A stretch of DNA of 64,000 nt from assembly GCA_947174785.1 (NCBI GenBank), contig CAMWKG010000007.1, positions 1-64,000 of the forward strand. Reading direction: 5' to 3'. This DNA comes from an uncultured Mollicutes bacterium. Lineage in GTDB: Bacteria; Bacillota_I; Bacilli_A; Acholeplasmatales; Anaeroplasmataceae. Both the position numbers and the translations under genes were made by a program. Under the pieces are notes generated by a model, which was not told where the DNA came from, searched no databases, and saw nothing but the letters and a program-made list of their open reading frames with translations. Shown here piece after piece: positions 1-64,000 of the stretch. Every line of letters begins with the position of its first letter. Position 1 is the stretch's first letter.

Positions 1-437
1 TTAAGCTTAAACTGATTTAAAACCATACTTCTGGACCAGCCCTTCTTATGAGTTTTATTGATATACCATAACATTTCTTTATGTGAGTTAGAATGTGACA
101 TAATTTGAACAAGCGTGAACCAAGGAATTTGTGCAGCACCTTGCTGCACAAATTCCTCAAAAGTAAATTCACTTGCACATCTGCCCATATAAATAAGATT
201 TCTTCTAGAATATCCACTACCATATTCCTTTAAATCTTTAGATAGTCTTTCAATGTACTTACTTCCCCAAGTCTTTCTTTGGTTAATAATAGTACCTATT
301 TCATAGTAGGTAAGAATCATTGTACTATTCACGACAACCATAGCTTTATACTGGTTAGCTTTGATAGTTTCTTTGATTCTTTCTAAATCCTCAACATAGT
401 TTTTTTCTAAAATGTTAGTCTGTTCGTCTTTTAACAT
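1..437 (-). CDS. DUF1016/YhcG-family protein, N-terminal part (truncated by window edge)
   Basis: The reverse strand opens with ATG at 437 behind a strong GGGGG-type ribosome binding site and stays open to base 1, giving about 145 residues. The N-terminal helix run, the YYEIG motif and the VQQGAAQIPW stretch match the N-terminal domain of the DUF1016 (YhcG) family, whose C-terminal half is a PDDEXK nuclease-like domain. That half lies outside the window. Family members often accompany restriction-modification or mobile loci; their substrate is unsettled. The codons for VQQGAAQ lie in a perfect 16-bp inverted repeat (see findings). The family call is fairly firm; whether the protein is a nuclease cannot be judged from this half. 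Confidence 0.75.
   Translation of the reverse strand, partial: MLKDEQTNILEKNYVEDLERIKETIKANQYKAMVVVNSTMILTYYEIGTIINQRKTWGSKYIERLSKDLKEYGSGYSRRNLIYMGRCASEFTFEEFVQQGAAQIPWFTLVQIMSHSNSHKEMLWYINKTHKKGWSRSMVLNQFKL
123..157. repeat. Perfect 16-bp inverted repeat inside a coding region
   Basis: Bases 123-138 and 142-157 are exact reverse complements separated by three bases. They lie wholly inside the DUF1016 reading frame. The encoded VQQ..AQIP stretch is ordinary for the family, so the repeat is not a foreign insertion at protein level. Confidence 0.85.
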
Positions 438-471
438 TATAAAATCCCCCTTTGTTTTTTCAAAAATAAAA

Positions 472-500
472 ACCCTGTAAAGAATTTAACCTTACAGGGT
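472..500 (-). terminator. Terminator-like hairpin upstream of the DUF1016 gene
   Basis: A 9-bp perfect stem (ACCCTGTAA / TTACAGGGT) is followed, on the reverse strand, by a T-rich run just before the start of the DUF1016 gene. It sits in that gene's leader, so it could be an attenuator or the terminator of an unseen short transcript. Confidence 0.5.
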
Positions 501-608
501 ATTAATAGATGAACTTGTAAAAAGATGATATACATAATAAAGTACCTCCAATTTACTTAAGAAAATTATACCATATTTCGACAAGAAAAACTATTATAAG
601 ATAATAAA

Positions 609-637
609 TTGTAAAAAAAGAATAAGTATGATATAAT
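609..637 (+). promoter_or_regulatory. Promoter of the sigma-factor gene
   Basis: TTGTAA at 609-614 and TATAAT at 632-637 are separated by 17 bases, a good sigma-A type promoter. The start codon is 36 bases downstream, behind AGGGGCTG. Confidence 0.65.
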
Positions 638-672
638 TTTTGTAGAAAAAAGAAGAAAATAGGGGCTGTAAA

Positions 673-1194
673 ATGGATGTAGAAAGAATAAAAGAATTAA
701 TAAAGAGAATAGGGAAGAATGATGAAAAAGCATTAGAAGAACTCTTTCAGCAAACCAAGAAACAGTTATATCTAGTAGCGAAGGAATATTTAAATGAGAA
801 ATCGTATGCGGAGGATGTATTATCTGAAGGATATTTAAAGATATATAAGAAATCAAAATTATACAATGAGAGATATAATGGATATAATTGGATGTATGAG
901 ATAGTAAAGAATATAGCGATAGATTATAATAGGAAGTATAAGAAAGAAAGTAAGATAGAAGAATACGATGATACAGCATACATAGCAAAAGAAGAGATAG
1001 GGAATAGAATCAGTAAAGAAGAAATCAGACAAGCGATGAAGGTATTAGATGAAAGGGAGTATAAGATCATCTATTTAAGGATATGGGAGAAACGAACATT
1101 ACAGATGATAGCAGAGGTAACAAAATATAATATCACAGGAGTATATAGGACATATAAAGCAGCATTAGAGAAATTAAGAAAAGTGTTAGAGTAA
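673..1194 (+). CDS. ECF-like sigma-70 family RNA polymerase sigma factor
   Basis: A 173-residue protein with the two-domain layout of extracytoplasmic-function sigma factors. Region 2 (about residues 40-95) carries AEDVLSEGYLKIYKK and the NWMYEIVKNIAIDYNRK stretch, the usual -10 recognition and core-binding helices. Region 4 (about 115-173) is a helix-turn-helix with the LDEREYKIIYLRIWEKRT pattern. It should direct core polymerase to a small regulon. The next gene, 21 bases on, encodes a single-TM protein in the position of an anti-sigma factor. The coding strand is unusually rich in AGA and ATA codons, unlike the housekeeping genes after 3.4 kb, which suggests acquisition. Confidence 0.85.
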   Translation: MDVERIKELIKRIGKNDEKALEELFQQTKKQLYLVAKEYLNEKSYAEDVLSEGYLKIYKKSKLYNERYNGYNWMYEIVKNIAIDYNRKYKKESKIEEYDDTAYIAKEEIGNRISKEEIRQAMKVLDEREYKIIYLRIWEKRTLQMIAEVTKYNITGVYRTYKAALEKLRKVLE

Positions 1195-1215
1195 AGAAAG
1201 GGAGAAAACTAGGAA

Positions 1216-1851
1216 ATGGGAAACGAGAAAGAAACAGAGATAGTAGAAGACATAGCAAGTGATAGGGTATTAGACTTAGCAAGGGAAGCATTAAGGAAGG
1301 ATAAGAAGAAGCTAAGGATATCAAAGATATGTAGTATAGTTGTACCAATATTGATAGGAATCCTATTGATAGGATATCCAATAATAACGCACAATATCAA
1401 TGCAGATAGGAATGAAAGATATTGGAAACAGATGATAAGTCAAGCTGAGATAAGCTATAATGAATTGGAGAAGGAAGAAAGTGATTCAATAGAAGAAATC
1501 AATGATAAGAAGAAGGGGAGATTCTATTGGATAGACAATGCGACAGTCACAGGGACCTATATATTAAAACAAGATGAGAAAATTATAGTGATAGAGGAGC
1601 ATTATCTATATGAAGATATAGAGTGTGTTTTATATGTTACGAATAGAGAGTCTAGTATTGTTGAACTTAATAAACAAAATATTACTTTAAATGGATTATC
1701 TACATTCAAGGATTATTTCTTAATAAAATATGGAATTTTTGAAGGATCCATTTATGGAAACTTTAATAGTATTTATAAATATCAATTTATCATCAACTCT
1801 ACAGATACCTCAACAATAGAGGCCATATTTTCTAATTTAACAAATAACTAG
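1216..1851 (+). CDS. Single-pass membrane protein, possible anti-sigma partner
   Basis: A 211-residue protein with a basic cytoplasmic N-terminus of about 38 residues, one hydrophobic segment (about residues 40-60) and a C-terminal extracytoplasmic domain. This topology and its position right behind a sigma-factor gene fit a membrane anti-sigma or sigma-regulating protein, but no zinc-binding anti-sigma motif is visible and I do not recognise the extracellular domain. The function is inferred from context only. A clear terminator follows. Codon use drifts from AGA/ATA-rich to more typical AT-rich in the second half. Confidence 0.5.
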   Translation: MGNEKETEIVEDIASDRVLDLAREALRKDKKKLRISKICSIVVPILIGILLIGYPIITHNINADRNERYWKQMISQAEISYNELEKEESDSIEEINDKKKGRFYWIDNATVTGTYILKQDEKIIVIEEHYLYEDIECVLYVTNRESSIVELNKQNITLNGLSTFKDYFLIKYGIFEGSIYGNFNSIYKYQFIINSTDTSTIEAIFSNLTNN

Positions 1852-1876
1852 CTCATATAATGGGCTAGTTTTTTAA
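1846..1876 (+). terminator. Rho-independent terminator
   Basis: AACTAGC (1846-1852) pairs with GCTAGTT (1864-1870) and is followed by a T run. It closes the sigma-factor operon. Confidence 0.8.
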
Positions 1877-1936
1877 TATATGAAAAGAAATGGTTTAAAA
1901 AAACGTATATTTAAATGAATGGTGGTAGTTAGTAGT

Positions 1937-3217
1937 ATGAAAAAGATATACACGATAATATTAATAGGATTAAGTCTAATAGGTTTATGCTTTACAGGAG
2001 GTGTACAAGCAGAAGCTAGTGAAGAGACATTAAGAAATAGTTGTGAAAAGATAGTAGACTTTATTAAAACACATTTAAAAGAGTTTAAAGAAGAATACAA
2101 TAAACTAAATGAAGAGCCATTAAAGGCAGTAGGAATAGAAGGATATAGTTTAGTCTATATTATAGATTCAAAAGAATATGGAGTATATCTGGATTTCAAT
2201 GGTGACAATGGATATTTAGTTAGTTCATTTACATTCAACTTACACGCTATAGAGACAAAAGGGGATATAGAATATCTTAAGGATGTAGATTTCACATATT
2301 ATAGTGTAGTTGATGGATTCTTATATCATGATGGGACATCCTATCAAAAGTATATAAAAGAAACTAGAGAAGCTGAGAAGGTTTATAAGTATAATGGACA
2401 AGGAAGTACAGGCGAAGGAGATATATATCATCTAGGTGATTATATTGCTGATAGATATCCTAGTTATAATCAAGAAGAAGTTCATAGAAAAACTATAGAT
2501 GTAGGTAATTACATTAATACAGATATGATGAGAACAAGTTATTTTATCAAGAAGGTTTCCAAAGATGGAGGATATACCTATAATTATACAGAGTCTGAGG
2601 CAAACTGTGCGATTACAGCTGCGTTCAATGTAATGTCTAGTTGGAGACAAATGGGATATTTTCCAAAACTTCCATTAAAGACAGTCTATAGAGATATAAG
2701 AGAAGAAATTAAACAAGATCCCAATTATGCTGCATATGGAACTGGAGTTGGAGGAGTAGGAATTGAATCCTACTGGACAACAAATTATGATTTTAGATTA
2801 GAAAATATGCCAGAACTTTATTATTATGCAAGATATTATTCAGTAGAGGCAAAGAAGTATACACCTGAAAGTGGACTTACTACATCTCAAGCTAAAGGAA
2901 TATTCACCTTCATTACAACACAATATGTTGCAGGAACGATTTATGCAGACACCTCTACAAATTTTTCAGATGTTATGGAATTATTACAGGCAGGAAAAGC
3001 AGTATTCATGGGAGTATCTGGAAGTAAGACCTTTGGTGGAGATCATGCCGTAGCCTTACTTGGTTATTATAAATATTCCTATAAAAGTGGAGTATGGATT
3101 TTTGCACAAACAAAGACTGCATACTTTTATGTGATAGATGATGGGCAAATAGATGGTGTAACCTATTTTGACCCAAACTGTAATTCAAAGCTATCTTACG
3201 AATTCATTTATAAATAA
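1937..3217 (+). CDS. Secreted papain-like (C39-type) cysteine peptidase
   Basis: From ATG 1937, preferred over the upstream GTG-type start because it begins a proper signal peptide behind GGTGG, the protein has 426 residues. A basic N-terminus and hydrophobic core ending in VQA mark it as exported by Sec. Candidate catalytic residues are Cys224 (ANCAITAAFNV), His370 (GGDHAVALLGY) and Asp401 or Asp402 (YVIDDG), in the order and spacing of papain-fold, C39-like peptidases. The roughly 200 residues before the Cys could be a propeptide or substrate-binding region. Target unknown: it could process a peptide, degrade host protein or be a bacteriocin-type maturation protease, though no partner ABC transporter is adjacent. 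Confidence 0.65.
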   Translation: MKKIYTIILIGLSLIGLCFTGGVQAEASEETLRNSCEKIVDFIKTHLKEFKEEYNKLNEEPLKAVGIEGYSLVYIIDSKEYGVYLDFNGDNGYLVSSFTFNLHAIETKGDIEYLKDVDFTYYSVVDGFLYHDGTSYQKYIKETREAEKVYKYNGQGSTGEGDIYHLGDYIADRYPSYNQEEVHRKTIDVGNYINTDMMRTSYFIKKVSKDGGYTYNYTESEANCAITAAFNVMSSWRQMGYFPKLPLKTVYRDIREEIKQDPNYAAYGTGVGGVGIESYWTTNYDFRLENMPELYYYARYYSVEAKKYTPESGLTTSQAKGIFTFITTQYVAGTIYADTSTNFSDVMELLQAGKAVFMGVSGSKTFGGDHAVALLGYYKYSYKSGVWIFAQTKTAYFYVIDDGQIDGVTYFDPNCNSKLSYEFIYK

Positions 3218-3370
3218 TTATTTAATTTTGTTATAGGCATTTTATACTATTAAAGTATCATGAGTAATGAAAATTGGGGATAATATTTATTTTATAAAAA
3301 ATAAAGAAGTGTGTGTGTGATTGGTGCCTATAAACAATGAATAATTTAATAAATGAATTCTTTGATAGGG

Positions 3371-3405
3371 CCATGGGTATATTTTATATATCCGTGGTTT
3401 TTTTA
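3371..3405 (+). terminator. Rho-independent terminator
   Basis: CCATGGGTAT (3371-3380) pairs with ATATCCGTGG (3388-3397), with G-T wobbles, followed by seven T. The rest of the 255 bases between the peptidase and the next gene shows only a likely -10 box (TATAAT near 3429). Confidence 0.75.
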
Positions 3406-3472
3406 TTTTCAAATTTTACTTTTTATAGTATAATAGAATGTGATTTGAGGCTATGAAAGGAGAGTGTTCTTT

Positions 3473-4639
3473 ATGTTGATAATAAAACTGAATCTTAATG
3501 AAGAGGGAAATATCTTAAATGGATTTCCTTGGGTATATAATAATGAAGTACACTCATTTCATGGAGAGATTCAAAATGGAGAAGTGGTTCAGATTAATAA
3601 TTTCTATAATGAGTTTATAGGTTATGGATTTTTAAATGTTAATTCTAAACTTATGATAAGAGTATTATCCTTGAATCAAAAGGATATTATAGATAAAGAG
3701 TTTTTTAGAAATAAGATAAGGTATGCTTTAGAGCATAGAAAAAATTTAAATTTTGGAAACGCACAAAGATTAATCTTTGCGGAGGCTGATTTTCTTCCTG
3801 GATTAATAGTAGATCAATATAATGATATTTTATCAGTTCAGTTCCTTTGTTTGGGAATGGATAAAATTAAAAAAGATATCATAGATATTTTGATTGAAGA
3901 AATTAATCCAAGGGGAATATATGAAAGAAGTGACACCCAAGTTCGTATAAAAGAAGGTTTGGAAGAAACTAAAGGAATACTTTATGGAGATTTTAATCCA
4001 CGTGTAGAAGTTGTAGAAAATGGGATACGCTTTATCGTTGATGTTGAGCATGGACAGAAAACAGGTTACTTTTTAGATCAGAAGCTAAATCGCGATATGG
4101 TAAAATATTATGTGAAGGATAAGAATGTTCTTGATTGTTTTTCCAATGTGGGTGGATTTGCCTTGCATGCATGTAAATATAACGCAAAGCATGTTGATGC
4201 ATGTGATATTTCTAAGCTTGCTTGTGAGGAAATCGAATTAAACGCTAAGCTAAATGATTTTAAGCAATTAAATGTGATATGTACAGATGTATTTGATTAT
4301 TTAAGAAAAGATGAATTAAAGGATAAATATGATGTGATCATCTTGGATCCGCCTGCTTTTACAAAAGATAAGACAACAATCAAAAAGGCTTATCGTGGGT
4401 ATAAAGAAATTAATTTACAAGCTTTAAAGATAATTAAAAGTGGTGGGTATTTATTAACCTTTTCTTGTAGTCAACATATGACACCTGAATTGTTTATGGA
4501 AATGATTCAGGAGGCTGCGGTAGATGCGAAACGTGGAGTACAGTTTATCGATTTTAAAATTCAAGCACCTGATCACCCAGCCTTATTATCGGGGAAAGAA
4601 CAGTTATATCTAAAATGTATGGTGCTAAGAGTCAAATAG
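3473..4639 (+). CDS. RlmI/RlmK-like 23S rRNA (cytosine-5) methyltransferase
   Basis: A 388-residue class I SAM-dependent methyltransferase. An N-terminal PUA-like RNA-binding region (about residues 1-70) is followed by a linker domain and a Rossmann methyltransferase with motif I VLDCFSNVGGFALHA, motif IV DVIILDPPAFTKDK and the FSCSQHM motif that holds the catalytic Cys in m5C enzymes. This is the YccW/RlmI layout, so the likely reaction is C5 methylation of a 23S rRNA cytosine, in the cytoplasm. ATG 3473 is chosen over the in-frame GTG at 3464 because AGGAGAG at 3458-3464 is eight bases before it. The M24 peptidase gene follows after nine bases. Confidence 0.85.
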   Translation: MLIIKLNLNEEGNILNGFPWVYNNEVHSFHGEIQNGEVVQINNFYNEFIGYGFLNVNSKLMIRVLSLNQKDIIDKEFFRNKIRYALEHRKNLNFGNAQRLIFAEADFLPGLIVDQYNDILSVQFLCLGMDKIKKDIIDILIEEINPRGIYERSDTQVRIKEGLEETKGILYGDFNPRVEVVENGIRFIVDVEHGQKTGYFLDQKLNRDMVKYYVKDKNVLDCFSNVGGFALHACKYNAKHVDACDISKLACEEIELNAKLNDFKQLNVICTDVFDYLRKDELKDKYDVIILDPPAFTKDKTTIKKAYRGYKEINLQALKIIKSGGYLLTFSCSQHMTPELFMEMIQEAAVDAKRGVQFIDFKIQAPDHPALLSGKEQLYLKCMVLRVK

Positions 4640-4648
4640 GAGGAAACT

Positions 4649-5854
4649 ATGATTAATACAGTATTTCAAAAACATAGAAAAATGATATTAGACCAAATGA
4701 TGGATAATTCTATTTTGGTGTTATTTTCTAATCCTAAAGAGGATGTAAAATACGATGTAGATCGGAATTACTATTATGTGTCTGGCAATTTTGAATATGA
4801 AAATCGTGTTGTTTTATATAAGAATGGTAAGGATATAAAAGAGATGATGTTTATTCATCCTTTTGATGAGTTTAAAGCCAAATGGGTAGGAGCTCCATTA
4901 TCTAAAGAAGCTATAGAAAAGCAATCTTTAATAACAGATATACATTATTTAGAAGAGTTTGATTCCATTATGGATTCTTTGTTCCTTAATGCAACCAAAT
5001 TATATGTTGACCTAAAGGATGAGAAAAATCCTTACAGTACGGAAATGTTATATGCTAAAGCAACTAAGGAAAAGCATTCTCATTTAGTGATTTTTAATGC
5101 AGAAAGCTTATTTAAAAAAGCCAGAACGATTAAGCTTCCTGAAGAAATAGAAGAAATGAAAAAAGCAATTTCTATAACGAAAAAGGGAATAGAAAATATT
5201 TTAGACCATATGAAGGAATCCTATGAATATCAATTGGAAAGTTATTTTGATCAAACTATAAAGTATCATGGTGCCACTGGCTATGCCTTCCCTACCATAG
5301 CGGCAAGTGGGAAAAACGGCTGCTGTCTACATTATATGGATAATGAAGATATTGCGAAAGAAGGGGATTTAATCTTATTTGATTTGGGATGTTCTTATCA
5401 TATGTATTGTTCAGATATATCTAGAACCTTCCCTGTGAGTGGTAAGTTTAGTCCACGTCAAAAACAAATTTATAATATTGTTCTTGCAGGACAAGAACAT
5501 GTTTTAAAGCATATTCAACCCGGAATTACTACAAAGGAGTTAAATCAAATCTTAATTCAGTTCTATGCAAAAGAATTAAAAAAGATTGGTTTAATCAAAG
5601 AAGATAGTGAGGTATCTAAATATTATTATCATGGTGTATCTCATCATATCGGTTTAGATTGTCATGACCTATGTGAATACACTCCATTACAGGCAGGAAG
5701 TATTATTTCTAATGAACCAGGGCTTTATATTGCTGAAGAAGGAATTGGAATTCGAATTGAAGATGATATCTTAGTTACAGAAGATGGTTGTATTAATTTA
5801 AGTAAAGATATTTTAAAAACAGTAGATGAAATAGAAGCATATTTAGAAAGGTAA
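4649..5854 (+). CDS. Xaa-Pro aminopeptidase (M24B family)
   Basis: A 401-residue pita-bread-fold metallopeptidase that removes N-terminal residues preceding proline. An N-terminal creatinase-like domain (about 1-150) precedes the catalytic domain. The dinuclear metal ligands are all visible: Asp245 and Asp256 (FDLGCSYHMYCSDISRTF), His332 (HGVSHHIGLD), Glu356 (SNEPGLY) and Glu371 (IRIEDDI). AGGAGG lies right before the ATG. It is followed by a second aminopeptidase after 11 bases, so the two probably form a cytoplasmic peptide-turnover operon. Confidence 0.9.
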   Translation: MINTVFQKHRKMILDQMMDNSILVLFSNPKEDVKYDVDRNYYYVSGNFEYENRVVLYKNGKDIKEMMFIHPFDEFKAKWVGAPLSKEAIEKQSLITDIHYLEEFDSIMDSLFLNATKLYVDLKDEKNPYSTEMLYAKATKEKHSHLVIFNAESLFKKARTIKLPEEIEEMKKAISITKKGIENILDHMKESYEYQLESYFDQTIKYHGATGYAFPTIAASGKNGCCLHYMDNEDIAKEGDLILFDLGCSYHMYCSDISRTFPVSGKFSPRQKQIYNIVLAGQEHVLKHIQPGITTKELNQILIQFYAKELKKIGLIKEDSEVSKYYYHGVSHHIGLDCHDLCEYTPLQAGSIISNEPGLYIAEEGIGIRIEDDILVTEDGCINLSKDILKTVDEIEAYLER

Positions 5855-5865
5855 GGTAAAGTAAA

Positions 5866-7095
5866 ATGAAAGAAGAAATTTTAAAGAATTATGCGAAGCT
5901 TGTTGTTAAAACTGGAGTGAATGTTCAAAAGGATCAGGACGTAGTTGTAAGTGCATCTGTAGAGGATGCATACTTTGTAAAATATGTTGTAGAAGAGGCA
6001 TACAAGGCAGGAGCTCGTACAGTAACTGTGGATTGGAACTATCAACCTCTTTCTAAGCTAAGCTATGAATATGAAACAATTGAAACCTTAAAGGAATTGC
6101 CAGAATGGTATTTAAAGAAACAGGAATATCGTGTTGAAAAGCTTCCTGCAATGATTCATATTATTTCTGAAGATCCAGATGGACTTTCTGGAATTGATCA
6201 AGCAAAGCTTTTAGAGGTACAAATGGCAATTGGTCCAGTATTAATGAAGTATAGAGAGCAAAAAGATAATAAGTTCCAATGGACCATCGTTGGTATTCCA
6301 GGAGAAAAGTGGGCTAAGAAGGTATTCCCTAAATTATCCACAGAAAAAGCTATGGAAGCATTATGGGATGCAATACTTAAGGTGACTAGAGTATATGGTG
6401 ACCCAATCGAAAACTGGAATCAGCATAATGCAAATTTAGCAGAGAAAACATCTAAGTTAAATGCATTAGGCGTTAAGACTTTAACATATAAGTCTAAGAA
6501 TGGAACGGACTTTACTATCGATATTCATAAGGATATGAATTTCTTAGCAGGTGGAGAAACCACTCTATCCGGTGTATTTTATAATCCAAATATGCCAACA
6601 GAGGAATGCTTTACTTCTCCAGTAAAAACATCTTGTAACGGTGTTGTTATGGCAACAAAGCCATTATCTGTTCGTGGTGTATTAGTAAGTGACTTCGGCT
6701 TCAGATTTGAAAATGGTAAGGCTGTTGAGGTTATTTGTGAGAATAAAGAATATAAAGATGTTTTAGAAAAACTTATCTCTACAGATGAAGGGGCTGCAAT
6801 GCTTGGAGAGGTTGCATTAGTTCCTTATGATTCTCCTATTAATCAAACCAATTTATTATTCTATAATACACTTTATGATGAGAATGCTTGTTGTCATTTA
6901 GCTTTAGGTAGAGCATTTACAGAATGTATTAAAGACTATCAAACAAAATCTGAAGAGGAAATTAAGAAGGTAGACTTAAACACTTCTATGATTCATGTTG
7001 ATTTTATGATTGGTAGTAAGGATTTAAATATTACTGCAGAAACCTATAATGGCAAAACTGTAGAAATCTTTAAGAATGGAACTTGGGCCATCTAA
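5866..7095 (+). CDS. M29 family metallo-aminopeptidase (AmpS/PepS type)
   Basis: A 409-residue member of peptidase family M29, cytoplasmic aminopeptidases with a cobalt- or zinc-type dinuclear centre. Diagnostic motifs are the N-terminal LVVKTGVNVQKDQDVVV region, NMPTEECFTSP (metal ligands in the Glu pair), ENACCHLALGRAF and IHVDFMIGSKDLNI, which supply the remaining His and Asp ligands in this family. Length is typical. It lies in an apparent operon with the Xaa-Pro aminopeptidase and ends at a weak terminator. Confidence 0.92.
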   Translation: MKEEILKNYAKLVVKTGVNVQKDQDVVVSASVEDAYFVKYVVEEAYKAGARTVTVDWNYQPLSKLSYEYETIETLKELPEWYLKKQEYRVEKLPAMIHIISEDPDGLSGIDQAKLLEVQMAIGPVLMKYREQKDNKFQWTIVGIPGEKWAKKVFPKLSTEKAMEALWDAILKVTRVYGDPIENWNQHNANLAEKTSKLNALGVKTLTYKSKNGTDFTIDIHKDMNFLAGGETTLSGVFYNPNMPTEECFTSPVKTSCNGVVMATKPLSVRGVLVSDFGFRFENGKAVEVICENKEYKDVLEKLISTDEGAAMLGEVALVPYDSPINQTNLLFYNTLYDENACCHLALGRAFTECIKDYQTKSEEEIKKVDLNTSMIHVDFMIGSKDLNITAETYNGKTVEIFKNGTWAI

Positions 7096-7104
7096 GAATA
7101 GAAG

Positions 7105-7140
7105 AAAAAAGACTAGGAATTCATTTTTCTAGTTTTTTCT
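7105..7140 (+). terminator. Weak terminator after the M29 gene
   Basis: An A-rich arm ending in ACTAG (7112-7116) pairs with CTAGT (7129-7133) and a T-run. The stem is mostly A-T. Confidence 0.5.
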
Positions 7141-7231
7141 ATTATTTAGGATAAAAAGATTGAAAAAAAGATATAAAAGATATAATATATAAGTTGGAGT
7201 ATAAATAATTTATTTTAAAGGAGAAAATATA

Positions 7232-8035
7232 ATGAAAAAAGTGGCTTTATTTATAGTAACTTTAATTGGTATGTTTGGTTGTTTTTTGACAGGGTGTAAA
7301 CAAAATGAGAATCTGAGTGATAAGGAGAAAACACAAATTCTTACTGCATATCAGAATACTACGGGAGAATCTTATGGAACGGTTGATCTTTATTATGGCA
7401 AGCATAAAGGATATATCGTTTTTGAAATGATGAGCGTACTTCCAGCAGAAAAAATAGTAGAAATAGGAAATCAAGTTTTCGTATTTTCTTCACAAAATGA
7501 TTTATGGGCATTTAAAGATAACTCTCTTATCCTTTTAGAAAAGTTGTATGATAGAGGGGATTTAAATGATCAAGATATAGAAAATATTCATCATAGATAT
7601 TTACAAGAAATAAAAAAATCAGTAAATAATTATGATACATGGTATAAGAGCTATCAAGAAAAGGTTGAAAGCTGTAGAAAAGGCACCATCCAATCAGAAC
7701 AATTAAAAAACTATTGGAGTGGTTATGATACAAAGGTAATCAAAGCGGTATGGGAAAAACAAAAAGGTGAATCTTGCAAAATAGACTATAAGTTGGGCAA
7801 GTATGATTACAGCTTTGTATTTGTAGAGGTTGGAACTAAAGAAGAGTCAAAAACTATAAAGGTTGCAGATTATGATTTCACATATTCTAAGGATTTTACA
7901 ATTTGGGTATATAAGGATAGAGATATAGCTTTAAAGGAAGAGTTTATCACCTTAGAAGATGCCTATACAAAAGGATATCTAACAAAGAATCATCTTCAAG
8001 AAATACACAATATTTTTGTGGCTCAAATGAATTAA
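7232..8035 (+). CDS. Lipoprotein of unknown function
   Basis: A 267-residue protein with a lipoprotein signal peptide: basic start, hydrophobic core and lipobox LTGC with the lipidated Cys at residue 22. It is therefore probably anchored to the outer face of the membrane. The mature part contains two similar segments: each ends in a hydrophobic/charged strand with a K/KD..I.L motif and a short helix (YDRGDLNDQDIENIHHRYL near 104 and YTKGYLTKNHLQEIHNIF near 245). This suggests an internal duplication of about 130 residues. I do not recognise the family. GGAG precedes the start at a good distance. Confidence 0.6.
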   Translation: MKKVALFIVTLIGMFGCFLTGCKQNENLSDKEKTQILTAYQNTTGESYGTVDLYYGKHKGYIVFEMMSVLPAEKIVEIGNQVFVFSSQNDLWAFKDNSLILLEKLYDRGDLNDQDIENIHHRYLQEIKKSVNNYDTWYKSYQEKVESCRKGTIQSEQLKNYWSGYDTKVIKAVWEKQKGESCKIDYKLGKYDYSFVFVEVGTKEESKTIKVADYDFTYSKDFTIWVYKDRDIALKEEFITLEDAYTKGYLTKNHLQEIHNIFVAQMN

Positions 8036-8270
8036 GCGTTTGTTTATTAAGTAAAAATCATAAGAGATAAAAAATGATTATAATCCTATTCTTGGGTAAA
8101 GCTCCTTAAAAAAGCTAATGATTAAAAAGGACTAGGCTAAGATTGATAAGCTAGAGGAGAATAAGGATTGGTCATTTTTATACATTTAGATTTCAATGAA
8201 GGCTTCAATTTTATTGACAATGGCTATGTTATTTTAGAAATTAAGCAGATGTGTTAAAAAATAAAATATA

Positions 8271-8299
8271 TTGAAAAAAAAGTGTCTTTATAATATAAT
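8271..8299 (+). promoter_or_regulatory. pyrG promoter
   Basis: TTGAAA (8271-8276) and TATAAT (8294-8299) are 17 bases apart. The expected start, about 7 bases on, falls on the GGG at 8306-8308, so the RNA would begin 5'-GGGCACCC. The 235 bases before it, after the lipoprotein gene, hold no gene I can support. Confidence 0.8.
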
Positions 8300-8305
8300 T
8301 TATGA

Positions 8306-8350
8306 GGGCACCCTTTTTATTTACCTAATGGGGGCTGTTTTTCTTTTTGA
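8306..8350 (+). promoter_or_regulatory. pyrG leader attenuator (CTP-sensing by G reiteration)
   Basis: The predicted transcript starts GGGC, then has a pyrimidine-rich strand (CACCCUUUUU), a GGGGGCUG strand (8330-8337) and U-rich tracts, forming an imperfect terminator hairpin (one bulged C, two G-U pairs). This is the arrangement of the Bacillus subtilis pyrG leader. There, low CTP stalls polymerase after GGG, extra G residues are added, and the poly-G tail pairs with the C/U strand to block termination. The mechanism is established for that family; its operation here is inference from the leader sequence. Confidence 0.75.
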
Positions 8351-9961
<1,611 letters not shown>

Positions 9962-9975
9962 GGAATGTGGTATTT

Positions 9976-10380
9976 ATGTGGGAAAAGAAGGAACCTAAAT
10001 ATGGGGATCAAATTCGAGTAAATAGAGGATTTTATTCTCATCATGGAATTTATGCTTCTAAAAATAGTGTAATTCATTTTGCTCCTCCAGGACAAACGGA
10101 TGTTTTAGACCCTAGTGCGGCAAGAATTATTGAAACCTCTTTAGAAGATTTTTTAAAGGGTGGAGTTTTAGAAGTAAGAACTTATACAGAAGAAGAATTA
10201 AACCGAAAGAGAAAACCCAATGAAATTATAGAATGTGCTCTATCTCATTTAGGAGAGGGTGGGTATGATCTCATCTCTAACAACTGTGAGCATTTTTCTA
10301 ATTTATGTGCTTTTGGTGCTAAAGAAAGTAATCAGGTTGAATCAGTCTTGTCATTCTTTTTTGGAGGTAGACGCTCATGA
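9976..10380 (+). CDS. LRAT-domain (NlpC/P60-like) protein
   Basis: A 134-residue protein with a lecithin-retinol acyltransferase fold. Motifs are YGDQIRV, the catalytic His23 in SHHGIYASKNSVIHFAPPG, and the nucleophile Cys104 in NNCEHFSNLCAFG, matching the permuted papain-like LRAT/H-REV107 family (His then NCEHF). Such enzymes are acyltransferases or thiol hydrolases acting on lipids or peptides; the substrate here is unknown. ATG 9976 is chosen because AGGA at 9961-9964 is too close to the in-frame GTG at 9967. The stop overlaps the start of the next gene by four bases. Confidence 0.8.
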   Translation: MWEKKEPKYGDQIRVNRGFYSHHGIYASKNSVIHFAPPGQTDVLDPSAARIIETSLEDFLKGGVLEVRTYTEEELNRKRKPNEIIECALSHLGEGGYDLISNNCEHFSNLCAFGAKESNQVESVLSFFFGGRRS

Positions 10381-11276
10381 AATTTGGAATAGATGTTGGG
10401 GGAACTACAGTTAAGATTGGTGTAGTAGAAGCTAATAGAATTATAGATAAATATGAAATCCCTACAATAAAGGAAACTTTATTTGAAGACATTAGTTCAT
10501 TTTTAAAAGATTATATTTCTAAAAATAGCATCCAAAACATAGAAGGAATTGGTTTTGGTTTACCTGGCAATGTTGTGAATAACTATATATATAATTTACC
10601 TAATATAGGGATTAAGGATATTGATTTAACTAAGGAAATGGATAAGCATTTCCCTGGTGTTTTGGTTATTGCCCAAAATGATGCGAATGTTGCAGCATTA
10701 GGAGAAATGCTTTATCACAACGAATATAAAAATGCATGTATGATAACATTAGGTACAGGTGTTGGCTGCGGAATTGTTTTAAATGGTAAGGTTTTAGAAG
10801 GAGTACATGGTGCAGCAGGTGAAGTAGGACATATGTGTATTGCAGGAGAATATAATTTTTCTTGTGCCTGCGGATTAAAGGGCTGTCTAGAAACTGTTGC
10901 CTCTGCAACAGGTGTTGTCCGACTTGCAAAATATCATTATAAGGAATATGAAACAAAACTCGCTTCTGAATTTACTGCTAAGGATGTATTTGATTTAGCA
11001 AAACAAAAGGATCCATTATGTTTATTTGTGGTAGATAAGGTTGCTTATTATATTGCCAAATGTATTTCAATCCTTGGAATAACCGTGGATGTAGATGTAT
11101 ATTATATTGGTGGAGGCGTTTCTAAGGCAGGAGATATTCTAATTGATGCAATAAAGAAGCATTATAAAACTTTAGCACTTTTTGCTGTAAAGAATGTAAA
11201 AATCGAACAGGCAACATTATTAAATGATGCTGGAATGTTAGGGGCAGCAGGACTTATTATAAAGGATGAGCAATGA
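10377..11276 (+). CDS. ROK-family sugar kinase (glucokinase-like)
   Basis: A 299-residue ROK kinase, an actin-fold sugar kinase. The N-terminal phosphate loop is FGIDVGGTTVKIG, the catalytic Asp is in AQNDANVAALGE, and the second ATP-binding loop is LGTGVGCGIV. The structural zinc motif C163-A-C-G-L-K-G-C170-L-E is intact. The enzyme probably phosphorylates glucose or a similar hexose; the exact sugar cannot be told from sequence. Its ATG overlaps the previous stop (ATGA), and its own stop overlaps the next ATG, so the three genes are likely translationally coupled. Confidence 0.88.
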   Translation: MKFGIDVGGTTVKIGVVEANRIIDKYEIPTIKETLFEDISSFLKDYISKNSIQNIEGIGFGLPGNVVNNYIYNLPNIGIKDIDLTKEMDKHFPGVLVIAQNDANVAALGEMLYHNEYKNACMITLGTGVGCGIVLNGKVLEGVHGAAGEVGHMCIAGEYNFSCACGLKGCLETVASATGVVRLAKYHYKEYETKLASEFTAKDVFDLAKQKDPLCLFVVDKVAYYIAKCISILGITVDVDVYYIGGGVSKAGDILIDAIKKHYKTLALFAVKNVKIEQATLLNDAGMLGAAGLIIKDEQ

Positions 11277-11959
11277 GTGTATCTAAATATTATAAACCAG
11301 AGATCCTTTTATGTCCTAAATGTGGAAGTAAGCTAGTATATCGTTATGCAATATCAAATAAGCTCATTTACTTTACCAATGGCAAGCATGTACATATTCA
11401 TAATTTAGGATATGGCTGTAATACCTGTAAGGATAATCAAATTTATTTTTCACAGACTGCAAACAAATTGGCTTTTAAGGGATATACCTATTCTGCAAAA
11501 ATTATTTGCACGATAGCCATATTAAAGGAAAAGAATATGAGTAGAGAAGAAATCTGTGATTATTTCTTTACGAAGAATATAGAGATTTCAGACCGAAATG
11601 TAGATAATTTATATAGAAAATATCAAGAGTGTATAAAACTAGATCATAAGGAACTTATTTCTAAGGCATATAGGAATATGCTAGATGCCTACGGACAAAT
11701 AAGATTATCTATTGATTTGATTACAGTATCAGGAAATATTTTTGTTATTTTTTATGATTATTTTACAGCTGATATGTTAGCCTTTGTTCGTTTTGCTGGA
11801 TTAGAGGATCCTAAGCTTTATGATTTTTTATCTCAATATATTAGAAAAGATATGAATATTTCAGTGATAGCAAGTATTCGTAGAGATGCTATTTTTATTC
11901 CAATGCTAAAAAATCTAAGCCCTGCAAAAACAAAATTTATTGCCTTTAATAAATTTTAA
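11273..11959 (+). CDS. Zinc-ribbon protein resembling the N-terminal part of a DDE transposase
   Basis: A 228-residue protein of uncertain function. Residues 13-60 form a two-knuckle zinc ribbon (CPKCG and CNTCK). A helix-rich segment with a helix-turn-helix look (about 85-125, MSREEICDYFFTKNIEISDRNVDNLY) follows. The C-terminal part has a strand pattern LSIDLITVSGNIFVIFYDYF like the first RNase H-fold strand and Asp of a DDE transposase. It stops where the rest of the catalytic core would follow. The gene overlaps the ROK kinase by four bases, so it behaves as a settled operon member, not an insertion. No terminal inverted repeats are visible. Domestication is inference. Confidence 0.5.
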   Translation: MSVSKYYKPEILLCPKCGSKLVYRYAISNKLIYFTNGKHVHIHNLGYGCNTCKDNQIYFSQTANKLAFKGYTYSAKIICTIAILKEKNMSREEICDYFFTKNIEISDRNVDNLYRKYQECIKLDHKELISKAYRNMLDAYGQIRLSIDLITVSGNIFVIFYDYFTADMLAFVRFAGLEDPKLYDFLSQYIRKDMNISVIASIRRDAIFIPMLKNLSPAKTKFIAFNKF

Positions 11960-12083
11960 CTTTACAAATATTCGTTATTTGTTGAATAAAATAAAAGAAA
12001 AAAATATATTTATCGAATTTTCTTTACAAAAATAATTCAGAGTGGTATAATCAGTAAGGACGTTAGAAAGGAGGATGAGAAAA

Positions 12084-12554
12084 ATGAATACAGTTCACTT
12101 AGATGAGTATGATAAGAAAATTGTTGAATTATTACAACAAGATTCCTCTATTAGTAATATCGATTTATCCAAGAAGATTGGACTTGCGCCTTCTTCATGT
12201 TTACTTCGAGTTAAAAATTTAAAAGAACAAAAAATCTTAAAGCAATTTACTGTAGTCGTTGATGAAAAGCAATTAGGCTTTCAAATTACCTGCTTTGCTA
12301 AGGTATATATCCTTCCTTTTAATCGTGAAAATTGCCAGGCTTTTATTGAAGAGGCAAAAAGAATTCCTGAAATAGTGGAATGCTATACGATAACAGGAGA
12401 TGCATCCTTCCTTTTGAAAATTGTTGCCAAAGACTTGGAGTCTTATCGAAATTTTGTTTTTGATAAGTTGTTAAAAGCATCTTATGTCAACAATATTGAT
12501 ACCTCCATTGTGGTTGGATCTGAAAAGGAAAGTACGACAATTCCTTTAGAATAA
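12084..12554 (+). CDS. Lrp/AsnC-family transcriptional regulator
   Basis: A 156-residue regulator with an N-terminal winged helix-turn-helix (about 5-60, LDEYDKKIVELLQQDSSISNIDLSKKIGLAPSSCLLRVKNL) and a C-terminal RAM ligand-binding domain (about 65-150), including the VECYTITGDASFLLKIVAKD stretch. Family members bind amino acids and control transport or metabolism. ATG 12084 is chosen because AGGAGG at 12069-12074 directly abuts the in-frame ATG at 12075. A terminator separates it from the ABC exporter, so coregulation with that pair is only a possibility. Confidence 0.9.
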   Translation: MNTVHLDEYDKKIVELLQQDSSISNIDLSKKIGLAPSSCLLRVKNLKEQKILKQFTVVVDEKQLGFQITCFAKVYILPFNRENCQAFIEEAKRIPEIVECYTITGDASFLLKIVAKDLESYRNFVFDKLLKASYVNNIDTSIVVGSEKESTTIPLE

Positions 12555-12562
12555 ATTACTTT

Positions 12563-12586
12563 AAGAGCCAAACCGGCTCTTTTTTG
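12563..12586 (+). terminator. Rho-independent terminator
   Basis: A perfect 7-bp stem, AAGAGCC (12563-12569) with GGCTCTT (12575-12581), loop AAACC, followed by T5. Confidence 0.9.
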
Positions 12587-12608
12587 TTTGGAATTAGGAG
12601 AGTGTGAA

Positions 12609-14420
12609 ATGAAAGGAATTAAAAAATTATGGAAGTGGAGTAAAAAGTATTTGTGGTTAGTGCTTCTTATTGTAGCACTATCTACAATCTTACAATGGCT
12701 ATATGCCTATTTACCCCTTTTTATACAATATGCGTTTGAGCGCATTAATGAAGTGACAGAACAAAAAACAGATTTACCTAAGTTTCTATTGAATTGGTAC
12801 AATAACATAGAAGATATGCTTACTTGCTTGTTGATGGTTGGTGTAAGTATGATTGTGTTGCAGGCATTTCGTTCTGTCTTACGATTTTTAGACAATTATT
12901 ATCAGGGTGCTTTAGCTCATTATATTGGCTATGATATGCGTATTAAGATTTATGATCATGTGATGAATCTATCCTATACTTATCATAATCATTCAGATAT
13001 TGGAGATTTAATTCAAAGGTCAACTTCTGATGTTGACCAAACCTCAACATTTGTATCGAGTATGATACCTGGCTTGATTGATATTTTTGTCACAGTAATT
13101 ATAGGAGCGTATCGTGTTTATCAGATTTCTCCAGTGCTAATGTGGGTAAGTATGATTAGTATGCCAATTACAGCAGCCTCCTCAATTATTTATTTTAGAT
13201 ATTGTAATAAAGCATTTCAAAGAATAGAAGAGTCTGAAAGTAAAATGACAACGATTATTCAAGAAAATGTCAATAGTGCTCGTGTTGTTAGAGCCTTTGC
13301 TAATGAAGAATATGAATTTGAAAAGATGGATGAAGCCAACCGAATTTACACAAAAAAGAATGGTAAATTTAATACGGTAATGGCAGGATTCTGGGGGTGT
13401 AGTGATTTCTTAGTCTTTTTACAATATGCACTAACAATGAGTGTGGGTATTTTCCTTGCGAAGGATTCTCTTTTAAGCTCTGCAGATATTGTTGCTGCAT
13501 TGCTACTTATGGGAATGCTGATTTGGCCAATGCGTGGTCTAGGAAGAATTATTGCTTCCTTTGGTAAAGCAAGCGTTGCGGCAAATCGTATTGATGAGAT
13601 ATTAAGTGTTCCTGAAGAGTTTGAAACAAATGGAACAAAGACACCTGAAATCACTGGAGATATCGAGTTTAGAAATGTTAGTTTCCAGTTTGAGGATGAT
13701 TCAAAGCCATTGCTAAAAAATGTTTCCTTCCATGTTAAACCAGGGCAAACGATTGCGATTGTAGGAAAAACAGGAAGTGGAAAATCTACGATTTGTAATT
13801 TGCTAACAAGAATGCTTGAAATCAATGAGGGAGATATTTTGTTTGATGGTGTTTCAATTAAAGATGTTGAGAAGAAGCATTTGAGAAGAAATGTAAAGTT
13901 TATTCTTCAAGACCCATTCTTGTTTTCTAAAACAGTCTATGAAAATGTAGCAGTTGTTGATCCTAAAATTCCAACAGAGCGTATTTATGAGGCAGCAAGA
14001 ACTGCGGCAATTCATTCCGAAATCGAAAAGTTTGAACGTGGATATAAGACTATAGTCGGCGAAAAAGGTACAACGTTATCTGGTGGACAGAAACAAAGAA
14101 TTGCCATTGCACGAATGCTTGTTAAGGATTCTAATGTTATTATATTTGATGATTCTTTATCTGCCCTAGATACAAAAACAGATTTGATGATTCGAACTGC
14201 TTTAAAGAAGAAGAGTAAAGATCAAACGATGATTATTATTACACATCGTTCGACTACAGCTAAGGAAGCAGATCAAATTGTTGTATTAGACCAAGGAAGT
14301 GTTGCTCAAATTGGTAAGCATGAAGAGTTAGTTGTACAAGAAGGTTTATATAAAGAGCTTTGGGGAATCCAAGGAGAGCTTGAAGAAGAATTTAATGCAA
14401 TTTTAAAGGAGGGAAAATAA
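12609..14420 (+). CDS. ABC exporter half-transporter, degenerate-site subunit
   Basis: A 603-residue type IV ABC exporter: six TM helices in residues 1-320 followed by an ATPase domain. Walker A is GKTGSGKST (386-394) and the signature is the canonical LSGGQ (490-494). The Walker B catalytic Glu is replaced by Asp515 (VIIFDDSLSALD). Together with the next gene this gives one canonical and one degenerate ATP site, the pattern of heterodimeric exporters such as BmrCD and LmrCD. The substrate is unknown; drugs or lipids are typical. ATG 12609 follows AGGAGAG. Confidence 0.9.
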   Translation: MKGIKKLWKWSKKYLWLVLLIVALSTILQWLYAYLPLFIQYAFERINEVTEQKTDLPKFLLNWYNNIEDMLTCLLMVGVSMIVLQAFRSVLRFLDNYYQGALAHYIGYDMRIKIYDHVMNLSYTYHNHSDIGDLIQRSTSDVDQTSTFVSSMIPGLIDIFVTVIIGAYRVYQISPVLMWVSMISMPITAASSIIYFRYCNKAFQRIEESESKMTTIIQENVNSARVVRAFANEEYEFEKMDEANRIYTKKNGKFNTVMAGFWGCSDFLVFLQYALTMSVGIFLAKDSLLSSADIVAALLLMGMLIWPMRGLGRIIASFGKASVAANRIDEILSVPEEFETNGTKTPEITGDIEFRNVSFQFEDDSKPLLKNVSFHVKPGQTIAIVGKTGSGKSTICNLLTRMLEINEGDILFDGVSIKDVEKKHLRRNVKFILQDPFLFSKTVYENVAVVDPKIPTERIYEAARTAAIHSEIEKFERGYKTIVGEKGTTLSGGQKQRIAIARMLVKDSNVIIFDDSLSALDTKTDLMIRTALKKKSKDQTMIIITHRSTTAKEADQIVVLDQGSVAQIGKHEELVVQEGLYKELWGIQGELEEEFNAILKEGK

Positions 14421-14421
14421 G

Positions 14422-16290
14422 ATGGATGATTTTGATTATGAACAAGAAGAAATCAACGATTTAGATTATCGCTCCAATAATAAAGGACCATGGAAAAAGA
14501 TATTTAAAACAGTTTTGCTTCACAAGGGAACCTTTTGTGGATTAATTTTGTCTGTTATTTGTTTGGCAGTATTAGATGTTTGTTATCCTTTAATTAATTC
14601 CTTTGCGATATCTCATTTCTTTGAGAGTACTAGCTCAGATCGTTTTGATATGATCTGGATGATGGTTCTCGGATATGTGGGAGTAAGCTTAGCCTATGGA
14701 GTTTGTGTATTTTCTTTTCTATATTTTGCTGGCAAGGTAGAGATACAAACCTCTTACCAGCTAAGAAAGGAAGCCTATTTAAACTTACAAAAACTACCAT
14801 TTAGTTATTTTGATAAAACAGCACAGGGCTGGATTATGGCTCGTGTGACCTCAGATTCTCGTAAGCTTAGTGAAATTATTTCCTGGGGCTGTGTAGATTT
14901 GTTGTGGGGATTATTATCTATGTTTGGTATTCTAGGTGTACTTCTAGTGGTTAATACATTACTATCTGTGATTGTTTTAATTATTTTACCTATATTAATT
15001 CTCATCACTATCTTTATAAGAAAAAAGATGCTTGCAAGCTATAGAGATGCTAGAAAAGAAAATTCTAAAATCACAGCCGCTTATAACGAAGGCTTTATGG
15101 GCGCTAAGGCGGTTAAGAGCTTGGTTATAGAGGATAAATGCTCTCATGAGTTTTTAAGTAAGGCAACAGCCTACAAAAAAGCATCCTTACGCGCAGTGTT
15201 CTTTTCTGCAGTATTTGGACCAGTTACATTTATATTATGCTATGTAGGTGTGGGTACCACTTTGTATTTTGGTGGAAATATGATTTTAAATGGTCTTATT
15301 GATAGTGCAATCCTCTACTTATTTATCGATTACACTGTTAAATTCTTTGATCCCATTATTGCAATTTCTAGAGTGATTGGTGATTTTCAACAGGCACAGG
15401 CTTCAGCAGAGCGTATTATTTCTTTAATTGAAGAACAGCCTGAAATTACAGATAGTCCAGAGGTTATAGAAAAATATGGTACTATATTTGAACCTAAGTT
15501 TGAAAACTTTGAACCCTTGATAGGTGAGGTTGAATTTAAGGATGTGACCTTTAAATATGCTAAAGGAGAAGAGGTTTTAAAAAACTTCAATCTCCATATC
15601 CCAGCGGGATCTAGTGTTGCCCTTGTAGGACATACAGGAAGTGGAAAGTCAACAATAGTCAATTTGATTTGCAGATTTTATGAGCCAACCACAGGAGATA
15701 TTTTAATTGATGGTCATAGCTATAAAGATAGAAGTATTACGTGGTTACATTCAAATATAGGCTATGTTTTACAAACACCACAGCTCTTTAGTGGTACGAT
15801 TATGGAGAATGTAAGATATGGTAAATTAGACGCTACTGATGAAGAGGTAAAAGAGGCGTTAATGACCGTAGCTGCAGATGAGTTTATTGCAAAGCTTGAT
15901 GATGGATATCAGGCATTGGTTGGAGAAAGTGGTTCTAAGCTTTCTGTTGGTGAGCGTCAATTAATCAGCTTTGCAAGAGCAATAGTTGCTGACCCTAAGA
16001 TATTAGTACTAGATGAGGCAACCTCTTCAATTGATACACAAACAGAAAATCTAATTCAAAAGGCTGTGGAAAAGGTTATGAAGGGAAGAACGACCTTTAT
16101 GATTGCTCATAGATTATCTACAGTTGTTAACGCAGATATTATCCTTGTCATGAAGGATGGTTGTGTTGTTGAAAGTGGTAAACACCATGAGCTTCTTGCT
16201 CAAAAGGGATATTATTTTGAACTTTACAAAAATCAATTTGCTGAGGATGCTGTAAATAAAATTTTAAATAAGGAACATGTAAGCTGCTAG
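14422..16290 (+). CDS. ABC exporter half-transporter, catalytic subunit
   Basis: A 622-residue partner of the preceding gene, starting one base after its stop. It has an acidic N-terminal extension of about 25 residues, six TM helices and an ATPase domain. Walker A is GHTGSGKST (403-411). Walker B retains the catalytic Glu532 (ILVLDEATSSID), while the signature is changed to LSVGE (507-511). The active ATP site is therefore built from this subunit's Walker motifs plus the LSGGQ of the other, and the degenerate site from the reverse pair. The complementarity is strong evidence that the two form a heterodimer. Confidence 0.92.
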   Translation: MDDFDYEQEEINDLDYRSNNKGPWKKIFKTVLLHKGTFCGLILSVICLAVLDVCYPLINSFAISHFFESTSSDRFDMIWMMVLGYVGVSLAYGVCVFSFLYFAGKVEIQTSYQLRKEAYLNLQKLPFSYFDKTAQGWIMARVTSDSRKLSEIISWGCVDLLWGLLSMFGILGVLLVVNTLLSVIVLIILPILILITIFIRKKMLASYRDARKENSKITAAYNEGFMGAKAVKSLVIEDKCSHEFLSKATAYKKASLRAVFFSAVFGPVTFILCYVGVGTTLYFGGNMILNGLIDSAILYLFIDYTVKFFDPIIAISRVIGDFQQAQASAERIISLIEEQPEITDSPEVIEKYGTIFEPKFENFEPLIGEVEFKDVTFKYAKGEEVLKNFNLHIPAGSSVALVGHTGSGKSTIVNLICRFYEPTTGDILIDGHSYKDRSITWLHSNIGYVLQTPQLFSGTIMENVRYGKLDATDEEVKEALMTVAADEFIAKLDDGYQALVGESGSKLSVGERQLISFARAIVADPKILVLDEATSSIDTQTENLIQKAVEKVMKGRTTFMIAHRLSTVVNADIILVMKDGCVVESGKHHELLAQKGYYFELYKNQFAEDAVNKILNKEHVSC

Positions 16291-16315
16291 AAATAAAAAT
16301 AAGGGAGGTGGCAAA

Positions 16316-16864
16316 ATGAACTACCTAAAATTAAGTAAAGAAATTTCTTATATATTAAGACATAATCCTAGTCAATATAGCTTAGAACTAGATGATTTAG
16401 GCTATGTAGAAATAGAAAAGCTTTTGAATGCATTAAATGCTACAAGGCATTATCCTAAAGAAATTACTTTAGAAGATTTGTTTAAAGTCATTGAGTTATC
16501 TGATAAGAAAAGATTAGAAATCTCAAGCAATACTATAAGAGCCTTATATGGGCATTCTATAAAAGAACAAATCATAAAAAGTCCTGCAACCCCGCCTCTA
16601 GTTCTCTACCATGGAACATCGCATAATGCTTTAGAAAAGATTATAGTAGAAGGACTTAAGCCTATGCAAAGACAATATGTTCATTTGTCTATCGATATAG
16701 AAACAGCTATTCAAGTAGGAAAAAGAAGAGATGCATCTCCTATATTACTTTCTATTGATACGAAAAAAGCGATAGAAAATGGAATAAATTTTTATCTTGG
16801 AAATGATAAGGTTTGGTTATCTGATGCAATCCCAGTAAAATATATTCAAGTTATTGAAAAATAG
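16316..16864 (+). CDS. kptA: RNA 2'-phosphotransferase (KptA/Tpt1)
   Basis: A 182-residue member of the Tpt1/KptA family, which transfers a 2'-phosphate from RNA to NAD+. Landmarks are the N-terminal LSKEISYILRHNP (family Arg-His pair), LYHGTSHNALEKIIVEGLKP, and QYVHLS with the downstream ILLSID and VWLSDAIPVKYI blocks of the ADP-ribosyltransferase-like fold. In yeast the enzyme ends tRNA splicing; in bacteria no such splicing is known and the natural substrate is unsettled. GGAGG precedes the ATG. It lies downstream of the ABC pair, 25 bases away, and may be cotranscribed. Confidence 0.9.
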   Translation: MNYLKLSKEISYILRHNPSQYSLELDDLGYVEIEKLLNALNATRHYPKEITLEDLFKVIELSDKKRLEISSNTIRALYGHSIKEQIIKSPATPPLVLYHGTSHNALEKIIVEGLKPMQRQYVHLSIDIETAIQVGKRRDASPILLSIDTKKAIENGINFYLGNDKVWLSDAIPVKYIQVIEK

Positions 16865-16985
16865 TTTTATTTCGAGCTTTAAGCTATTAAACTAAGATGC
16901 TTGAATTGTTGAAAAAACACTTCGTATATTATATAATGAAATTGGAAAAAGATTTTAAAAAAAGAGTATTAAGGAGATGAATGAA

Positions 16986-17447
16986 GTGCGAAAATCCATA
17001 TTAAAGCATATCTTGTTTGTGGTTATATTGGCTACAATTATAACAGCTTATTTACTATATCTTTTTTGTGAGCCAGGATATGGATATCACATTATGTTTT
17101 TTTGGGACTATGTCTTTCTTATATTTTGCTTAACAAACACATTTTACTTTAAAAGAAATTCGGGTTTTGTTATCAGATTATTAACTGGCATTGGTTCTTG
17201 TTTATGCTTTTTTCCTCTAATAGTTTTTGGAGCGATGTATGTAAATCGAGAGGCTTTACCTAGAATTCTTGTCATAGTTTGCGTTCTTTTATTCTTAATT
17301 AATTTTGTTTACGTGATGATTAAAATTTTTGTGCCAGATCAAAAAATCTCTTTAATGCCTTATACAATATTTATGTTGGTATCTATACTTATGTTAAGTC
17401 TAGGATATCTTTGTATGCTTAGCATAATGTTTAGCCAAGGAACATAA
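16986..17447 (+). CDS. Small multi-pass membrane protein, paralogue 1
   Basis: A 153-residue protein with four predicted TM helices and no motif I recognise. It is a clear paralogue of the next gene: both begin RKSILKHILFVVIL and share FYFK(R/K)N(S/T)G, PLI and VCVLLFL(I/F)NFVY blocks. I prefer the GTG at 16986 because it aligns with the paralogue's first residue and sits nine bases after AAGGAG; the ATG at 16977 overlaps that site. The two genes and their downstream regions form a tandem duplication. Confidence 0.6.
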   Translation: MRKSILKHILFVVILATIITAYLLYLFCEPGYGYHIMFFWDYVFLIFCLTNTFYFKRNSGFVIRLLTGIGSCLCFFPLIVFGAMYVNREALPRILVIVCVLLFLINFVYVMIKIFVPDQKISLMPYTIFMLVSILMLSLGYLCMLSIMFSQGT

Positions 17448-17463
17448 TTTAAAAGAAGCAACT

Positions 17464-17506
17464 AGACTTCTTTACAGGTTTATGAGTTCTGTAAAGGAGT
17501 CTTTTT
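17464..17506 (+). terminator. Terminator after paralogue 1
   Basis: A 14-bp stem with one wobble (17464-17477 with 17489-17502), followed by a T run. Confidence 0.85.
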
Positions 17507-17547
17507 ATGTGTGGGTTTTTAAAATTTTTTTCGAGTTATCTGGATTT
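17502..17547 (+). repeat. 46-bp direct repeat, copy 1
   Basis: An exact 46-base match to 18154-18199. It begins in the T-run of the terminator and ends with CGAGTTATCTGGATTT. It marks the right end of the tandem duplication unit. Confidence 0.9.
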
Positions 17548-17636
17548 CTGCAGGTGTTTGTATAGTGTTTTCAAAAAAATATGCTATAATTTAAGTACAA
17601 ATCATGGTATTAAAAAAGAAAGGTGGAGATAATATA

Positions 17637-18098
17637 ATGAGAAAATCTATATTAAAGCATATCTTATTTGTGGTTATATTGACTATAATTATAACAGCTT
17701 ATTTTTTGGCTCTATTCTATATTCCGGGAACCTCATATCACTATTTGTTTTTATTAGATTATATTATTCTTATCCTTTGGTTGACGAACACTTTTTATTT
17801 TAAAAAAAATACAGGTATTATTTTTAAAATACTGATAGGATTAGGTTCTTTTATATATTTTTTTCCATTGATAGCTATTTTGCCAATATATTTAAACCGT
17901 GTTGCTTTTGATAGGTGTCTTGTTATTGTGTGTGTTCTTTTATTCTTATTTAATTTCGTTTATATGATGATTCAGATATTTGTAAAGAACCAAAAAATTT
18001 CAATAATATTTTATGCAGTGTTTTTGTCTTTCTCACTTGTTATGCTAAGTGTGGGATATATTTATATGTATCACTTATTGAGCGGTCAACCGACATAA
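17637..18098 (+). CDS. Small multi-pass membrane protein, paralogue 2
   Basis: A 153-residue, four-TM paralogue of the preceding gene with the same RKSILKHILFVVIL start and matched hydrophobic pattern. ATG 17637 follows AGGTGGAG at a good distance; the in-frame ATG at 17604 has no site and is rejected. A probable -10 (TATAAT near 17585) shows it has its own promoter. The function is not recognisable. The duplication seems recent because the flanking terminator region is still identical over 46 bases, but the proteins have already diverged. Confidence 0.6.
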   Translation: MRKSILKHILFVVILTIIITAYFLALFYIPGTSYHYLFLLDYIILILWLTNTFYFKKNTGIIFKILIGLGSFIYFFPLIAILPIYLNRVAFDRCLVIVCVLLFLFNFVYMMIQIFVKNQKISIIFYAVFLSFSLVMLSVGYIYMYHLLSGQPT

Positions 18099-18112
18099 CT
18101 TGAGAATTAAAA

Positions 18113-18158
18113 AGGCTCTTTAACAGTTTTAGTTATTCTGTAAAAGAGTCTTTTTTTT
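18113..18158 (+). terminator. Terminator after paralogue 2
   Basis: Arms 18113-18126 and 18138-18151 pair with a few mismatches, followed by eight T. It is the counterpart of the hairpin at 17464-17506. Confidence 0.8.
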
Positions 18159-18199
18159 ATGTGTGGGTTTTTAAAATTTTTTTCGAGTTATCTGGATTT
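18154..18199 (+). repeat. 46-bp direct repeat, copy 2
   Basis: Identical to 17502-17547. It lies immediately before the rpoB promoter. Confidence 0.9.
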
Positions 18200-18204
18200 T
18201 TTTC

Positions 18205-18233
18205 TTGACTTTATTGAAAAAAGTATATATAAT
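18205..18233 (+). promoter_or_regulatory. rpoB promoter
   Basis: TTGACT (18205-18210) and TATAAT (18228-18233), spacing 17. A start near 18240 gives a leader of about 174 bases. rplJ and rplL, the usual upstream neighbours in Bacillota, are absent. Confidence 0.85.
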
Positions 18234-18239
18234 ATTAAA

Positions 18240-18413
18240 ATGCGATTTGTTGCTTTTTAGAGGCTTTTTGGCCCCTAAAATCATAGATTTTAAGAGAATT
18301 TTCATCGCAATATGCGATTTATATACATTTTTCGTGGGGATCACAAAGAAGGTTTAAGAGACTGCCGGATTGCGTCATACGAAAGTCTCAACATTTTAGA
18401 AAGGGAAAGATTT
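18240..18413 (+). promoter_or_regulatory. Structured rpoB leader with mutually exclusive stems
   Basis: TGCGAT occurs at 18241-18246 and again at 18313-18318, while its complement ATCGCA is at 18304-18309 and can pair with either. The first pairing encloses two small hairpins (18259-18276 and 18276-18292). A further stem GAGACT/AGTCTC (18358-18363, 18384-18389) lies before the ribosome binding site. The layout suggests a switching leader, but no known RNA family is recognised. Confidence 0.5.
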
Positions 18414-21400
18414 ATGAATTACAAAAATGTAAACTATGGTAAGAAATCTGTAAGACGTAATTATTCAAAGATTCGTACAGAAGTAGAATTACCAGACCTA
18501 ATTGAGATTCAAACTAAATCCTTTGACTGGTTTGTGAATGCGGGATTAGAAGAATTATTTAAAGACATTTCTCCTATCACTTCATTCAATGGTGACCTAA
18601 AATTATCTTTTGGAGAACATCATTTTGAAAATCCTAAGTTTTCTATCGTTGATTGTAAGCTTAGAGATGTCAACTTTGCTCGTCCTCTTAAGGTAAATGT
18701 TCGCTTAGAAAATGCACAAACTGGTGAGGTATTGGAACAGGAATTATTTATGGGAGATATTCCATATATGACACCTGTTGGCACATTTATCATTAACGGT
18801 GCTGAACGTGTTATTATTTCTCAGATTGTTCGTTCTTCAGGTGTTTATTATGCCAAAGAAATTGATAAGAAGACAGGTGACACTAAGTATACAGGTACTG
18901 TTATTCCTACACGTGGTGCTTGGATTGAGTATGAAATGGGCTCTAAGAATGTTTGGTATGGAAAGCTAGACCGTTCAAAAAAGATACCTCTAACAACTGT
19001 ACTTCGTTCTTATGGTTTATCTACTAATCAGCAAATTATTGATTTGTTTGGCGACAGTGAATATATGCAAGCAACCTTCGAAAGAGATGTTACAACAAAC
19101 TCTGAAGAAGCTGCTATCGAAGTATATTCAAAACTACGTCAAGGTGAAAAGGTTCCAGTAGAAGGAGCTCGTGCTTTAATCGTTCAACGTTTATTTGATG
19201 ACCGTCGATATGATTTACAAAAGGTTGGTCGTTTCAAATACAACGTTAAGCTAGATGTTCTTCAACGTGCTAAAGGTTTAGAACTTGCTCAAGATGTTAT
19301 CGCTAAAGAAGATATCTTGGATGAAGAAGGTAATGTTTTATTCAAGGCAGGAACTAAGATTGCTAGTTATGGTGATGTGGTTGCTGGAGATGTATTAGAA
19401 CATTTGAAGCTTGCAAGAGCTGCATTCCGTGAAAAAATCGATTTAGGAAATACGCTTTGTGATGACCCATACAATGAAGTACTAAGAGTGACTGTTGTTC
19501 GTCATGATGAATCACATGAGGTAAAGATTATTGGTAATGACCAAAGAGAAACATCTTTACATATTACTATGTCTGATATCATTGCAACTGCAAGCTATTA
19601 TTTGAATTTATATCAAAATGTAGGTACACTTGATGATATTGACCATTTAGGTAATCGTCGTTTAAGATTAATTGGCGAGTTGTTAAAGAATCAATTTAGA
19701 ATTGGTTTTGCAAAGCTAGAAAAGAATATTTTAGACCGTATGTCAACAGTTGAGGTACATGAGGCTACTCCTCAAAACCTAATCAACATTAAACCTTTGA
19801 CATCCTCTTTAAAAGAATTCTTTGGATCTAGCCAGTTATCTCAGTTCATGGACCAAATTAACCCACTTGCTGAAATTACACAAAAGCGTCGTATTTCTGC
19901 ATTAGGTACTGGTGGTATTGCCCGTGATCGTGCTGGTGTAGAGGTTCGTGACGTTCATAATTCTCACTATGGTCGTATGTGCCCTATTGAGACTCCAGAA
20001 GGTCCATCTATCGGTTTGATTACGTCTTTAGCTACTTATGCTAAGGTAAATGAATATGGATTTATTGAAACTCCTTACTTTATTGTAAAGCATGATGCTG
20101 CTGGAAAGAAGTATGTTTCTGATGAAAAGGTTTATCTTTCAGCTGATGAAGAGGAAGGTTTAGTTATTGCATCTGCATCTACTAAGCTTGATGCTGAAGG
20201 TCATATAATTGAAGAAAAGGTTATTGGTCGTCGTAATGGAGAAACTGAAATGGTTGATCCTGAAGAGGTAGACTATATGGACGTATCTCCTAAGCAGATT
20301 GTATCTGTTGCTGCTGCGTGCGTTCCATTCCTTGAACACGATGATGCTACTCGTGCCCTAATGGGTGCAAACATGCAACGTCAGGCTGTTCCTATCATCA
20401 ATCCTGAAAGCCCAATAGTTGGTACAGGTATGGAATATAAGGCTGCTAAGGATTCTGGTTCAGCTTTAATTGCAACTATGCCTGGTGTTGTTCAATACGT
20501 TGATGCTAAAAAAATTATTGTAAAAGAAGATAGTGGTGAATTACATCGCTATGATTTGTATCAATTCTTACGTTCTAACTCTGCAACTGCAATTATGCAA
20601 CGTCCAATTGTAGTACCAGGAGAAAGAGTTGACCGTGGTGATATTATTGCTGATGGTCAATCTATGAAGAATGGTGAGCTTGCTTTAGGACGTAATGTTA
20701 GAATTGCCTTCATGACATGGGAAGGATATAACTTTGAGGATGCCGTAATCATGAGCGAAAAGATGGTTTATGATGATGTGTATACTTCAATTCATATTGA
20801 TGAATTTTCTGTTGAATGTCGTGATACAAAATTAGGTAAAGAAGAATTTACTTATGAAATTCCTAATGTTAAGGAAGAAACCAAGAAGAATCTTGATGAG
20901 CGTGGTATCGTAATTCCAGGTACTGAGGTTAAGGAAGGAGATATCCTAGTTGGTAAGATTACACCTAAGGGAGTAACTGATCCAACTCCAGAAGAAAGAT
21001 TATTACTTGCTATCTTTGGTGAGAAGAGTAGAGATGTACGTGATACATCCTTACGTGTTCCTCATGGCGGTGGTGGTGTAGTACAATCTATCCAACACTT
21101 CTCCAAGGCTAAGGGCGATGATTTAGCTCCTGGTGTAAATGAGGTTGTTCGTATCTATATCGTTCAAAAGCGTAAGATTCAGGTTGGAGACAAGATGGCT
21201 GGTCGTCATGGTAATAAGGGTGTTATTTCTAACATCTTACCTTTAGAGGATATGCCATTTACAGCAGATGGTCATCCAATCGACATTATGCTTAACCCAC
21301 AAGGTGTGCCTTCTCGTATGAACATTGGTCAGGTACTTGAATTACATTTAGGTATCGCTGCAAAGAAGCTTGGTATCCAAGTTGCTACACCAGTATTTGA

Positions 21401-21926
21401 TGGTGCTACTATTGAGGATATTGAAGCTATCATGGCAGAGGCTGGAATGAACAAAGATGGTAAAGAGGTTCTATATGATGGTAGAACTGGTGAAGCATTT
21501 GAAAATAAGATTACAGTAGGTATCATGTACTTCGTTAAGTTAAGCCACATGGTTGATGATAAGCTACATGCTCGTAACGTAGGTCCATATACACTAGTTA
21601 CACAACAACCAATGGGTGGTAAGGCTCAAAATGGTGGTCAGCGTTTTGGTGAGATGGAGGTTTGGGCACTTGAAGCTTATGGTGCTGCAAACACATTACG
21701 TGAAATGCTAACTGTTAAGTCTGATGACTTAGTAGGTAGAGACCGTGTATTTGATGCGATTGTAGATGGAAAGCCTATTCCAGAGTCCTCTATTCCAGAA
21801 TCATTCCGTGTATTAACTCGTGAATTACAGGCATTAGGTATTCATGTTGAGTTGATGAATGATAAGGATGAGAATGAAGTAAATCGTTCTATTGTTGATT
21901 TGAAAATAAGAGAAACGGTTCGTTAA
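18414..21926 (+). CDS. rpoB: DNA-directed RNA polymerase subunit beta
   Basis: An 1170-residue beta subunit, core of RNA polymerase. All main blocks are present: [16 protein letters not shown] near the start, the rifampicin region [43 protein letters not shown] and the C-terminal [22 protein letters not shown] 18414 is chosen over the in-frame ATG at 18312 because it has AGAAAGGG upstream and aligns with family N-termini. The residue equivalent to E. coli His526 is Gln490, and Pro535 is Thr499, both inside the rifampicin pocket region. rpoC follows after 13 bases. Confidence 0.98.
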
Positions 21927-21939
21927 TGGAGGGAAAACA

Positions 21940-24900
21940 ATGAGTACACAATACAAATATATTAAAATTGGTTTAGCCTCTCCAGAAGAAATTTTATCAT
22001 GGTCACATGGTGAAGTTTTAAAGCACGAAACAATTAACTATCGTACCTTAAAGCCTGAACCAGACGGCTTATTCTGTGAGAAAATTTTTGGTCCTATGAA
22101 GGACTATCAGTGTGCATGTGGTAAATCTAAGAGAAATACCGATAAGGGTAAAATCTGCGAGAAGTGTGGTGTTGAAATCACAGAGTCTAAGGTTCGTAGA
22201 GAAAGATTAGGTCATATTCAGCTTGCAAGCCCAGTAGTTCATACTTGGTTTTTAAGAAATAGTACCTCCCCTCTTGCAACACTATTAGATATTAAAACAA
22301 AGGATTTAGAGGAAATTGTATATCTTGCTTCTTATATTGTTATCTCAGCTGATAAGGATACAGGATTAGTAAAGAAACAGATTTTAACAGAGGCAGAATA
22401 TTCTGTTAAGAGTGAACAATATCCTTCTAAGTTTAAGGCTTTAACAGGTGCGGAGGCAGTTAAGGCATTATTAAAGGAAATTGATTTAGAAAAGGAAGAA
22501 AAGATTTTAAGAAGAAAGTTAAAGACTTCTTCAAAACAACGTCGTGATCGTGTAATTAAGCGTCTTGAGGTTATTGAGTCTTTCTTACAATCTGATAATA
22601 AACCAGAATGGATGATTCTAGAGGTATTACCAGTAATACCACCTGATTTACGTCCAATGGTTCAATTAGAGGGTGGTCGTTTTGCGACTACAGATTTAAA
22701 TGATTTATATCGTCGTATTTTAAACCGTAATAACCGTTTAAAGAAACAGTTTGAACAAAATGCACCTCATCTAATTACAAAAAATGAAAAGCGTATGCTT
22801 CAAGAAGCAGTAGATGCTTTAATTGATAACTCTAAGCGTGGCAAGAAGGCTGTCGTTGAAAAGAATCATCATTTAAAAAGCTTATCTGATATGCTTCGTG
22901 GTAAGCAAGGACGTTTCCGTCAAAATTTACTTGGTAAACGTGTAGATTATTCTGGACGTTCCGTTATCGTTGTTGGTCCATCTCTAAAGATGTATCAATG
23001 CGGTATTCCAAAGGAAATGGCTTTGACACTATTTAAGCCATTTGTATTAAGAGAATTAATTAAAGCTGGAAATAGTATTGCAGTTGCATCTAAAGCTTGT
23101 GATAATCAAGATGATAGCGTATGGTCTATCCTAGAAGAGGTTATTCGTGAGCATCCAGTTTTATTAAACCGTGCGCCTACACTTCACCGTTTAGGTATTC
23201 AGGCATTCGAACCAGTACTTATTGAAGGTAAGGCAATTCGTCTTCACCCACTAGTATGTACACCATTTAATGCTGACTTTGATGGTGACCAGATGGCAGT
23301 CCATGTACCTCTTTCTTTAGAGGCTCAGGCAGAAGCACGTTTATTGATGTTAGCATCAAATAACATTCTAAACCCTAAGGATGGTAAACCAGTAGTTACA
23401 CCTTCTCAGGATATGATTTTAGGTAACTATTATCTTACTCTTGAAAGAGCTGGCAGACCAAACGAAGGACATTTCTATAAAGACTTTAACGAAGCTTATA
23501 TGGCTTATAAGAATGGAAATATTACATTACATACTCGTATATTTGTAGATCCATCTTATTTACCTGAGGAAAAGTTTGCTAAGAATGTTGGTCAAGGAAA
23601 ATATCTATTTACTACTTTAGGTAAAATGATTTTCAACAGCATTCTTCCAGATGAATTCCCATATTTAAATGAACCAACAGAGGATAACCTTTGTATTGCA
23701 ACACCAAACAAGTATTTCTTAGACCCTAAGAAGCCTGAAAATACTTATGAGGCATTACTTGCACATGATGAGGTTCCTCCATTCAAGAAAAAGAATATTG
23801 CAAGAATCATTGCTGAAGTATTCAAGAGATTCCAAATTACAGAAACCTCAAGAATGCTTGACCGTATTAAGGATTTAGGATTTAAATATTCTACCATTGC
23901 AGGTTTAACAATTTCTGCAGCTGACGTTTTGGATTATCAAGGTAAACAAACTCGTATTGCTGCTGCAGATAAAAAGATTGATGAAATCACATTAATGTAT
24001 GACTTAGGTCAGTTAACAAATAAAGAACGTAAGAAGCTAGTTGAAAAGGAATGGGGCGATGCTCGTAATGAGATTCAAGAGGGTCTATGGGCTGAGCTAT
24101 CTAAACAAAAGGATAACCATATCTTTATGATGGCTGATTCAGGTTCCCGTGGTAACGCATCTAACTTTGCACAGCTTGCAGGTATGCGTGGTCTAATGGC
24201 TAACACTGCTGGTGAAACTATCGAGGTTCCAGTTAAGGCAAACTTCCGTGAAGGCTTGACTGTATCTGAATTCTTTATTTCTACCCATGGTTCAAGAAAG
24301 GGTTCAACAGATACAGCGTTAAAGACTGCCGAATCTGGTTACTTGACTCGTCGTTTGGTTGACGTTTCTCAAGATGTTATCATTTCTACAGTGGATTGTG
24401 GAACTGAAAAAGGTGTATATGTTGAGGACATCGTTGATGATGGTGGCAAGGTTGTTGTAACTGTTGCTGACCGTGTAATTGGACGTTTTGCTGCTAAGGA
24501 TTTAATTCATCCAGAAACTGGAGAATTAATCTGTAGAAGAAATGAATTATTTACAGAAGAAATGGCAGCCGTAATTGCACATGCTGGTATCAAGAAGGTA
24601 GCAATTCGTACAAATATTACCTGTGATGCAAAATCTGGTGTATGTATGCTATGCTATGGACGTAACCTTGCAACAAATAAGGTTGTTGAGGTTGGAGAGG
24701 CTGTTGGTACAGTTGCTGCTCAATCTATTGGTGAGCCAGGTACACAGTTAACCATGCGTACATTCCATACAGGTGGTGTTGCATCAGCTGAGGATATTAC
24801 ACAAGGTCTTCCACGTGTTCAGGAATTATTTGAAGCACGTAAGCCAAAAGGTAAAGCGACTATTTCTGAAATTGATGGTACTGTTGAGGCTATCGAAAAG

Positions 24901-25695
24901 ACTAAGAATGGTTTAGCTATTACCATTAAGAATGATAAAGAAGAAAAGAATTACAATGTTGATGCAACTTCCGAGCTACTTGTTAGTGTTGGTAGTGAAA
25001 TCAAACGTGGCGAGAAGCTAATGAAGGGTTCCATCCATCCAAAAGAGTTATTACGTATTAAGGATGCTGAAGCTGTTCAAAAGTATATCGTTGAAGAGGT
25101 TCAAAAGGTTTATCGTTCTCAATCCGTTGAGATTTCAGACAAACATATTGAAATTATTGTTCGTCAAATGATGCGTAAGCTTATTGTTGTTCAAGAAGGA
25201 GATACTGAATTACTTCCAGGTAGAGATGTATCTATTAATGAATATAGAGATGCATGTGCTGAAGTGATTGCAAAAGGTGGAGTACTTCCAACTGCTAAGC
25301 CTTTATTATTAGGTATTACTAAGGCAGCACTTGCTTGTCAATCCTTCTTATCTGCATGTTCATTCCAGGAAACAACAAGAATCTTAACACAGGCTGCTAT
25401 TCAGTCTAAGGTAGATAACCTTGTCGGCTTAAAGGAGAATGTTATCATTGGTGGTTTAATCCCTGCTGGTACCGGAGTATTAGTTGAGGATGACTTTGAA
25501 TGTGAACATCGTCCTGAAGATGAAAACATTTATCAAGAAATCAATGAATCTATTGCTCAAGCTAAGGAAGATGATTCTGAAGATGATGAAGAATTAGATG
25601 CAGAAGATGAAATCCTTGATGATGAAGAAGACTATGGTTCAGAAGATTATTTAGATGAACTTGATGCCTCCTTAGATGATGAAATTGATGAATAA
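21940..25695 (+). CDS. rpoC: DNA-directed RNA polymerase subunit beta-prime
   Basis: A 1251-residue beta-prime subunit. The N-terminal zinc-binding domain has Cys58, Cys60, Cys73 and Cys76. The catalytic NADFDGDQM loop, whose Asp residues hold the active-site magnesium, is at 444-452. Further on are the bridge helix and trigger loop region ([18 protein letters not shown]) and the second zinc site ([13 protein letters not shown]). The C-terminal tail of about 50 residues is strongly acidic, a feature of several Bacillota enzymes. GGAGGG lies before the ATG; the gene forms an operon with rpoB and ends at a terminator. Confidence 0.98.
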
Positions 25696-25730
25696 TTTAT
25701 ATCTACTATAATAATCAGTTTTTAAATAGA

Positions 25731-25776
25731 AAAGTACTTCAACATAGATGGCATTCTATGAAGAAGTACTTTTTTG
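25731..25776 (+). terminator. rpoBC terminator
   Basis: An outer stem AGTACTTC/GAAGTACT (25733-25740, 25763-25770) plus an inner CATAG/CTATG stem, followed by T6. Confidence 0.9.
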
Positions 25777-25819
25777 TTTTTAATTTTTAGTATTGTCAAA
25801 TTTTATCAAAAAAAATAGA

Positions 25820-25847
25820 TTGACTAATATTTTTTTTCGCTTATAAT
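25820..25847 (+). promoter_or_regulatory. Serpin gene promoter
   Basis: TTGACT (25820-25825) and TATAAT (25842-25847), spacing 16, with the start codon 35 bases on. Confidence 0.7.
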
Positions 25848-25882
25848 TATAAGTGAAAAGAACATTTATCGGAGGTAATTTT

Positions 25883-27244
25883 ATGAAAAAAATATGGGTT
25901 TTTATAAGCTTTGCTATGTTATTACTTTTAATATCTTGTGGTAAGGCAAATCCAAATAATGATAATAATGATAAAAATAGTGATTTGAGTAGTGATTTGA
26001 ATAATGATTTAGTTGGTGATTTAAAGGATAATGAAGATGATAAGAAGGATACTGATGAAGAGAAAAGAAGCGTAATTTTAGAAAAACTTTCTTCCTTTTC
26101 TTCAGATTTTACAGCAAGTGCTTATCAGCATAATGGAAAAAAAGATAACTTTGTTGTTTCTCCTCTTTCTGTTTTTATGGCATTATCTATGATTGAGGCA
26201 ACTACTCAAGATTCTTCCAGCAACCAAATTCTTAACACAATAGATTTAACTCATAGTGAAATGGTTCAGCTTTCAAAAACACTTCTTTCAACTATGAACA
26301 AGGAGTACTATTCAGATGAATTGATTGAAAATGATGGCCATATTACAAGACAAAAAGCAGGACTTCTCAATATTACGAATTCTTTGTGGTCTAATTCAGC
26401 TGTTGAATTAAAGAGAACTGCTGTTTTGAATTTGATTGATTCATTGGATACAGATGTATTTAAAGTTGATTTTGAAGATTCTAATAAGACAAGTCAAAGA
26501 ATTGTTGAATATGTGAAAGATAAAACAGAAGGTATAATAGATTTAAAAGAAGTAATATTGGATAAGGATAGCGCATTTATCCTATTAAATACTTTGTATT
26601 TAAAGGATGGTTGGGGAGTAAGTGATTTACAGTTTACAGAATCTGTTTATGATTTTATGAATAACGATGGCCAGATAACAAAAACAAACCTATTAACGGG
26701 TGGGTATTTTCTTGGTAGAGTTCAACAAACAGAAAAGTATAAACATTTTTATACAAAGACCCAAAATGGATACAAACTAAAATTTATTGTACCTAATAAT
26801 CAATATAGTATAGAAGATGTGTTTACCAAAGAAACAATTGCTGAGGTTAATAGCATATCGAATTATCATAGTGTTGATGAGGGATTGAAAACTAAGTACT
26901 ATACACGTTGTTTGTTCCCTAAGTTTAAAGTAAGATTTGATGATGATATAGCTTCAACTCTTCAGTTATTAGGTATAAAGGATGTATTTGATAAGGATAA
27001 AGCAAATTTTACAGCACTTATAGATGAGAAATTTCACTTTTCAAATATTCGTCATGTTGTGGATTTAAAAGTAAATGAGCAAGGTATTATAGGTGCTGCA
27101 GTTACATTAGGTACTAGCTTTGGAGCACCGAATGACCCTTATAAAAAGGCATATGAGGATTTTGTGGTTGACCGTTCCTTTGGCTTTATTGTTACCGATT
27201 CAAACGATGTACAAATTTTTAGTGGCGTTATTAAAAACATTTAA
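25883..27244 (+). CDS. Lipoprotein serpin (serine protease inhibitor)
   Basis: A 453-residue surface serpin. A lipoprotein signal with lipobox LISC is followed by a low-complexity Asn/Asp/Lys linker (about residues 22-60), then a complete serpin fold: FVVSPLSVFMALSMIEA, ILLNTLYLKDGWG, FPKFKVRF and the C-terminal FGFIVTDS. The reactive-loop hinge runs from Glu399 through Gly401, small residues 404-406 and Thr408, compatible with an inhibitory serpin, although Ile402 at P14 is atypical. The P1 residue is roughly Ala415, suggesting elastase-like targets. That is an estimate. ATG 25883 follows GGAGG; the upstream in-frame start is rejected. Confidence 0.9.
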   Translation: MKKIWVFISFAMLLLLISCGKANPNNDNNDKNSDLSSDLNNDLVGDLKDNEDDKKDTDEEKRSVILEKLSSFSSDFTASAYQHNGKKDNFVVSPLSVFMALSMIEATTQDSSSNQILNTIDLTHSEMVQLSKTLLSTMNKEYYSDELIENDGHITRQKAGLLNITNSLWSNSAVELKRTAVLNLIDSLDTDVFKVDFEDSNKTSQRIVEYVKDKTEGIIDLKEVILDKDSAFILLNTLYLKDGWGVSDLQFTESVYDFMNNDGQITKTNLLTGGYFLGRVQQTEKYKHFYTKTQNGYKLKFIVPNNQYSIEDVFTKETIAEVNSISNYHSVDEGLKTKYYTRCLFPKFKVRFDDDIASTLQLLGIKDVFDKDKANFTALIDEKFHFSNIRHVVDLKVNEQGIIGAAVTLGTSFGAPNDPYKKAYEDFVVDRSFGFIVTDSNDVQIFSGVIKNI

Positions 27245-27261
27245 TGATTATAAAGAAAGCT

Positions 27262-27285
27262 AGGAAGGAGAATTCCTTCCTTTTT
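27262..27285 (+). terminator. Rho-independent terminator
   Basis: AGGAAGGA (27262-27269) pairs with TCCTTCCT (27274-27281), followed by T-rich sequence. Confidence 0.85.
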
Positions 27286-27344
27286 CTATTTTATTTCTGT
27301 TAAAAATTTGATAAAATAGAATAACTACTAAAGGAGGACTTTTT

Positions 27345-28637
27345 ATGGCTAAGGATACAAATCTAGAATTAAGGAATCAAGTCATTTATCAGGTATTTCC
27401 AAGACAACACTCAGCTACAGGGGATTTTAAGGGAGTCATCGCTGATTTGGACAGAATAAGAAATTTAGGTGTAGATATTTTATACTTGCTACCTATTCAT
27501 CCAATTGGTGAGAAAAATAAAAAAGGAACAATAGGATGTCCATATTCTATTCAGGATTATAGAAAAATTCATCCTAGTCTAGGAACGTTAAATGATTTTA
27601 AGAAATTGATAGAAGAAACTCAAATGCGTGATATGAAGCTAATGATTGATGTTGTATTTAATCATACCTCTAGGGATTCTGTTATTTTAAATGAGCATCC
27701 AGAATGGATGTATAAAAAGAACGGAGTATTTAGTGGTAAAGTGGGTGACTGGTGGGATGTTACAGATTTAGATTATTCAAACAAGGATTTATGGAAGGAA
27801 TTAATTAGTACTTTATGCTACTGGGCAAAGCTAGGAGTAGATGGATACCGTTGTGATGTGGCATCTATGGTTCCTGTAGAGTTTTGGAAAGAGGCAAGAA
27901 AAGAACTGAAGAAAATTAATCCCGATTTTATAATGCTTGCCGAATCGATTGATTTAGGCTTTGTTAAACATATTAGAGATTCAGGCTTTGAAGCTGCATC
28001 TGATTGTGAGTTATATGAAGCATTTGATATGGAATATGATTATGACCTCTGGAGAAAATATGAGAATTATTTAGAGACACAAGAAGGATTGAATCATTGG
28101 CTTGATGCATTAAGGTTGCAAGAATGTATCTATCCTAAAAATTATATCAAGGCTCATTGTTTAGAAAATCATGATCGTAAGCGCGCAGCGATGTGGATTA
28201 AGGATGGAGTTCGTTTAAGAAACTTGAACGCATTAATATATTTTCTTAAAGGAACCACATTTATTTATGCTGGGCAAGAAGCTTGTGAAGAAAAATTAGA
28301 AAGCTTATTTGAAATAGATCCAACAGACTGGTCAAACTTAGGAAAATATAATATGCCTGATTTGATGAAACGCTGTTATGAAATTAAAAAGGATCCTATC
28401 TTTAGAGATGGTGCTTATACAATTCATAATACGGATTTAGAAGTAGTTCATATTAGTTATGAAACAGAAAAAGAAATTATGGAATGCATTCTAAATATTG
28501 GAAATGTAAGTGGTGGAATAAAGTCTTTACTTAAAGATGGAAAGTATAAGAATTTATTTGATGAGGAATCTATTTCTATTCAAAATGGAAAATTGCAAAT
28601 TGGTGCGAATCCAATCGTTATAAAATCAAAAAAATAA
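27345..28637 (+). CDS. GH13 alpha-amylase family glycosidase
   Basis: A 430-residue enzyme with no signal peptide, so cytoplasmic. The (beta/alpha)8 barrel motifs are in order: DVVFNHTS (region I), the nucleophile Asp171 in GVDGYRCDVAS, the acid/base Glu200 in MLAESIDLG, and the transition-state Asp277 in LENHDRKR. A short C-terminal beta domain of about 80 residues follows. The compact size and cytoplasmic location suggest an alpha-glucosidase or maltodextrin-type activity on imported oligosaccharides; the exact linkage is not decidable here. AGGAGG precedes the ATG. Confidence 0.9.
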   Translation: MAKDTNLELRNQVIYQVFPRQHSATGDFKGVIADLDRIRNLGVDILYLLPIHPIGEKNKKGTIGCPYSIQDYRKIHPSLGTLNDFKKLIEETQMRDMKLMIDVVFNHTSRDSVILNEHPEWMYKKNGVFSGKVGDWWDVTDLDYSNKDLWKELISTLCYWAKLGVDGYRCDVASMVPVEFWKEARKELKKINPDFIMLAESIDLGFVKHIRDSGFEAASDCELYEAFDMEYDYDLWRKYENYLETQEGLNHWLDALRLQECIYPKNYIKAHCLENHDRKRAAMWIKDGVRLRNLNALIYFLKGTTFIYAGQEACEEKLESLFEIDPTDWSNLGKYNMPDLMKRCYEIKKDPIFRDGAYTIHNTDLEVVHISYETEKEIMECILNIGNVSGGIKSLLKDGKYKNLFDEESISIQNGKLQIGANPIVIKSKK

Positions 28638-28641
28638 GAAA

Positions 28642-28677
28642 AAAGAGCTATAGACTCAAAACAGTCTATAGCTCTTT
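28642..28677. terminator. Bidirectional terminator between convergent genes
   Basis: A perfect 15-bp stem (28642-28656 with 28663-28677), six-base loop, A-run on one side and T-rich on the other. It serves the GH13 gene and overlaps the end of the reverse radical SAM gene. Confidence 0.9.
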
Positions 28678-29676
28678 ATAATTCTCTAAATATAAATTAA
28701 ATAAATATTGCTTATAATCTTCTAAGAAAAAAGCTTTCTGAGATTCTTTATTGGCATATTTTAAAACCAATTCTTTGATAGTGATAGTTTTTGTCAGGCG
28801 AAGTGCTAATGTATCTTCATTGATGATTTTAGATATCAGTTCTTTTGGAGCATCAGTTTTCAAATTTCCAATTTTCCATATTGGGGTCATATGAGTAAAA
28901 TTAAAGTAAACATCAAATGTATTAGAAATATTTAATGTAATCTCTGTCTCATTATGATATTCCACATAAGTAGAATCATCTTTTAATCTTTCATAACACT
29001 CTTGTTCCGTTAACAACTCATCGTAATCTAAGTAATATGGAATTAAGACTGAAGGGATATTTTGTTTTTCTATACGAATATTATAAAGCTTTCTATTTTC
29101 CCCTTCACAACTTCCTGTATGTACAAAGAAAGAAAAATCTTTACATTGTGTTTTTTGTTTTAATTCTTTAAAGATAGATAAAAGCTCAACAACTTCATTT
29201 TTGTTTTCTTCATTGATAAAGACTTGCCAGCGAGGAGCTATTTCATTTTCTATAAGAATTTGAGTGGCATGTAGAAGTTCTTTATAAGCATTTGGTCTTC
29301 CCACATAGAAGTCTGTAAGTTTTTCTAAACCGAAGAAAGTTAATTGTACCTTCTTTACACCCACTGATTTTAAAAAATCAACATATAAAGGATCTCTAAC
29401 TAAACGATAGAAGCTTGCCAGTTCAAATCTTTGTGGCTTTGAACCAGTTGAAATTTGCTTATCCCTTTCCCATCTATTTATATAATCTTCACAAAAATCA
29501 GGTTCTCTTAGCCAACTATAATATGTGATATTTGAAAAATAAGGAGAGAAGTAATTTATAATAAATTCATCATCTGTCGATTTCATTTGTTTATTTGGCA
29601 TATGTCCAAGCCAGCAATGCTTACAGCGATTGGGACAGCCGTACATATCCACAACTAAATTCAATTGTTTTGTCAT
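28666..29676 (-). CDS. Radical SAM protein of unknown function
   Basis: A 336-residue protein on the reverse strand with the CxxxCxxC cluster motif at Cys14, Cys18 and Cys21 (YGCPNRCKHCW), right at the N-terminus. It should bind a 4Fe-4S cluster and cleave SAM to a deoxyadenosyl radical. I see no second Cys cluster such as a SPASM domain and no neighbouring peptide precursor, so I cannot name the reaction. AAAGGAG precedes the ATG. Being the only long reverse-strand gene in the interior, it may have its own regulation. Confidence 0.8.
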   Translation of the reverse strand: MTKQLNLVVDMYGCPNRCKHCWLGHMPNKQMKSTDDEFIINYFSPYFSNITYYSWLREPDFCEDYINRWERDKQISTGSKPQRFELASFYRLVRDPLYVDFLKSVGVKKVQLTFFGLEKLTDFYVGRPNAYKELLHATQILIENEIAPRWQVFINEENKNEVVELLSIFKELKQKTQCKDFSFFVHTGSCEGENRKLYNIRIEKQNIPSVLIPYYLDYDELLTEQECYERLKDDSTYVEYHNETEITLNISNTFDVYFNFTHMTPIWKIGNLKTDAPKELISKIINEDTLALRLTKTITIKELVLKYANKESQKAFFLEDYKQYLFNLYLENYKEL

Positions 29677-29737
29677 CTTTTTTCTCCTTTATAAAAATAT
29701 ACCCCTTCTAAACATATCGGAAGGAGTGAAAAACCAA

Positions 29738-29812
29738 TGGCACCCGGTACGAGACTCGAACTCATAATTTAATCTTAGGAGGATTACGTTATATCCATTT
29801 AACTAACCAGGC
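29738..29812 (-). tRNA. tRNA-Arg (anticodon CCT)
   Basis: The reverse strand folds as a 75-nt tRNA with encoded CCA: 7-bp acceptor with G1-U72 and one other wobble, D stem GTTA/TAAC, anticodon stem TAATC/GATTA with loop CTCCTAA, four-base variable region, and T arm with loop TTCGAGT. The anticodon CCT reads AGG (Arg). The G-U closing pair of the acceptor is slightly unusual. Confidence 0.9.
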
Positions 29813-29900
29813 ATACAACTCATATTATATCAAAATATTGTGAATTTGGCTATATAGGAATTAAAAAAATGCGTATTTTATACTAAAATAGCCTTAATAT

Positions 29901-29929
29901 AACACACGAAGTCGTGTGTTTTCTTTTAT
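29901..29929 (+). terminator. Perfect hairpin with T-rich tail
   Basis: AACACACGA (29901-29909) and TCGTGTGTT (29912-29920) are perfect complements with a two-base loop, then TTCTTTTATT. A related shorter palindrome (TACACA/TGTGTA) lies at about 29994-30011. No + strand gene lies before it, so which transcript it ends is unclear. Confidence 0.5.
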
Positions 29930-30053
29930 TTACAGGTATTTTTTATAACATAGTTAGAAAAATAAATATATTGATATTTCAATGTATTTTAATTACACAA
30001 AGTCGTGTGTATCATTACAAAAATAAAAAAATTGAAAAAAGTGCAAATTTTCA

Positions 30054-30081
30054 TTGACTTATCTTTATTTTTTGATATAAT
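30054..30081 (+). promoter_or_regulatory. rpsL operon promoter
   Basis: TTGACT (30054-30059) and TATAAT (30076-30081), spacing 16. The leader of about 80 bases contains a stem TATATCTT/AAGATATA, a second copy of AAGATATA that could compete for the same strand, and a TATCCT/AGGATA hairpin just before the ribosome binding site. Confidence 0.8.
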
Positions 30082-30168
30082 GAAAGAGCTGTGTCAAATA
30101 TATCTTAAAAAGATATAGATCGGTATAAAAAGATATATCCTCATAAAGGATAGAAAGGAGCTTTCAAT

Positions 30169-30585
30169 ATGCCAACTATTGAACAATTAGTACGTAACGG
30201 AAGAACAGATAAGGTTTCTAAGTCTAAATCTCCAAGCTTAGGTATTGGATTTAACAGCTTAGAGAAGAGATATACAAAGCTTCCATCACCTCAAAAGCGT
30301 GGTGTTTGTACCCGTGTTACTACTATGACACCTAAGAAGCCAAACTCAGCTTTACGTAAGTATGCCAGAGTTCGTTTGACTAACGGAATTGAAGTTACAG
30401 CTTATATTCCTGGTATTGGTCATAGTTTACAGGAGCATAGTACAGTTTTAATCCGTGGTGGACGTGTTAAGGATTTACCAGGTGTTCGTTATCATATTAT
30501 TCGTGGTGCATTAGATACTACTGGTGTTGCAAATAGAATGCAAAGCCGTTCTAAATATGGTGCAAAGCGCCCAAAACAAAAATAA
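30169..30585 (+). CDS. rpsL: 30S ribosomal protein S12
   Basis: A 138-residue S12 of the decoding centre. The [11 protein letters not shown] and [17 protein letters not shown] segments are the family signatures; the Lys in PKKPNS that mutates in streptomycin resistance is wild type. AGGAG is placed before the ATG. It is the first gene of the str operon rpsL-rpsG-fusA, followed by tuf. Confidence 0.98.
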
Positions 30586-30614
30586 TAAAATAAAATTTAA
30601 AGGAGGAATCGCTC

Positions 30615-31085
30615 ATGCCTCGTAAGGGACATATTGCAAAAAGAGATGTGCTTCCAGATCCTATATATAATTCAAAAGTAGTTACAAGAACTATAAACGC
30701 AATTATGTTAGATGGTAAAAAAGGAACTGCACAAACAATTTTATATGGTGCTTTTGACCGTGTTAAAGAAACTACAGGACAAGATCCACTAGAAGTATTT
30801 ACTAAAGCACTAGAAAACATTATGCCAGTTTTAGAAGTTAAGAGTCGTCGTATTGGTGGACAAAACTACCAAGTACCAGTTGAAGTTAGACCTGAAAGAA
30901 AACAAACTTTAGGTTTAAGATGGTTAGTAAGATACGCTCGTCTTCGTAACGATAAGACTATGGAAGAAAAATTAGCAAAGGAAATTATGGATGCTGCTAA
31001 TGGTGTAGGTGGAGCTTGTAAAAAGCGTGAAGATACACATAAGATGGCTGAAGCTAACAGAGCCTTTGCACATTATCGTTGGTAA
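30615..31085 (+). CDS. rpsG: 30S ribosomal protein S7
   Basis: A 156-residue S7, primary binder of the 16S rRNA 3' major domain. The N-terminal [21 protein letters not shown], the [14 protein letters not shown] block and the C-terminal [16 protein letters not shown] all match the family. AGGAGG lies before the ATG; it sits 29 bases after rpsL. Confidence 0.98.
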
Positions 31086-31109
31086 TTTATTATAGGAGAG
31101 ATTTGATTT

Positions 31110-33176
31110 ATGCCTAGAGAATTTTCATTAGAAAAAACTCGTAATATCGGTATCATGGCTCACATTGATGCTGGTAAGACGACAACTACGGAACGTATTT
31201 TGTTCCATACAAAGAAAATCCATAAGATTGGTGAAACTCATGATGGTGCATCAACAATGGACTGGATGGCTCAGGAGCAAGAGCGTGGTATTACAATTAC
31301 CTCAGCTGCAACTACAGCCATTTGGAAAAATTATAGAGTAAACATCATTGATACTCCAGGACACGTAGACTTTACTGTTGAGGTTTCACGTTCTCTTCGT
31401 GTTCTTGATGGTGCTGTTACAGTACTTGATGGTCAAGCTGGTGTAGAACCACAGACTGAAACTGTATGGCGTCAAGCTACAGATTATAATGTTCCACGTA
31501 TCGTATTCGTTAATAAAATGGATAAAATTGGTGCTGACTTTGAATATTCTGTAAATACAATTCATGATCGTTTAGGCGCTGTTGCTGCTGCAGTACAATG
31601 GCCAATTGGTGCTGAAGATCAATTCAAGGGTCAAATTGACTTAATTGAAATGAAGGCTTATCTATATGATGGAGCTCAAGAAGAAAACTACAAAGAAGCT
31701 GAAATTCCAGCAGATATGCTTGATTTAGCAAATGAGAAAAGAGAATTATTAATTGATACTCTATCTCAATTTGATGATGATTTAGCTATGCTTTATCTTG
31801 AAGGAGAAGAAATTTCTACAGAATTATTAAAGTCTGTAATTCGTAAGTCTACTCTAGCTGTACAATTCTTCCCTGTGTTCTGTGGATCTGCATTCAAGAA
31901 TATGGGTGTTAAGAAGATGCTAGATGGTGTTATTGATTACTTACCTGCTCCAACAGATATTGCTGCAACTAAGGGTATTGACCATACAGGTGCAGAAGTA
32001 GACATTCATCCAACTGATGATGCTCCATTTGCTGCATTAGCATTCAAGGTTGTTGCTGATCCATTTGTAGGTAGATTAACTTACTTCCGTGTATACCAAG
32101 GTCATATTTCTTCTGGTTCATACATTAGAAATACAACTAAGGATACTAAGGAACGTTTAGGCCGTATCGTTCAAATGCACGCAAATCACCGTGAAGAAAT
32201 CAAAGAAGTTTATTCAGGAGATATCGCCGCTGCAGTAGGCTTCAAGAATACTACTACAGGTGATACTTTAACAGATGAAAAATATGAAGTCATCCTAGAG
32301 AAGATGGTATTCCCTGAACCAGTTATTAACGTAGCTGTTGAACCTAAAACTAAGGCTGACCAAGAAAAAATGTCAAATGCTTTAGCTAAGCTTGCAGAAG
32401 AAGACCCAACTTTCAGAACTTATACAGATTCTGAAACTGGACAAACTATCATTGCAGGTATGGGTGAACTTCACCTAGATATCATTGTTGACCGTATGAA
32501 GAGAGAATTCAACGTTGTTGCAAACGTTGGTGCTCCACAGGTTTCTTATCGTGAAACAATTACACAAGCAGCTGATTGTGAAGGTAAATTCATTCGTCAG
32601 TCTGGTGGACGTGGTCAATATGGTCATGTTTGGATTAAATTTGAACCAAATCCAGATAAGGGATACGAATTCGTTGACAAGGTTGTCGGCGGTACTGTTC
32701 CAAGAGAATATATCCCTGTTGTTGATAAAGGATTACAGGAGGCACTGCCAAATGGTGTTTTAGCTGGATATCCTATGATTGATGTTAAAGCAACTCTATT
32801 TGATGGATCATACCATGAGGTTGACTCATCAGAAATGGCATTCAAGATTGCTGCATCAATGGCATTAAAGGTTACAAAAGATAAATGTAAACCTGTATTA
32901 CTTGAACCAATCATGGAAGTAGATGTTACTGTTCCAGAAGAATATGTAGGAAATGTAATTGGAGATTTAACAAGCCGTCGTGGACGCTTGGATTCTCAAG
33001 AAAAACGTGGAAATGGTATGAAGATTCGTGCTTACGTTCCACTAGCTGAAATGTTTGGTTATGCAACAGCTCTTCGTTCTAATTCTCAAGGACGTGGTAA
33101 CTTCATTATGCAAACACACCATTATGAAGCCGTTCCAAGAAGCATTCAAGAAGAGATTATTAAAAGTAGAGCGTAA
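31110..33176 (+). CDS. fusA: Elongation factor G
   Basis: A 688-residue translational GTPase that drives translocation. G motifs are AHIDAGKTT (G1), the [11 protein letters not shown] switch I region, DTPGHVDF (G3) and NKMDK (G4). Domains II to V follow, with the domain [15 protein letters not shown] stretch. The length and order are standard. AGGAG precedes the ATG. It lies 24 bases after rpsG. Confidence 0.98.
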
Positions 33177-33191
33177 TTTTTAACATTCTAC

Positions 33192-33220
33192 TTGCAAACC
33201 CTTGCCAATTAGGGTAAAAT
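33192..33220 (+). promoter_or_regulatory. Probable separate promoter for tuf
   Basis: TTGCAA (33192-33197) and TAAAAT (33215-33220) are 17 bases apart in the 99-base fusA-tuf gap. A small ACCCT/AGGGT inverted repeat lies within the spacer region (33198-33215), which could be a weak operator or the remains of a terminator. Confidence 0.5.
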
Positions 33221-33275
33221 ATATATTGGTAAAATAAGAAAAATTTAAAAAATAAAATTAGGAGGACCATTTAAA

Positions 33276-34460
33276 ATGGCAAAGGAAAAATTTGTACGTA
33301 CCAAACCACATGTTAACATTGGTACAATTGGACACGTAGACCATGGTAAAACTACTTTAACTGCTGCTATTACTACTATTCTTGCAAAGAAGGGTTTAGC
33401 AAAGGCACAAGCTTATGACCAAATCGACGCTGCTCCAGAAGAGAAAGAGCGTGGTATTACAATTAATACTGCACACGTTGAATATGAGACTGCTAATCGT
33501 CACTATGCACACGTTGACTGTCCAGGACATGCCGACTATGTAAAGAACATGATTACAGGTGCTGCTCAGATGGATGGTGGTATCTTAGTTATCGCTGCAA
33601 CTGATGGACCTATGGCTCAAACTCGTGAGCACATCTTACTTGCTCGTCAGGTAGGTGTACCTAGATTAGTTGTATTCTTAAATAAGTGCGATATGGTTGA
33701 TGATGAAGAATTAATCGACTTAGTAGAAATGGAAACTCGTGAATTATTAAGCGAGTATGACTTCCCAGGTGATGATATTCCTATCGTTCGTGGATCTGCA
33801 TTAAAGGCTTTAGAGGGCGATGCAAAGTGGGTTGAAAAGGTAGAAGAATTAATGACAATTGTTGATGACTATATTCCAACTCCAGTTCGTGATACTGATA
33901 AGCCATTCTTAATGCCTATCGAAGACGTATTCACAATCACTGGTCGTGGTACAGTTGTTACTGGACGTGTTGAGCGTGGACAAGTTCGCGTTGGTGATTC
34001 AGTAGAAATCATCGGTATTAAGGAAACTCAAACTTCAGTTGTTACTGGTGTTGAAATGTTCCGTAAGTTATTAGACTATGCTGAGGCTGGAGATAACATC
34101 GGTGTATTACTTCGTGGTATTAACCGTGATCAAGTTCAACGTGGTCAAGTATTAGCTAAACCAAAGTCAGTTACTCCTCATAAGAAGTTTACTGCTCAAG
34201 TTTACGTATTATCAAAGGACGAGGGTGGTCGTCATACACCATTCTTCTCTAACTATCGTCCTCAATTCTATTTCCGTACTACAGACGTTACTGGTATCAT
34301 TACTTTAGCTGCTGGTACTGAAATGGTTATGCCTGGCGATAACACAACTATGACTGTTGAATTAATTCACCCAATTGCTATGGAACAAGGTACTAAGTTC
34401 TCTATCCGTGAAGGTGGACATACTGTTGGTGCTGGTTCAGTAGTTGACATTATTGAATAA
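33276..34460 (+). CDS. tuf: Elongation factor Tu
   Basis: A 394-residue EF-Tu carrying aminoacyl-tRNA to the ribosome. GHVDHGKTT (G1), the effector region [18 protein letters not shown] (G3) and NKCDM (G4) are intact, as are domains II and III up to [15 protein letters not shown] precedes the ATG. It has a probable own promoter and a strong terminator. Confidence 0.98.
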
Positions 34461-34477
34461 TCAATAGACAAATAAGT

Positions 34478-34509
34478 AGGGTAATGTCAAAAGCATTGCC
34501 CTTTTTGTT
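34478..34509 (+). terminator. tuf terminator
   Basis: AGGGTAATG (34478-34486) pairs with CATTGCCCT (34494-34502), with one wobble, followed by T-rich sequence. Confidence 0.9.
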
Positions 34510-34669
34510 TTTATAAGGTATAATACTATTTATAATATGGTTATAGCTTACCATATACAAATAGCTGTTTAAAATAAAACAATTTTGCAAATAAATATTT
34601 CATTTTTGTGGTATAATTTAATAGAAGTATGTTTTTTATTACTTGGCAGTATGATTTGAGGAGGATAAA

Positions 34670-35158
34670 ATGAGAAAAATCATTGTAAAAGGATTACCAA
34701 TTGTCATCGTTTTGGCATGGATGGGAGTTATATTTTATTTCTCACATCAAAATGGAACATCCTCTTCAGGAATGAGTAATAAAGTTACTAGGTGGGTTGT
34801 TAATACATTTGTTTCAAATTATTCCAATTTGCCGAAGGAAGAACAAACAAGCATTTGGAAAAATACTAGTTATGTTATCAGGAAGCTTGCTCATTATTCA
34901 GAATATCTTGTGTTAGGGTTATTCTTATTTGTTGCGGTTTATACCTTTACAAAGGATGAGAAAATTATATTTCCAGTTGTTAGTGTTTTAGGCATACTTT
35001 ATGCAATCAGTGATGAATTTCATCAATTCTTTATAGGAGGAAGAGCGCCAGCTATAAAGGATGTATTGATAGACTCTATTGGTGTTTTAACTATCATTTT
35101 ATTAATGGGAATTATTTTGAATATAAAAACAATTAGAAAGAAAAAGGTAGAAGTATGA
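34670..35158 (+). CDS. VanZ-like membrane protein
   Basis: A 162-residue protein with four TM helices and the VanZ signatures FYFSHQNG, IRKLAHYSEYLVLG and ISDEFHQFFIGGR. VanZ itself gives low-level teicoplanin resistance; most homologues have no proven role. It shares four bases with tatD, and tatD with the HtrA gene, so all three are one transcription unit. A TATAAT box lies near 34612. Confidence 0.85.
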   Translation: MRKIIVKGLPIVIVLAWMGVIFYFSHQNGTSSSGMSNKVTRWVVNTFVSNYSNLPKEEQTSIWKNTSYVIRKLAHYSEYLVLGLFLFVAVYTFTKDEKIIFPVVSVLGILYAISDEFHQFFIGGRAPAIKDVLIDSIGVLTIILLMGIILNIKTIRKKKVEV

Positions 35159-35925
35159 TAGATACGCATTCTCATTTATTTGATGAGAGCTTTCAAAATG
35201 ATATAGAAGAATGTATCTCTAGATGTAAGCTTGCAAATGTGAATAAAGTTCTGCTTGTTGGATTTTCTCATAAGACCAATATGCTTGTTCAAGAGTATGC
35301 AAAGAAATATAAGTTGTTTTATCCAACTGCTGGACTTCACCCTAGTGAGGCTAGCCCAAATTATGAGAGCGATTTGGAAAAGTTAGAACAATTTATAAAA
35401 GAAAACAAGGTTTATGCAATAGGAGAATGTGGTCTAGATTATCATTATGGCAAGGAAAACATTGAAGCACAAAAAAAACTTTTTCGAGGCCAAATTGAAT
35501 TATCTATTGAGTACCATTTACCATTAATTATACATATGCGTGATGCAACACAGGATACTTATGAAATTCTAAAGGAATATGCTGGTAAAGCGTTTGGAGT
35601 TATGCATTGTTATAGTGGCTCATTGGAAATGGCCAAAGAATTTATAAAACTAGGTTTTTATATTTCTTTGGGTGGTCCTGTGACATTTAAAAATGCTAAA
35701 GAAAGCAAGAGAGTTGCAAAAGAGATAGATTTAAATTATTTACTTGTAGAAACGGATTGTCCATATTTGGCACCAACACCTTATAGAGGACAAAGAAATG
35801 AATCTAGTTATGTAAAGAATGTTGTATCAGAAATTTCAGTTCTTCGGAATATGGAGTTTAGGGAGATTGAAGAAATAACAGAAAAAAATGCGATAAAGCT
35901 TTTTAATTTGGAGGATAGAATATGA
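35155..35925 (+). CDS. tatD: TatD-family metal-dependent hydrolase
   Basis: A 256-residue TIM-barrel nuclease-like enzyme. Metal-binding motifs are the N-terminal DTHSHL, GLHPSEA, AIGECGLDYH, IIHMRDA, MHCYSGS and VETDCPYLAPTPYRG, in family order. TatD homologues show 3' exonuclease or DNase activity and are implicated in repair or quality control. It overlaps both neighbours by four bases. Confidence 0.92.
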   Translation: MIDTHSHLFDESFQNDIEECISRCKLANVNKVLLVGFSHKTNMLVQEYAKKYKLFYPTAGLHPSEASPNYESDLEKLEQFIKENKVYAIGECGLDYHYGKENIEAQKKLFRGQIELSIEYHLPLIIHMRDATQDTYEILKEYAGKAFGVMHCYSGSLEMAKEFIKLGFYISLGGPVTFKNAKESKRVAKEIDLNYLLVETDCPYLAPTPYRGQRNESSYVKNVVSEISVLRNMEFREIEEITEKNAIKLFNLEDRI

Positions 35926-37007
35926 AAAACTTAAAAAAATGGATAGCGGCTTGTTTATGTATCTTATGCTTATGTCTTGTAGTAGGTTGTAGTTTTACTA
36001 CAGGAAAACAACCTACAGATATTGAACAAGAAAAACCTACAATCATTGAAATCCAAAATGATATCACAGAAACCTATAAGAAAATTTCATCAGGCTGTGT
36101 TGGCATTTATGCAACTTCAGATACAACTGGTTCAGTTGGTTCAGGTGTGGTTTACAAAGAAGAAAATGGATTATATTATGTTGTTACCAATCATCACGTA
36201 ATAGAGGATATGAATACAGTCCGTATCTATCGTGGCGGTTCTAGATATATAAAGGCTAAGGTGGTTGGCAGTGATGAAAAGAATGATATTGCTGTTTTAA
36301 CCTTTTCTTTAGATTTATTTGGTGGATCAGAAGTATATGTTAATGATATTTTCAATTACGATGATGAAATTATTACTGTGGGACAAACTGTAATGGCTAT
36401 TGGATGTCCTTTAGGATTGGAAAATTTTAACACCTTGACAACAGGAGTAGTATCAAGAATATCTAAAACACAAATTCAAACGAATGCTGAAATTAATCCA
36501 GGAAATTCTGGTGGTGGTTTATTTAATGCTTCTGGAAGATTAATTGGAATAAATACACAGAAAGAAGTATACACACCTAGTGAAGAAAACGGAGTAGTTG
36601 TAGATATTCCTGTAGAAGGCTTAGGCTATGCTATTCATATTGATGTTGTGAGAAAATGCATCAAGGATATAGAAAGTAAAAAAGGTGAAATCACACGTCC
36701 TCTTTTAGGATTAACTGTCATTGCGATAAATAGATATATTCCACCAAAAGATGCTGAACAATATGTAGAATTACTACCTAATACTATAGAACAAGCGTTA
36801 ATTGTTACTGGAGTGGATAAAGGCGTTGCTAAAAAAGCAGGTGTTTTAGAAAATGATGTCATTTTGAAAGCAAACAATGTTGACATAGTTACTACAGAGG
36901 ATTTGTCTAGTATATTGAATTTATTATTGGCAGGAAATATACTTAAGCTAGAAATCTATAGACCATCTCTTAAACAAACTATGACATTTAACATAACTTT
37001 AGAATAA
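35922..37007 (+). CDS. HtrA/Deg-type serine protease, lipoprotein form
   Basis: A 361-residue S1C protease. The catalytic triad is His92 (TNHHVIED), Asp122 (KNDIAVL) and Ser196 (NPGNSGGGLFN), followed by a PDZ domain (about 255-360). Most HtrA proteins have a TM anchor; here the N-terminus carries a lipobox (VVGC), so it should be lipid-anchored outside. It would act in extracytoplasmic protein quality control. The start overlaps the tatD stop. It ends at a strong terminator. Confidence 0.92.
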   Translation: MKNLKKWIAACLCILCLCLVVGCSFTTGKQPTDIEQEKPTIIEIQNDITETYKKISSGCVGIYATSDTTGSVGSGVVYKEENGLYYVVTNHHVIEDMNTVRIYRGGSRYIKAKVVGSDEKNDIAVLTFSLDLFGGSEVYVNDIFNYDDEIITVGQTVMAIGCPLGLENFNTLTTGVVSRISKTQIQTNAEINPGNSGGGLFNASGRLIGINTQKEVYTPSEENGVVVDIPVEGLGYAIHIDVVRKCIKDIESKKGEITRPLLGLTVIAINRYIPPKDAEQYVELLPNTIEQALIVTGVDKGVAKKAGVLENDVILKANNVDIVTTEDLSSILNLLLAGNILKLEIYRPSLKQTMTFNITLE

Positions 37008-37015
37008 ATTTAAGG

Positions 37016-37046
37016 ATAGCAGATAAGAAAATCTGCTATTTTCTTT
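37016..37046 (+). terminator. Rho-independent terminator
   Basis: A perfect 9-bp stem ATAGCAGAT/ATCTGCTAT (37016-37024, 37031-37039), then T-rich sequence. Confidence 0.9.
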
Positions 37047-37101
37047 TAGTGTCTAATCAACCCTATATCTTTTTTTCATATATTATATTAGGGGTGATAT
37101 C

Positions 37102-37236
37102 ATGGCAAACACTTGTTGTAATAATACAAACACGACATCAACAAATAATTGTAATACACCTTGTGGTGGCGGATTTGCATTTATTTTAGTACTATTCATT
37201 TTAGTAATTCTTGTTGGTGCTGCTTGGGCATATTAA
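37102..37236 (+). CDS. Tiny YjcZ-like single-TM protein
   Basis: A 44-residue ORF missed by length cut-offs. A Cys/Asn/Thr-rich N-terminus leads into GGGFAFILVLFILVILVGAA, very like the tiny TM proteins of Bacillus named YjcZ (sporulation-associated, function unclear). AGGGGTGAT lies well placed before the ATG and a terminator follows, so it looks like a real monocistronic gene. Whether this organism sporulates is not shown here. Confidence 0.75.
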   Translation: MANTCCNNTNTTSTNNCNTPCGGGFAFILVLFILVILVGAAWAY

Positions 37237-37261
37237 TAATATAAAACATTAATATTGTAAG

Positions 37262-37287
37262 CCTAAAGATTTTTCTTTGGGTTTTTT
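37262..37287 (+). terminator. Rho-independent terminator
   Basis: CCTAAAGA (37262-37269) pairs with TCTTTGGG (37274-37281), then T7. Confidence 0.85.
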
Positions 37288-37416
37288 TATATTTTCTTTA
37301 TAACATATATAAAATTGCTTTTTTTAAACAAAAAAAATAATATTTTATCAATTTAAAAAAACTAGGTAATTCTTGTATCTTATGTTAATTTAATATTGCC
37401 GTAATGGCTCATTTGA

Positions 37417-37609
37417 AAGGAGTAATGAACGATGAACGTGTAGGGAGGTACTGGGTATGGAGTAGCTGGTCGTTCTTGTTATAGGGATAATCTTAATCAT
37501 TATAATCAAGGATGGTAGTTCTTTTAACAAGAAGTCGTCAAACACTCTGCATGTTCATTATCCACTGAAAATGAGGAAAAGGACTAGTTGGTAGCTAGTC
37601 CTTTTTTTG
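37417..37609 (+). ncRNA. Unclassified structured RNA candidate upstream of fhs
   Basis: Nothing here codes convincingly, but the sequence is highly organised. TAATGAAC plus ATG (37423-37434, one bulged G) pairs with CAT plus GTTCATTA (37550-37560). An inner stem TTCTTGTTA/TAACAAGAA (37473-37481 with 37525-37533) is perfect. A terminator AGGACTAG/CTAGTCCT (37580-37602) with a T run ends it. The closing stem, large asymmetric bubble and apical stem recall a 6S-type RNA, but I cannot confirm that. An alternative reading is a short ORF broken by TAG: a start at 37432 after AAGGAG reads three codons, then an open frame of 24 codons to a TAG at 37519. Confidence 0.4.
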
Positions 37610-37823
37610 TTTCTATACATATTCATTACATCTATAGTGTATGTTATTTTTATAAAAAAGTAAATAGCATTTTTTGGGATTAAGATTATTATATTTATGT
37701 AGATAGATACACGTTTCTGTAACCATGCTTTTATTTCTTTAAAATGAATGCTTTATTCTTTCATTTCTAACTAATTTGTGATATGATTATACTAGATTGT
37801 TTTTTTGAAAGGATTTGATGCAT

Positions 37824-39482
37824 ATGCTAACAGATTTAGAGATTGCTCAACAAGCAAAAATGCTCTCTATTAAAGAAGTTGCAGAAAAGCTTAATCTAAA
37901 AGAAGAAGATATAGAGCTATATGGCAAGTATAAAGCTAAAATTCACTTAGATGCAGTTAAGAGCAAGCCAGATGGGAAGGTTATTTTAGTGACAGCTATT
38001 AATCCAACTCCAGCTGGTGAGGGAAAATCTACAACTACGATTGGATTAGCGGATGCATTAAGCAAATTAAATAAGAAGGTTGTCGTTGCATTAAGAGAAC
38101 CAAGCTTTGGACCAGTTATGGGGATAAAGGGTGGAGCTGCAGGTGGTGGCTATGCTCAAGTTGTTCCTATGGAAGATATTAATCTTCACTTTACAGGTGA
38201 TTTTCACGCTATTACAACTGCAAATAATGCAATAGCAGCAATACTAGACAATCATATTCATCAAGGAAATGCCTTAGGTATAGATCCTACAAGAATTGTT
38301 CTTCACAGATGTCTTGACTTAAATGATCGTGCATTGAGAAATGTTACTATTGGGCTGGGTGGAAAAACGAATGGAGTACCAAGAGAGGATCATTTTGATA
38401 TTACTGTTGCTTCTGAGGTAATGGCAGTATTTTGTCTAGCGAATTCATTAGAGGATTTTAAGAAAAGAATAAGTCGAATGGTTGTCGCATATACTTATGA
38501 TAAAAAGCCTGTAACTGTAGAGGATATCAAAGCAACAGGAGCAGTAACTTTAATTATGAAGGATGCATTAATGCCAAACTTAGTACAAACCTTAGAACAT
38601 ACACCGGCGCTAGTTCATGGTGGCCCTTTTGCAAATATTGCCCATGGATGTAATTCTGTTCTTGCAACTCAAATGGCAATGAAGCTAGGAGATTATGTTG
38701 TAACGGAGGCTGGCTTTGGTGCTGATTTAGGAGCTGAAAAATTTTTAGATATCAAATGTCGTATGGCAGATATTAAGCCTTCTTGTGTGGTTATTGTGGC
38801 AACAATAAGGGCTCTTAAAATGCATGGTGGTGTAGCAAAAGAGGATTTATCTAAAGAAAATGTAGAGGCCTTACAATTAGGTATTCAAAATTTAGAAAAG
38901 CATATAGAAAATATTAAAAAATATAATTTAGGCTATGTTATAGCAATCAATCGCTTTAATAGTGATACAAAAGAGGAATTAGAAACACTAGAAGCTTGGG
39001 GTAAGAAGAATTCTCATCCTATAGCTTTATCTGATGTTTTTTCTAAAGGGAGTCTTGGAGGTATTGAACTTGCAGAAAAGGTATTAGAGGTAATCTCTAA
39101 GGATGAAGGAAAGTTCCAATGCTTATATGATGTGAATTTAGGTATTAAAGAAAAGATTACAAAAATATGTAAAGAGATTTATGGAGCTAGTCAAGTAGAA
39201 TTTACTCAAACTGCAAAAAATCAGATGGCTACAATGAAAAAGAATGGTTGGGATACTTTGCCCATTTGTATGGCTAAAACACAGTATTCTTTATCTGACA
39301 ATCCAAAATTATTAGGTAGACCTGAAGGTTTTTCAGTGACAATTCGTGAGCTTAAGCCATCTATAGGTGCAGGATTTATTGTAGCATTAAGTGGAGATAT
39401 ATTGACTATGCCTGGATTGCCTAAGGAACCAGCGAGTGAAAAAATGGATGTTGTCGATGGTAAGGCAGTAGGATTATTTTAA
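37824..39482 (+). CDS. fhs: Formate-tetrahydrofolate ligase
   Basis: A 552-residue enzyme making 10-formyl-THF from formate, THF and ATP. The P-loop-like [40 protein letters not shown] and the C-terminal [20 protein letters not shown] are the family blocks. Of three clustered start codons, ATG 37824 is best spaced from AAAGGA (37808-37813) and gives the usual MLTDLEIAQ start. With folD and purB further on, it supports one-carbon supply for purine synthesis. Confidence 0.97.
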
Positions 39483-39498
39483 AAAGGGAAGAGATTAA

Positions 39499-41211
39499 AT
39501 GGATTTTATAACAAATCAAAGACAAGTTATTTTAAACTTTTCAGAGAAGTATTGCAAAAATGAAATAGAGGTACTAAATTCTCAGTGCTTTAAAGATGTC
39601 TGGGGAAAGTTCTTGGAACATATTTATAAGGTTGAAAAACAGGATGTTTTACGTATTATTGAGATATTACCTAATCCTAAAAAGGATTACGTTATTCTCT
39701 TTAAACTATTGTTAGAATTTGAACTTTCAGAAATTAGAAAACTTAGTGCACATTTTAAACAGATTTTAGAGCATACAGATATTTTGTATGAATTGATAGA
39801 AGATTTTTATGATTACTGGCGTCGTTTAGAACGCTATGGTTTAGTGTATTCTAAAAGTAGACCTAGTGGTGTTGAAACAGCATCATTCACATCTATAACG
39901 AATCAGTTCACAAATGTCATTTTAAGTACATACCGTACTATATGTCACAAGGTATTAGGGGAGGCATTCTCTATTTACCGTTCTTTACCAGCTGGTGTAA
40001 ATGCCGGACTTATGATTTCTAAGCATAATTGGATGGGAAAGGATAGCAAGTATTCCTTTTTAGCTAAAGCTTCTGTATTAGAACGTGTTTTGATACGACC
40101 ACCTTTTATCACCTATTCAGCAAAAAATAAAAGAACTGGAACCTATCCTGAAGTATTTGAAAATCCATTACCAAAGTTATCTTCTGGATTTAAAGCAGAA
40201 GAATACTATTGTTATTCTGCAAAAGTAGGAAGCGCGTTAGCATATGTGTATTTTCATAGAGACTTTTTAGCTTTGGGTATTACGCTATGTAATTTATTTG
40301 AATTTGTTCCATTATATAAATGTGCAGGTCAAAAGCCAGATTTGCTATATATTTTTGGTGCAGATATAGAAGGAGAATCTTACTTTTATCATGACAAAGA
40401 AGAAGATATCTATTTAGGTGTTGCTCCACATAATTCAAGTGTAGATTACTTTGGATATATGAAAAAGATGCTTTTAACACTTTATAATGTTAAGATGATT
40501 GATAATGGTAATCTACCACTTCATGGAGCTTGTGTCAGCATTACAATGAAGAATGGTTCTACAAAGAATGTTGTTATTATTGGAGATAGTGGTGCTGGAA
40601 AGAGCGAATCCTTAGAGGCATTAAGTGAATATGCTGGAGATCAGATTTCATCTTTACTTACCGTGTTTGATGATATGGGTACATTTAAATTGATTGATGG
40701 AGAAATTTATGCATATGGAACAGAGATTGGAGCCTTTGTCCGCCTAGATGATATGTCATCAGGATATGCATATCGAGAAATGGATAGAGCAATCTTTATG
40801 AACCCAGATAAGGTGAATTCTCGTTTAGTAATACCAGTTGCTACCTATGCTCAAATTATGAAAGGGTATAAGGTAGATATGGTTTTATATGCAAATAATT
40901 ATGAAGATGTTGATGTACAGCTAAAGGAATTTACTGATGAAAAGGATGCATTAAAGACCTTTATTCGTGGAGCAAGATATGCTAAAGGAACTACACAAGA
41001 GGTTGGTTTGGTAGAATCCTTCTTTGCAAATCCATTTGGACCTGTTCAAAGAGAAGAACAAACTCGTCAGCTATTGGATTTATATTTTACAAGATTATTT
41101 GCAAATCATATTTTTGTAGGAGAACTTTATACTAAACTAGGCATTTTGGGAAAACAACAGGATGGACCTAAGGGTGCAGCTGAAAAATTATTTGAAATAT
41201 TAGAAAAATAA
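39499..41211 (+). CDS. HPr kinase/PEPCK-like P-loop protein
   Basis: A 570-residue protein. Residues 1-330 are an all-new region to me. From about 340, PLHGACVSIT and the P-loop IGDSGAGKSES (Gly362 to Ser369) lead into FDDMGTF, YGTEIGAFVRLDD and FMNP blocks. These resemble the nucleotide-binding core shared by HPr kinase and ATP-dependent PEP carboxykinase. Homologues are often auto-named PEP carboxykinase, but the N-terminal half does not look like it. It may be a kinase with an unknown substrate. It starts 16 bases after fhs. Confidence 0.6.
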   Translation: MDFITNQRQVILNFSEKYCKNEIEVLNSQCFKDVWGKFLEHIYKVEKQDVLRIIEILPNPKKDYVILFKLLLEFELSEIRKLSAHFKQILEHTDILYELIEDFYDYWRRLERYGLVYSKSRPSGVETASFTSITNQFTNVILSTYRTICHKVLGEAFSIYRSLPAGVNAGLMISKHNWMGKDSKYSFLAKASVLERVLIRPPFITYSAKNKRTGTYPEVFENPLPKLSSGFKAEEYYCYSAKVGSALAYVYFHRDFLALGITLCNLFEFVPLYKCAGQKPDLLYIFGADIEGESYFYHDKEEDIYLGVAPHNSSVDYFGYMKKMLLTLYNVKMIDNGNLPLHGACVSITMKNGSTKNVVIIGDSGAGKSESLEALSEYAGDQISSLLTVFDDMGTFKLIDGEIYAYGTEIGAFVRLDDMSSGYAYREMDRAIFMNPDKVNSRLVIPVATYAQIMKGYKVDMVLYANNYEDVDVQLKEFTDEKDALKTFIRGARYAKGTTQEVGLVESFFANPFGPVQREEQTRQLLDLYFTRLFANHIFVGELYTKLGILGKQQDGPKGAAEKLFEILEK

Positions 41212-41304
41212 AGTTTCAACTATGAGTTGAGTACAGTTCAAATACGCGTTTCTAGACTTGTTTTATACTCTATTATATAATGAAGTCATAAGGAGGAAAG
41301 AAAT

Positions 41305-42042
41305 ATGGATAGAATAAAAATGGGAAACTTTTTAATTGAATTAAGAAAAGAAAAAGATCTTTCCCAAACAGACTTAGCAGAAATCATAGGTGTTACCTTT
41401 CAGGCAGTATCCAAATGGGAACGTGGGGAAGCAATACCAGATATTTCAATTTTAGAGAAGCTGGCAAGCTTTTATGGCATCACAATAGATGAAATTATTA
41501 AAGGAGAAGCATTAGTAAGACAGACAGGAGAAGCTTATAAATTAGAAGGTAAAGCAGATCAAACCGTTAAAAAAGAAAATGAATTTTTGAAACAAAAAAG
41601 AATTTTTGGATTTTGGTTTTCTTTAGCCTATTTCCTTTTATTCTTTTTAATAGGCTTCTGTCCTTTTGCATCCGCACATGTATCTGATGCATTTTTATCT
41701 GAAATTTATATATCAGCTAATTATTATCAAATTATATTTAGTTCTAATTATGGAGTTGCTAATTTTATATTTTTAGTTCAGTTTTTAACTACTTTAGGAA
41801 TCACTGCAAGTACGTTATTATTTTATGCTTGTACAAGTAAGAAGGCAATCTGTGCAATGTATCGTACTCGCTTTGTTCTAATTATTATAAATTTATTAAC
41901 CTTATTGATGAATTGTATTGTATTTATAACTTCACCTACCGTTGGTGTTTGCTTAATGTTTATATTGATATTAGCCTTTGATATTTTATTCCTATGTTTA
42001 AAGCCAAATAGAAAATCTTATATTTTACAGGATTATCAATAA
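41305..42042 (+). CDS. XRE-family regulator with membrane domain
   Basis: A 245-residue protein. Residues 1-65 are a Cro/CI helix-turn-helix (LIELRKEKDLSQTDLAEIIGVTFQAVSKWERGEAIPDI), then a linker, then four TM helices (about 98-240). Such membrane-tethered regulators are common in Bacillota and may sense envelope or membrane state, but the signal is unknown. AGGAGG precedes the ATG and a strong terminator follows, so it is probably monocistronic. Confidence 0.85.
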   Translation: MDRIKMGNFLIELRKEKDLSQTDLAEIIGVTFQAVSKWERGEAIPDISILEKLASFYGITIDEIIKGEALVRQTGEAYKLEGKADQTVKKENEFLKQKRIFGFWFSLAYFLLFFLIGFCPFASAHVSDAFLSEIYISANYYQIIFSSNYGVANFIFLVQFLTTLGITASTLLFYACTSKKAICAMYRTRFVLIIINLLTLLMNCIVFITSPTVGVCLMFILILAFDILFLCLKPNRKSYILQDYQ

Positions 42043-42047
42043 AATAG

Positions 42048-42081
42048 ATTCCAATACATAATTGTATTGGAATTTTTTTTC
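42048..42081 (+). terminator. Rho-independent terminator
   Basis: A perfect 11-bp stem ATTCCAATACA/TGTATTGGAAT (42048-42058, 42063-42073), then T8. Confidence 0.92.
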
Positions 42082-42121
42082 GTAAATGATATAATATTTT
42101 TATAAAGGTTATGGTGATAGA

Positions 42122-42979
42122 ATGGCTGTTGTAATTTCAGGTAAAGAGTTAGCGAAAAGTAAAAAAATAAGGATGGCAGAAGAGGTAAAAGGCTTTGAGC
42201 AAGCTTATGGAAGATTGCCTCATTTGGCAGTGATTTTAGTTGGAGAAGATCCAGGAAGTGTGTCTTATGTTAAGGGGAAAGAAAAGGCATGCGAAGAGGT
42301 TGGCTTCATCAATACCACTATTCGTAAGCCAGATACAATTTCAGAAGAAGAACTTTTAAATATCATTGATAGCCTCAACAAGGACAATCTTGTGGATGGC
42401 ATATTAGTTCAACTCCCTTTACCTAAGCATATTCATTCAGAAAAAGTGATACAAGCTATAAGAAAAGATAAGGATGTAGATGGTTTTCATTTTGCGAATG
42501 TTGCAAGTCTTTATTTAAAACAACCAGGAATTGTATCCTGTACACCTAAAGGAATTCTTGAAATATTGGATTCTATTTCTTATCCAATAGAAGGTAAGCA
42601 TGCAGTTGTTATTGGTAGAAGTAATATTGTTGGCATGCCAGTTTCCAAATTATTATTAGATCGAAATGCCACCGTTACAATTTGTCATAGCCGTACGAAG
42701 GATTTAGCAAGCATTACAAGACAAGCAGATATTTTAGTTGCTGCCGTAGGAAGAGCAAATTTTGTTACTGCAGATATGGTTAAAGATGGAGCAGTTGTAA
42801 TTGATGTGGGTGTGAACCGAAACCTTGAAACTAACAAGCTTTGTGGAGATGTTAAATTTGCTGAGGTAGAACCTAAGGCTTCCTATATTACAAAGGTTCC
42901 AGGAGGTGTTGGTCCTATGACAATTTGTTGCTTGATGGAAAATACAATAGAATGCTATTTAAAGCATGTAAAGGAGTAA
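42122..42979 (+). CDS. folD: Methylene-THF dehydrogenase/methenyl-THF cyclohydrolase
   Basis: A 285-residue bifunctional enzyme interconverting 5,10-methylene-, methenyl- and 10-formyl-THF with NADP. The catalytic YxxxK motif is Tyr49 and Lys53 (SYVKGKEKA). VDGILVQLPLPKHI, DKDVDGFH and the nucleotide-binding VIGRSNIVGMP block follow. The ribosome binding site is weak. purB starts three bases after the stop, so the two are cotranscribed. Confidence 0.96.
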   Translation: MAVVISGKELAKSKKIRMAEEVKGFEQAYGRLPHLAVILVGEDPGSVSYVKGKEKACEEVGFINTTIRKPDTISEEELLNIIDSLNKDNLVDGILVQLPLPKHIHSEKVIQAIRKDKDVDGFHFANVASLYLKQPGIVSCTPKGILEILDSISYPIEGKHAVVIGRSNIVGMPVSKLLLDRNATVTICHSRTKDLASITRQADILVAAVGRANFVTADMVKDGAVVIDVGVNRNLETNKLCGDVKFAEVEPKASYITKVPGGVGPMTICCLMENTIECYLKHVKE

Positions 42980-42982
42980 ACT

Positions 42983-44281
42983 ATGATTGAACGTTACAGT
43001 AGACCTGCAATGCGTAAAATTTGGACGGATGAAAACAAATTTAAAGCATTCTTAAAAGTGGAAATTTTGGCTTGTCGTGCTTGGAGTGAAATTGGTCATA
43101 TTCCAAGTACAGATGTTGATAAAATAGAAGCAAATGCAAGCTTTGATTTAAATAGAATCTATGAGATAGAAGCACAAACTAAACATGATGTAGTAGCATT
43201 TACTAGAGCTGTTTCAGAGTCTTTAGGGGATGAAAAGAAATGGGTTCATTATGGTCTTACCTCTACAGATGTTGTTGATACAGCAAATGGCTATTTACTA
43301 AAACAAGCAAATGAACTGATTTATCAGGATATCATAAGCTTTATGGAAGTCTTAAAAGCTCAGGCTTTAAAATATAAAACAACACCTTGTATTGGTAGAA
43401 CCCATGGAATTCATGCAGATATTACTTCCTTTGGACTAAAGTTTGTTTTATGGTATGAAGAGATGAAACGAAATTTAGAAAGATTCCAAAATGCTAGATT
43501 AGAAGTAGAAGCTGGTAAAATGAGTGGAGCAGTAGGGAACTTTGCAAACATACCACCCTATATTCAAAACTATGTATGTGAAAAATTAGGTATTCAGTCT
43601 GCAAATATATCTACTCAGGTTTTACAAAGAGATCGCCATGCCTATTATGTTGCTACTCTTGCAACTATTGCGAGCTCATTAGAACAAATGGCTTTAGAGA
43701 TTAGACATTTACAAAGAACAGAGGTTCATGAAGCAGAAGAAGCTTTCAGCAAGGGACAAAAGGGATCTTCAGCTATGCCCCATAAAAGAAATCCTATTTC
43801 TTCAGAAAATATTTGCGGGTGTTCAAGAGTGATGAGAGGATATATGCATACGGCTTATGAAAATATTGCATTATGGCATGAGCGTGATATTTCTCATTCT
43901 TCAGCAGAACGAATCATATTACCAGACGCAACAATGCTATTAGATTATATGCTTACGCGTTTTAAAGGTATTGTTGAAAATGTAGTTGTTTATCCAGAGG
44001 TTATGCTAGAAAACATCTATAAAACAAATGGTGTTATTTTTGCTCAAAGAGTAATGAATGCTTTGATTGAAGCTGGTCTTTCTCGAGAAGAAGCCTATGA
44101 TTTAGTTCAACCGATTTCTATGGAAGCATATAATGAGAAAAAAGATTATCAAACACTTTTAAGAGCCAATGGGAATGTTATGAAGCATTTGTCAGAAGAA
44201 AAGCTAAAGGATTGTTTTACATTGGATTATTATTTTACAAATATTGAATATATTTATAATCGCTGTTTCAATTTAAGTTGA
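42983..44281 (+). CDS. purB: Adenylosuccinate lyase
   Basis: A 432-residue fumarase/aspartase-superfamily enzyme, which cleaves SAICAR and adenylosuccinate in purine synthesis. The catalytic loop signature [11 protein letters not shown] is present, with [15 protein letters not shown] and the N-terminal [23 protein letters not shown] typical of the family. AAGGAG lies before the ATG. The stop codon overlaps the -35 box of the next promoter. Confidence 0.97.
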
Positions 44282-44306
44282 CAAGTGATTAGGAATTATT
44301 TATAAT
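44278..44306 (+). promoter_or_regulatory. Consensus promoter overlapping the purB stop
   Basis: TTGACA (44278-44283) and TATAAT (44301-44306), spacing 17: a perfect consensus. The TGA of purB (44279-44281) lies within the -35 box. A start near 44313 begins the fluoride riboswitch. Confidence 0.92.
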
Positions 44307-44312
44307 ATTTTA

Positions 44313-44405
44313 TAGGGAATGATGTTCTCCCTTGTGTGATACACAAAACCGCTTTTTAAGCTGATGACGTCTATAAGTTTTTTCTTATGGAGTCATTGGC
44401 TTTTT
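44313..44405 (+). promoter_or_regulatory. Fluoride riboswitch (crcB motif) with terminator
   Basis: The aptamer shows the conserved features of the crcB motif: GGGAATGATGTTCTCCC, a variable stem GTGTGAUACAC, AAACCGCU, then GCUGAUGAC. The last element also forms the 5' side of an 11-bp terminator stem (44358-44368 with 44392-44402, two wobbles) followed by T5. With fluoride bound, the aptamer should keep the terminator from forming and turn on the downstream antiporter. The class is established; the switching direction here is inferred from the overlap. Confidence 0.88.
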
Positions 44406-44427
44406 ATTATTTTAAGGAGTTGAAAAT

Positions 44428-45615
44428 ATGTTTCTTAGTTTATTTTTAATATTTGGACTGGGTGTTCTTGGAGGATATATATTTGAAAAAATTCGATTGC
44501 CTCGTCTTGTATGGTATTTAATAATAGGTATTTTATTTGGGCCTTCCTTACTTAATATTATTGATCAGGATTTACTTCAAATTTCATCCTATTTAAGACA
44601 GATTGCATTAGTCATAATTTTAACTAGATCGGGATTGTCCTTAGATATCAAAACGCTAAAGGAAATTGGCAGACCAGCAATATTTATGTGTTTTATTCCA
44701 GCATGCTTTGAAATTATAGGTGTAGTTATATTTGGCCCACTTTTTTTAAAGATTTCTTATGTAGAGGCATTACTACTTGGAAGTGTACTGGCTGCAGTAT
44801 CACCTGCCGTTGTTATTCCAAGAATGATTAAGATAAAAGAAGCAGGCTTTGGAAGTACAAATCATGTTCCTGAATTAATTATGGCAGGAGCTTCCTGTGA
44901 TGATATTTTTGTTATTGTTTTGTTTTATGGTTTTAAAGGCTTAGTTGCTAGTTCCAGCTTTAATGCTATTCTTTTTTTACAAATTCCTTTAAGTATTATT
45001 TTGGGTTTGCTATTGGGAATACTCGTTGGAATTGTCCTTTTCCTTATTTTTAAGTATTTTAAAATAAATACTATTGGAAAAACAATTCTTATGTTAGCTG
45101 CTTCCTTTGGTATGATTGCTTTAGAACAAGCTCTAAAACAATATGTATCTATTTCATCTTTATTAGGGATAATTGTTTTAGGAATTCTTATCCTGAAGAA
45201 AAATAAAGAAGCTGCAAAGGAAATTCAAAATAACTATAATGCATTGTGGAATGCTTTTGAAATTTTATTATTTGCACTAGTGGGATGTGCTGTAGATATG
45301 CACTATGCTTTTTCAAAGGATGGAGGTATTCTTCTTGGCGTGATTGCCTTAAGCTTGTGCTTTAGAGCAGTAGGAGTATTTATCTGTTTAATTGCCACAA
45401 AATATTCTATAAAAGAAAAGGTATTCATCTTATTATCCTACTTGCCTAAAGCGACTGTGCAAGCTTCTATTGGTGGGATAGCCTTAAGTGAGGGATTGGA
45501 GTGTGGTAAAATCATCATTACAGCTGCAGTTCTATCGATTTTAATTACAGCTCCTATAGGTGCAATTTTGATGGACTATACATATCCTAAACTATTAGAA
45601 AAGAGTCTTTTATAA
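44428..45615 (+). CDS. Cation/proton antiporter (CPA family) under fluoride control
   Basis: A 395-residue membrane protein with about 12 TM helices. FGLGVLGGYIFEKIRLPRLVWYLIIGILFGP and the unwound-helix region GSVLAAVSPAVVIPRM are typical of CPA1/CPA2 exchangers. Acidic residues in the membrane (GASCDDIF) match ion-binding sites. Antiporters of this kind are recurrent partners of fluoride riboswitches and may help cells with acid-linked fluoride stress. Whether this one moves fluoride, sodium or potassium cannot be read from the sequence. AAGGAG precedes the ATG. Confidence 0.85.
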   Translation: MFLSLFLIFGLGVLGGYIFEKIRLPRLVWYLIIGILFGPSLLNIIDQDLLQISSYLRQIALVIILTRSGLSLDIKTLKEIGRPAIFMCFIPACFEIIGVVIFGPLFLKISYVEALLLGSVLAAVSPAVVIPRMIKIKEAGFGSTNHVPELIMAGASCDDIFVIVLFYGFKGLVASSSFNAILFLQIPLSIILGLLLGILVGIVLFLIFKYFKINTIGKTILMLAASFGMIALEQALKQYVSISSLLGIIVLGILILKKNKEAAKEIQNNYNALWNAFEILLFALVGCAVDMHYAFSKDGGILLGVIALSLCFRAVGVFICLIATKYSIKEKVFILLSYLPKATVQASIGGIALSEGLECGKIIITAAVLSILITAPIGAILMDYTYPKLLEKSLL

Positions 45616-45686
45616 AAAGAAAAGTAGTTAAATGAAATAAAAAATGATATAATAGAAATACAAAAAATAAAAAGGAAGTATTCGTT

Positions 45687-46877
45687 ATGCTAAACATTAA
45701 ACTTGCAACATTTAAATCTCGTCTTCAACATTCTTTAGAATTTGATAATGAAATTAAAAGCTTTATAGAAAATATAGAAAAGGAAATAGAGACACAATTG
45801 GTAATGTCAGAGCTATCCGATTATGATTGTGATTTAAAATTGATTTTTATTCAAACGGGTGGTTCAGAGGGCTTATTTTTAGAAAATATAAATGTTTTAC
45901 AAGAGCCTTATTATTTATTAACCAATGGTGGTAATAATAGCCTGGCTGCCTCCTTAGAAATTCTTACCTATTTAAATCAAAATGGGAAGAAGGGTGAAAT
46001 TCTTCATGGTAATATATCTTATATCGGAAAAAGAATTAAAGAATTGGCTATTATGGAAAAGGCGACTAAGCTTTTAAAAGCTTCTAGATTAGGTGTTATT
46101 GGTACTCCTTCAGATTGGTTAATTTCCTCTATTCCAAGCTATGAAAAAATTAAAGAAGCGTTAGGAGTAGAGCTTATTGATATTCCATTAAAGAATGTAG
46201 AAGAGAAAGCTAAAGCTCCACATTTTACATCTTTACGTCCTGAAAACTTTTTAGAATATAATAAAAAGGATATGGTAGCTTCTATTGATATATATGATGC
46301 TTTAAAAGAAGTTATTAAAGAGAATCATCTTTCTGGAGCTACTATACGATGTTTTGATTTATTGACCTCATTAAAAACCACAGGCTGTTTGGCTTTAGCT
46401 AAATTAAATGAGGATGGATTTATAGGTACTTGTGAAGGAGACATTATGGCAATGCTTAGTATGTTTATTGCAAAGCTATTGACAGGCCAATCTAATTTTC
46501 AGGCAAATCCTTCTCGTATCGATGTAGAGCATAATAGTATTGTTTTTGCACATTGTACAATTCCTTTTGATATGGTTCAAAATTATAGCTTTAATACACA
46601 TTTTGAAAGCGGAATTGGTGTAGCTATAAAGGGTGAAATGAAGACAGGAAATATTACTATCTTTAGAATGTCCTCTGATTTAAAGCATTATTTTGTTTCT
46701 AAGGGAATTTTGATGAACAATCTAAAAGAAGAAAACTTATGTCGTACTCAAATTAATGTTCGTTTAAATAAGGATGTGAAGGAGCTTTTGAAGCATCCTT
46801 GTGGAAATCATCATGTCATTCTTTATGGAGATTATGAGGAATTAATTGATCAATTTATGAAATCTATACTAAAATAA
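45687..46877 (+). CDS. Fucose/arabinose isomerase-fold family protein
   Basis: A 396-residue protein. The C-terminal half has CEGDIMAMLSMFIAKLLTG, NPSRIDVEHN, FAHCTIPFDMV and HFESGIGVAIKGE. These resemble the C-terminal metal and substrate region of L-fucose isomerase-like proteins (Glu, Asp and His ligands). The N-terminal half fits the Rossmann-like domains of that fold. The sugar substrate is unknown; no sugar-transport genes are adjacent. Could act as an isomerase or be a diverged relative. Confidence 0.6.
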   Translation: MLNIKLATFKSRLQHSLEFDNEIKSFIENIEKEIETQLVMSELSDYDCDLKLIFIQTGGSEGLFLENINVLQEPYYLLTNGGNNSLAASLEILTYLNQNGKKGEILHGNISYIGKRIKELAIMEKATKLLKASRLGVIGTPSDWLISSIPSYEKIKEALGVELIDIPLKNVEEKAKAPHFTSLRPENFLEYNKKDMVASIDIYDALKEVIKENHLSGATIRCFDLLTSLKTTGCLALAKLNEDGFIGTCEGDIMAMLSMFIAKLLTGQSNFQANPSRIDVEHNSIVFAHCTIPFDMVQNYSFNTHFESGIGVAIKGEMKTGNITIFRMSSDLKHYFVSKGILMNNLKEENLCRTQINVRLNKDVKELLKHPCGNHHVILYGDYEELIDQFMKSILK

Positions 46878-46920
46878 AAAAAGACTTGTAAAAGTCACTT
46901 AAATCGTTTATAATCAAGAA

Positions 46921-47026
46921 TGAAGATAGAAACCTTACAAAGTGGGGCTTCCATCTCTCTTACAGAATATGTATAAAGAAATAGAAGCCTTAAAACCCTG
47001 TAAAGTTATGAAGGCTCTTTTTCTTT
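46921..47026 (+). ncRNA. Antitoxin-like antisense RNA, copy A
   Basis: Predicted from the consensus promoter to the shared terminator, about 105 nt. It contains UUCCAU, complementary to the toxin start AUGGAA, and its 3' terminator arm is fully antisense to the 3' end of the toxin mRNA. Confidence 0.6.
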
Positions 47027-47030
47027 ATAC
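46971..47030. terminator. Bidirectional terminator, copy A
   Basis: A near-perfect 20-bp stem begins GTATAAAGAAA and ends TTTCTTTATAC, with core AGCCTT/AAGGCT and T-rich flanks in both directions. Confidence 0.85.
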
Positions 47031-47070
47031 GGGTACATTTTATGAATTGTTCACTCTTGCCCTATAGATA

Positions 47071-47142
47071 TTATTTATCTTTAGAGTTTATAAGTGCGTA
47101 GACAATCATTAATATGATAATCACAATTAAAATTGTTTCCAT
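47071..47142 (-). CDS. 23-residue hydrophobic peptide (toxin candidate), copy A
   Basis: The peptide starts METILIVIII and ends YALINSKDK: a short acidic start, one TM stretch of about 17 residues and a charged tail. This is the shape of small membrane toxins of type I modules. It lacks the Pro and Trp pattern of Fst and is unlike TxpA or Ibs as I recall them. AAAGGGG lies 10 bases before the ATG, inside a leader hairpin. Confidence 0.7.
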   Translation of the reverse strand: METILIVIIILMIVYALINSKDK

Positions 47143-47293
47143 ATATGAAAGCCCCTTTCTTTAGAATTTGTAAGAAAGAGGGAACCCCACAATTTCATTA
47201 TACATAAAGTATTTGTGTTATCAATACTAATTTGAGGTTCTTTAGTGAAATTAAATAGGAGTTGTGATATAATACTATCATTGAGGATGAAAT

Positions 47294-48301
47294 ATGAAAA
47301 GATTATTTTTGATAGACAATTATAAGTCTAAATTAGATTTGTTAAAAACAGAAGAAGCCATTAAATTTGTTAAGGATACCTTTGAAAGAGAGTTGGCTAA
47401 AAGCTTATCCTTAATGCGTGTATCAGCGCCTCTTTTTGTCTTGCCTTCATCTGGCTTAAATGATGAATTAAATGGTACAGAAAGAAGAATTGAATTTCAA
47501 TTAAGGAATATAGAAGAACAAGCAGAAATTGTTCAAAGCCTAGCAAAATGGAAGAGGAATGCTTTAGCTAAATATCAATTCCCTTTAGGTACAGGTTTAT
47601 ATACCGATATGAATGCAATAAGAAGAGATGAGGAATTAGATAGTCTTCATTCTGCTTATGTAGATCAGTGGGATTGGGAAAAGATTATTTTAAAAGAGAA
47701 CAGAACTATAGAATTTTTAAAAAATACAGTTCGGACAATTTATTCCGTATTAAAGGAAACGGAACAAAAGGTTTTCAAGTCCTATCCAGAATTAGAACCT
47801 GTGTTACCAGAAGAAATTCATTTCATAACAACTAAGGAATTAGAGGAGTTATATCCTGATTTATCTTCTATGGATAGAGAAAAAATGATTTGCAGAGAGA
47901 AAAAGGCTGTGTTTTTAATTGGGATAGGTGGACCACTAAGTAATGGACTTCCTCATGATGGTCGTGCTGCAGATTATGATGATTGGTCACTCAATGGAGA
48001 TTTATTAGTTTATTATGAAGAGCTTGATATTGCCTTAGAATTGTCCTCTATGGGAATTCGTGTTGATGAAAATTCATTAAGAAAACAACTAGAATTTAAA
48101 AAGGAAGAATATAAACTCAATAATCCTTATAGTATAGACATATTAGAGAAAAGATTGCCTTATACTATAGGTGGAGGAATAGGGCAATCCAGATTATGTA
48201 TGTTCTTTTTGAAGAAGGTTCATATTGGAGAAGTACAGGCATCCCTTTGGCCAAAAGAGGATATTGAGCTTTTAAAAAACAAAAATATCCATTTATTATA
48301 A
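47294..48301 (+). CDS. asnA: Aspartate-ammonia ligase
   Basis: A 335-residue ammonia-dependent asparagine synthetase, a class II aminoacyl-tRNA-synthetase fold enzyme. Family blocks are ISVAPLFV-like VSAPLFVLPSSGLNDELNG, the ATP-binding TDMNAIRRDE(E), HSAYVDQWDWEK and GGGIGQSRLCMFFL with the Arg of motif 3. It makes Asn from Asp, ATP and ammonia. A TATAAT box near 47268 gives it its own promoter. It sits just beyond toxin-antitoxin copy A. Confidence 0.97.
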   Translation: MKRLFLIDNYKSKLDLLKTEEAIKFVKDTFERELAKSLSLMRVSAPLFVLPSSGLNDELNGTERRIEFQLRNIEEQAEIVQSLAKWKRNALAKYQFPLGTGLYTDMNAIRRDEELDSLHSAYVDQWDWEKIILKENRTIEFLKNTVRTIYSVLKETEQKVFKSYPELEPVLPEEIHFITTKELEELYPDLSSMDREKMICREKKAVFLIGIGGPLSNGLPHDGRAADYDDWSLNGDLLVYYEELDIALELSSMGIRVDENSLRKQLEFKKEEYKLNNPYSIDILEKRLPYTIGGGIGQSRLCMFFLKKVHIGEVQASLWPKEDIELLKNKNIHLL

Positions 48302-48316
48302 AAGAAGGTGATGGGA

Positions 48317-49327
48317 ATGTTAGTACTAGGTGTAGAAAGCAGCTGTGATGAAACCTCTGTTTCTATTGTTAGGGATGGTAAAGAGGTGTTATCCAATGCT
48401 ATTAACTCTCAAATTGACATACATAAAAAATTTGGTGGTGTTGTTCCTGAAGTGGCCTCTCGTAATCATGTATATCAGGTTTCGATGATTTTTGAAGAAG
48501 CTTTAGAAAAAGCAGGAGTAAAGCCTGAAGAAATTGATTTGGTTGCAGTAACGATGGGACCGGGCTTGATTGGTTCTTTGCTAGTTGGAGTGAATGCTGC
48601 TAAGACATTTGCCCTACTTTATAAAAAGCCAATTATAGGAGTTCATCATTTGGCAGGACATATCTATGCAAATGCAATAGAGCATGAAATGAAATTTCCA
48701 GCAGTGGCCTTACTTGTTTCTGGTGGAAATACAGAACTTATTTATATGAAGGATCATTTCAGCTTTGAGATTGTCGGAGAAACTCTAGATGATGCAGTTG
48801 GAGAAGCCTATGATAAGGTGGCAAGGGTAATTGGGCTTCCTTATCCAGGTGGACCTGCCGTAGATAAGCTTGCCCATGAGGGAGAAGATACCTATCACCT
48901 ACCTAGAGTTTATTTAGAGGATGGTTCTTATAATTTTTCCTTCTCAGGCTTGAAAAGTGCAGTAATCAATCTAGCTCATAACGCTAGCCAAAGAGGGGAA
49001 AGTATAGATCCTAAGAATCTTTGTGCTTCCTTTCAAGCTTCTGTAAGTGAGGTATTAGTAAACAAAACCTTTCGCTTAGCAAAAGAAAAAGGTGTAAAGC
49101 AGATTATTGTTGCAGGAGGAGTATCTGCAAATAAGGGCTTAAAGGAAAGATTTAATAAAGAAAATCCGGGCTTTGAAATTTGTATACCATCGATTAAGTA
49201 TTGTACAGATAATGCTGCAATGATAGCTGTTGCAGGCTATTATCAATATAAAAAATTTAAGAAAGTAGATGATTTAAGCTTAAATGCTTATGCATCTTTA
49301 GATTTGGAGGAACTATATGAAATTTAG
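48317..49327 (+). CDS. tsaD: tRNA N6-threonylcarbamoyladenosine synthesis protein TsaD
   Basis: A 336-residue ASKHA-fold protein that transfers the threonylcarbamoyl group onto tRNA A37. The N-terminal [10 protein letters not shown] is diagnostic, and the metal ligands are His111 and His115 ([10 protein letters not shown]). Partners TsaB, TsaC and TsaE are not in the window. ATG 48317 gives the best spacing to AAGGTG. It overlaps pepF by 11 bases. Confidence 0.97.
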
Positions 49328-51005
49328 TGAATTTAAGTATGAAAGACCTGATTTAGAAAAGATTACAAAAAGCTTGCAGGAATTGACTTCAAGCTTAAAG
49401 GAAGCAAAAACATTCAAAGAGGCTAAGCCTATTATTGATAAGGTTAATGAAATTGGAAGTCATTATTCTACAATGGCTACCTTATGCTCTATACGAAATA
49501 GCATTGATACAACAGATACTTTTTATGAAGAAGAAACTGCCTTTTTCGATGAGAATGGACCTAAGTACAGTAATGCAATCAATGCCTATTTTAAGGTATT
49601 AGTTGATCTCCCTTATAGAAAAGAATTAGAAGATGCTTATACTAAGCAATTCTTTACACTTACAGAGATTCAGTTGAAAAGCTTTGATCCTGCAATCATG
49701 GAAGAACTTACAGAAGAAGCTAAGCTTTGTACAGAATATTCCAAGCTTATGGCTTCTGCAAAGATTGAATTTGATGGAAAAATCAACAACTTAAGTCAAA
49801 TGACAGTATATGCGAACCATCCTGATAGAAAAATCAGAAAAGAGGCAGAGCTTAAAAAGGTTGAATTCATGGAATCTATTGAGGAAAAACTAGATTTTAT
49901 CTATGATAAGCTTGTAAAGGTTCGTACCCAAATGGCAAAGAAGATGGGCTATGAAAATTACGTTGATTTTGGATACTATCGTCTAGGAAGAAGCGATTAT
50001 AATAGTAAGGATGTTGCAGGCTACCGCAAGCAGGTTTTGGAATCTGTAGTTCCAGTTGCTAAGAAGATTATTGTACAGCAGGCAAAGCGTATTGGAATCA
50101 AGGATTTTAAATCCTATGATATTCCTATTTTCTATCCTGATGGAAATCCAAATCATGGAAAAACTAAAGATGAGCTTGTTGCAGGAGCAAAAGACTTCTA
50201 TACCAATTTATCTAAAGAGACAGAGGAATTCTTTAACTTTATGATAGAACATGATTTAATGGACTTAGAAACAAAGCCTGGTAAGGCTGGTGGTGGCTAT
50301 TGCACAATGATTGATGAATATAAGGCGCCATTTATCTTCTCTAATTTCAATGGAACTATGGGAGATGTAGATGTATTAACTCATGAAGCAGGTCATGCCT
50401 TTGAGGTTTATACAGCTTCTAAGCTTTTACCTGTTTCAGATATTTACTGGCCAACATTAGAGGCTTGTGAAATTCATTCTATGAGTATGGAATTCTTTGC
50501 GTATCCTTATATGGATTGTTTCTTTGATAAAGATGCAAATAAATATCGTTATAAGCATTTGAGTGAGGCAATCACCTTTATTCCTTATGGAGTATGTGTC
50601 GATGAATTCCAACACTATGTATATGAAAATCCAACTGCTACTCCTAAAATGCGAAAAGATAAGTGGCATGAGTTAGAACAAAAATATACCCCTTGGAAGG
50701 ATTTTGATGGTATTTCCTATTATGAAAGAGGCTGTTATTGGCATCGCCAAGGTCATATTTATTCCAGTGCATTTTATTATATTGATTATACACTCGCTCA
50801 AGTATGTGCATTCCAATTTTTATTAAAGGATAGAGAAAATCATGAAACAGCTTGGAAAACATATTATGACTTATGTAAGCTTGGTGGATCTAAATCCTTT
50901 GTTGCGTTACTGGATAGTGTAGGATTAGAGAATCCTTTTGAACAAGGATCTTTAAACAAAATCATGCCTAAATTAGAAAAAATATTAAAAGAATTAGAGG
51001 TATAA
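49317..51005 (+). CDS. M3 family oligoendopeptidase (PepF-like)
   Basis: A 562-residue thermolysin-type zinc peptidase of family M3. The zinc motif HEAGH has His356, Glu357 and His360, with the third ligand in the downstream helix [14 protein letters not shown]. It probably cleaves short peptides in the cytoplasm. GGAGG lies inside the end of tsaD, so the two are translationally linked. Confidence 0.93.
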
Positions 51006-51007
51006 AT

Positions 51008-51889
51008 GTGAATCAACTACTCAATATCTTTAAAATAGTTTTATTTGGTATTGTGGAGGGCATTACAGAATGGCTTCCAATTAGTAGTACAGGTCATATG
51101 ATAATATTAGAAGAAGTCCTAGATGTGCAAAAAATCTTTGTAGGTGGTAAAGCATTCTGGGATTTTTTCTTGGTTGCTATCCAGTTAGGAGCAATTCTAG
51201 CGGTTATCGTATGCTTTTTCAATAAGCTAAATCCTCTATGGGGGAAGTCCTTAGAGGATAGTTCAAGACCTAAATCCAAAGAAGAGAAAAGAAGAATATG
51301 GATTTTATGGGCAAAGGTTTTGATTGCATGTCTTCCGGCAGCTATCATTGGATTATTCTTAGATGACTGGTTAGATGAGATGTTTTATAATTCTATCACG
51401 GTTTCAATTATGCTTATTGTTTATGGAGTTTTGTTTATTATTATGGAATTATGGAATAAGAAGCGCAGCTTTCAAATTAAGATTGTGGAGGACTTATCCT
51501 TTAAAACAGCATTTTTTATTGGCTGTATACAACTCCTTGCCTTAATTCCTGGAACCTCTAGAAGTGGTGTTACTATATTAGGGGCAATGCTGTTATTATG
51601 CAGTAGAGATGTTGCATGTGAGTTTTCCTTTTTCTTATCTATTCCTGTTATGTTTGGAGCTTCCTTACTTAAAGGAATAAAGTATATGGTTTCTGCTGAG
51701 GCTATTGCATCTAGTGACATCTTTTTATTATTGATTGGGTCTGTAGTTGCTTTTGTAGTTTCTATGATTATCATTAAATTTTTAATGAGCTTTATTAAGA
51801 AGCATGATTTTAAAGCCTTTGGAGTTTATCGTATTCTATTGGGTATTATATTGTTGATTTTATTTTTAACTAAAGTGATGTCCTTTTAA
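51008..51889 (+). CDS. uppP: Undecaprenyl-diphosphatase
   Basis: A 293-residue membrane phosphatase of the UppP/BacA family, recycling the lipid carrier for peptidoglycan. The two motifs are GITEWLPISSTGHMI (with the catalytic Glu) and PGTSRSGVTI. About eight TM helices. The GTG at 51008 is the start, three bases after pepF, with AGAGG upstream. Members confer bacitracin tolerance when overexpressed. Confidence 0.96.
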   Translation: MNQLLNIFKIVLFGIVEGITEWLPISSTGHMIILEEVLDVQKIFVGGKAFWDFFLVAIQLGAILAVIVCFFNKLNPLWGKSLEDSSRPKSKEEKRRIWILWAKVLIACLPAAIIGLFLDDWLDEMFYNSITVSIMLIVYGVLFIIMELWNKKRSFQIKIVEDLSFKTAFFIGCIQLLALIPGTSRSGVTILGAMLLLCSRDVACEFSFFLSIPVMFGASLLKGIKYMVSAEAIASSDIFLLLIGSVVAFVVSMIIIKFLMSFIKKHDFKAFGVYRILLGIILLILFLTKVMSF

Positions 51890-52446
51890 TGATTGAAATA
51901 AGAAAATATCAAACAAAAGACAATGCATCTGTTAGAAGTATTTGTATGGCTACAGCAAAAAAAGGCTTTCGAAATAAGGAAGTGGTTTGTTGGATGTTTT
52001 TGGATTATTATTTAGAATCTGAAAGTGACCATGCTTATGTTTTGGTAGATAAAGAAGAAGTCATTGGCTATATAGTTGCATCTACAAATGCTCAGCTTTA
52101 TGAGAAGCAAATGAAGGAAAAATGGATTCCTAAAATAAAGGAATACTCTTTCTTCTTGGGCATTTTTTCTAAAATATGTTTATTAGTATCTAAGCCTTTA
52201 GATAGAAAATATAGTGGAGGCTTTCATATGAATATAGCTCCTAACTACCAGAAATTGGGTTTAGGAAAAAGATTATTGGCTGTAATGGGAAACCACTTAT
52301 CCTTATATGGATATCCTTATTTATATTTAATAACAGAAAACAAAAGAACAAGAGGATATGGTTTTTATAAGCACTATGGTTTTAAAGTTGTGAAGAAGTA
52401 TTTGACAGGATCTTTAGCTTTAGCGTATGATATTAAAAAGAATTGA
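51889..52446 (+). CDS. GNAT-family acetyltransferase
   Basis: A 185-residue GCN5-related N-acetyltransferase. The acetyl-CoA pyrophosphate loop is LGLGKRLLAVMGNHL-like (YQKLGLGKRLL, about residues 120-135) after the MNIAPNYQ strand, and RGYGFYKHYGF is motif B. The acceptor is unknown. It overlaps the uppP stop by one base. Confidence 0.85.
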   Translation: MIEIRKYQTKDNASVRSICMATAKKGFRNKEVVCWMFLDYYLESESDHAYVLVDKEEVIGYIVASTNAQLYEKQMKEKWIPKIKEYSFFLGIFSKICLLVSKPLDRKYSGGFHMNIAPNYQKLGLGKRLLAVMGNHLSLYGYPYLYLITENKRTRGYGFYKHYGFKVVKKYLTGSLALAYDIKKN

Positions 52447-52529
52447 GATATTTTTATATCATTAAGGCTTAGTATAATAAAAATAAAAAAGGACTTGTAA
52501 AAGTCATTTAAATCGTTTATAATCAAGAA

Positions 52530-52640
52530 TGTAGATAGAAACCTTACAAAGTGGGGCTTCCATCTCTCTTTCTTTTAAAAAAGTATAAAGAAATAGAAGC
52601 CTTTAAACCCTTGTAAAGTTTGTAAAGGCTCTTTTTCTTT
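52530..52640 (+). ncRNA. Antitoxin-like antisense RNA, copy B
   Basis: Predicted from promoter to shared terminator, with the same UUCCAU element and shared terminator as copy A. Confidence 0.6.
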
Positions 52641-52644
52641 ATAC
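52583..52644. terminator. Bidirectional terminator, copy B
   Basis: Same outer arms as copy A; the inner stem is extended to AGCCTTTA/TAAAGGCT. Confidence 0.85.
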
Positions 52645-52684
52645 GGGTACATTTTAAAGGTTATCCACTTATGCCCTACGGATA

Positions 52685-52756
52685 TTATTTATCTTTAGAG
52701 TTTATAAGTGCGTAGACTATCAATAATATGATAATTACAACTAAAATTGTTTCCAT
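52685..52756 (-). CDS. 23-residue hydrophobic peptide (toxin candidate), copy B
   Basis: Same length and end (YALINSKDK) as copy A, with only conservative changes in the TM part (begins METILVVIII). AAGGAGG lies 11 bases before the ATG. Confidence 0.7.
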   Translation of the reverse strand: METILVVIIILLIVYALINSKDK

Positions 52757-52948
52757 ATATGAAAGCCTCCTTCTTTTAAAATAGAAAGAAAGAGGGAGCC
52801 CCACAATTTCATTATACATATTGTTATAGGTTTTTCAATACGCTTTTAAAATACCTTTAAAAGTTTTATAAATACTATTTTAATACCCGAAAAGTAAGAA
52901 ACAAAAAAAGGACTTGTAAAAGTCATTTAAATCGTTTATAATCAAAAA

Positions 52949-53053
52949 TGTAGATAGAAACCTTACAAAGTGGGGCTTCCATCTCTCTTACGAGTTTGTA
53001 TAAAGAAATAGAAGCCTTTAACCTCTGTAAAGTTATGAAGGCTCTTTTTCTTT
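52949..53053 (+). ncRNA. Antitoxin-like antisense RNA, copy C
   Basis: Predicted from promoter to shared terminator; conserved UUCCAU element. Confidence 0.6.
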
Positions 53054-53057
53054 ATAC
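52998..53057. terminator. Bidirectional terminator, copy C
   Basis: Same design as copies A and B, starting GTATAAAG and ending CTTTATAC. Confidence 0.85.
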
Positions 53058-53097
53058 GGGTACATTTTATGAATTGTTCACTCTTGCCCTATAGATT

Positions 53098-53169
53098 TTA
53101 TTTATTTTTAGAGCTTAAAAGTGCATAGACTATCAATAATATGATAATTACAATTAAAACTGTTTCCAT
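53098..53169 (-). CDS. 23-residue hydrophobic peptide (toxin candidate), copy C
   Basis: The most diverged copy: starts METVLIVIII, ends YALLSSKNK. Changes are conservative and the frame, length and charge pattern are kept, which supports translation of this ORF. Confidence 0.7.
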   Translation of the reverse strand: METVLIVIIILLIVYALLSSKNK

Positions 53170-53326
53170 ATAGGAAAGCCCCTTTCTTTAGAATTTGTAA
53201 GAAAGAGGGAGCTCCACAATTTCATTATACATATAACTAGGAGCTTTTCAATGCTAATTTAAATAAATTAAAAGTAGTAATAGGTAAGGAAAAATGCTAT
53301 AATACTAATAAAAGAGGAGTGATACG

Positions 53327-54655
53327 ATGCGAAAGGTTTTAGATTATCTTCATAGTCATTATTATTTAGAAGTCTTCGTATTTGTATTTTTCTTCTTGGC
53401 TTTTTTTATAGAACCAATCTTAGAGGCAGATGCAGGAAGCGGATTTGTATTTAATCCTGCAAGACAAGTTTTTGCTGGATATTTTGAGATTATGAAATCA
53501 CCTTCTATCCTGCTTACAGATTATGTTTATGTTGCAGGATTAGGAGCTACATTTTTTAATGTGGCTACAATAATGCTTGCTAATATTTTGTTGGTACAAG
53601 CTTTAAAGTTTAAAATGAATGGTCCTATTTTTGCAGGTATAATAATGATTGGTGGATTCTCATTTTTTGGGAAGAACATATTTAATACTATACCAATTTA
53701 TTTAGGGATTTATCTTTATTCCTTATTCAAAAAGATTCCTTTTAAACAATTGATTATTACCATTCTATTTTCTACAGGACTTTCTCCTTTAGTAAGCTAT
53801 ACTATGTTTGGATTTGGCTTGCATTTGGGAATATCTATTCCCTTAGGAATTTTATGTGGATGTATAGCGGGCTTTATTATTCCTGTTTTTGCTTCCCATA
53901 CAATTATATTTCATGAAGGATATAATCTATATAATACAGGATTTGCATTAGGCATACTATCAGCATTCTTTTATGCAATATTTTCATTTTGTGGATTAAA
54001 GGTAGAGTCTGTAGTTCTTTATGAATATGAAACATATAATGTATTATATTATTTATTATTAATCCTTCCTATTTTATGTATTATTCTTGCTTATTTAAAT
54101 GATCATCATGTGCACAAGAAATATTTTCATTTATTAAAGACAAATGGTCGTTTAATCAGTGACTATGGTGGACAATTTGGCGAAGATGCAGTATTATTGA
54201 ACTTTGGCATTTTAGGGTTTGTATTGTTATGCATTTGTTTAATCTTTCAGGTTCCGATGAATGGTGCTGTGTTCGGTACGATATTTGCTGCAATAGGCTT
54301 TGCAGGATATGGTTTGCATATTAGAAATGTAGCACCTATATGGGTTGGCTGTGGGTTGACGATCTTTATTGGTATGGCAATCAAAGGAGATTATACCTTA
54401 ACAATAAGTAGTATAATGATGTTTGTATTTGCATCAGGACTAGCTCCTGTTAGTGGAAGATATGGTATAGGATATGGTTTGCTGATTGGTGCTTTGCATA
54501 TAATATTGACACCTATAATGATATCCTTCCAGGGTGGATTTGATTTATATAATAATGGACTAGCTGCTGGATTTGAGGCGGCACTAGTTACTGTACTTGC
54601 AGAAAAGATATTTGTAAGGAGGAAACGTCATGGTCGAAAATCAAAAGATTTGTAG
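53327..54655 (+). CDS. DUF1576 membrane protein
   Basis: A 442-residue protein with about 12 TM helices. It matches the DUF1576 family by its length, the FNPARQVFAGYFEI motif near residue 45 and a repeated HEGYNLYNTGFALG / FQGGFDLYNNGLAAG motif, which marks an inverted or tandem repeat within the membrane domain. The function of the family is unknown; transport seems likely. It overlaps the next gene by 26 bases. Confidence 0.75.
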   Translation: MRKVLDYLHSHYYLEVFVFVFFFLAFFIEPILEADAGSGFVFNPARQVFAGYFEIMKSPSILLTDYVYVAGLGATFFNVATIMLANILLVQALKFKMNGPIFAGIIMIGGFSFFGKNIFNTIPIYLGIYLYSLFKKIPFKQLIITILFSTGLSPLVSYTMFGFGLHLGISIPLGILCGCIAGFIIPVFASHTIIFHEGYNLYNTGFALGILSAFFYAIFSFCGLKVESVVLYEYETYNVLYYLLLILPILCIILAYLNDHHVHKKYFHLLKTNGRLISDYGGQFGEDAVLLNFGILGFVLLCICLIFQVPMNGAVFGTIFAAIGFAGYGLHIRNVAPIWVGCGLTIFIGMAIKGDYTLTISSIMMFVFASGLAPVSGRYGIGYGLLIGALHIILTPIMISFQGGFDLYNNGLAAGFEAALVTVLAEKIFVRRKRHGRKSKDL

Positions 54656-54965
54656 AATCATTGAGGAATTCAGTTTATATTTATTAGAGGCAGAAATTCC
54701 TGCATTAAATATTTCTGTTTCAAAATCTGGAAAGAGAGTTTCTATTTTGTTTGTTTGTGATAAAATAGAAGAAGAATTATTAAATGAATTAGAAGAAATA
54801 TTTAAAGCAAAGCGGCAGCATGAATTTGAGGTGTATGGCTGGGAGCTTATAGGTCAGGGAGATGCAGAAGGACATGAGCTTATGCTTGTAAATAATCTTG
54901 TGGATTATTTTACATATTACATTAGGGATGGAAAGGTTTATTTTAATTTGGTGAGATATGAGTAA
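54630..54965 (+). CDS. Small cytoplasmic protein of unknown function
   Basis: A 111-residue acidic protein with no recognised domain. AAGGAGG, placed ideally before ATG 54630, lies inside the DUF1576 gene, so it is translationally coupled to it and probably functions with it. Its stop overlaps the PAP2 gene. Confidence 0.6.
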   Translation: MVENQKICRIIEEFSLYLLEAEIPALNISVSKSGKRVSILFVCDKIEEELLNELEEIFKAKRQHEFEVYGWELIGQGDAEGHELMLVNNLVDYFTYYIRDGKVYFNLVRYE

Positions 54966-55662
54966 AATGAATTGGAAATACGCAATTAAATATACAGGTA
55001 TCGTAATTTGTCTTGTAACCTTTGTAACATTAGCTGTTGTCATTTATTTAAATCGATTGGAGCCTTTAGCCCTAGACCGTGCTATGCGTGATTTTGCATA
55101 TAAAATTAGAGGGGAAAAGTTTGGTTTTGGATTTTGGTTTTTTAGAATTATAACAGAGTTTGGTAATTTATATATTATTGCTGTGATTATTATTGCGGTT
55201 GTAATATTAACAAAATGCGATTACAGGGCAATGGCCATTTCTTTAGGAATATTACTTGCAGTATTATTAAATGTGGGTTTAAAAGAAATCTATATGAGGG
55301 AAAGACCATTTGCAGATATGAGATGGATGAATGAGGATTCCACAAGCTTCCCATCTGGGCATTCTACAGCAGTAGGCTTTCTTTATCCATTTATTATGTA
55401 TTTAGCATATCATTCTAAAGCTATTTCTAACAAATGGAAAAATACGATATATGTAGCTTGTTCTGTTATTATTCCATTAGTTATGTTTTCTAGATTAATC
55501 TTAGGAGTTCATTATTTTACAGATGTTGCTGCTGGAGTGAGTGTTGGTATAATGGTTTCCTGTGGAGCTATGCTATTTTACAAGCTATGTGAGAAGTATG
55601 ATTTTATGCAAGAAGGTCTTCTTGATAAAATCATGAAGAGTAAGAAAAATGATAAAGAATAA
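54958..55662 (+). CDS. PAP2-family membrane phosphatase
   Basis: A 234-residue lipid phosphatase-like protein with about six TM helices. The three PAP2 motifs are KEIYMRERPF, PSGHS and SRLILGVHYFTDV, with the catalytic His in each of the last two. Likely substrates are phosphatidic-type lipids or undecaprenyl pyrophosphate; the nearby uppP makes the latter plausible. It overlaps the previous gene by eight bases and ends at a terminator. Confidence 0.92.
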   Translation: MSKMNWKYAIKYTGIVICLVTFVTLAVVIYLNRLEPLALDRAMRDFAYKIRGEKFGFGFWFFRIITEFGNLYIIAVIIIAVVILTKCDYRAMAISLGILLAVLLNVGLKEIYMRERPFADMRWMNEDSTSFPSGHSTAVGFLYPFIMYLAYHSKAISNKWKNTIYVACSVIIPLVMFSRLILGVHYFTDVAAGVSVGIMVSCGAMLFYKLCEKYDFMQEGLLDKIMKSKKNDKE

Positions 55663-55667
55663 AATTT

Positions 55668-55696
55668 ACTTGTAGGCTAAAGCTTACAAGTTTTTC
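55668..55696 (+). terminator. Rho-independent terminator
   Basis: ACTTGTA (55668-55674) pairs with TACAAGT (55685-55691), inner GCT/AGC, then T5. Confidence 0.9.
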
Positions 55697-55758
55697 TTTT
55701 ATCATATTGAGACTTTTATTCTTTTATACTATAATAAAAAAGAAGAGGGTGAGTAAGA

Positions 55759-56349
55759 ATGGGAAAGCATAATGGAAAAATTCCTTTGATTATCCAAGTC
55801 ATATTTATGTATGCATTCTACATTTGTTTTGGAGTTGCAGTGATTATTTGTTGTATGGGAGAAGAACTATCAAATCAACTGATTTTAATAATGTGGATAT
55901 TGTTTTTTTTATGCTTTGGTATAGGCTTCGTTAACGTCATTGTTGCAATATTACATATTTTTCTTAAATCGCAAAAACCAACAATGGTTACTATAATAGC
56001 TAAGTTTTCCTTGATACCATGGTATATTATGAATTTCATTTTTTGGGCTCTTGCAGTTGTAATTTTTATTCATCCATTTTTTTTACCAATCGTTCCTATT
56101 ATTTTTGTGCTTGGCGTTTCTAGTACATATTTCTTTATGATTTGTACAGGTGTGCATAATCTTTCTTATGTGATTAAACTTGTTAAGAATAAAGAATTAA
56201 AGCTTACAGGTGGAATCATTGTCAGTGTTATATTTCATTTCATATTTGTTCTAGATATTATTGGTAGTTTTGCATTACACTATTATTTGAAGCCATATTC
56301 AAATCAGAAGATTGAGAAAGCTGCTGAAGCAATTATTGAAGAGAAGTAA
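55759..56349 (+). CDS. Multi-pass membrane protein of unknown function
   Basis: A 196-residue protein with five or so TM helices and no motif that I recognise. It has its own likely promoter and GGGTGAG ribosome binding site, and is the last gene before the base composition changes into the island. Confidence 0.6.
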   Translation: MGKHNGKIPLIIQVIFMYAFYICFGVAVIICCMGEELSNQLILIMWILFFLCFGIGFVNVIVAILHIFLKSQKPTMVTIIAKFSLIPWYIMNFIFWALAVVIFIHPFFLPIVPIIFVLGVSSTYFFMICTGVHNLSYVIKLVKNKELKLTGGIIVSVIFHFIFVLDIIGSFALHYYLKPYSNQKIEKAAEAIIEEK

Positions 56350-56417
56350 TTTACTATTGTTTTTATTAGATATGAGAGAATAAATTCAATAGATTTATAC
56401 TTGCGTAAATTTTCCTA

Positions 56418-56472
56418 TATCGGCAAAAACATGAGTTTTACACTGATACCAATTTTGAGTTTTTTGCCGATA
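56418..56472. repeat. 13-bp inverted repeat at the island border
   Basis: TATCGGCAAAAAC (56418-56430) is complementary to the segment ending TTTTTGCCGATA (56460-56472), with one extra T on the right arm and a loop of about 29 bases. It lies where AT content rises and the defence-like genes begin. Confidence 0.7.
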
Positions 56473-56507
56473 AAGTGTTAAAGTTTATTCATTGGGAGGT
56501 ACTATAA

Positions 56508-56600
56508 ATGATGAACAAATTACAGTTTGGTGGGTTCAATTGGACACACCTTTTTGTTTGTTCCTTTCTTATAGAAATTTATTTTCTTGTATTCATTTAA
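56508..56600 (+). CDS. Possible 30-residue peptide
   Basis: GGGAGGT stands eight bases before ATG 56508 and opens a 30-codon frame with a hydrophobic C-terminal half. A terminator-like hairpin (GGTGGGT/ACACACC with one mismatch, 56529-56550, then T5) lies inside it. It may be a leader peptide with an attenuator for the island or a small membrane peptide. No homologue is recognised. Confidence 0.35.
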   Translation: MMNKLQFGGFNWTHLFVCSFLIEIYFLVFI

Positions 56601-56707
56601 TATTATAAATATATTAATATATTAATATATTCGTTGTCAAAAAACCTCAAATCATGTTATAATAATTGTGAATTCTTAAAAATGTACTTTACCAAAAGGA
56701 GGAAAAA

Positions 56708-57805
56708 ATGAAAAATTTATTTTTAGTAGATGGAGCTGCAGGTTCAGGTAAGACAGATTTTTTTAATTTTATAAATGGGATAGGTAGTGAATCTAACGAT
56801 TATGCGATTGCATTACCCAAGTATACCACAAGAGAAAAAAGAGAAAGCGATAAGAATAATAAAGATTTAAAGCATTTTGATGGTACAAAAGAAGAATGTA
56901 TAGCTTTATATCATGAAGAAATGGATCGATTAAGAAAAAAGGGCGATACGGTTTTTGAATATCAGTATCCAGCTGGAGATGCTTATTACTCAATAGAAAA
57001 ATCAAGCATTGATAAAGCTCTAAAAAAATATAAAAATGTTTATATTATTATAAGAAGTAGTTATTGCATAAGAGAAATTGTTAATTCTTATAAAAACTAC
57101 AGTAATATAAATGTTGTGCCAATTTTTATTTATAGTGATAAAGATTGTGTTATAAAACGTTTGACAGATGAATTAGAAGAATTATTAAAAGATTTAAATG
57201 AAAAAGAAAAAAATGAAATTATAAACAAAGAAATTCAAAAGAGAGTAAAAAGAACAAATATTGCGATGGAAGATTATTACACGCAGCCTGAAGACATTTA
57301 TAAGGAAATCATTATCAATAATTCTAATAGAGAAACATATATTCGTCAGATGCGTATATTATTAGAAAAATATAATAGTCCTGTATATAAAGAGAATAGT
57401 GCATTTATAATAATGCCTATGCCTAAAGACAATGATATAAATCATGATATAAAAAAAGTAATAGAAGTTGCTGCAGAACAAGAAGGATTTAAAGCAAACA
57501 GATCAGATGATATAGTGGATTTCAATAAAAATTTAATTATAAATAAAGTTTATGATGCAATTAAACAATCACAAATTTGTATTGTAGATCTTACAAATAA
57601 TCGTCCAAATTGTTATTTGGAATTAGGATATGCAAGAGCACTAAATAAAGTTATTATTTTAATATCTCAAAATAGGAGTAATATTGAATTTGATGAAATT
57701 GGTTATGATTGTTATGAATATAATACCTCAGAAGAGGGCTTGGAAAATTTAGGAAAGCATATAAAAACACAAATTTATTATTGGAAAAGAAAACATCTTT
57801 TATAG
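56708..57805 (+). CDS. P-loop kinase-like / nucleoside deoxyribosyltransferase-like fusion
   Basis: A 365-residue two-domain protein. Residues 1-215 resemble a guanylate-kinase-type P-loop fold with Walker A GAAGSGKT (9-16) and YTTREKRESDKN like the GMP-binding loop. Residues 232-345 match the nucleoside 2-deoxyribosyltransferase (NDT)-like fold: SAFIIMPMP, Asp294 in IVDLTNNRPN and the catalytic-type Glu305 in CYLELGYARAL. NDT-like domains act in bacterial conflict systems as nucleotide sensors or NAD-consuming effectors. Here it likely makes or degrades a nucleotide signal; that is inference. AAGGAGG lies before the ATG. Confidence 0.7.
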   Translation: MKNLFLVDGAAGSGKTDFFNFINGIGSESNDYAIALPKYTTREKRESDKNNKDLKHFDGTKEECIALYHEEMDRLRKKGDTVFEYQYPAGDAYYSIEKSSIDKALKKYKNVYIIIRSSYCIREIVNSYKNYSNINVVPIFIYSDKDCVIKRLTDELEELLKDLNEKEKNEIINKEIQKRVKRTNIAMEDYYTQPEDIYKEIIINNSNRETYIRQMRILLEKYNSPVYKENSAFIIMPMPKDNDINHDIKKVIEVAAEQEGFKANRSDDIVDFNKNLIINKVYDAIKQSQICIVDLTNNRPNCYLELGYARALNKVIILISQNRSNIEFDEIGYDCYEYNTSEEGLENLGKHIKTQIYYWKRKHLL

Positions 57806-57862
57806 TATATAAATTAATTATGTAAGTTAAAGACATAAACTGATTATGTGGAGGTTTATTAA

Positions 57863-60004
57863 ATGATATTTGTTAACATTATTTTTATAGTAGTAGAGAT
57901 TTTAATAATTTTCTATTTAATTTATATGATAAAAAAAGATAAAAAATTTTCTTTAAAAACAACATTAGTTTATCCATTGTTAATTATACTTGCTATTATT
58001 GTTATTCTTACAGCAAAATTAAGTTATCAAAATGAAAAGGCGTGGTATATTTCATTATTAGAATCTTTTTCAGAAGCTTTGAAAACTATTAAATTGGATG
58101 TTAATACTGTTTTATTGGAAAGCTTAATTAAAAATGATAAATTTTTATTAGTTGATTATTTAGGTCTTTTTGTAGTTTCTGCTATTTCATTAATCAGTAT
58201 TACTTTTGTGATTTTCAAGTCAATTATTTTAAACATTTTAAAAATAAAGTATTTTGAAAAAGAAATTACATATATATTCGGATTGTCAGAAGAAGGAAAG
58301 ACTTATATAAGAAATGTATGCAATGAAAGTGATAAAACTCATAAAAGACAAATCGTAGTTGTTTTGAAAAAAACAAATATAAGCAATTATTCTGATGAAA
58401 AAATGTTTTTAAATGAACAAAATATTAAATATAAAATATGTGATTTTAAAGATAGACAGCACTATTTTAAAACAATTTCACATTTGACAAAGCATTTGGA
58501 TAAAAAGAAATATAATATTATCTCTTTTTATAAAAAGGATAAGGATATTTATGAATTTGTTTGTTGGGCACAAGAGTATTTAAAAAATAACAATCTTTAT
58601 AAAAATAATAATATTCAATTTATTATTTCAACTGATTATAATCAGAAGCATATTGTGAATGAATTAATAACAGGAACTCCTTGTGAAATTAAAAATCCAA
58701 ATGGTGATATAACTTATGTAAAAGATCAAAGTCATGGAAAGATAAGATCTTTTAACAAATATGATATGATTTCTTATGATTTTTTATGGAAAAATAATTT
58801 AGCTAAATATTTTCCTAAAGAGCTTATAAATGATGATTGTACTATTAATGAGAATGTAAATGTAAATTTATTTGTTTTAGGATTTGGCAAAGTAAATCAA
58901 TCTATGGTAAGAGATATATTGATTGATACTCAGTTTGTTAGAAAAATTACAAATGGCAGCGGAACTTACAAGCTTTCTCCTGTTAGATTAAATGTTCATA
59001 TTTATGATGAGAATGAAAAGTTATTAAATCATGAATTTTCTAATGGATTTATGAAATATAAAAAGGAGAACTATAAAGATAAATTAAGTGACTATTTTGA
59101 TTTGCCCGAGGATTATTATACTCATATAAAGCAACATTTTAATAAAAATACAAATGAAGAGTATTTCATTAGTTCATTGTATGATGAAATTAAATCTCAA
59201 ACATCAAATCCAAATGTTATAGCAGTTAATTATTTTTTAATATCTTTAGGATCAGATTTTGATAATTCACTGATAGCACGGCAAATTATAGATTCTTTAA
59301 TTGAGGTTGATAATATTCACAATACTATTTTTGTGAGAACTAGAGAGAGCTTATGCTTGCCAAATCATAACCTCAATAACATAGTATATTTTGGTGATGA
59401 TAAGAAGATTTTGACTTTCGATAATGTTGTTGCAGATCAAATATATTTATCAGCCAAGATAGAAAGTTGTATTTATAATAAAAAGGAAGCTACAGTAGAT
59501 AATATAACAGAAATATGGTCTGATATATCTAAAATTAAACAGCAATCTAATTTATATTCTGTAGCAACTATTCCATTTAAATTATCATTATTGAAACTTG
59601 ATGATAAGGACTTATCAGTAAATAATTTCTATGAAAGGTATGATCCTCAAAAAAGAAGAGATGCTTACAATATAGATGAATATATTGAAATGATTAAGGG
59701 TACAAAAGAATTCCATGCTATAGATGTTTTAGCATATCTTGAGCATGAAAGATGGAATGCTTTTGAATTGAGTCAAGGTGTTTTACCTATGAAAAAATCT
59801 ATGTTGAAAAAGAATGAAAGTGGTAAAAATGTCAACGAAAAATATCATATTAATATTTGTTCTGCTCAAGGATTGATAGAATACTTTAGAGAAACTCAAA
59901 AAGATGTTATAAAGTATGACTATGATATACTTAATAATTTTGATAAGCATTTTAACCAACTAAATAAAAACAATACAGATAGTAGTGTGAAGTCTAGCAA
60001 ATAA
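57863..60004 (+). CDS. Membrane protein with TrkA-N-like and RyR-like domains
   Basis: A 713-residue protein. Three TM helices (about residues 3-20, 34-54 and 95-122) lead into two Rossmann-like segments: one starting near 135 (TYIFGLSEEGKTYIRN) and one near 335 (LFVLGFGKVNQSM, Gly340), resembling TrkA-N/RCK nucleotide-binding domains. The C-terminus (about 615-690) carries the RyR-domain motif LAYLEHERWNAF. This TM-TrkA-RyR layout occurs in nucleotide-centred conflict systems described by comparative genomics, where the protein may be a channel-like effector gated by a nucleotide. GGAGG precedes the ATG. Confidence 0.7.
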   Translation: MIFVNIIFIVVEILIIFYLIYMIKKDKKFSLKTTLVYPLLIILAIIVILTAKLSYQNEKAWYISLLESFSEALKTIKLDVNTVLLESLIKNDKFLLVDYLGLFVVSAISLISITFVIFKSIILNILKIKYFEKEITYIFGLSEEGKTYIRNVCNESDKTHKRQIVVVLKKTNISNYSDEKMFLNEQNIKYKICDFKDRQHYFKTISHLTKHLDKKKYNIISFYKKDKDIYEFVCWAQEYLKNNNLYKNNNIQFIISTDYNQKHIVNELITGTPCEIKNPNGDITYVKDQSHGKIRSFNKYDMISYDFLWKNNLAKYFPKELINDDCTINENVNVNLFVLGFGKVNQSMVRDILIDTQFVRKITNGSGTYKLSPVRLNVHIYDENEKLLNHEFSNGFMKYKKENYKDKLSDYFDLPEDYYTHIKQHFNKNTNEEYFISSLYDEIKSQTSNPNVIAVNYFLISLGSDFDNSLIARQIIDSLIEVDNIHNTIFVRTRESLCLPNHNLNNIVYFGDDKKILTFDNVVADQIYLSAKIESCIYNKKEATVDNITEIWSDISKIKQQSNLYSVATIPFKLSLLKLDDKDLSVNNFYERYDPQKRRDAYNIDEYIEMIKGTKEFHAIDVLAYLEHERWNAFELSQGVLPMKKSMLKKNESGKNVNEKYHINICSAQGLIEYFRETQKDVIKYDYDILNNFDKHFNQLNKNNTDSSVKSSK

Positions 60005-60069
60005 TGTTTAGAAATTTAAAAGTGTTATCCTATAAGTAAAATAATTTGATTTAAAAAGGAGAGAAATAT

Positions 60070-60696
60070 ATGCAGCATATTGATAAAAACTTTTTTAAAT
60101 CTTTTACCATTTCTTTTAATGGAGAAGATTACTTTTTGCTGTCTTATGAAAAATCAGTAATCATTGATCAAATTTTAAATGAGATTCCATATAGCAGAAA
60201 TAGTTTAGGGGAAGCGAATTTAAGTGTGTCAATGATTGTTAAGAGTAATAAAGTTTTAATAAAATCAATTACTTATTGTTCAAACAAAATGGAGAAAGTT
60301 AAATTTTTAAACAAAAGTTTTCATAAAACGGGCCAAACTTTTATATTAGAAAACTTGAATTATGAATTAAGTAATGCATATTTTGTTTTAGTTAAAGATT
60401 ATATAAATCAAGATATAGTAAAAACACCATATTTTTTGCCATATGATTTTGCAACAATAGTTATATTTTTTCAAGGAGATTTCTACAATATTTCAACTCT
60501 TTTGAATGAACTATTATCAATAGATTTTAGTATTTATCTAGAATTTAAAAATCCAAAAATTGCCCTATTGAAATATAACGAAATTGTTTCAAAATATGAT
60601 TTGCCATTTTCTTTTAATGATATTTTTCCTTTTGAGGATTACTACGAGTATAAAATATTTAATAAGGGTGATTATTATGGAGTTCCTAAAGCATAA
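60070..60696 (+). CDS. Island protein of unknown function
   Basis: A 208-residue, Phe/Tyr/Asn-rich soluble protein with alternating strands and no recognised family. AAAGGAGAG lies before the ATG. Its end overlaps the aldo/keto reductase by 20 bases, so it is a fixed member of the operon. It could be an accessory or specificity factor. Confidence 0.6.
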   Translation: MQHIDKNFFKSFTISFNGEDYFLLSYEKSVIIDQILNEIPYSRNSLGEANLSVSMIVKSNKVLIKSITYCSNKMEKVKFLNKSFHKTGQTFILENLNYELSNAYFVLVKDYINQDIVKTPYFLPYDFATIVIFFQGDFYNISTLLNELLSIDFSIYLEFKNPKIALLKYNEIVSKYDLPFSFNDIFPFEDYYEYKIFNKGDYYGVPKA

Positions 60697-61528
60697 GGAT
60701 GTGTGTTTACCATTAATAGGATTTGGATCATGGCAAATTGGCGACGATCCTTCTCAAGAAGCAAAAGAAGTAGAGGCAATTCAAACAGCAATAAAAGAAT
60801 ATGATATGTGTTTGCTAGATACAGCTGAAATGTATGGAGAAGGTAAAAGTGAACTAGTTATAGGAAAAGCAATAAAGTCGTTAGAGCGTACGTCTCTATT
60901 TATTGTTGGTAAAATTTTACCTCAAAATGCTATATTGGGAAAATATGAAGAATGCTGTAGAAATTCTTTAAAGCGCTTGGGTATTAATTTTTTTGATTTA
61001 TATTTACTTCACTGGAAGAGCCATGTACCTTTACAAGAAATGGTTGATGCAATGGAACATTTGAAGTCTTTAGGTTTAATTAAGCACTGGGGAGTATCAA
61101 ACTTTGACACAAATGAAATGGAAGAACTTTTTAAATGCAAGAATGGAAATAAATGCTTTACAAACCAAGTTTTATATAATATTCGATCTAGAGGAATAGA
61201 ATATGATTTGATTCCTTGGTGTGTAAAGAATAATGTTCTTGTAATGGCATATTCTCCTTTATGTAATAATAGTTTTTTGCGAAATGAGGTATGTGAAAAG
61301 AAAGATATAATTAGGATTGCACAAGAAGAAGACAAAACTTTGAATTCTTTAATGTTATCATTTGTTATTCAAAATCGCAAAATAATTACTATTTTTAAAA
61401 CTGCCAATATAGAGCACTTGCAAGACAATATGAAAAATGTATTTGATAAAATTTCAAATAAGCATTTAGAAGAAATAAACGAGATTTATCCTTTTCCAAC
61501 TTCAAAAATACCATTGGAAAAAATTTAA
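60677..61528 (+). CDS. Aldo/keto reductase
   Basis: A 283-residue AKR-superfamily NADPH-dependent oxidoreductase. The catalytic tetrad is complete: Asp48 and Tyr53 (LDTAEMYGEG), Lys79 (VGKILP) and His112 (LLHW). ATG 60677 follows AAGGGTG; the longer in-frame start at 60584 would lie deep inside the previous gene and is rejected. An active AKR within a TIR/NDT cluster is unusual and may act on a NAD-derived or sugar aldehyde product, or be a sensor. That is speculation. Confidence 0.88.
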   Translation: MEFLKHKDVCLPLIGFGSWQIGDDPSQEAKEVEAIQTAIKEYDMCLLDTAEMYGEGKSELVIGKAIKSLERTSLFIVGKILPQNAILGKYEECCRNSLKRLGINFFDLYLLHWKSHVPLQEMVDAMEHLKSLGLIKHWGVSNFDTNEMEELFKCKNGNKCFTNQVLYNIRSRGIEYDLIPWCVKNNVLVMAYSPLCNNSFLRNEVCEKKDIIRIAQEEDKTLNSLMLSFVIQNRKIITIFKTANIEHLQDNMKNVFDKISNKHLEEINEIYPFPTSKIPLEKI

Positions 61529-61543
61529 TGAGGTGAAGATGTT

Positions 61544-62866
61544 ATGGATGTATTTATTAGTTATCGACGTGATGGAGCTTTAGACCTTGCGGGAAGACTA
61601 TATGAGAAATTTATTAATCAAGGTTATTCTGCTTTTTATGATATAGAAAGTATGAACGAAGGTAAATTTAATGAACAAATATTTAAAAAAATAGAAAAGT
61701 GCTTAAACTTCTTGCTTATATTACCTCCAAATGGCTTGGATAGATGTATAAATCCAGACGATTGGGTTAGAAAAGAAATAAGAAAAGCAATGGAATTAAA
61801 CAAAAATATTGTTCTTGTTTTTTTACCTGGGTTTGAATTTCCGAAAGAATTACCAGATGATATTAAAGATATAAAACAATATCAAGGAGTTCACTATTCT
61901 TTTACAATGTTTAAAGAAACATATGAGAAAATTTTAGAATATCTAAAAGATTCAAAAGGCGGATTATTGCGAGCATCACATAATAAAGAAAAATCAAACA
62001 CATATTATGAAAGTATCGGCATGAGTGAATTTGAAAGAATGAGAATTAAAAAGGATCGTGATGCATGTAAGAGTATTGAAGACAGTATCTTTGAAGAAAT
62101 GCTCTATGGAAAAGAAAATATAGTACTCTTTAATCCGGCAGTATATGATGTTGATACTGTTATGGAAAAGTATTCTCTATTTCCTCAAATTAAGAAAGTC
62201 TATGGCTTTGTCTGTAATCAAAAAACTGCTGATGAAGCTAATGAAAAGTATGGAGATGAAAATCACAAGTTCTATGCAGGTAATATGGAGGATAAAGATT
62301 TTGAAGAAAAAATGGAGTTTGTTTTAAGCGATAATATGCTTTACGGATTTGATTTTGTTGAGTTGACATTAATATTAAAAGATTCAGAAAATCCTTTTCA
62401 AAAACTTCAAAAAATAGTAGAAATGTTAAATGATGAAGCACTAATATATGTAAGAGAACTAGATGATGATATGATAATAGCGTATCCAGATGACAATTTA
62501 TTAATCTCTCAAATGCTGAAAATAATAAAGCATGATAAATTTAGTGGTTCTAGAACGATGGGAAGAAAGGTATATACGCTTTTAAAGCAATCCGGAGCAT
62601 CTAAAGTAAAGCAATGTAATCAAATCATTACTACTGCTGGACTTAATTCTAGAAAAAGAAAAACCTTATTTGACACATATTTTTCTTATGTTGAACCAGA
62701 AATAGATGATTTATTAAAAATAGATCCTGATAATGATATATTAAAGAAAGATAAACAGTGGTTAATTGATAATTATCAGAGACTAGAGCGATTATTTCTT
62801 TCTAACGATTTTTATTTTATATCGGGTTTTCAATTTTTTTATGCAGTTTTTAATGAAGAAGACTAA
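61544..62866 (+). CDS. TIR protein with degenerate methyltransferase-like C-terminus
   Basis: A 440-residue protein. Residues 1-135 are a TIR domain: MDVFISYRRDG, the FYDIESMNEGKF loop and DDWVRKEI with the probable NADase catalytic Glu78. Residues 185-390 follow the secondary structure of a class I SAM methyltransferase, including ALIYVRELDDDMIIAYPDD and TMGRKVYTLLKQSGA. The glycine-rich SAM loop is replaced by VLFNPAVYDVDTVMEKY, so SAM binding may be lost. The C-terminal domain could be a sensor that triggers the TIR. GAGGTG precedes the ATG. Confidence 0.75.
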   Translation: MDVFISYRRDGALDLAGRLYEKFINQGYSAFYDIESMNEGKFNEQIFKKIEKCLNFLLILPPNGLDRCINPDDWVRKEIRKAMELNKNIVLVFLPGFEFPKELPDDIKDIKQYQGVHYSFTMFKETYEKILEYLKDSKGGLLRASHNKEKSNTYYESIGMSEFERMRIKKDRDACKSIEDSIFEEMLYGKENIVLFNPAVYDVDTVMEKYSLFPQIKKVYGFVCNQKTADEANEKYGDENHKFYAGNMEDKDFEEKMEFVLSDNMLYGFDFVELTLILKDSENPFQKLQKIVEMLNDEALIYVRELDDDMIIAYPDDNLLISQMLKIIKHDKFSGSRTMGRKVYTLLKQSGASKVKQCNQIITTAGLNSRKRKTLFDTYFSYVEPEIDDLLKIDPDNDILKKDKQWLIDNYQRLERLFLSNDFYFISGFQFFYAVFNEED

Positions 62867-62926
62867 ATTATCATATAAACTTTAATTTGCATAGTTAAGA
62901 AAAAATTGAAGTATAGAGGTACAAGT

Positions 62927-64000
62927 ATGGATAATTTCAATATATTTATTTGCTATAGAGGAAAAAGAATAAAAAAACAAGAAAATCAATATTACGAAAA
63001 AGATAAAAAGAATTATGAGGATTATAGTGATGGCAAATATATAGCTCTAGATATATATTCCGAATTACAAAAATATGAGGAATGCAATTGCTTTTTTGCT
63101 CCCAAGCATTATAAACCTCAAGATGATTTTAAATTTGATATTTCGAGAATCTTAAAAGAGGTTAAAATTTGTTTATTAGTGTTAACAAAAAATTTCTTTA
63201 AAGAATGTTACAATGAAGATGATATTGTTAAAGAAGAATTACGGCAAATTTTAGAAAAGAATATTGTGATAATTCCTATTTTTGTCGAAGATTATGATAT
63301 TGAGAGTGAAAGAGATATTATTAATGAAATTTTTAAAAAAGAAGAGATAAAAAAATTTTTCCATAAGAGTGGAGTAAAATATAATAGCATATATGATTTT
63401 GATTGTTTAGGATTATATAAATCTATTTTAAATATCTTAGCATGTAATGAGTGTGATATAGATGCATATTTGATTGATGATAATATGAATATTGGAGAAA
63501 TTATAAATAGTCCTAGCGTAACAGTAGCACAAAATAAAATAATGGATTATATAGAAAAAAAATTATATGAAAGTGTTAATTTGGATATGGATTCTCTTTA
63601 CAACGAAATGAATCTATGCATAGAAAAAATATGTGAGAATGTTCCCCATTTTTCAGTTTTAAAAATATATTGGCGAGACGAACTAGAAAAAATATTAAGT
63701 CAGACACAGACAGCAGCATCAGTATCACTTAAAAAATCAAAACGGGAATTTGAGCAAAGAAAAGACAACACTTCAAATTTTGCTCATCTTGTAGTTAAGG
63801 AAAATGATGGTATTTTAGTTTTCAGTCAAAGTCAATATGTAATTGAATTTTTATCTAGTCTTACTATTCCTGCACATGTGCGTAAGTCCAATCATTTATA
63901 CATAAGTGAAGGAAGAAGTAAATGCAGAAAAGCTTTTGATGATGCTTTATCGATTTATTATAAATTTGAAAATGCCTGTTATGGTAAAAGAACAATTATT
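62927..64000 (+). CDS. Second TIR-like protein with eIF-2B/MtnA-like domain (truncated by window edge)
   Basis: Open from ATG 62927, behind AGAGGT, to the last base (358 codons so far). Residues 1-130 resemble a TIR domain: NIFICYRG and DDIVKEEL, where Glu104 aligns with the catalytic Glu of the neighbouring TIR. From about 255, HLVVKENDGILVFSQSQYVIEFL (from residue 296, ILVFSQS) and LYISEGRSKC resemble the Rossmann part of eIF-2B alpha/MtnA-family proteins, which bind sugar phosphates or nucleotides. The end of that domain lies outside. A TIR joined to this fold is not one that I know. Confidence 0.6.
   Translation, partial: MDNFNIFICYRGKRIKKQENQYYEKDKKNYEDYSDGKYIALDIYSELQKYEECNCFFAPKHYKPQDDFKFDISRILKEVKICLLVLTKNFFKECYNEDDIVKEELRQILEKNIVIIPIFVEDYDIESERDIINEIFKKEEIKKFFHKSGVKYNSIYDFDCLGLYKSILNILACNECDIDAYLIDDNMNIGEIINSPSVTVAQNKIMDYIEKKLYESVNLDMDSLYNEMNLCIEKICENVPHFSVLKIYWRDELEKILSQTQTAASVSLKKSKREFEQRKDNTSNFAHLVVKENDGILVFSQSQYVIEFLSSLTIPAHVRKSNHLYISEGRSKCRKAFDDALSIYYKFENACYGKRTII

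Follow-up and report, generated by a model that had tools for sequence, protein, structure and literature searches.

A TIR protein with an eIF2B-alpha-like domain and a predicted kinase domain in a low-GC island of an Anaeroplasmataceae genome

INTRODUCTION

Known triggers of NAD-depleting immune proteins include cyclic nucleotides, dITP, phage proteins and DNA. ThsA and DSR2 each combine an NADase and a sensor region in one protein, the sensor being a SLOG domain in ThsA and a large C-terminal region in DSR2; neither these proteins nor KomC use an IF-2B domain or a kinase partner.

The IF-2B fold is common to the isomerase MtnA, ribose-1,5-bisphosphate (R15P) isomerase and eIF2B-alpha. In the R15P isomerase PH0208, catalysis depends on Cys135 and Asp204, the 5-phosphate is bound by Ser137 and Lys240, and the sugar by Asp204, Asn214 and Lys215; the mutants C135S and D204N are inactive and retain substrate binding (PMC5789824). 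In eIF2B-alpha, the sugar is contacted by G196, A129, Y130, E198 and N208 and the phosphate by R132 and K234, and sugar phosphates bind the subunit and promote assembly (PMC8187479).

Here we describe a gene whose product joins a TIR domain to an IF-2B domain and, most likely, to a kinase-like domain. The open-licence literature that we searched contained no description of an IF-2B or eIF2B domain with a TIR domain, a SIR2 domain or an anti-phage role, and neither PADLOC nor NCBIfam describes a TIR-IF-2B-kinase architecture.

RESULTS

A TIR-IF-2B gene that continues beyond the window

The DNA analysed (the window) comprises the first 64,000 of the 64,681 bases of contig CAMWKG010000007.1 (C7), part of the 1.84 Mb genome of a gut bacterium. 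The gene and its features within the window are as follows.

62927..64000, + strand: TIR-IF-2B-(kinase) gene, ATG start, open at the window end
62915..62919, + strand: AGAGG, ribosome-binding-site-like, 7 nt 5' of the ATG at 62927, read from the sequence
62927..63469, + strand: TIR domain; TIR_2 match at residues 37-125 (63035-63301)
63218..63238, + strand: DDIVKEE, residues 98-104; the last Glu is residue 104 (63236-63238)
63476..63796, + strand: helical stretch (SVTVA...SQTQTAAS) ahead of the IF-2B core, from alignment and helices in the ortholog model
63806..64000, + strand: first part of the predicted IF-2B Rossmann core (DGILVFSQS...LYISEGRSKC), from Pfam, a PDB profile search and Foldseek
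63821..63832, + strand: FSQS with Ser300 and Ser302, from alignment; residue roles from PMC5789824

Together with the remaining 681 bases of C7, the open reading frame encodes 585 amino acids and is still open at the contig end (C7:64681). Pfam analysis of these residues identified IF-2B (PF01008; E 7.9e-9, residues 255-431), scoring 35.6 bits against a cut-off of 22.4, and TIR_2 (E 4.7e-7), which likewise exceeds its cut-off. NCBIfam returned eIF-2B_rel (E 6.6e-6). The remaining IF-2B core motifs (GACSI, FINAAGT, NKH) lie beyond position 64000.

Searching the same genome with the 371-residue kinase part of a complete ortholog as query revealed an open fragment of 244 codons on a second contig (C20:3-737), 53% identical to query residues 129-369; the end of C7 matches query residues 3-115. 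A few codons are missing between the two pieces, and they show no overlap of at least 10 bases. Because the pieces are complementary parts of the kinase query and both are low in GC, they most likely represent a single gene of ~835 codons split by assembly, with the two contigs presumably adjacent. The full gene would then have the domain order TIR, IF-2B, kinase-like, its third domain being divided by the contig break.

The N-terminal TIR domain

A sequence-only reading of the window had assigned the N-terminal ~130 residues to a TIR domain sharing a DDxVxxE segment with the previous gene, and both points held. The TIR_2 match falls within this region, and DDIVKEE occupies the same alignment columns as DDWVRKE of the preceding TIR gene. 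The segment also aligned with DWVHKEL of the NADase tir-1/SARM1, a weak match (E 0.59) that places Glu104 at the catalytic-Glu position (E of VHKEL). A Glu at this position is the catalytic residue of TIR NADases. TIR domains of this kind usually destroy NAD, and that of the window protein may likewise consume NAD+.

An IF-2B domain nearer to eIF2B-alpha than to MtnA

The same reading had likened the blocks ILVFSQS and LYISEGRSKC to the eIF-2B/MtnA superfamily, and Pfam, profile and structure comparisons all bore this out. At the IF-2B positions of these two blocks, eIF2B-alpha has ILTHAYSR and VYVTESQP. A profile built from the four IF-2B domains of the family described below was searched against PDB sequences, with eIF2B-alpha as the best match (3.3e-8), followed by other eIF2B subunits; MtnA (3.5e-5) and R15P isomerase (2.2e-3) scored lower.

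Structure prediction was performed with AlphaFold on the complete ortholog L014, using a six-row alignment, and the fold of the window protein was judged through it. The model has a mean pLDDT of 61.6, with the TIR and IF-2B domains mostly at 70-88 and a low C-terminal domain. In Foldseek, the top 50 PDB matches listed were all eIF2B, MtnA or R15P-isomerase chains (best E 4.5e-6). Target-normalised TM-scores of ~0.37-0.55 indicate that the fold is recognisable and that the model is not precise. These results support an eIF-2B Rossmann-like core in the window protein, as the sequence-only reading had predicted, and in both profile and model comparisons the domain is nearer to eIF2B-alpha than to MtnA.

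Our reference IF-2B sequences comprised a true MtnA (G442) and an IF-2B enzyme whose gene neighbours a PsuG-like gene (G624). An IF-2B-family enzyme encoded at L010 1306-3176, where the adjoining genes resemble PsuG and a PTS transporter, has Ser at the Cys position and keeps the Asp.

Loss of catalytic residues and retention of pocket contacts

In the window protein, the pocket equivalents are Ser300, Ser302, Cys380, Asn394 and Lys420, the two serines being the ones inside the window. Ser300 occupies the column of the catalytic Cys of MtnA and R15P isomerase, and Ser302 that of the 5-phosphate-binding Ser137. Across all four family members, the Cys135/A129 column holds Ser (within FSQS or YSQS), as does the S131/Ser137 column. 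The E198/Asp204 column holds Cys in the TIR type and His in the SIR2 type, so that the catalytic Asp is absent throughout. Likewise, where real MtnA carries the motifs THC and GCD, the family has Ser and Cys/His at the catalytic Cys and Asp columns; neither MtnA's catalytic pair nor the Cys135, Asp204 and Lys215 of R15P isomerase were present at the aligned columns of any of the four.

Meanwhile, the equivalents of N208/Asn214 (Asn), K234/Lys240 (Lys) and G196 are kept in all four members. The pocket Ser, Asn and Lys thus persist even though identity across the IF-2B domain drops to 23-27%. Of five eIF2B-alpha pocket positions compared (G196, E198, N208, R132, K234), three are kept, E198 being changed to Cys/His and R132 lost. 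The column of Lys215, the 1-phosphate Lys of R15P isomerase, holds Ala or Thr.

We rejected isomerase activity as unlikely for this domain because both catalytic residues are replaced (Cys by Ser, Asp by Cys/His). With the catalytic residues replaced and the sugar and phosphate contacts kept, the IF-2B domain probably senses a ligand, as eIF2B-alpha does, rather than acting as an isomerase. The natural Cys-to-Ser change of the family is the same substitution as PH0208 C135S. Metabolite sensing fits this putative pocket, which could plausibly bind a sugar or nucleotide phosphorylated at position 5 or 6; since R132 and K215 are not conserved, something other than a simple sugar phosphate may be the ligand.

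The domain resembles two described groups. Like eIF2B-alpha, its best sequence-profile and structural match, it lacks the catalytic residues; unlike it, the protein is bacterial, is fused to a TIR domain and a kinase, and has no link to eIF2. With MtnA and R15P isomerase it has the fold and, in the case of R15P isomerase, the 5-phosphate Ser and Lys and the sugar-binding Asn in common, but the N-terminal part of those enzymes is replaced in the family by a TIR or SIR2 domain followed by the helical stretch. Alignment showed this stretch in all four relatives.

A predicted APH-fold kinase as third domain

The kinase domain of the family gave no Pfam match and no PDB sequence match, and HMM-HMM comparison (hhalign) with 17 APH proteins gave a probability of 1.4%. 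The L013 kinase was modelled with AlphaFold from an alignment of three sequences, with pTM 0.75 and pLDDT 69.5. All PDB matches listed by Foldseek for this model were APH, choline/ethanolamine kinase or similar phosphotransferases, the best having a modest E of 1.4e-3 and a probability of 1.00. On the model, we assign the third domain to the APH-fold kinases with moderate confidence.

The family motifs comprise FRD(S/A)TxKN, in which D and N are spaced as in HxDxxxxN, and after it IxDFDFSS. The C20 fragment carries the catalytic-loop-like VPFRDATIKN and the DFG-like IIDFDF. The predicted fold, the D-x4-N catalytic-loop spacing (FRDxTxKN) and the DFG-like IDFDF resemble the APH/choline-kinase superfamily, whereas HxD is changed to FRD. 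These motifs fit an active enzyme. The kinases of the family are homologous, with 34% (E 2e-47) and 31% (E 1e-32) identity to the L014 C-terminus, and the C-terminus encoded at the end of C7 matches the L013 kinase (E 2e-9). This C-terminal kinase domain, which lies beyond the window, alters the likely mechanism of the TIR-IF-2B protein.

A rare family with an exchanged, putatively NAD-attacking domain

A scan of 84,980 genomes with a two-sequence core alignment yielded three loci (L012, L013 and L014); Pfam IF-2B scores of relatives were 48-72 bits. The L014 protein, from a Clostridia MAG of rabbit gut, is complete at 831 amino acids with the order TIR, IF-2B, kinase, and is colinear with the window protein (45% identical over 587 positions, E 6e-165). 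Its gene stands alone, with neither an oxidoreductase nor a receiver gene adjoining. A tRNA-Leu lies 200 nt upstream; we sought a tRNA-flanked insertion and found no convincing direct repeat.

In L013, from the Bacteroidetes HGW-8 MAG, consecutive genes encode an SDR, a SIR2-IF-2B protein (IF-2B E 5e-20, SIR2_2 E 2.4e-21) and the kinase. Its SIR2 domain (GAG, STNWD, LHG) is closest to those of ThsA, KomC and DSR2. The fourth locus (L012/L005) comes from an Anaeroplasmataceae MAG of the same genus as the window genome and encodes a kinase, a SIR2-like-IF-2B protein (P0002), a small gene whose product has a likely membrane segment, and an SDR 42% identical to that of L013. The SIR2-like domain of P0002 (in the region L005 8131-10553) has GPC, TTDEY and LLN where L013 has GAG, STNWD and LHG; it has lost the catalytic His and is probably inactive, and not all members can therefore act through loss of NAD. 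The small gene for the putative membrane protein overlaps with its end the start codon of the degenerate SIR2-like gene, and its product may be a replacement effector there.

The IF-2B domain and the kinase, fused or encoded by an adjacent gene, are constant across the four members, with the TIR or SIR2-type domain exchanged. No further relatives appeared in PLSDB plasmids or INPHARED phages (tblastn), in pattern scans of IMG/VR, or in genome samples of Bacteroidota and the class Clostridia. Weak matches in G226 and G198 were dismissed as unrelated genes and one in G907 as a helicase-type restriction protein. The family is rare and scattered: these four are the only members found, and in a sample of its own phylum it occurred in 2 of 392 genomes, both of one genus.

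Genomic context

The window gene lies in a low-GC segment that extends past the window end, with two neighbouring genes upstream.

56708..64000, + strand: low-GC cargo island, GC 0.255 against 0.328 for positions 1-54000, all genes on one strand
60677..61528, + strand: aldo/keto reductase gene (Pfam 9.3e-47), a possible accessory enzyme
61544..62866, + strand: gene for a TIR and a methyltransferase-like domain, ending 60 nt upstream of the window gene; a different system

From 56708, GC falls from ~0.32 to 0.23-0.30, and this low level persists beyond the contig break as far as C20:6168; it climbs again where ClpP and a VirD4-type coupling protein are encoded. No terminator-like sites were found in the island at 56708..64000. 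The four TIR genes of the island are consecutive: TIR-methyltransferase, TIR-IF-2B-kinase, a TIR gene (C20:1017-2096) and TIR-NACHT-LRR. The TIR gene, directly 3' of the kinase fragment, shows a weak ThsB-like match and encodes a TIR 30-35% identical to those of the TIR-IF-2B-kinase family. The last (C20:2260-6168) encodes a 1302-aa protein of NLR-like architecture.

Several other features of the island stand apart from the family. The gene at 56708-57805 encodes a guanylate-kinase-like N-terminus and a nucleoside-deoxyribosyltransferase/TIR-like domain (PADLOC 'Effector, TIR', 9.5e-14), and the region's best promoter-like match, TTGTCA-18-TATAAT, lies 5' of it at 56634-56663. Two further genomes within the order carry relatives of the TIR-methyltransferase gene (regions L044 603-3971 and L045 2740-6067), each adjoining a membrane protein that by eye resembles the one encoded at 57863-60004 in the window. 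These membrane proteins have a helical N-terminus, a GFGKVN Rossmann-like motif and an HxRWNA-type RyR-like motif. The TIR-methyltransferase and the membrane protein look like an undescribed two-gene system.

L013 lies in a defence island with a bSEFIR gene (PADLOC 4.5e-30) and cll-like, RES and ion-channel genes, and L012/L005 in a prophage with holin, tail and tape-measure genes and an ISL3 transposase. Collectively, the island, defence-island and prophage settings support a defence role without proving it. Oxidoreductases adjoin the family in three of the four loci, namely an AKR in the window, an SDR in L013, and an SDR and an Fe-ADH in L005.

Upstream of the SDR, SIR2-IF-2B and kinase genes of L013, a further gene (L013 6292-8112) encodes a HAD phosphatase fused to a region with a weak match (E 0.083) to the isonitrile synthase PvcA/DIT1. 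PvcA-type enzymes use ribulose-5-phosphate, and this PvcA-like region may hint at the family's ligand.

DISCUSSION

We propose, with a probability of about 0.5, that the window gene encodes a three-domain immune-type protein in which a TIR effector is joined to a non-catalytic, self-assembling IF-2B ligand sensor and an APH-fold small-molecule kinase. At rest, the TIR would be kept inactive. Infection would alter the level of a sugar-5-phosphate-like ligand, directly or through the attached kinase, which may supply or tune the ligand by phosphorylating an unusual sugar or nucleoside. Ligand binding would change the assembly of the IF-2B domains and bring the TIRs together, draining NAD+ and stopping the cell and the phage with it (abortive infection). 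In the sister proteins, a SIR2-type domain replaces the TIR and the kinase is an adjacent gene, suggesting that IF-2B and kinase form the constant module and that the NAD-attacking domain is an exchangeable output. The more specific version, in which a phosphorylated sugar or nucleoside made by the kinase is read by the eIF2B-alpha-like domain to switch on an exchangeable NADase, would be a bacterial counterpart, built on one and the same fold, to the sensing of sugar phosphates by eIF2B; it is unlikely as it stands.

The retained pocket also bears on another possible role for the IF-2B domain, namely that it only oligomerises and leaves sensing to the kinase-like domain or to a phage protein that binds directly, as happens with DSR2. 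IF-2B proteins do form dimers and hexamers, R132 and the 1-phosphate site of the pocket are lost, and DSR2-type SIR2 proteins are reported to bind the phage tail tube directly. We nevertheless find a pure scaffold doubtful, given that the sugar- and 5-phosphate-binding Ser, Asn and Lys are kept in four of four members at a domain identity of 23-27%. Loss of catalysis, in turn, weighs on the view of the locus as a biosynthetic machine, in which the TIR makes an ADP-ribose-type product that the IF-2B domain and kinase, with the AKR or SDR, turn into a signal for the neighbouring TIR or TIR-NACHT-LRR proteins. MtnA and an MtnK-type kinase are a known enzyme pair, and the adjoining oxidoreductases and the several TIR genes further along the island would suit such a pathway. 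However, both isomerase catalytic residues are replaced in every member, the L014 ortholog stands alone, and SIR2 homologs akin to ThsA and DSR2 act as effectors rather than signal makers. We regard this pathway as quite improbable.

The protein might instead be a metabolic regulator that adjusts how the host or the mobile element metabolises NAD or sugars, since IF-2B proteins and APH-fold kinases are mostly metabolic. The sporadic distribution in the phylum sample, the swapping of effectors, and the placement in a low-GC island with other TIR genes, with relatives in a defence island and a prophage, all argue against such a role, for which there is little probability. Membership in Thoeris, which pairs a ThsB TIR with a ThsA effector carrying SIR2-SLOG, Macro or TM, was rejected as well: the window protein (P0001) has no Thoeris match in PADLOC or NCBIfam, and no ThsA occurs among the genes examined on either side. 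The family resembles NADase-plus-sensor proteins, yet it lies outside Thoeris, DSR and Kongming, and its putative sensor type is new.

As a candidate ligand-sensing immune protein, the TIR-IF-2B-kinase architecture seems to represent a rare and undescribed route by which bacterial immune proteins respond to metabolic change. If the proposal is true, an eIF2B-type sugar-phosphate sensor would add a new class of trigger for NAD-depleting immunity and connect abortive infection to central metabolism in a way that can be tested. The regulatory fold of eIF2B, with Ser naturally in place of the catalytic Cys, a change that in PH0208 abolishes catalysis and leaves binding intact, would then serve as a bacterial immune switch.
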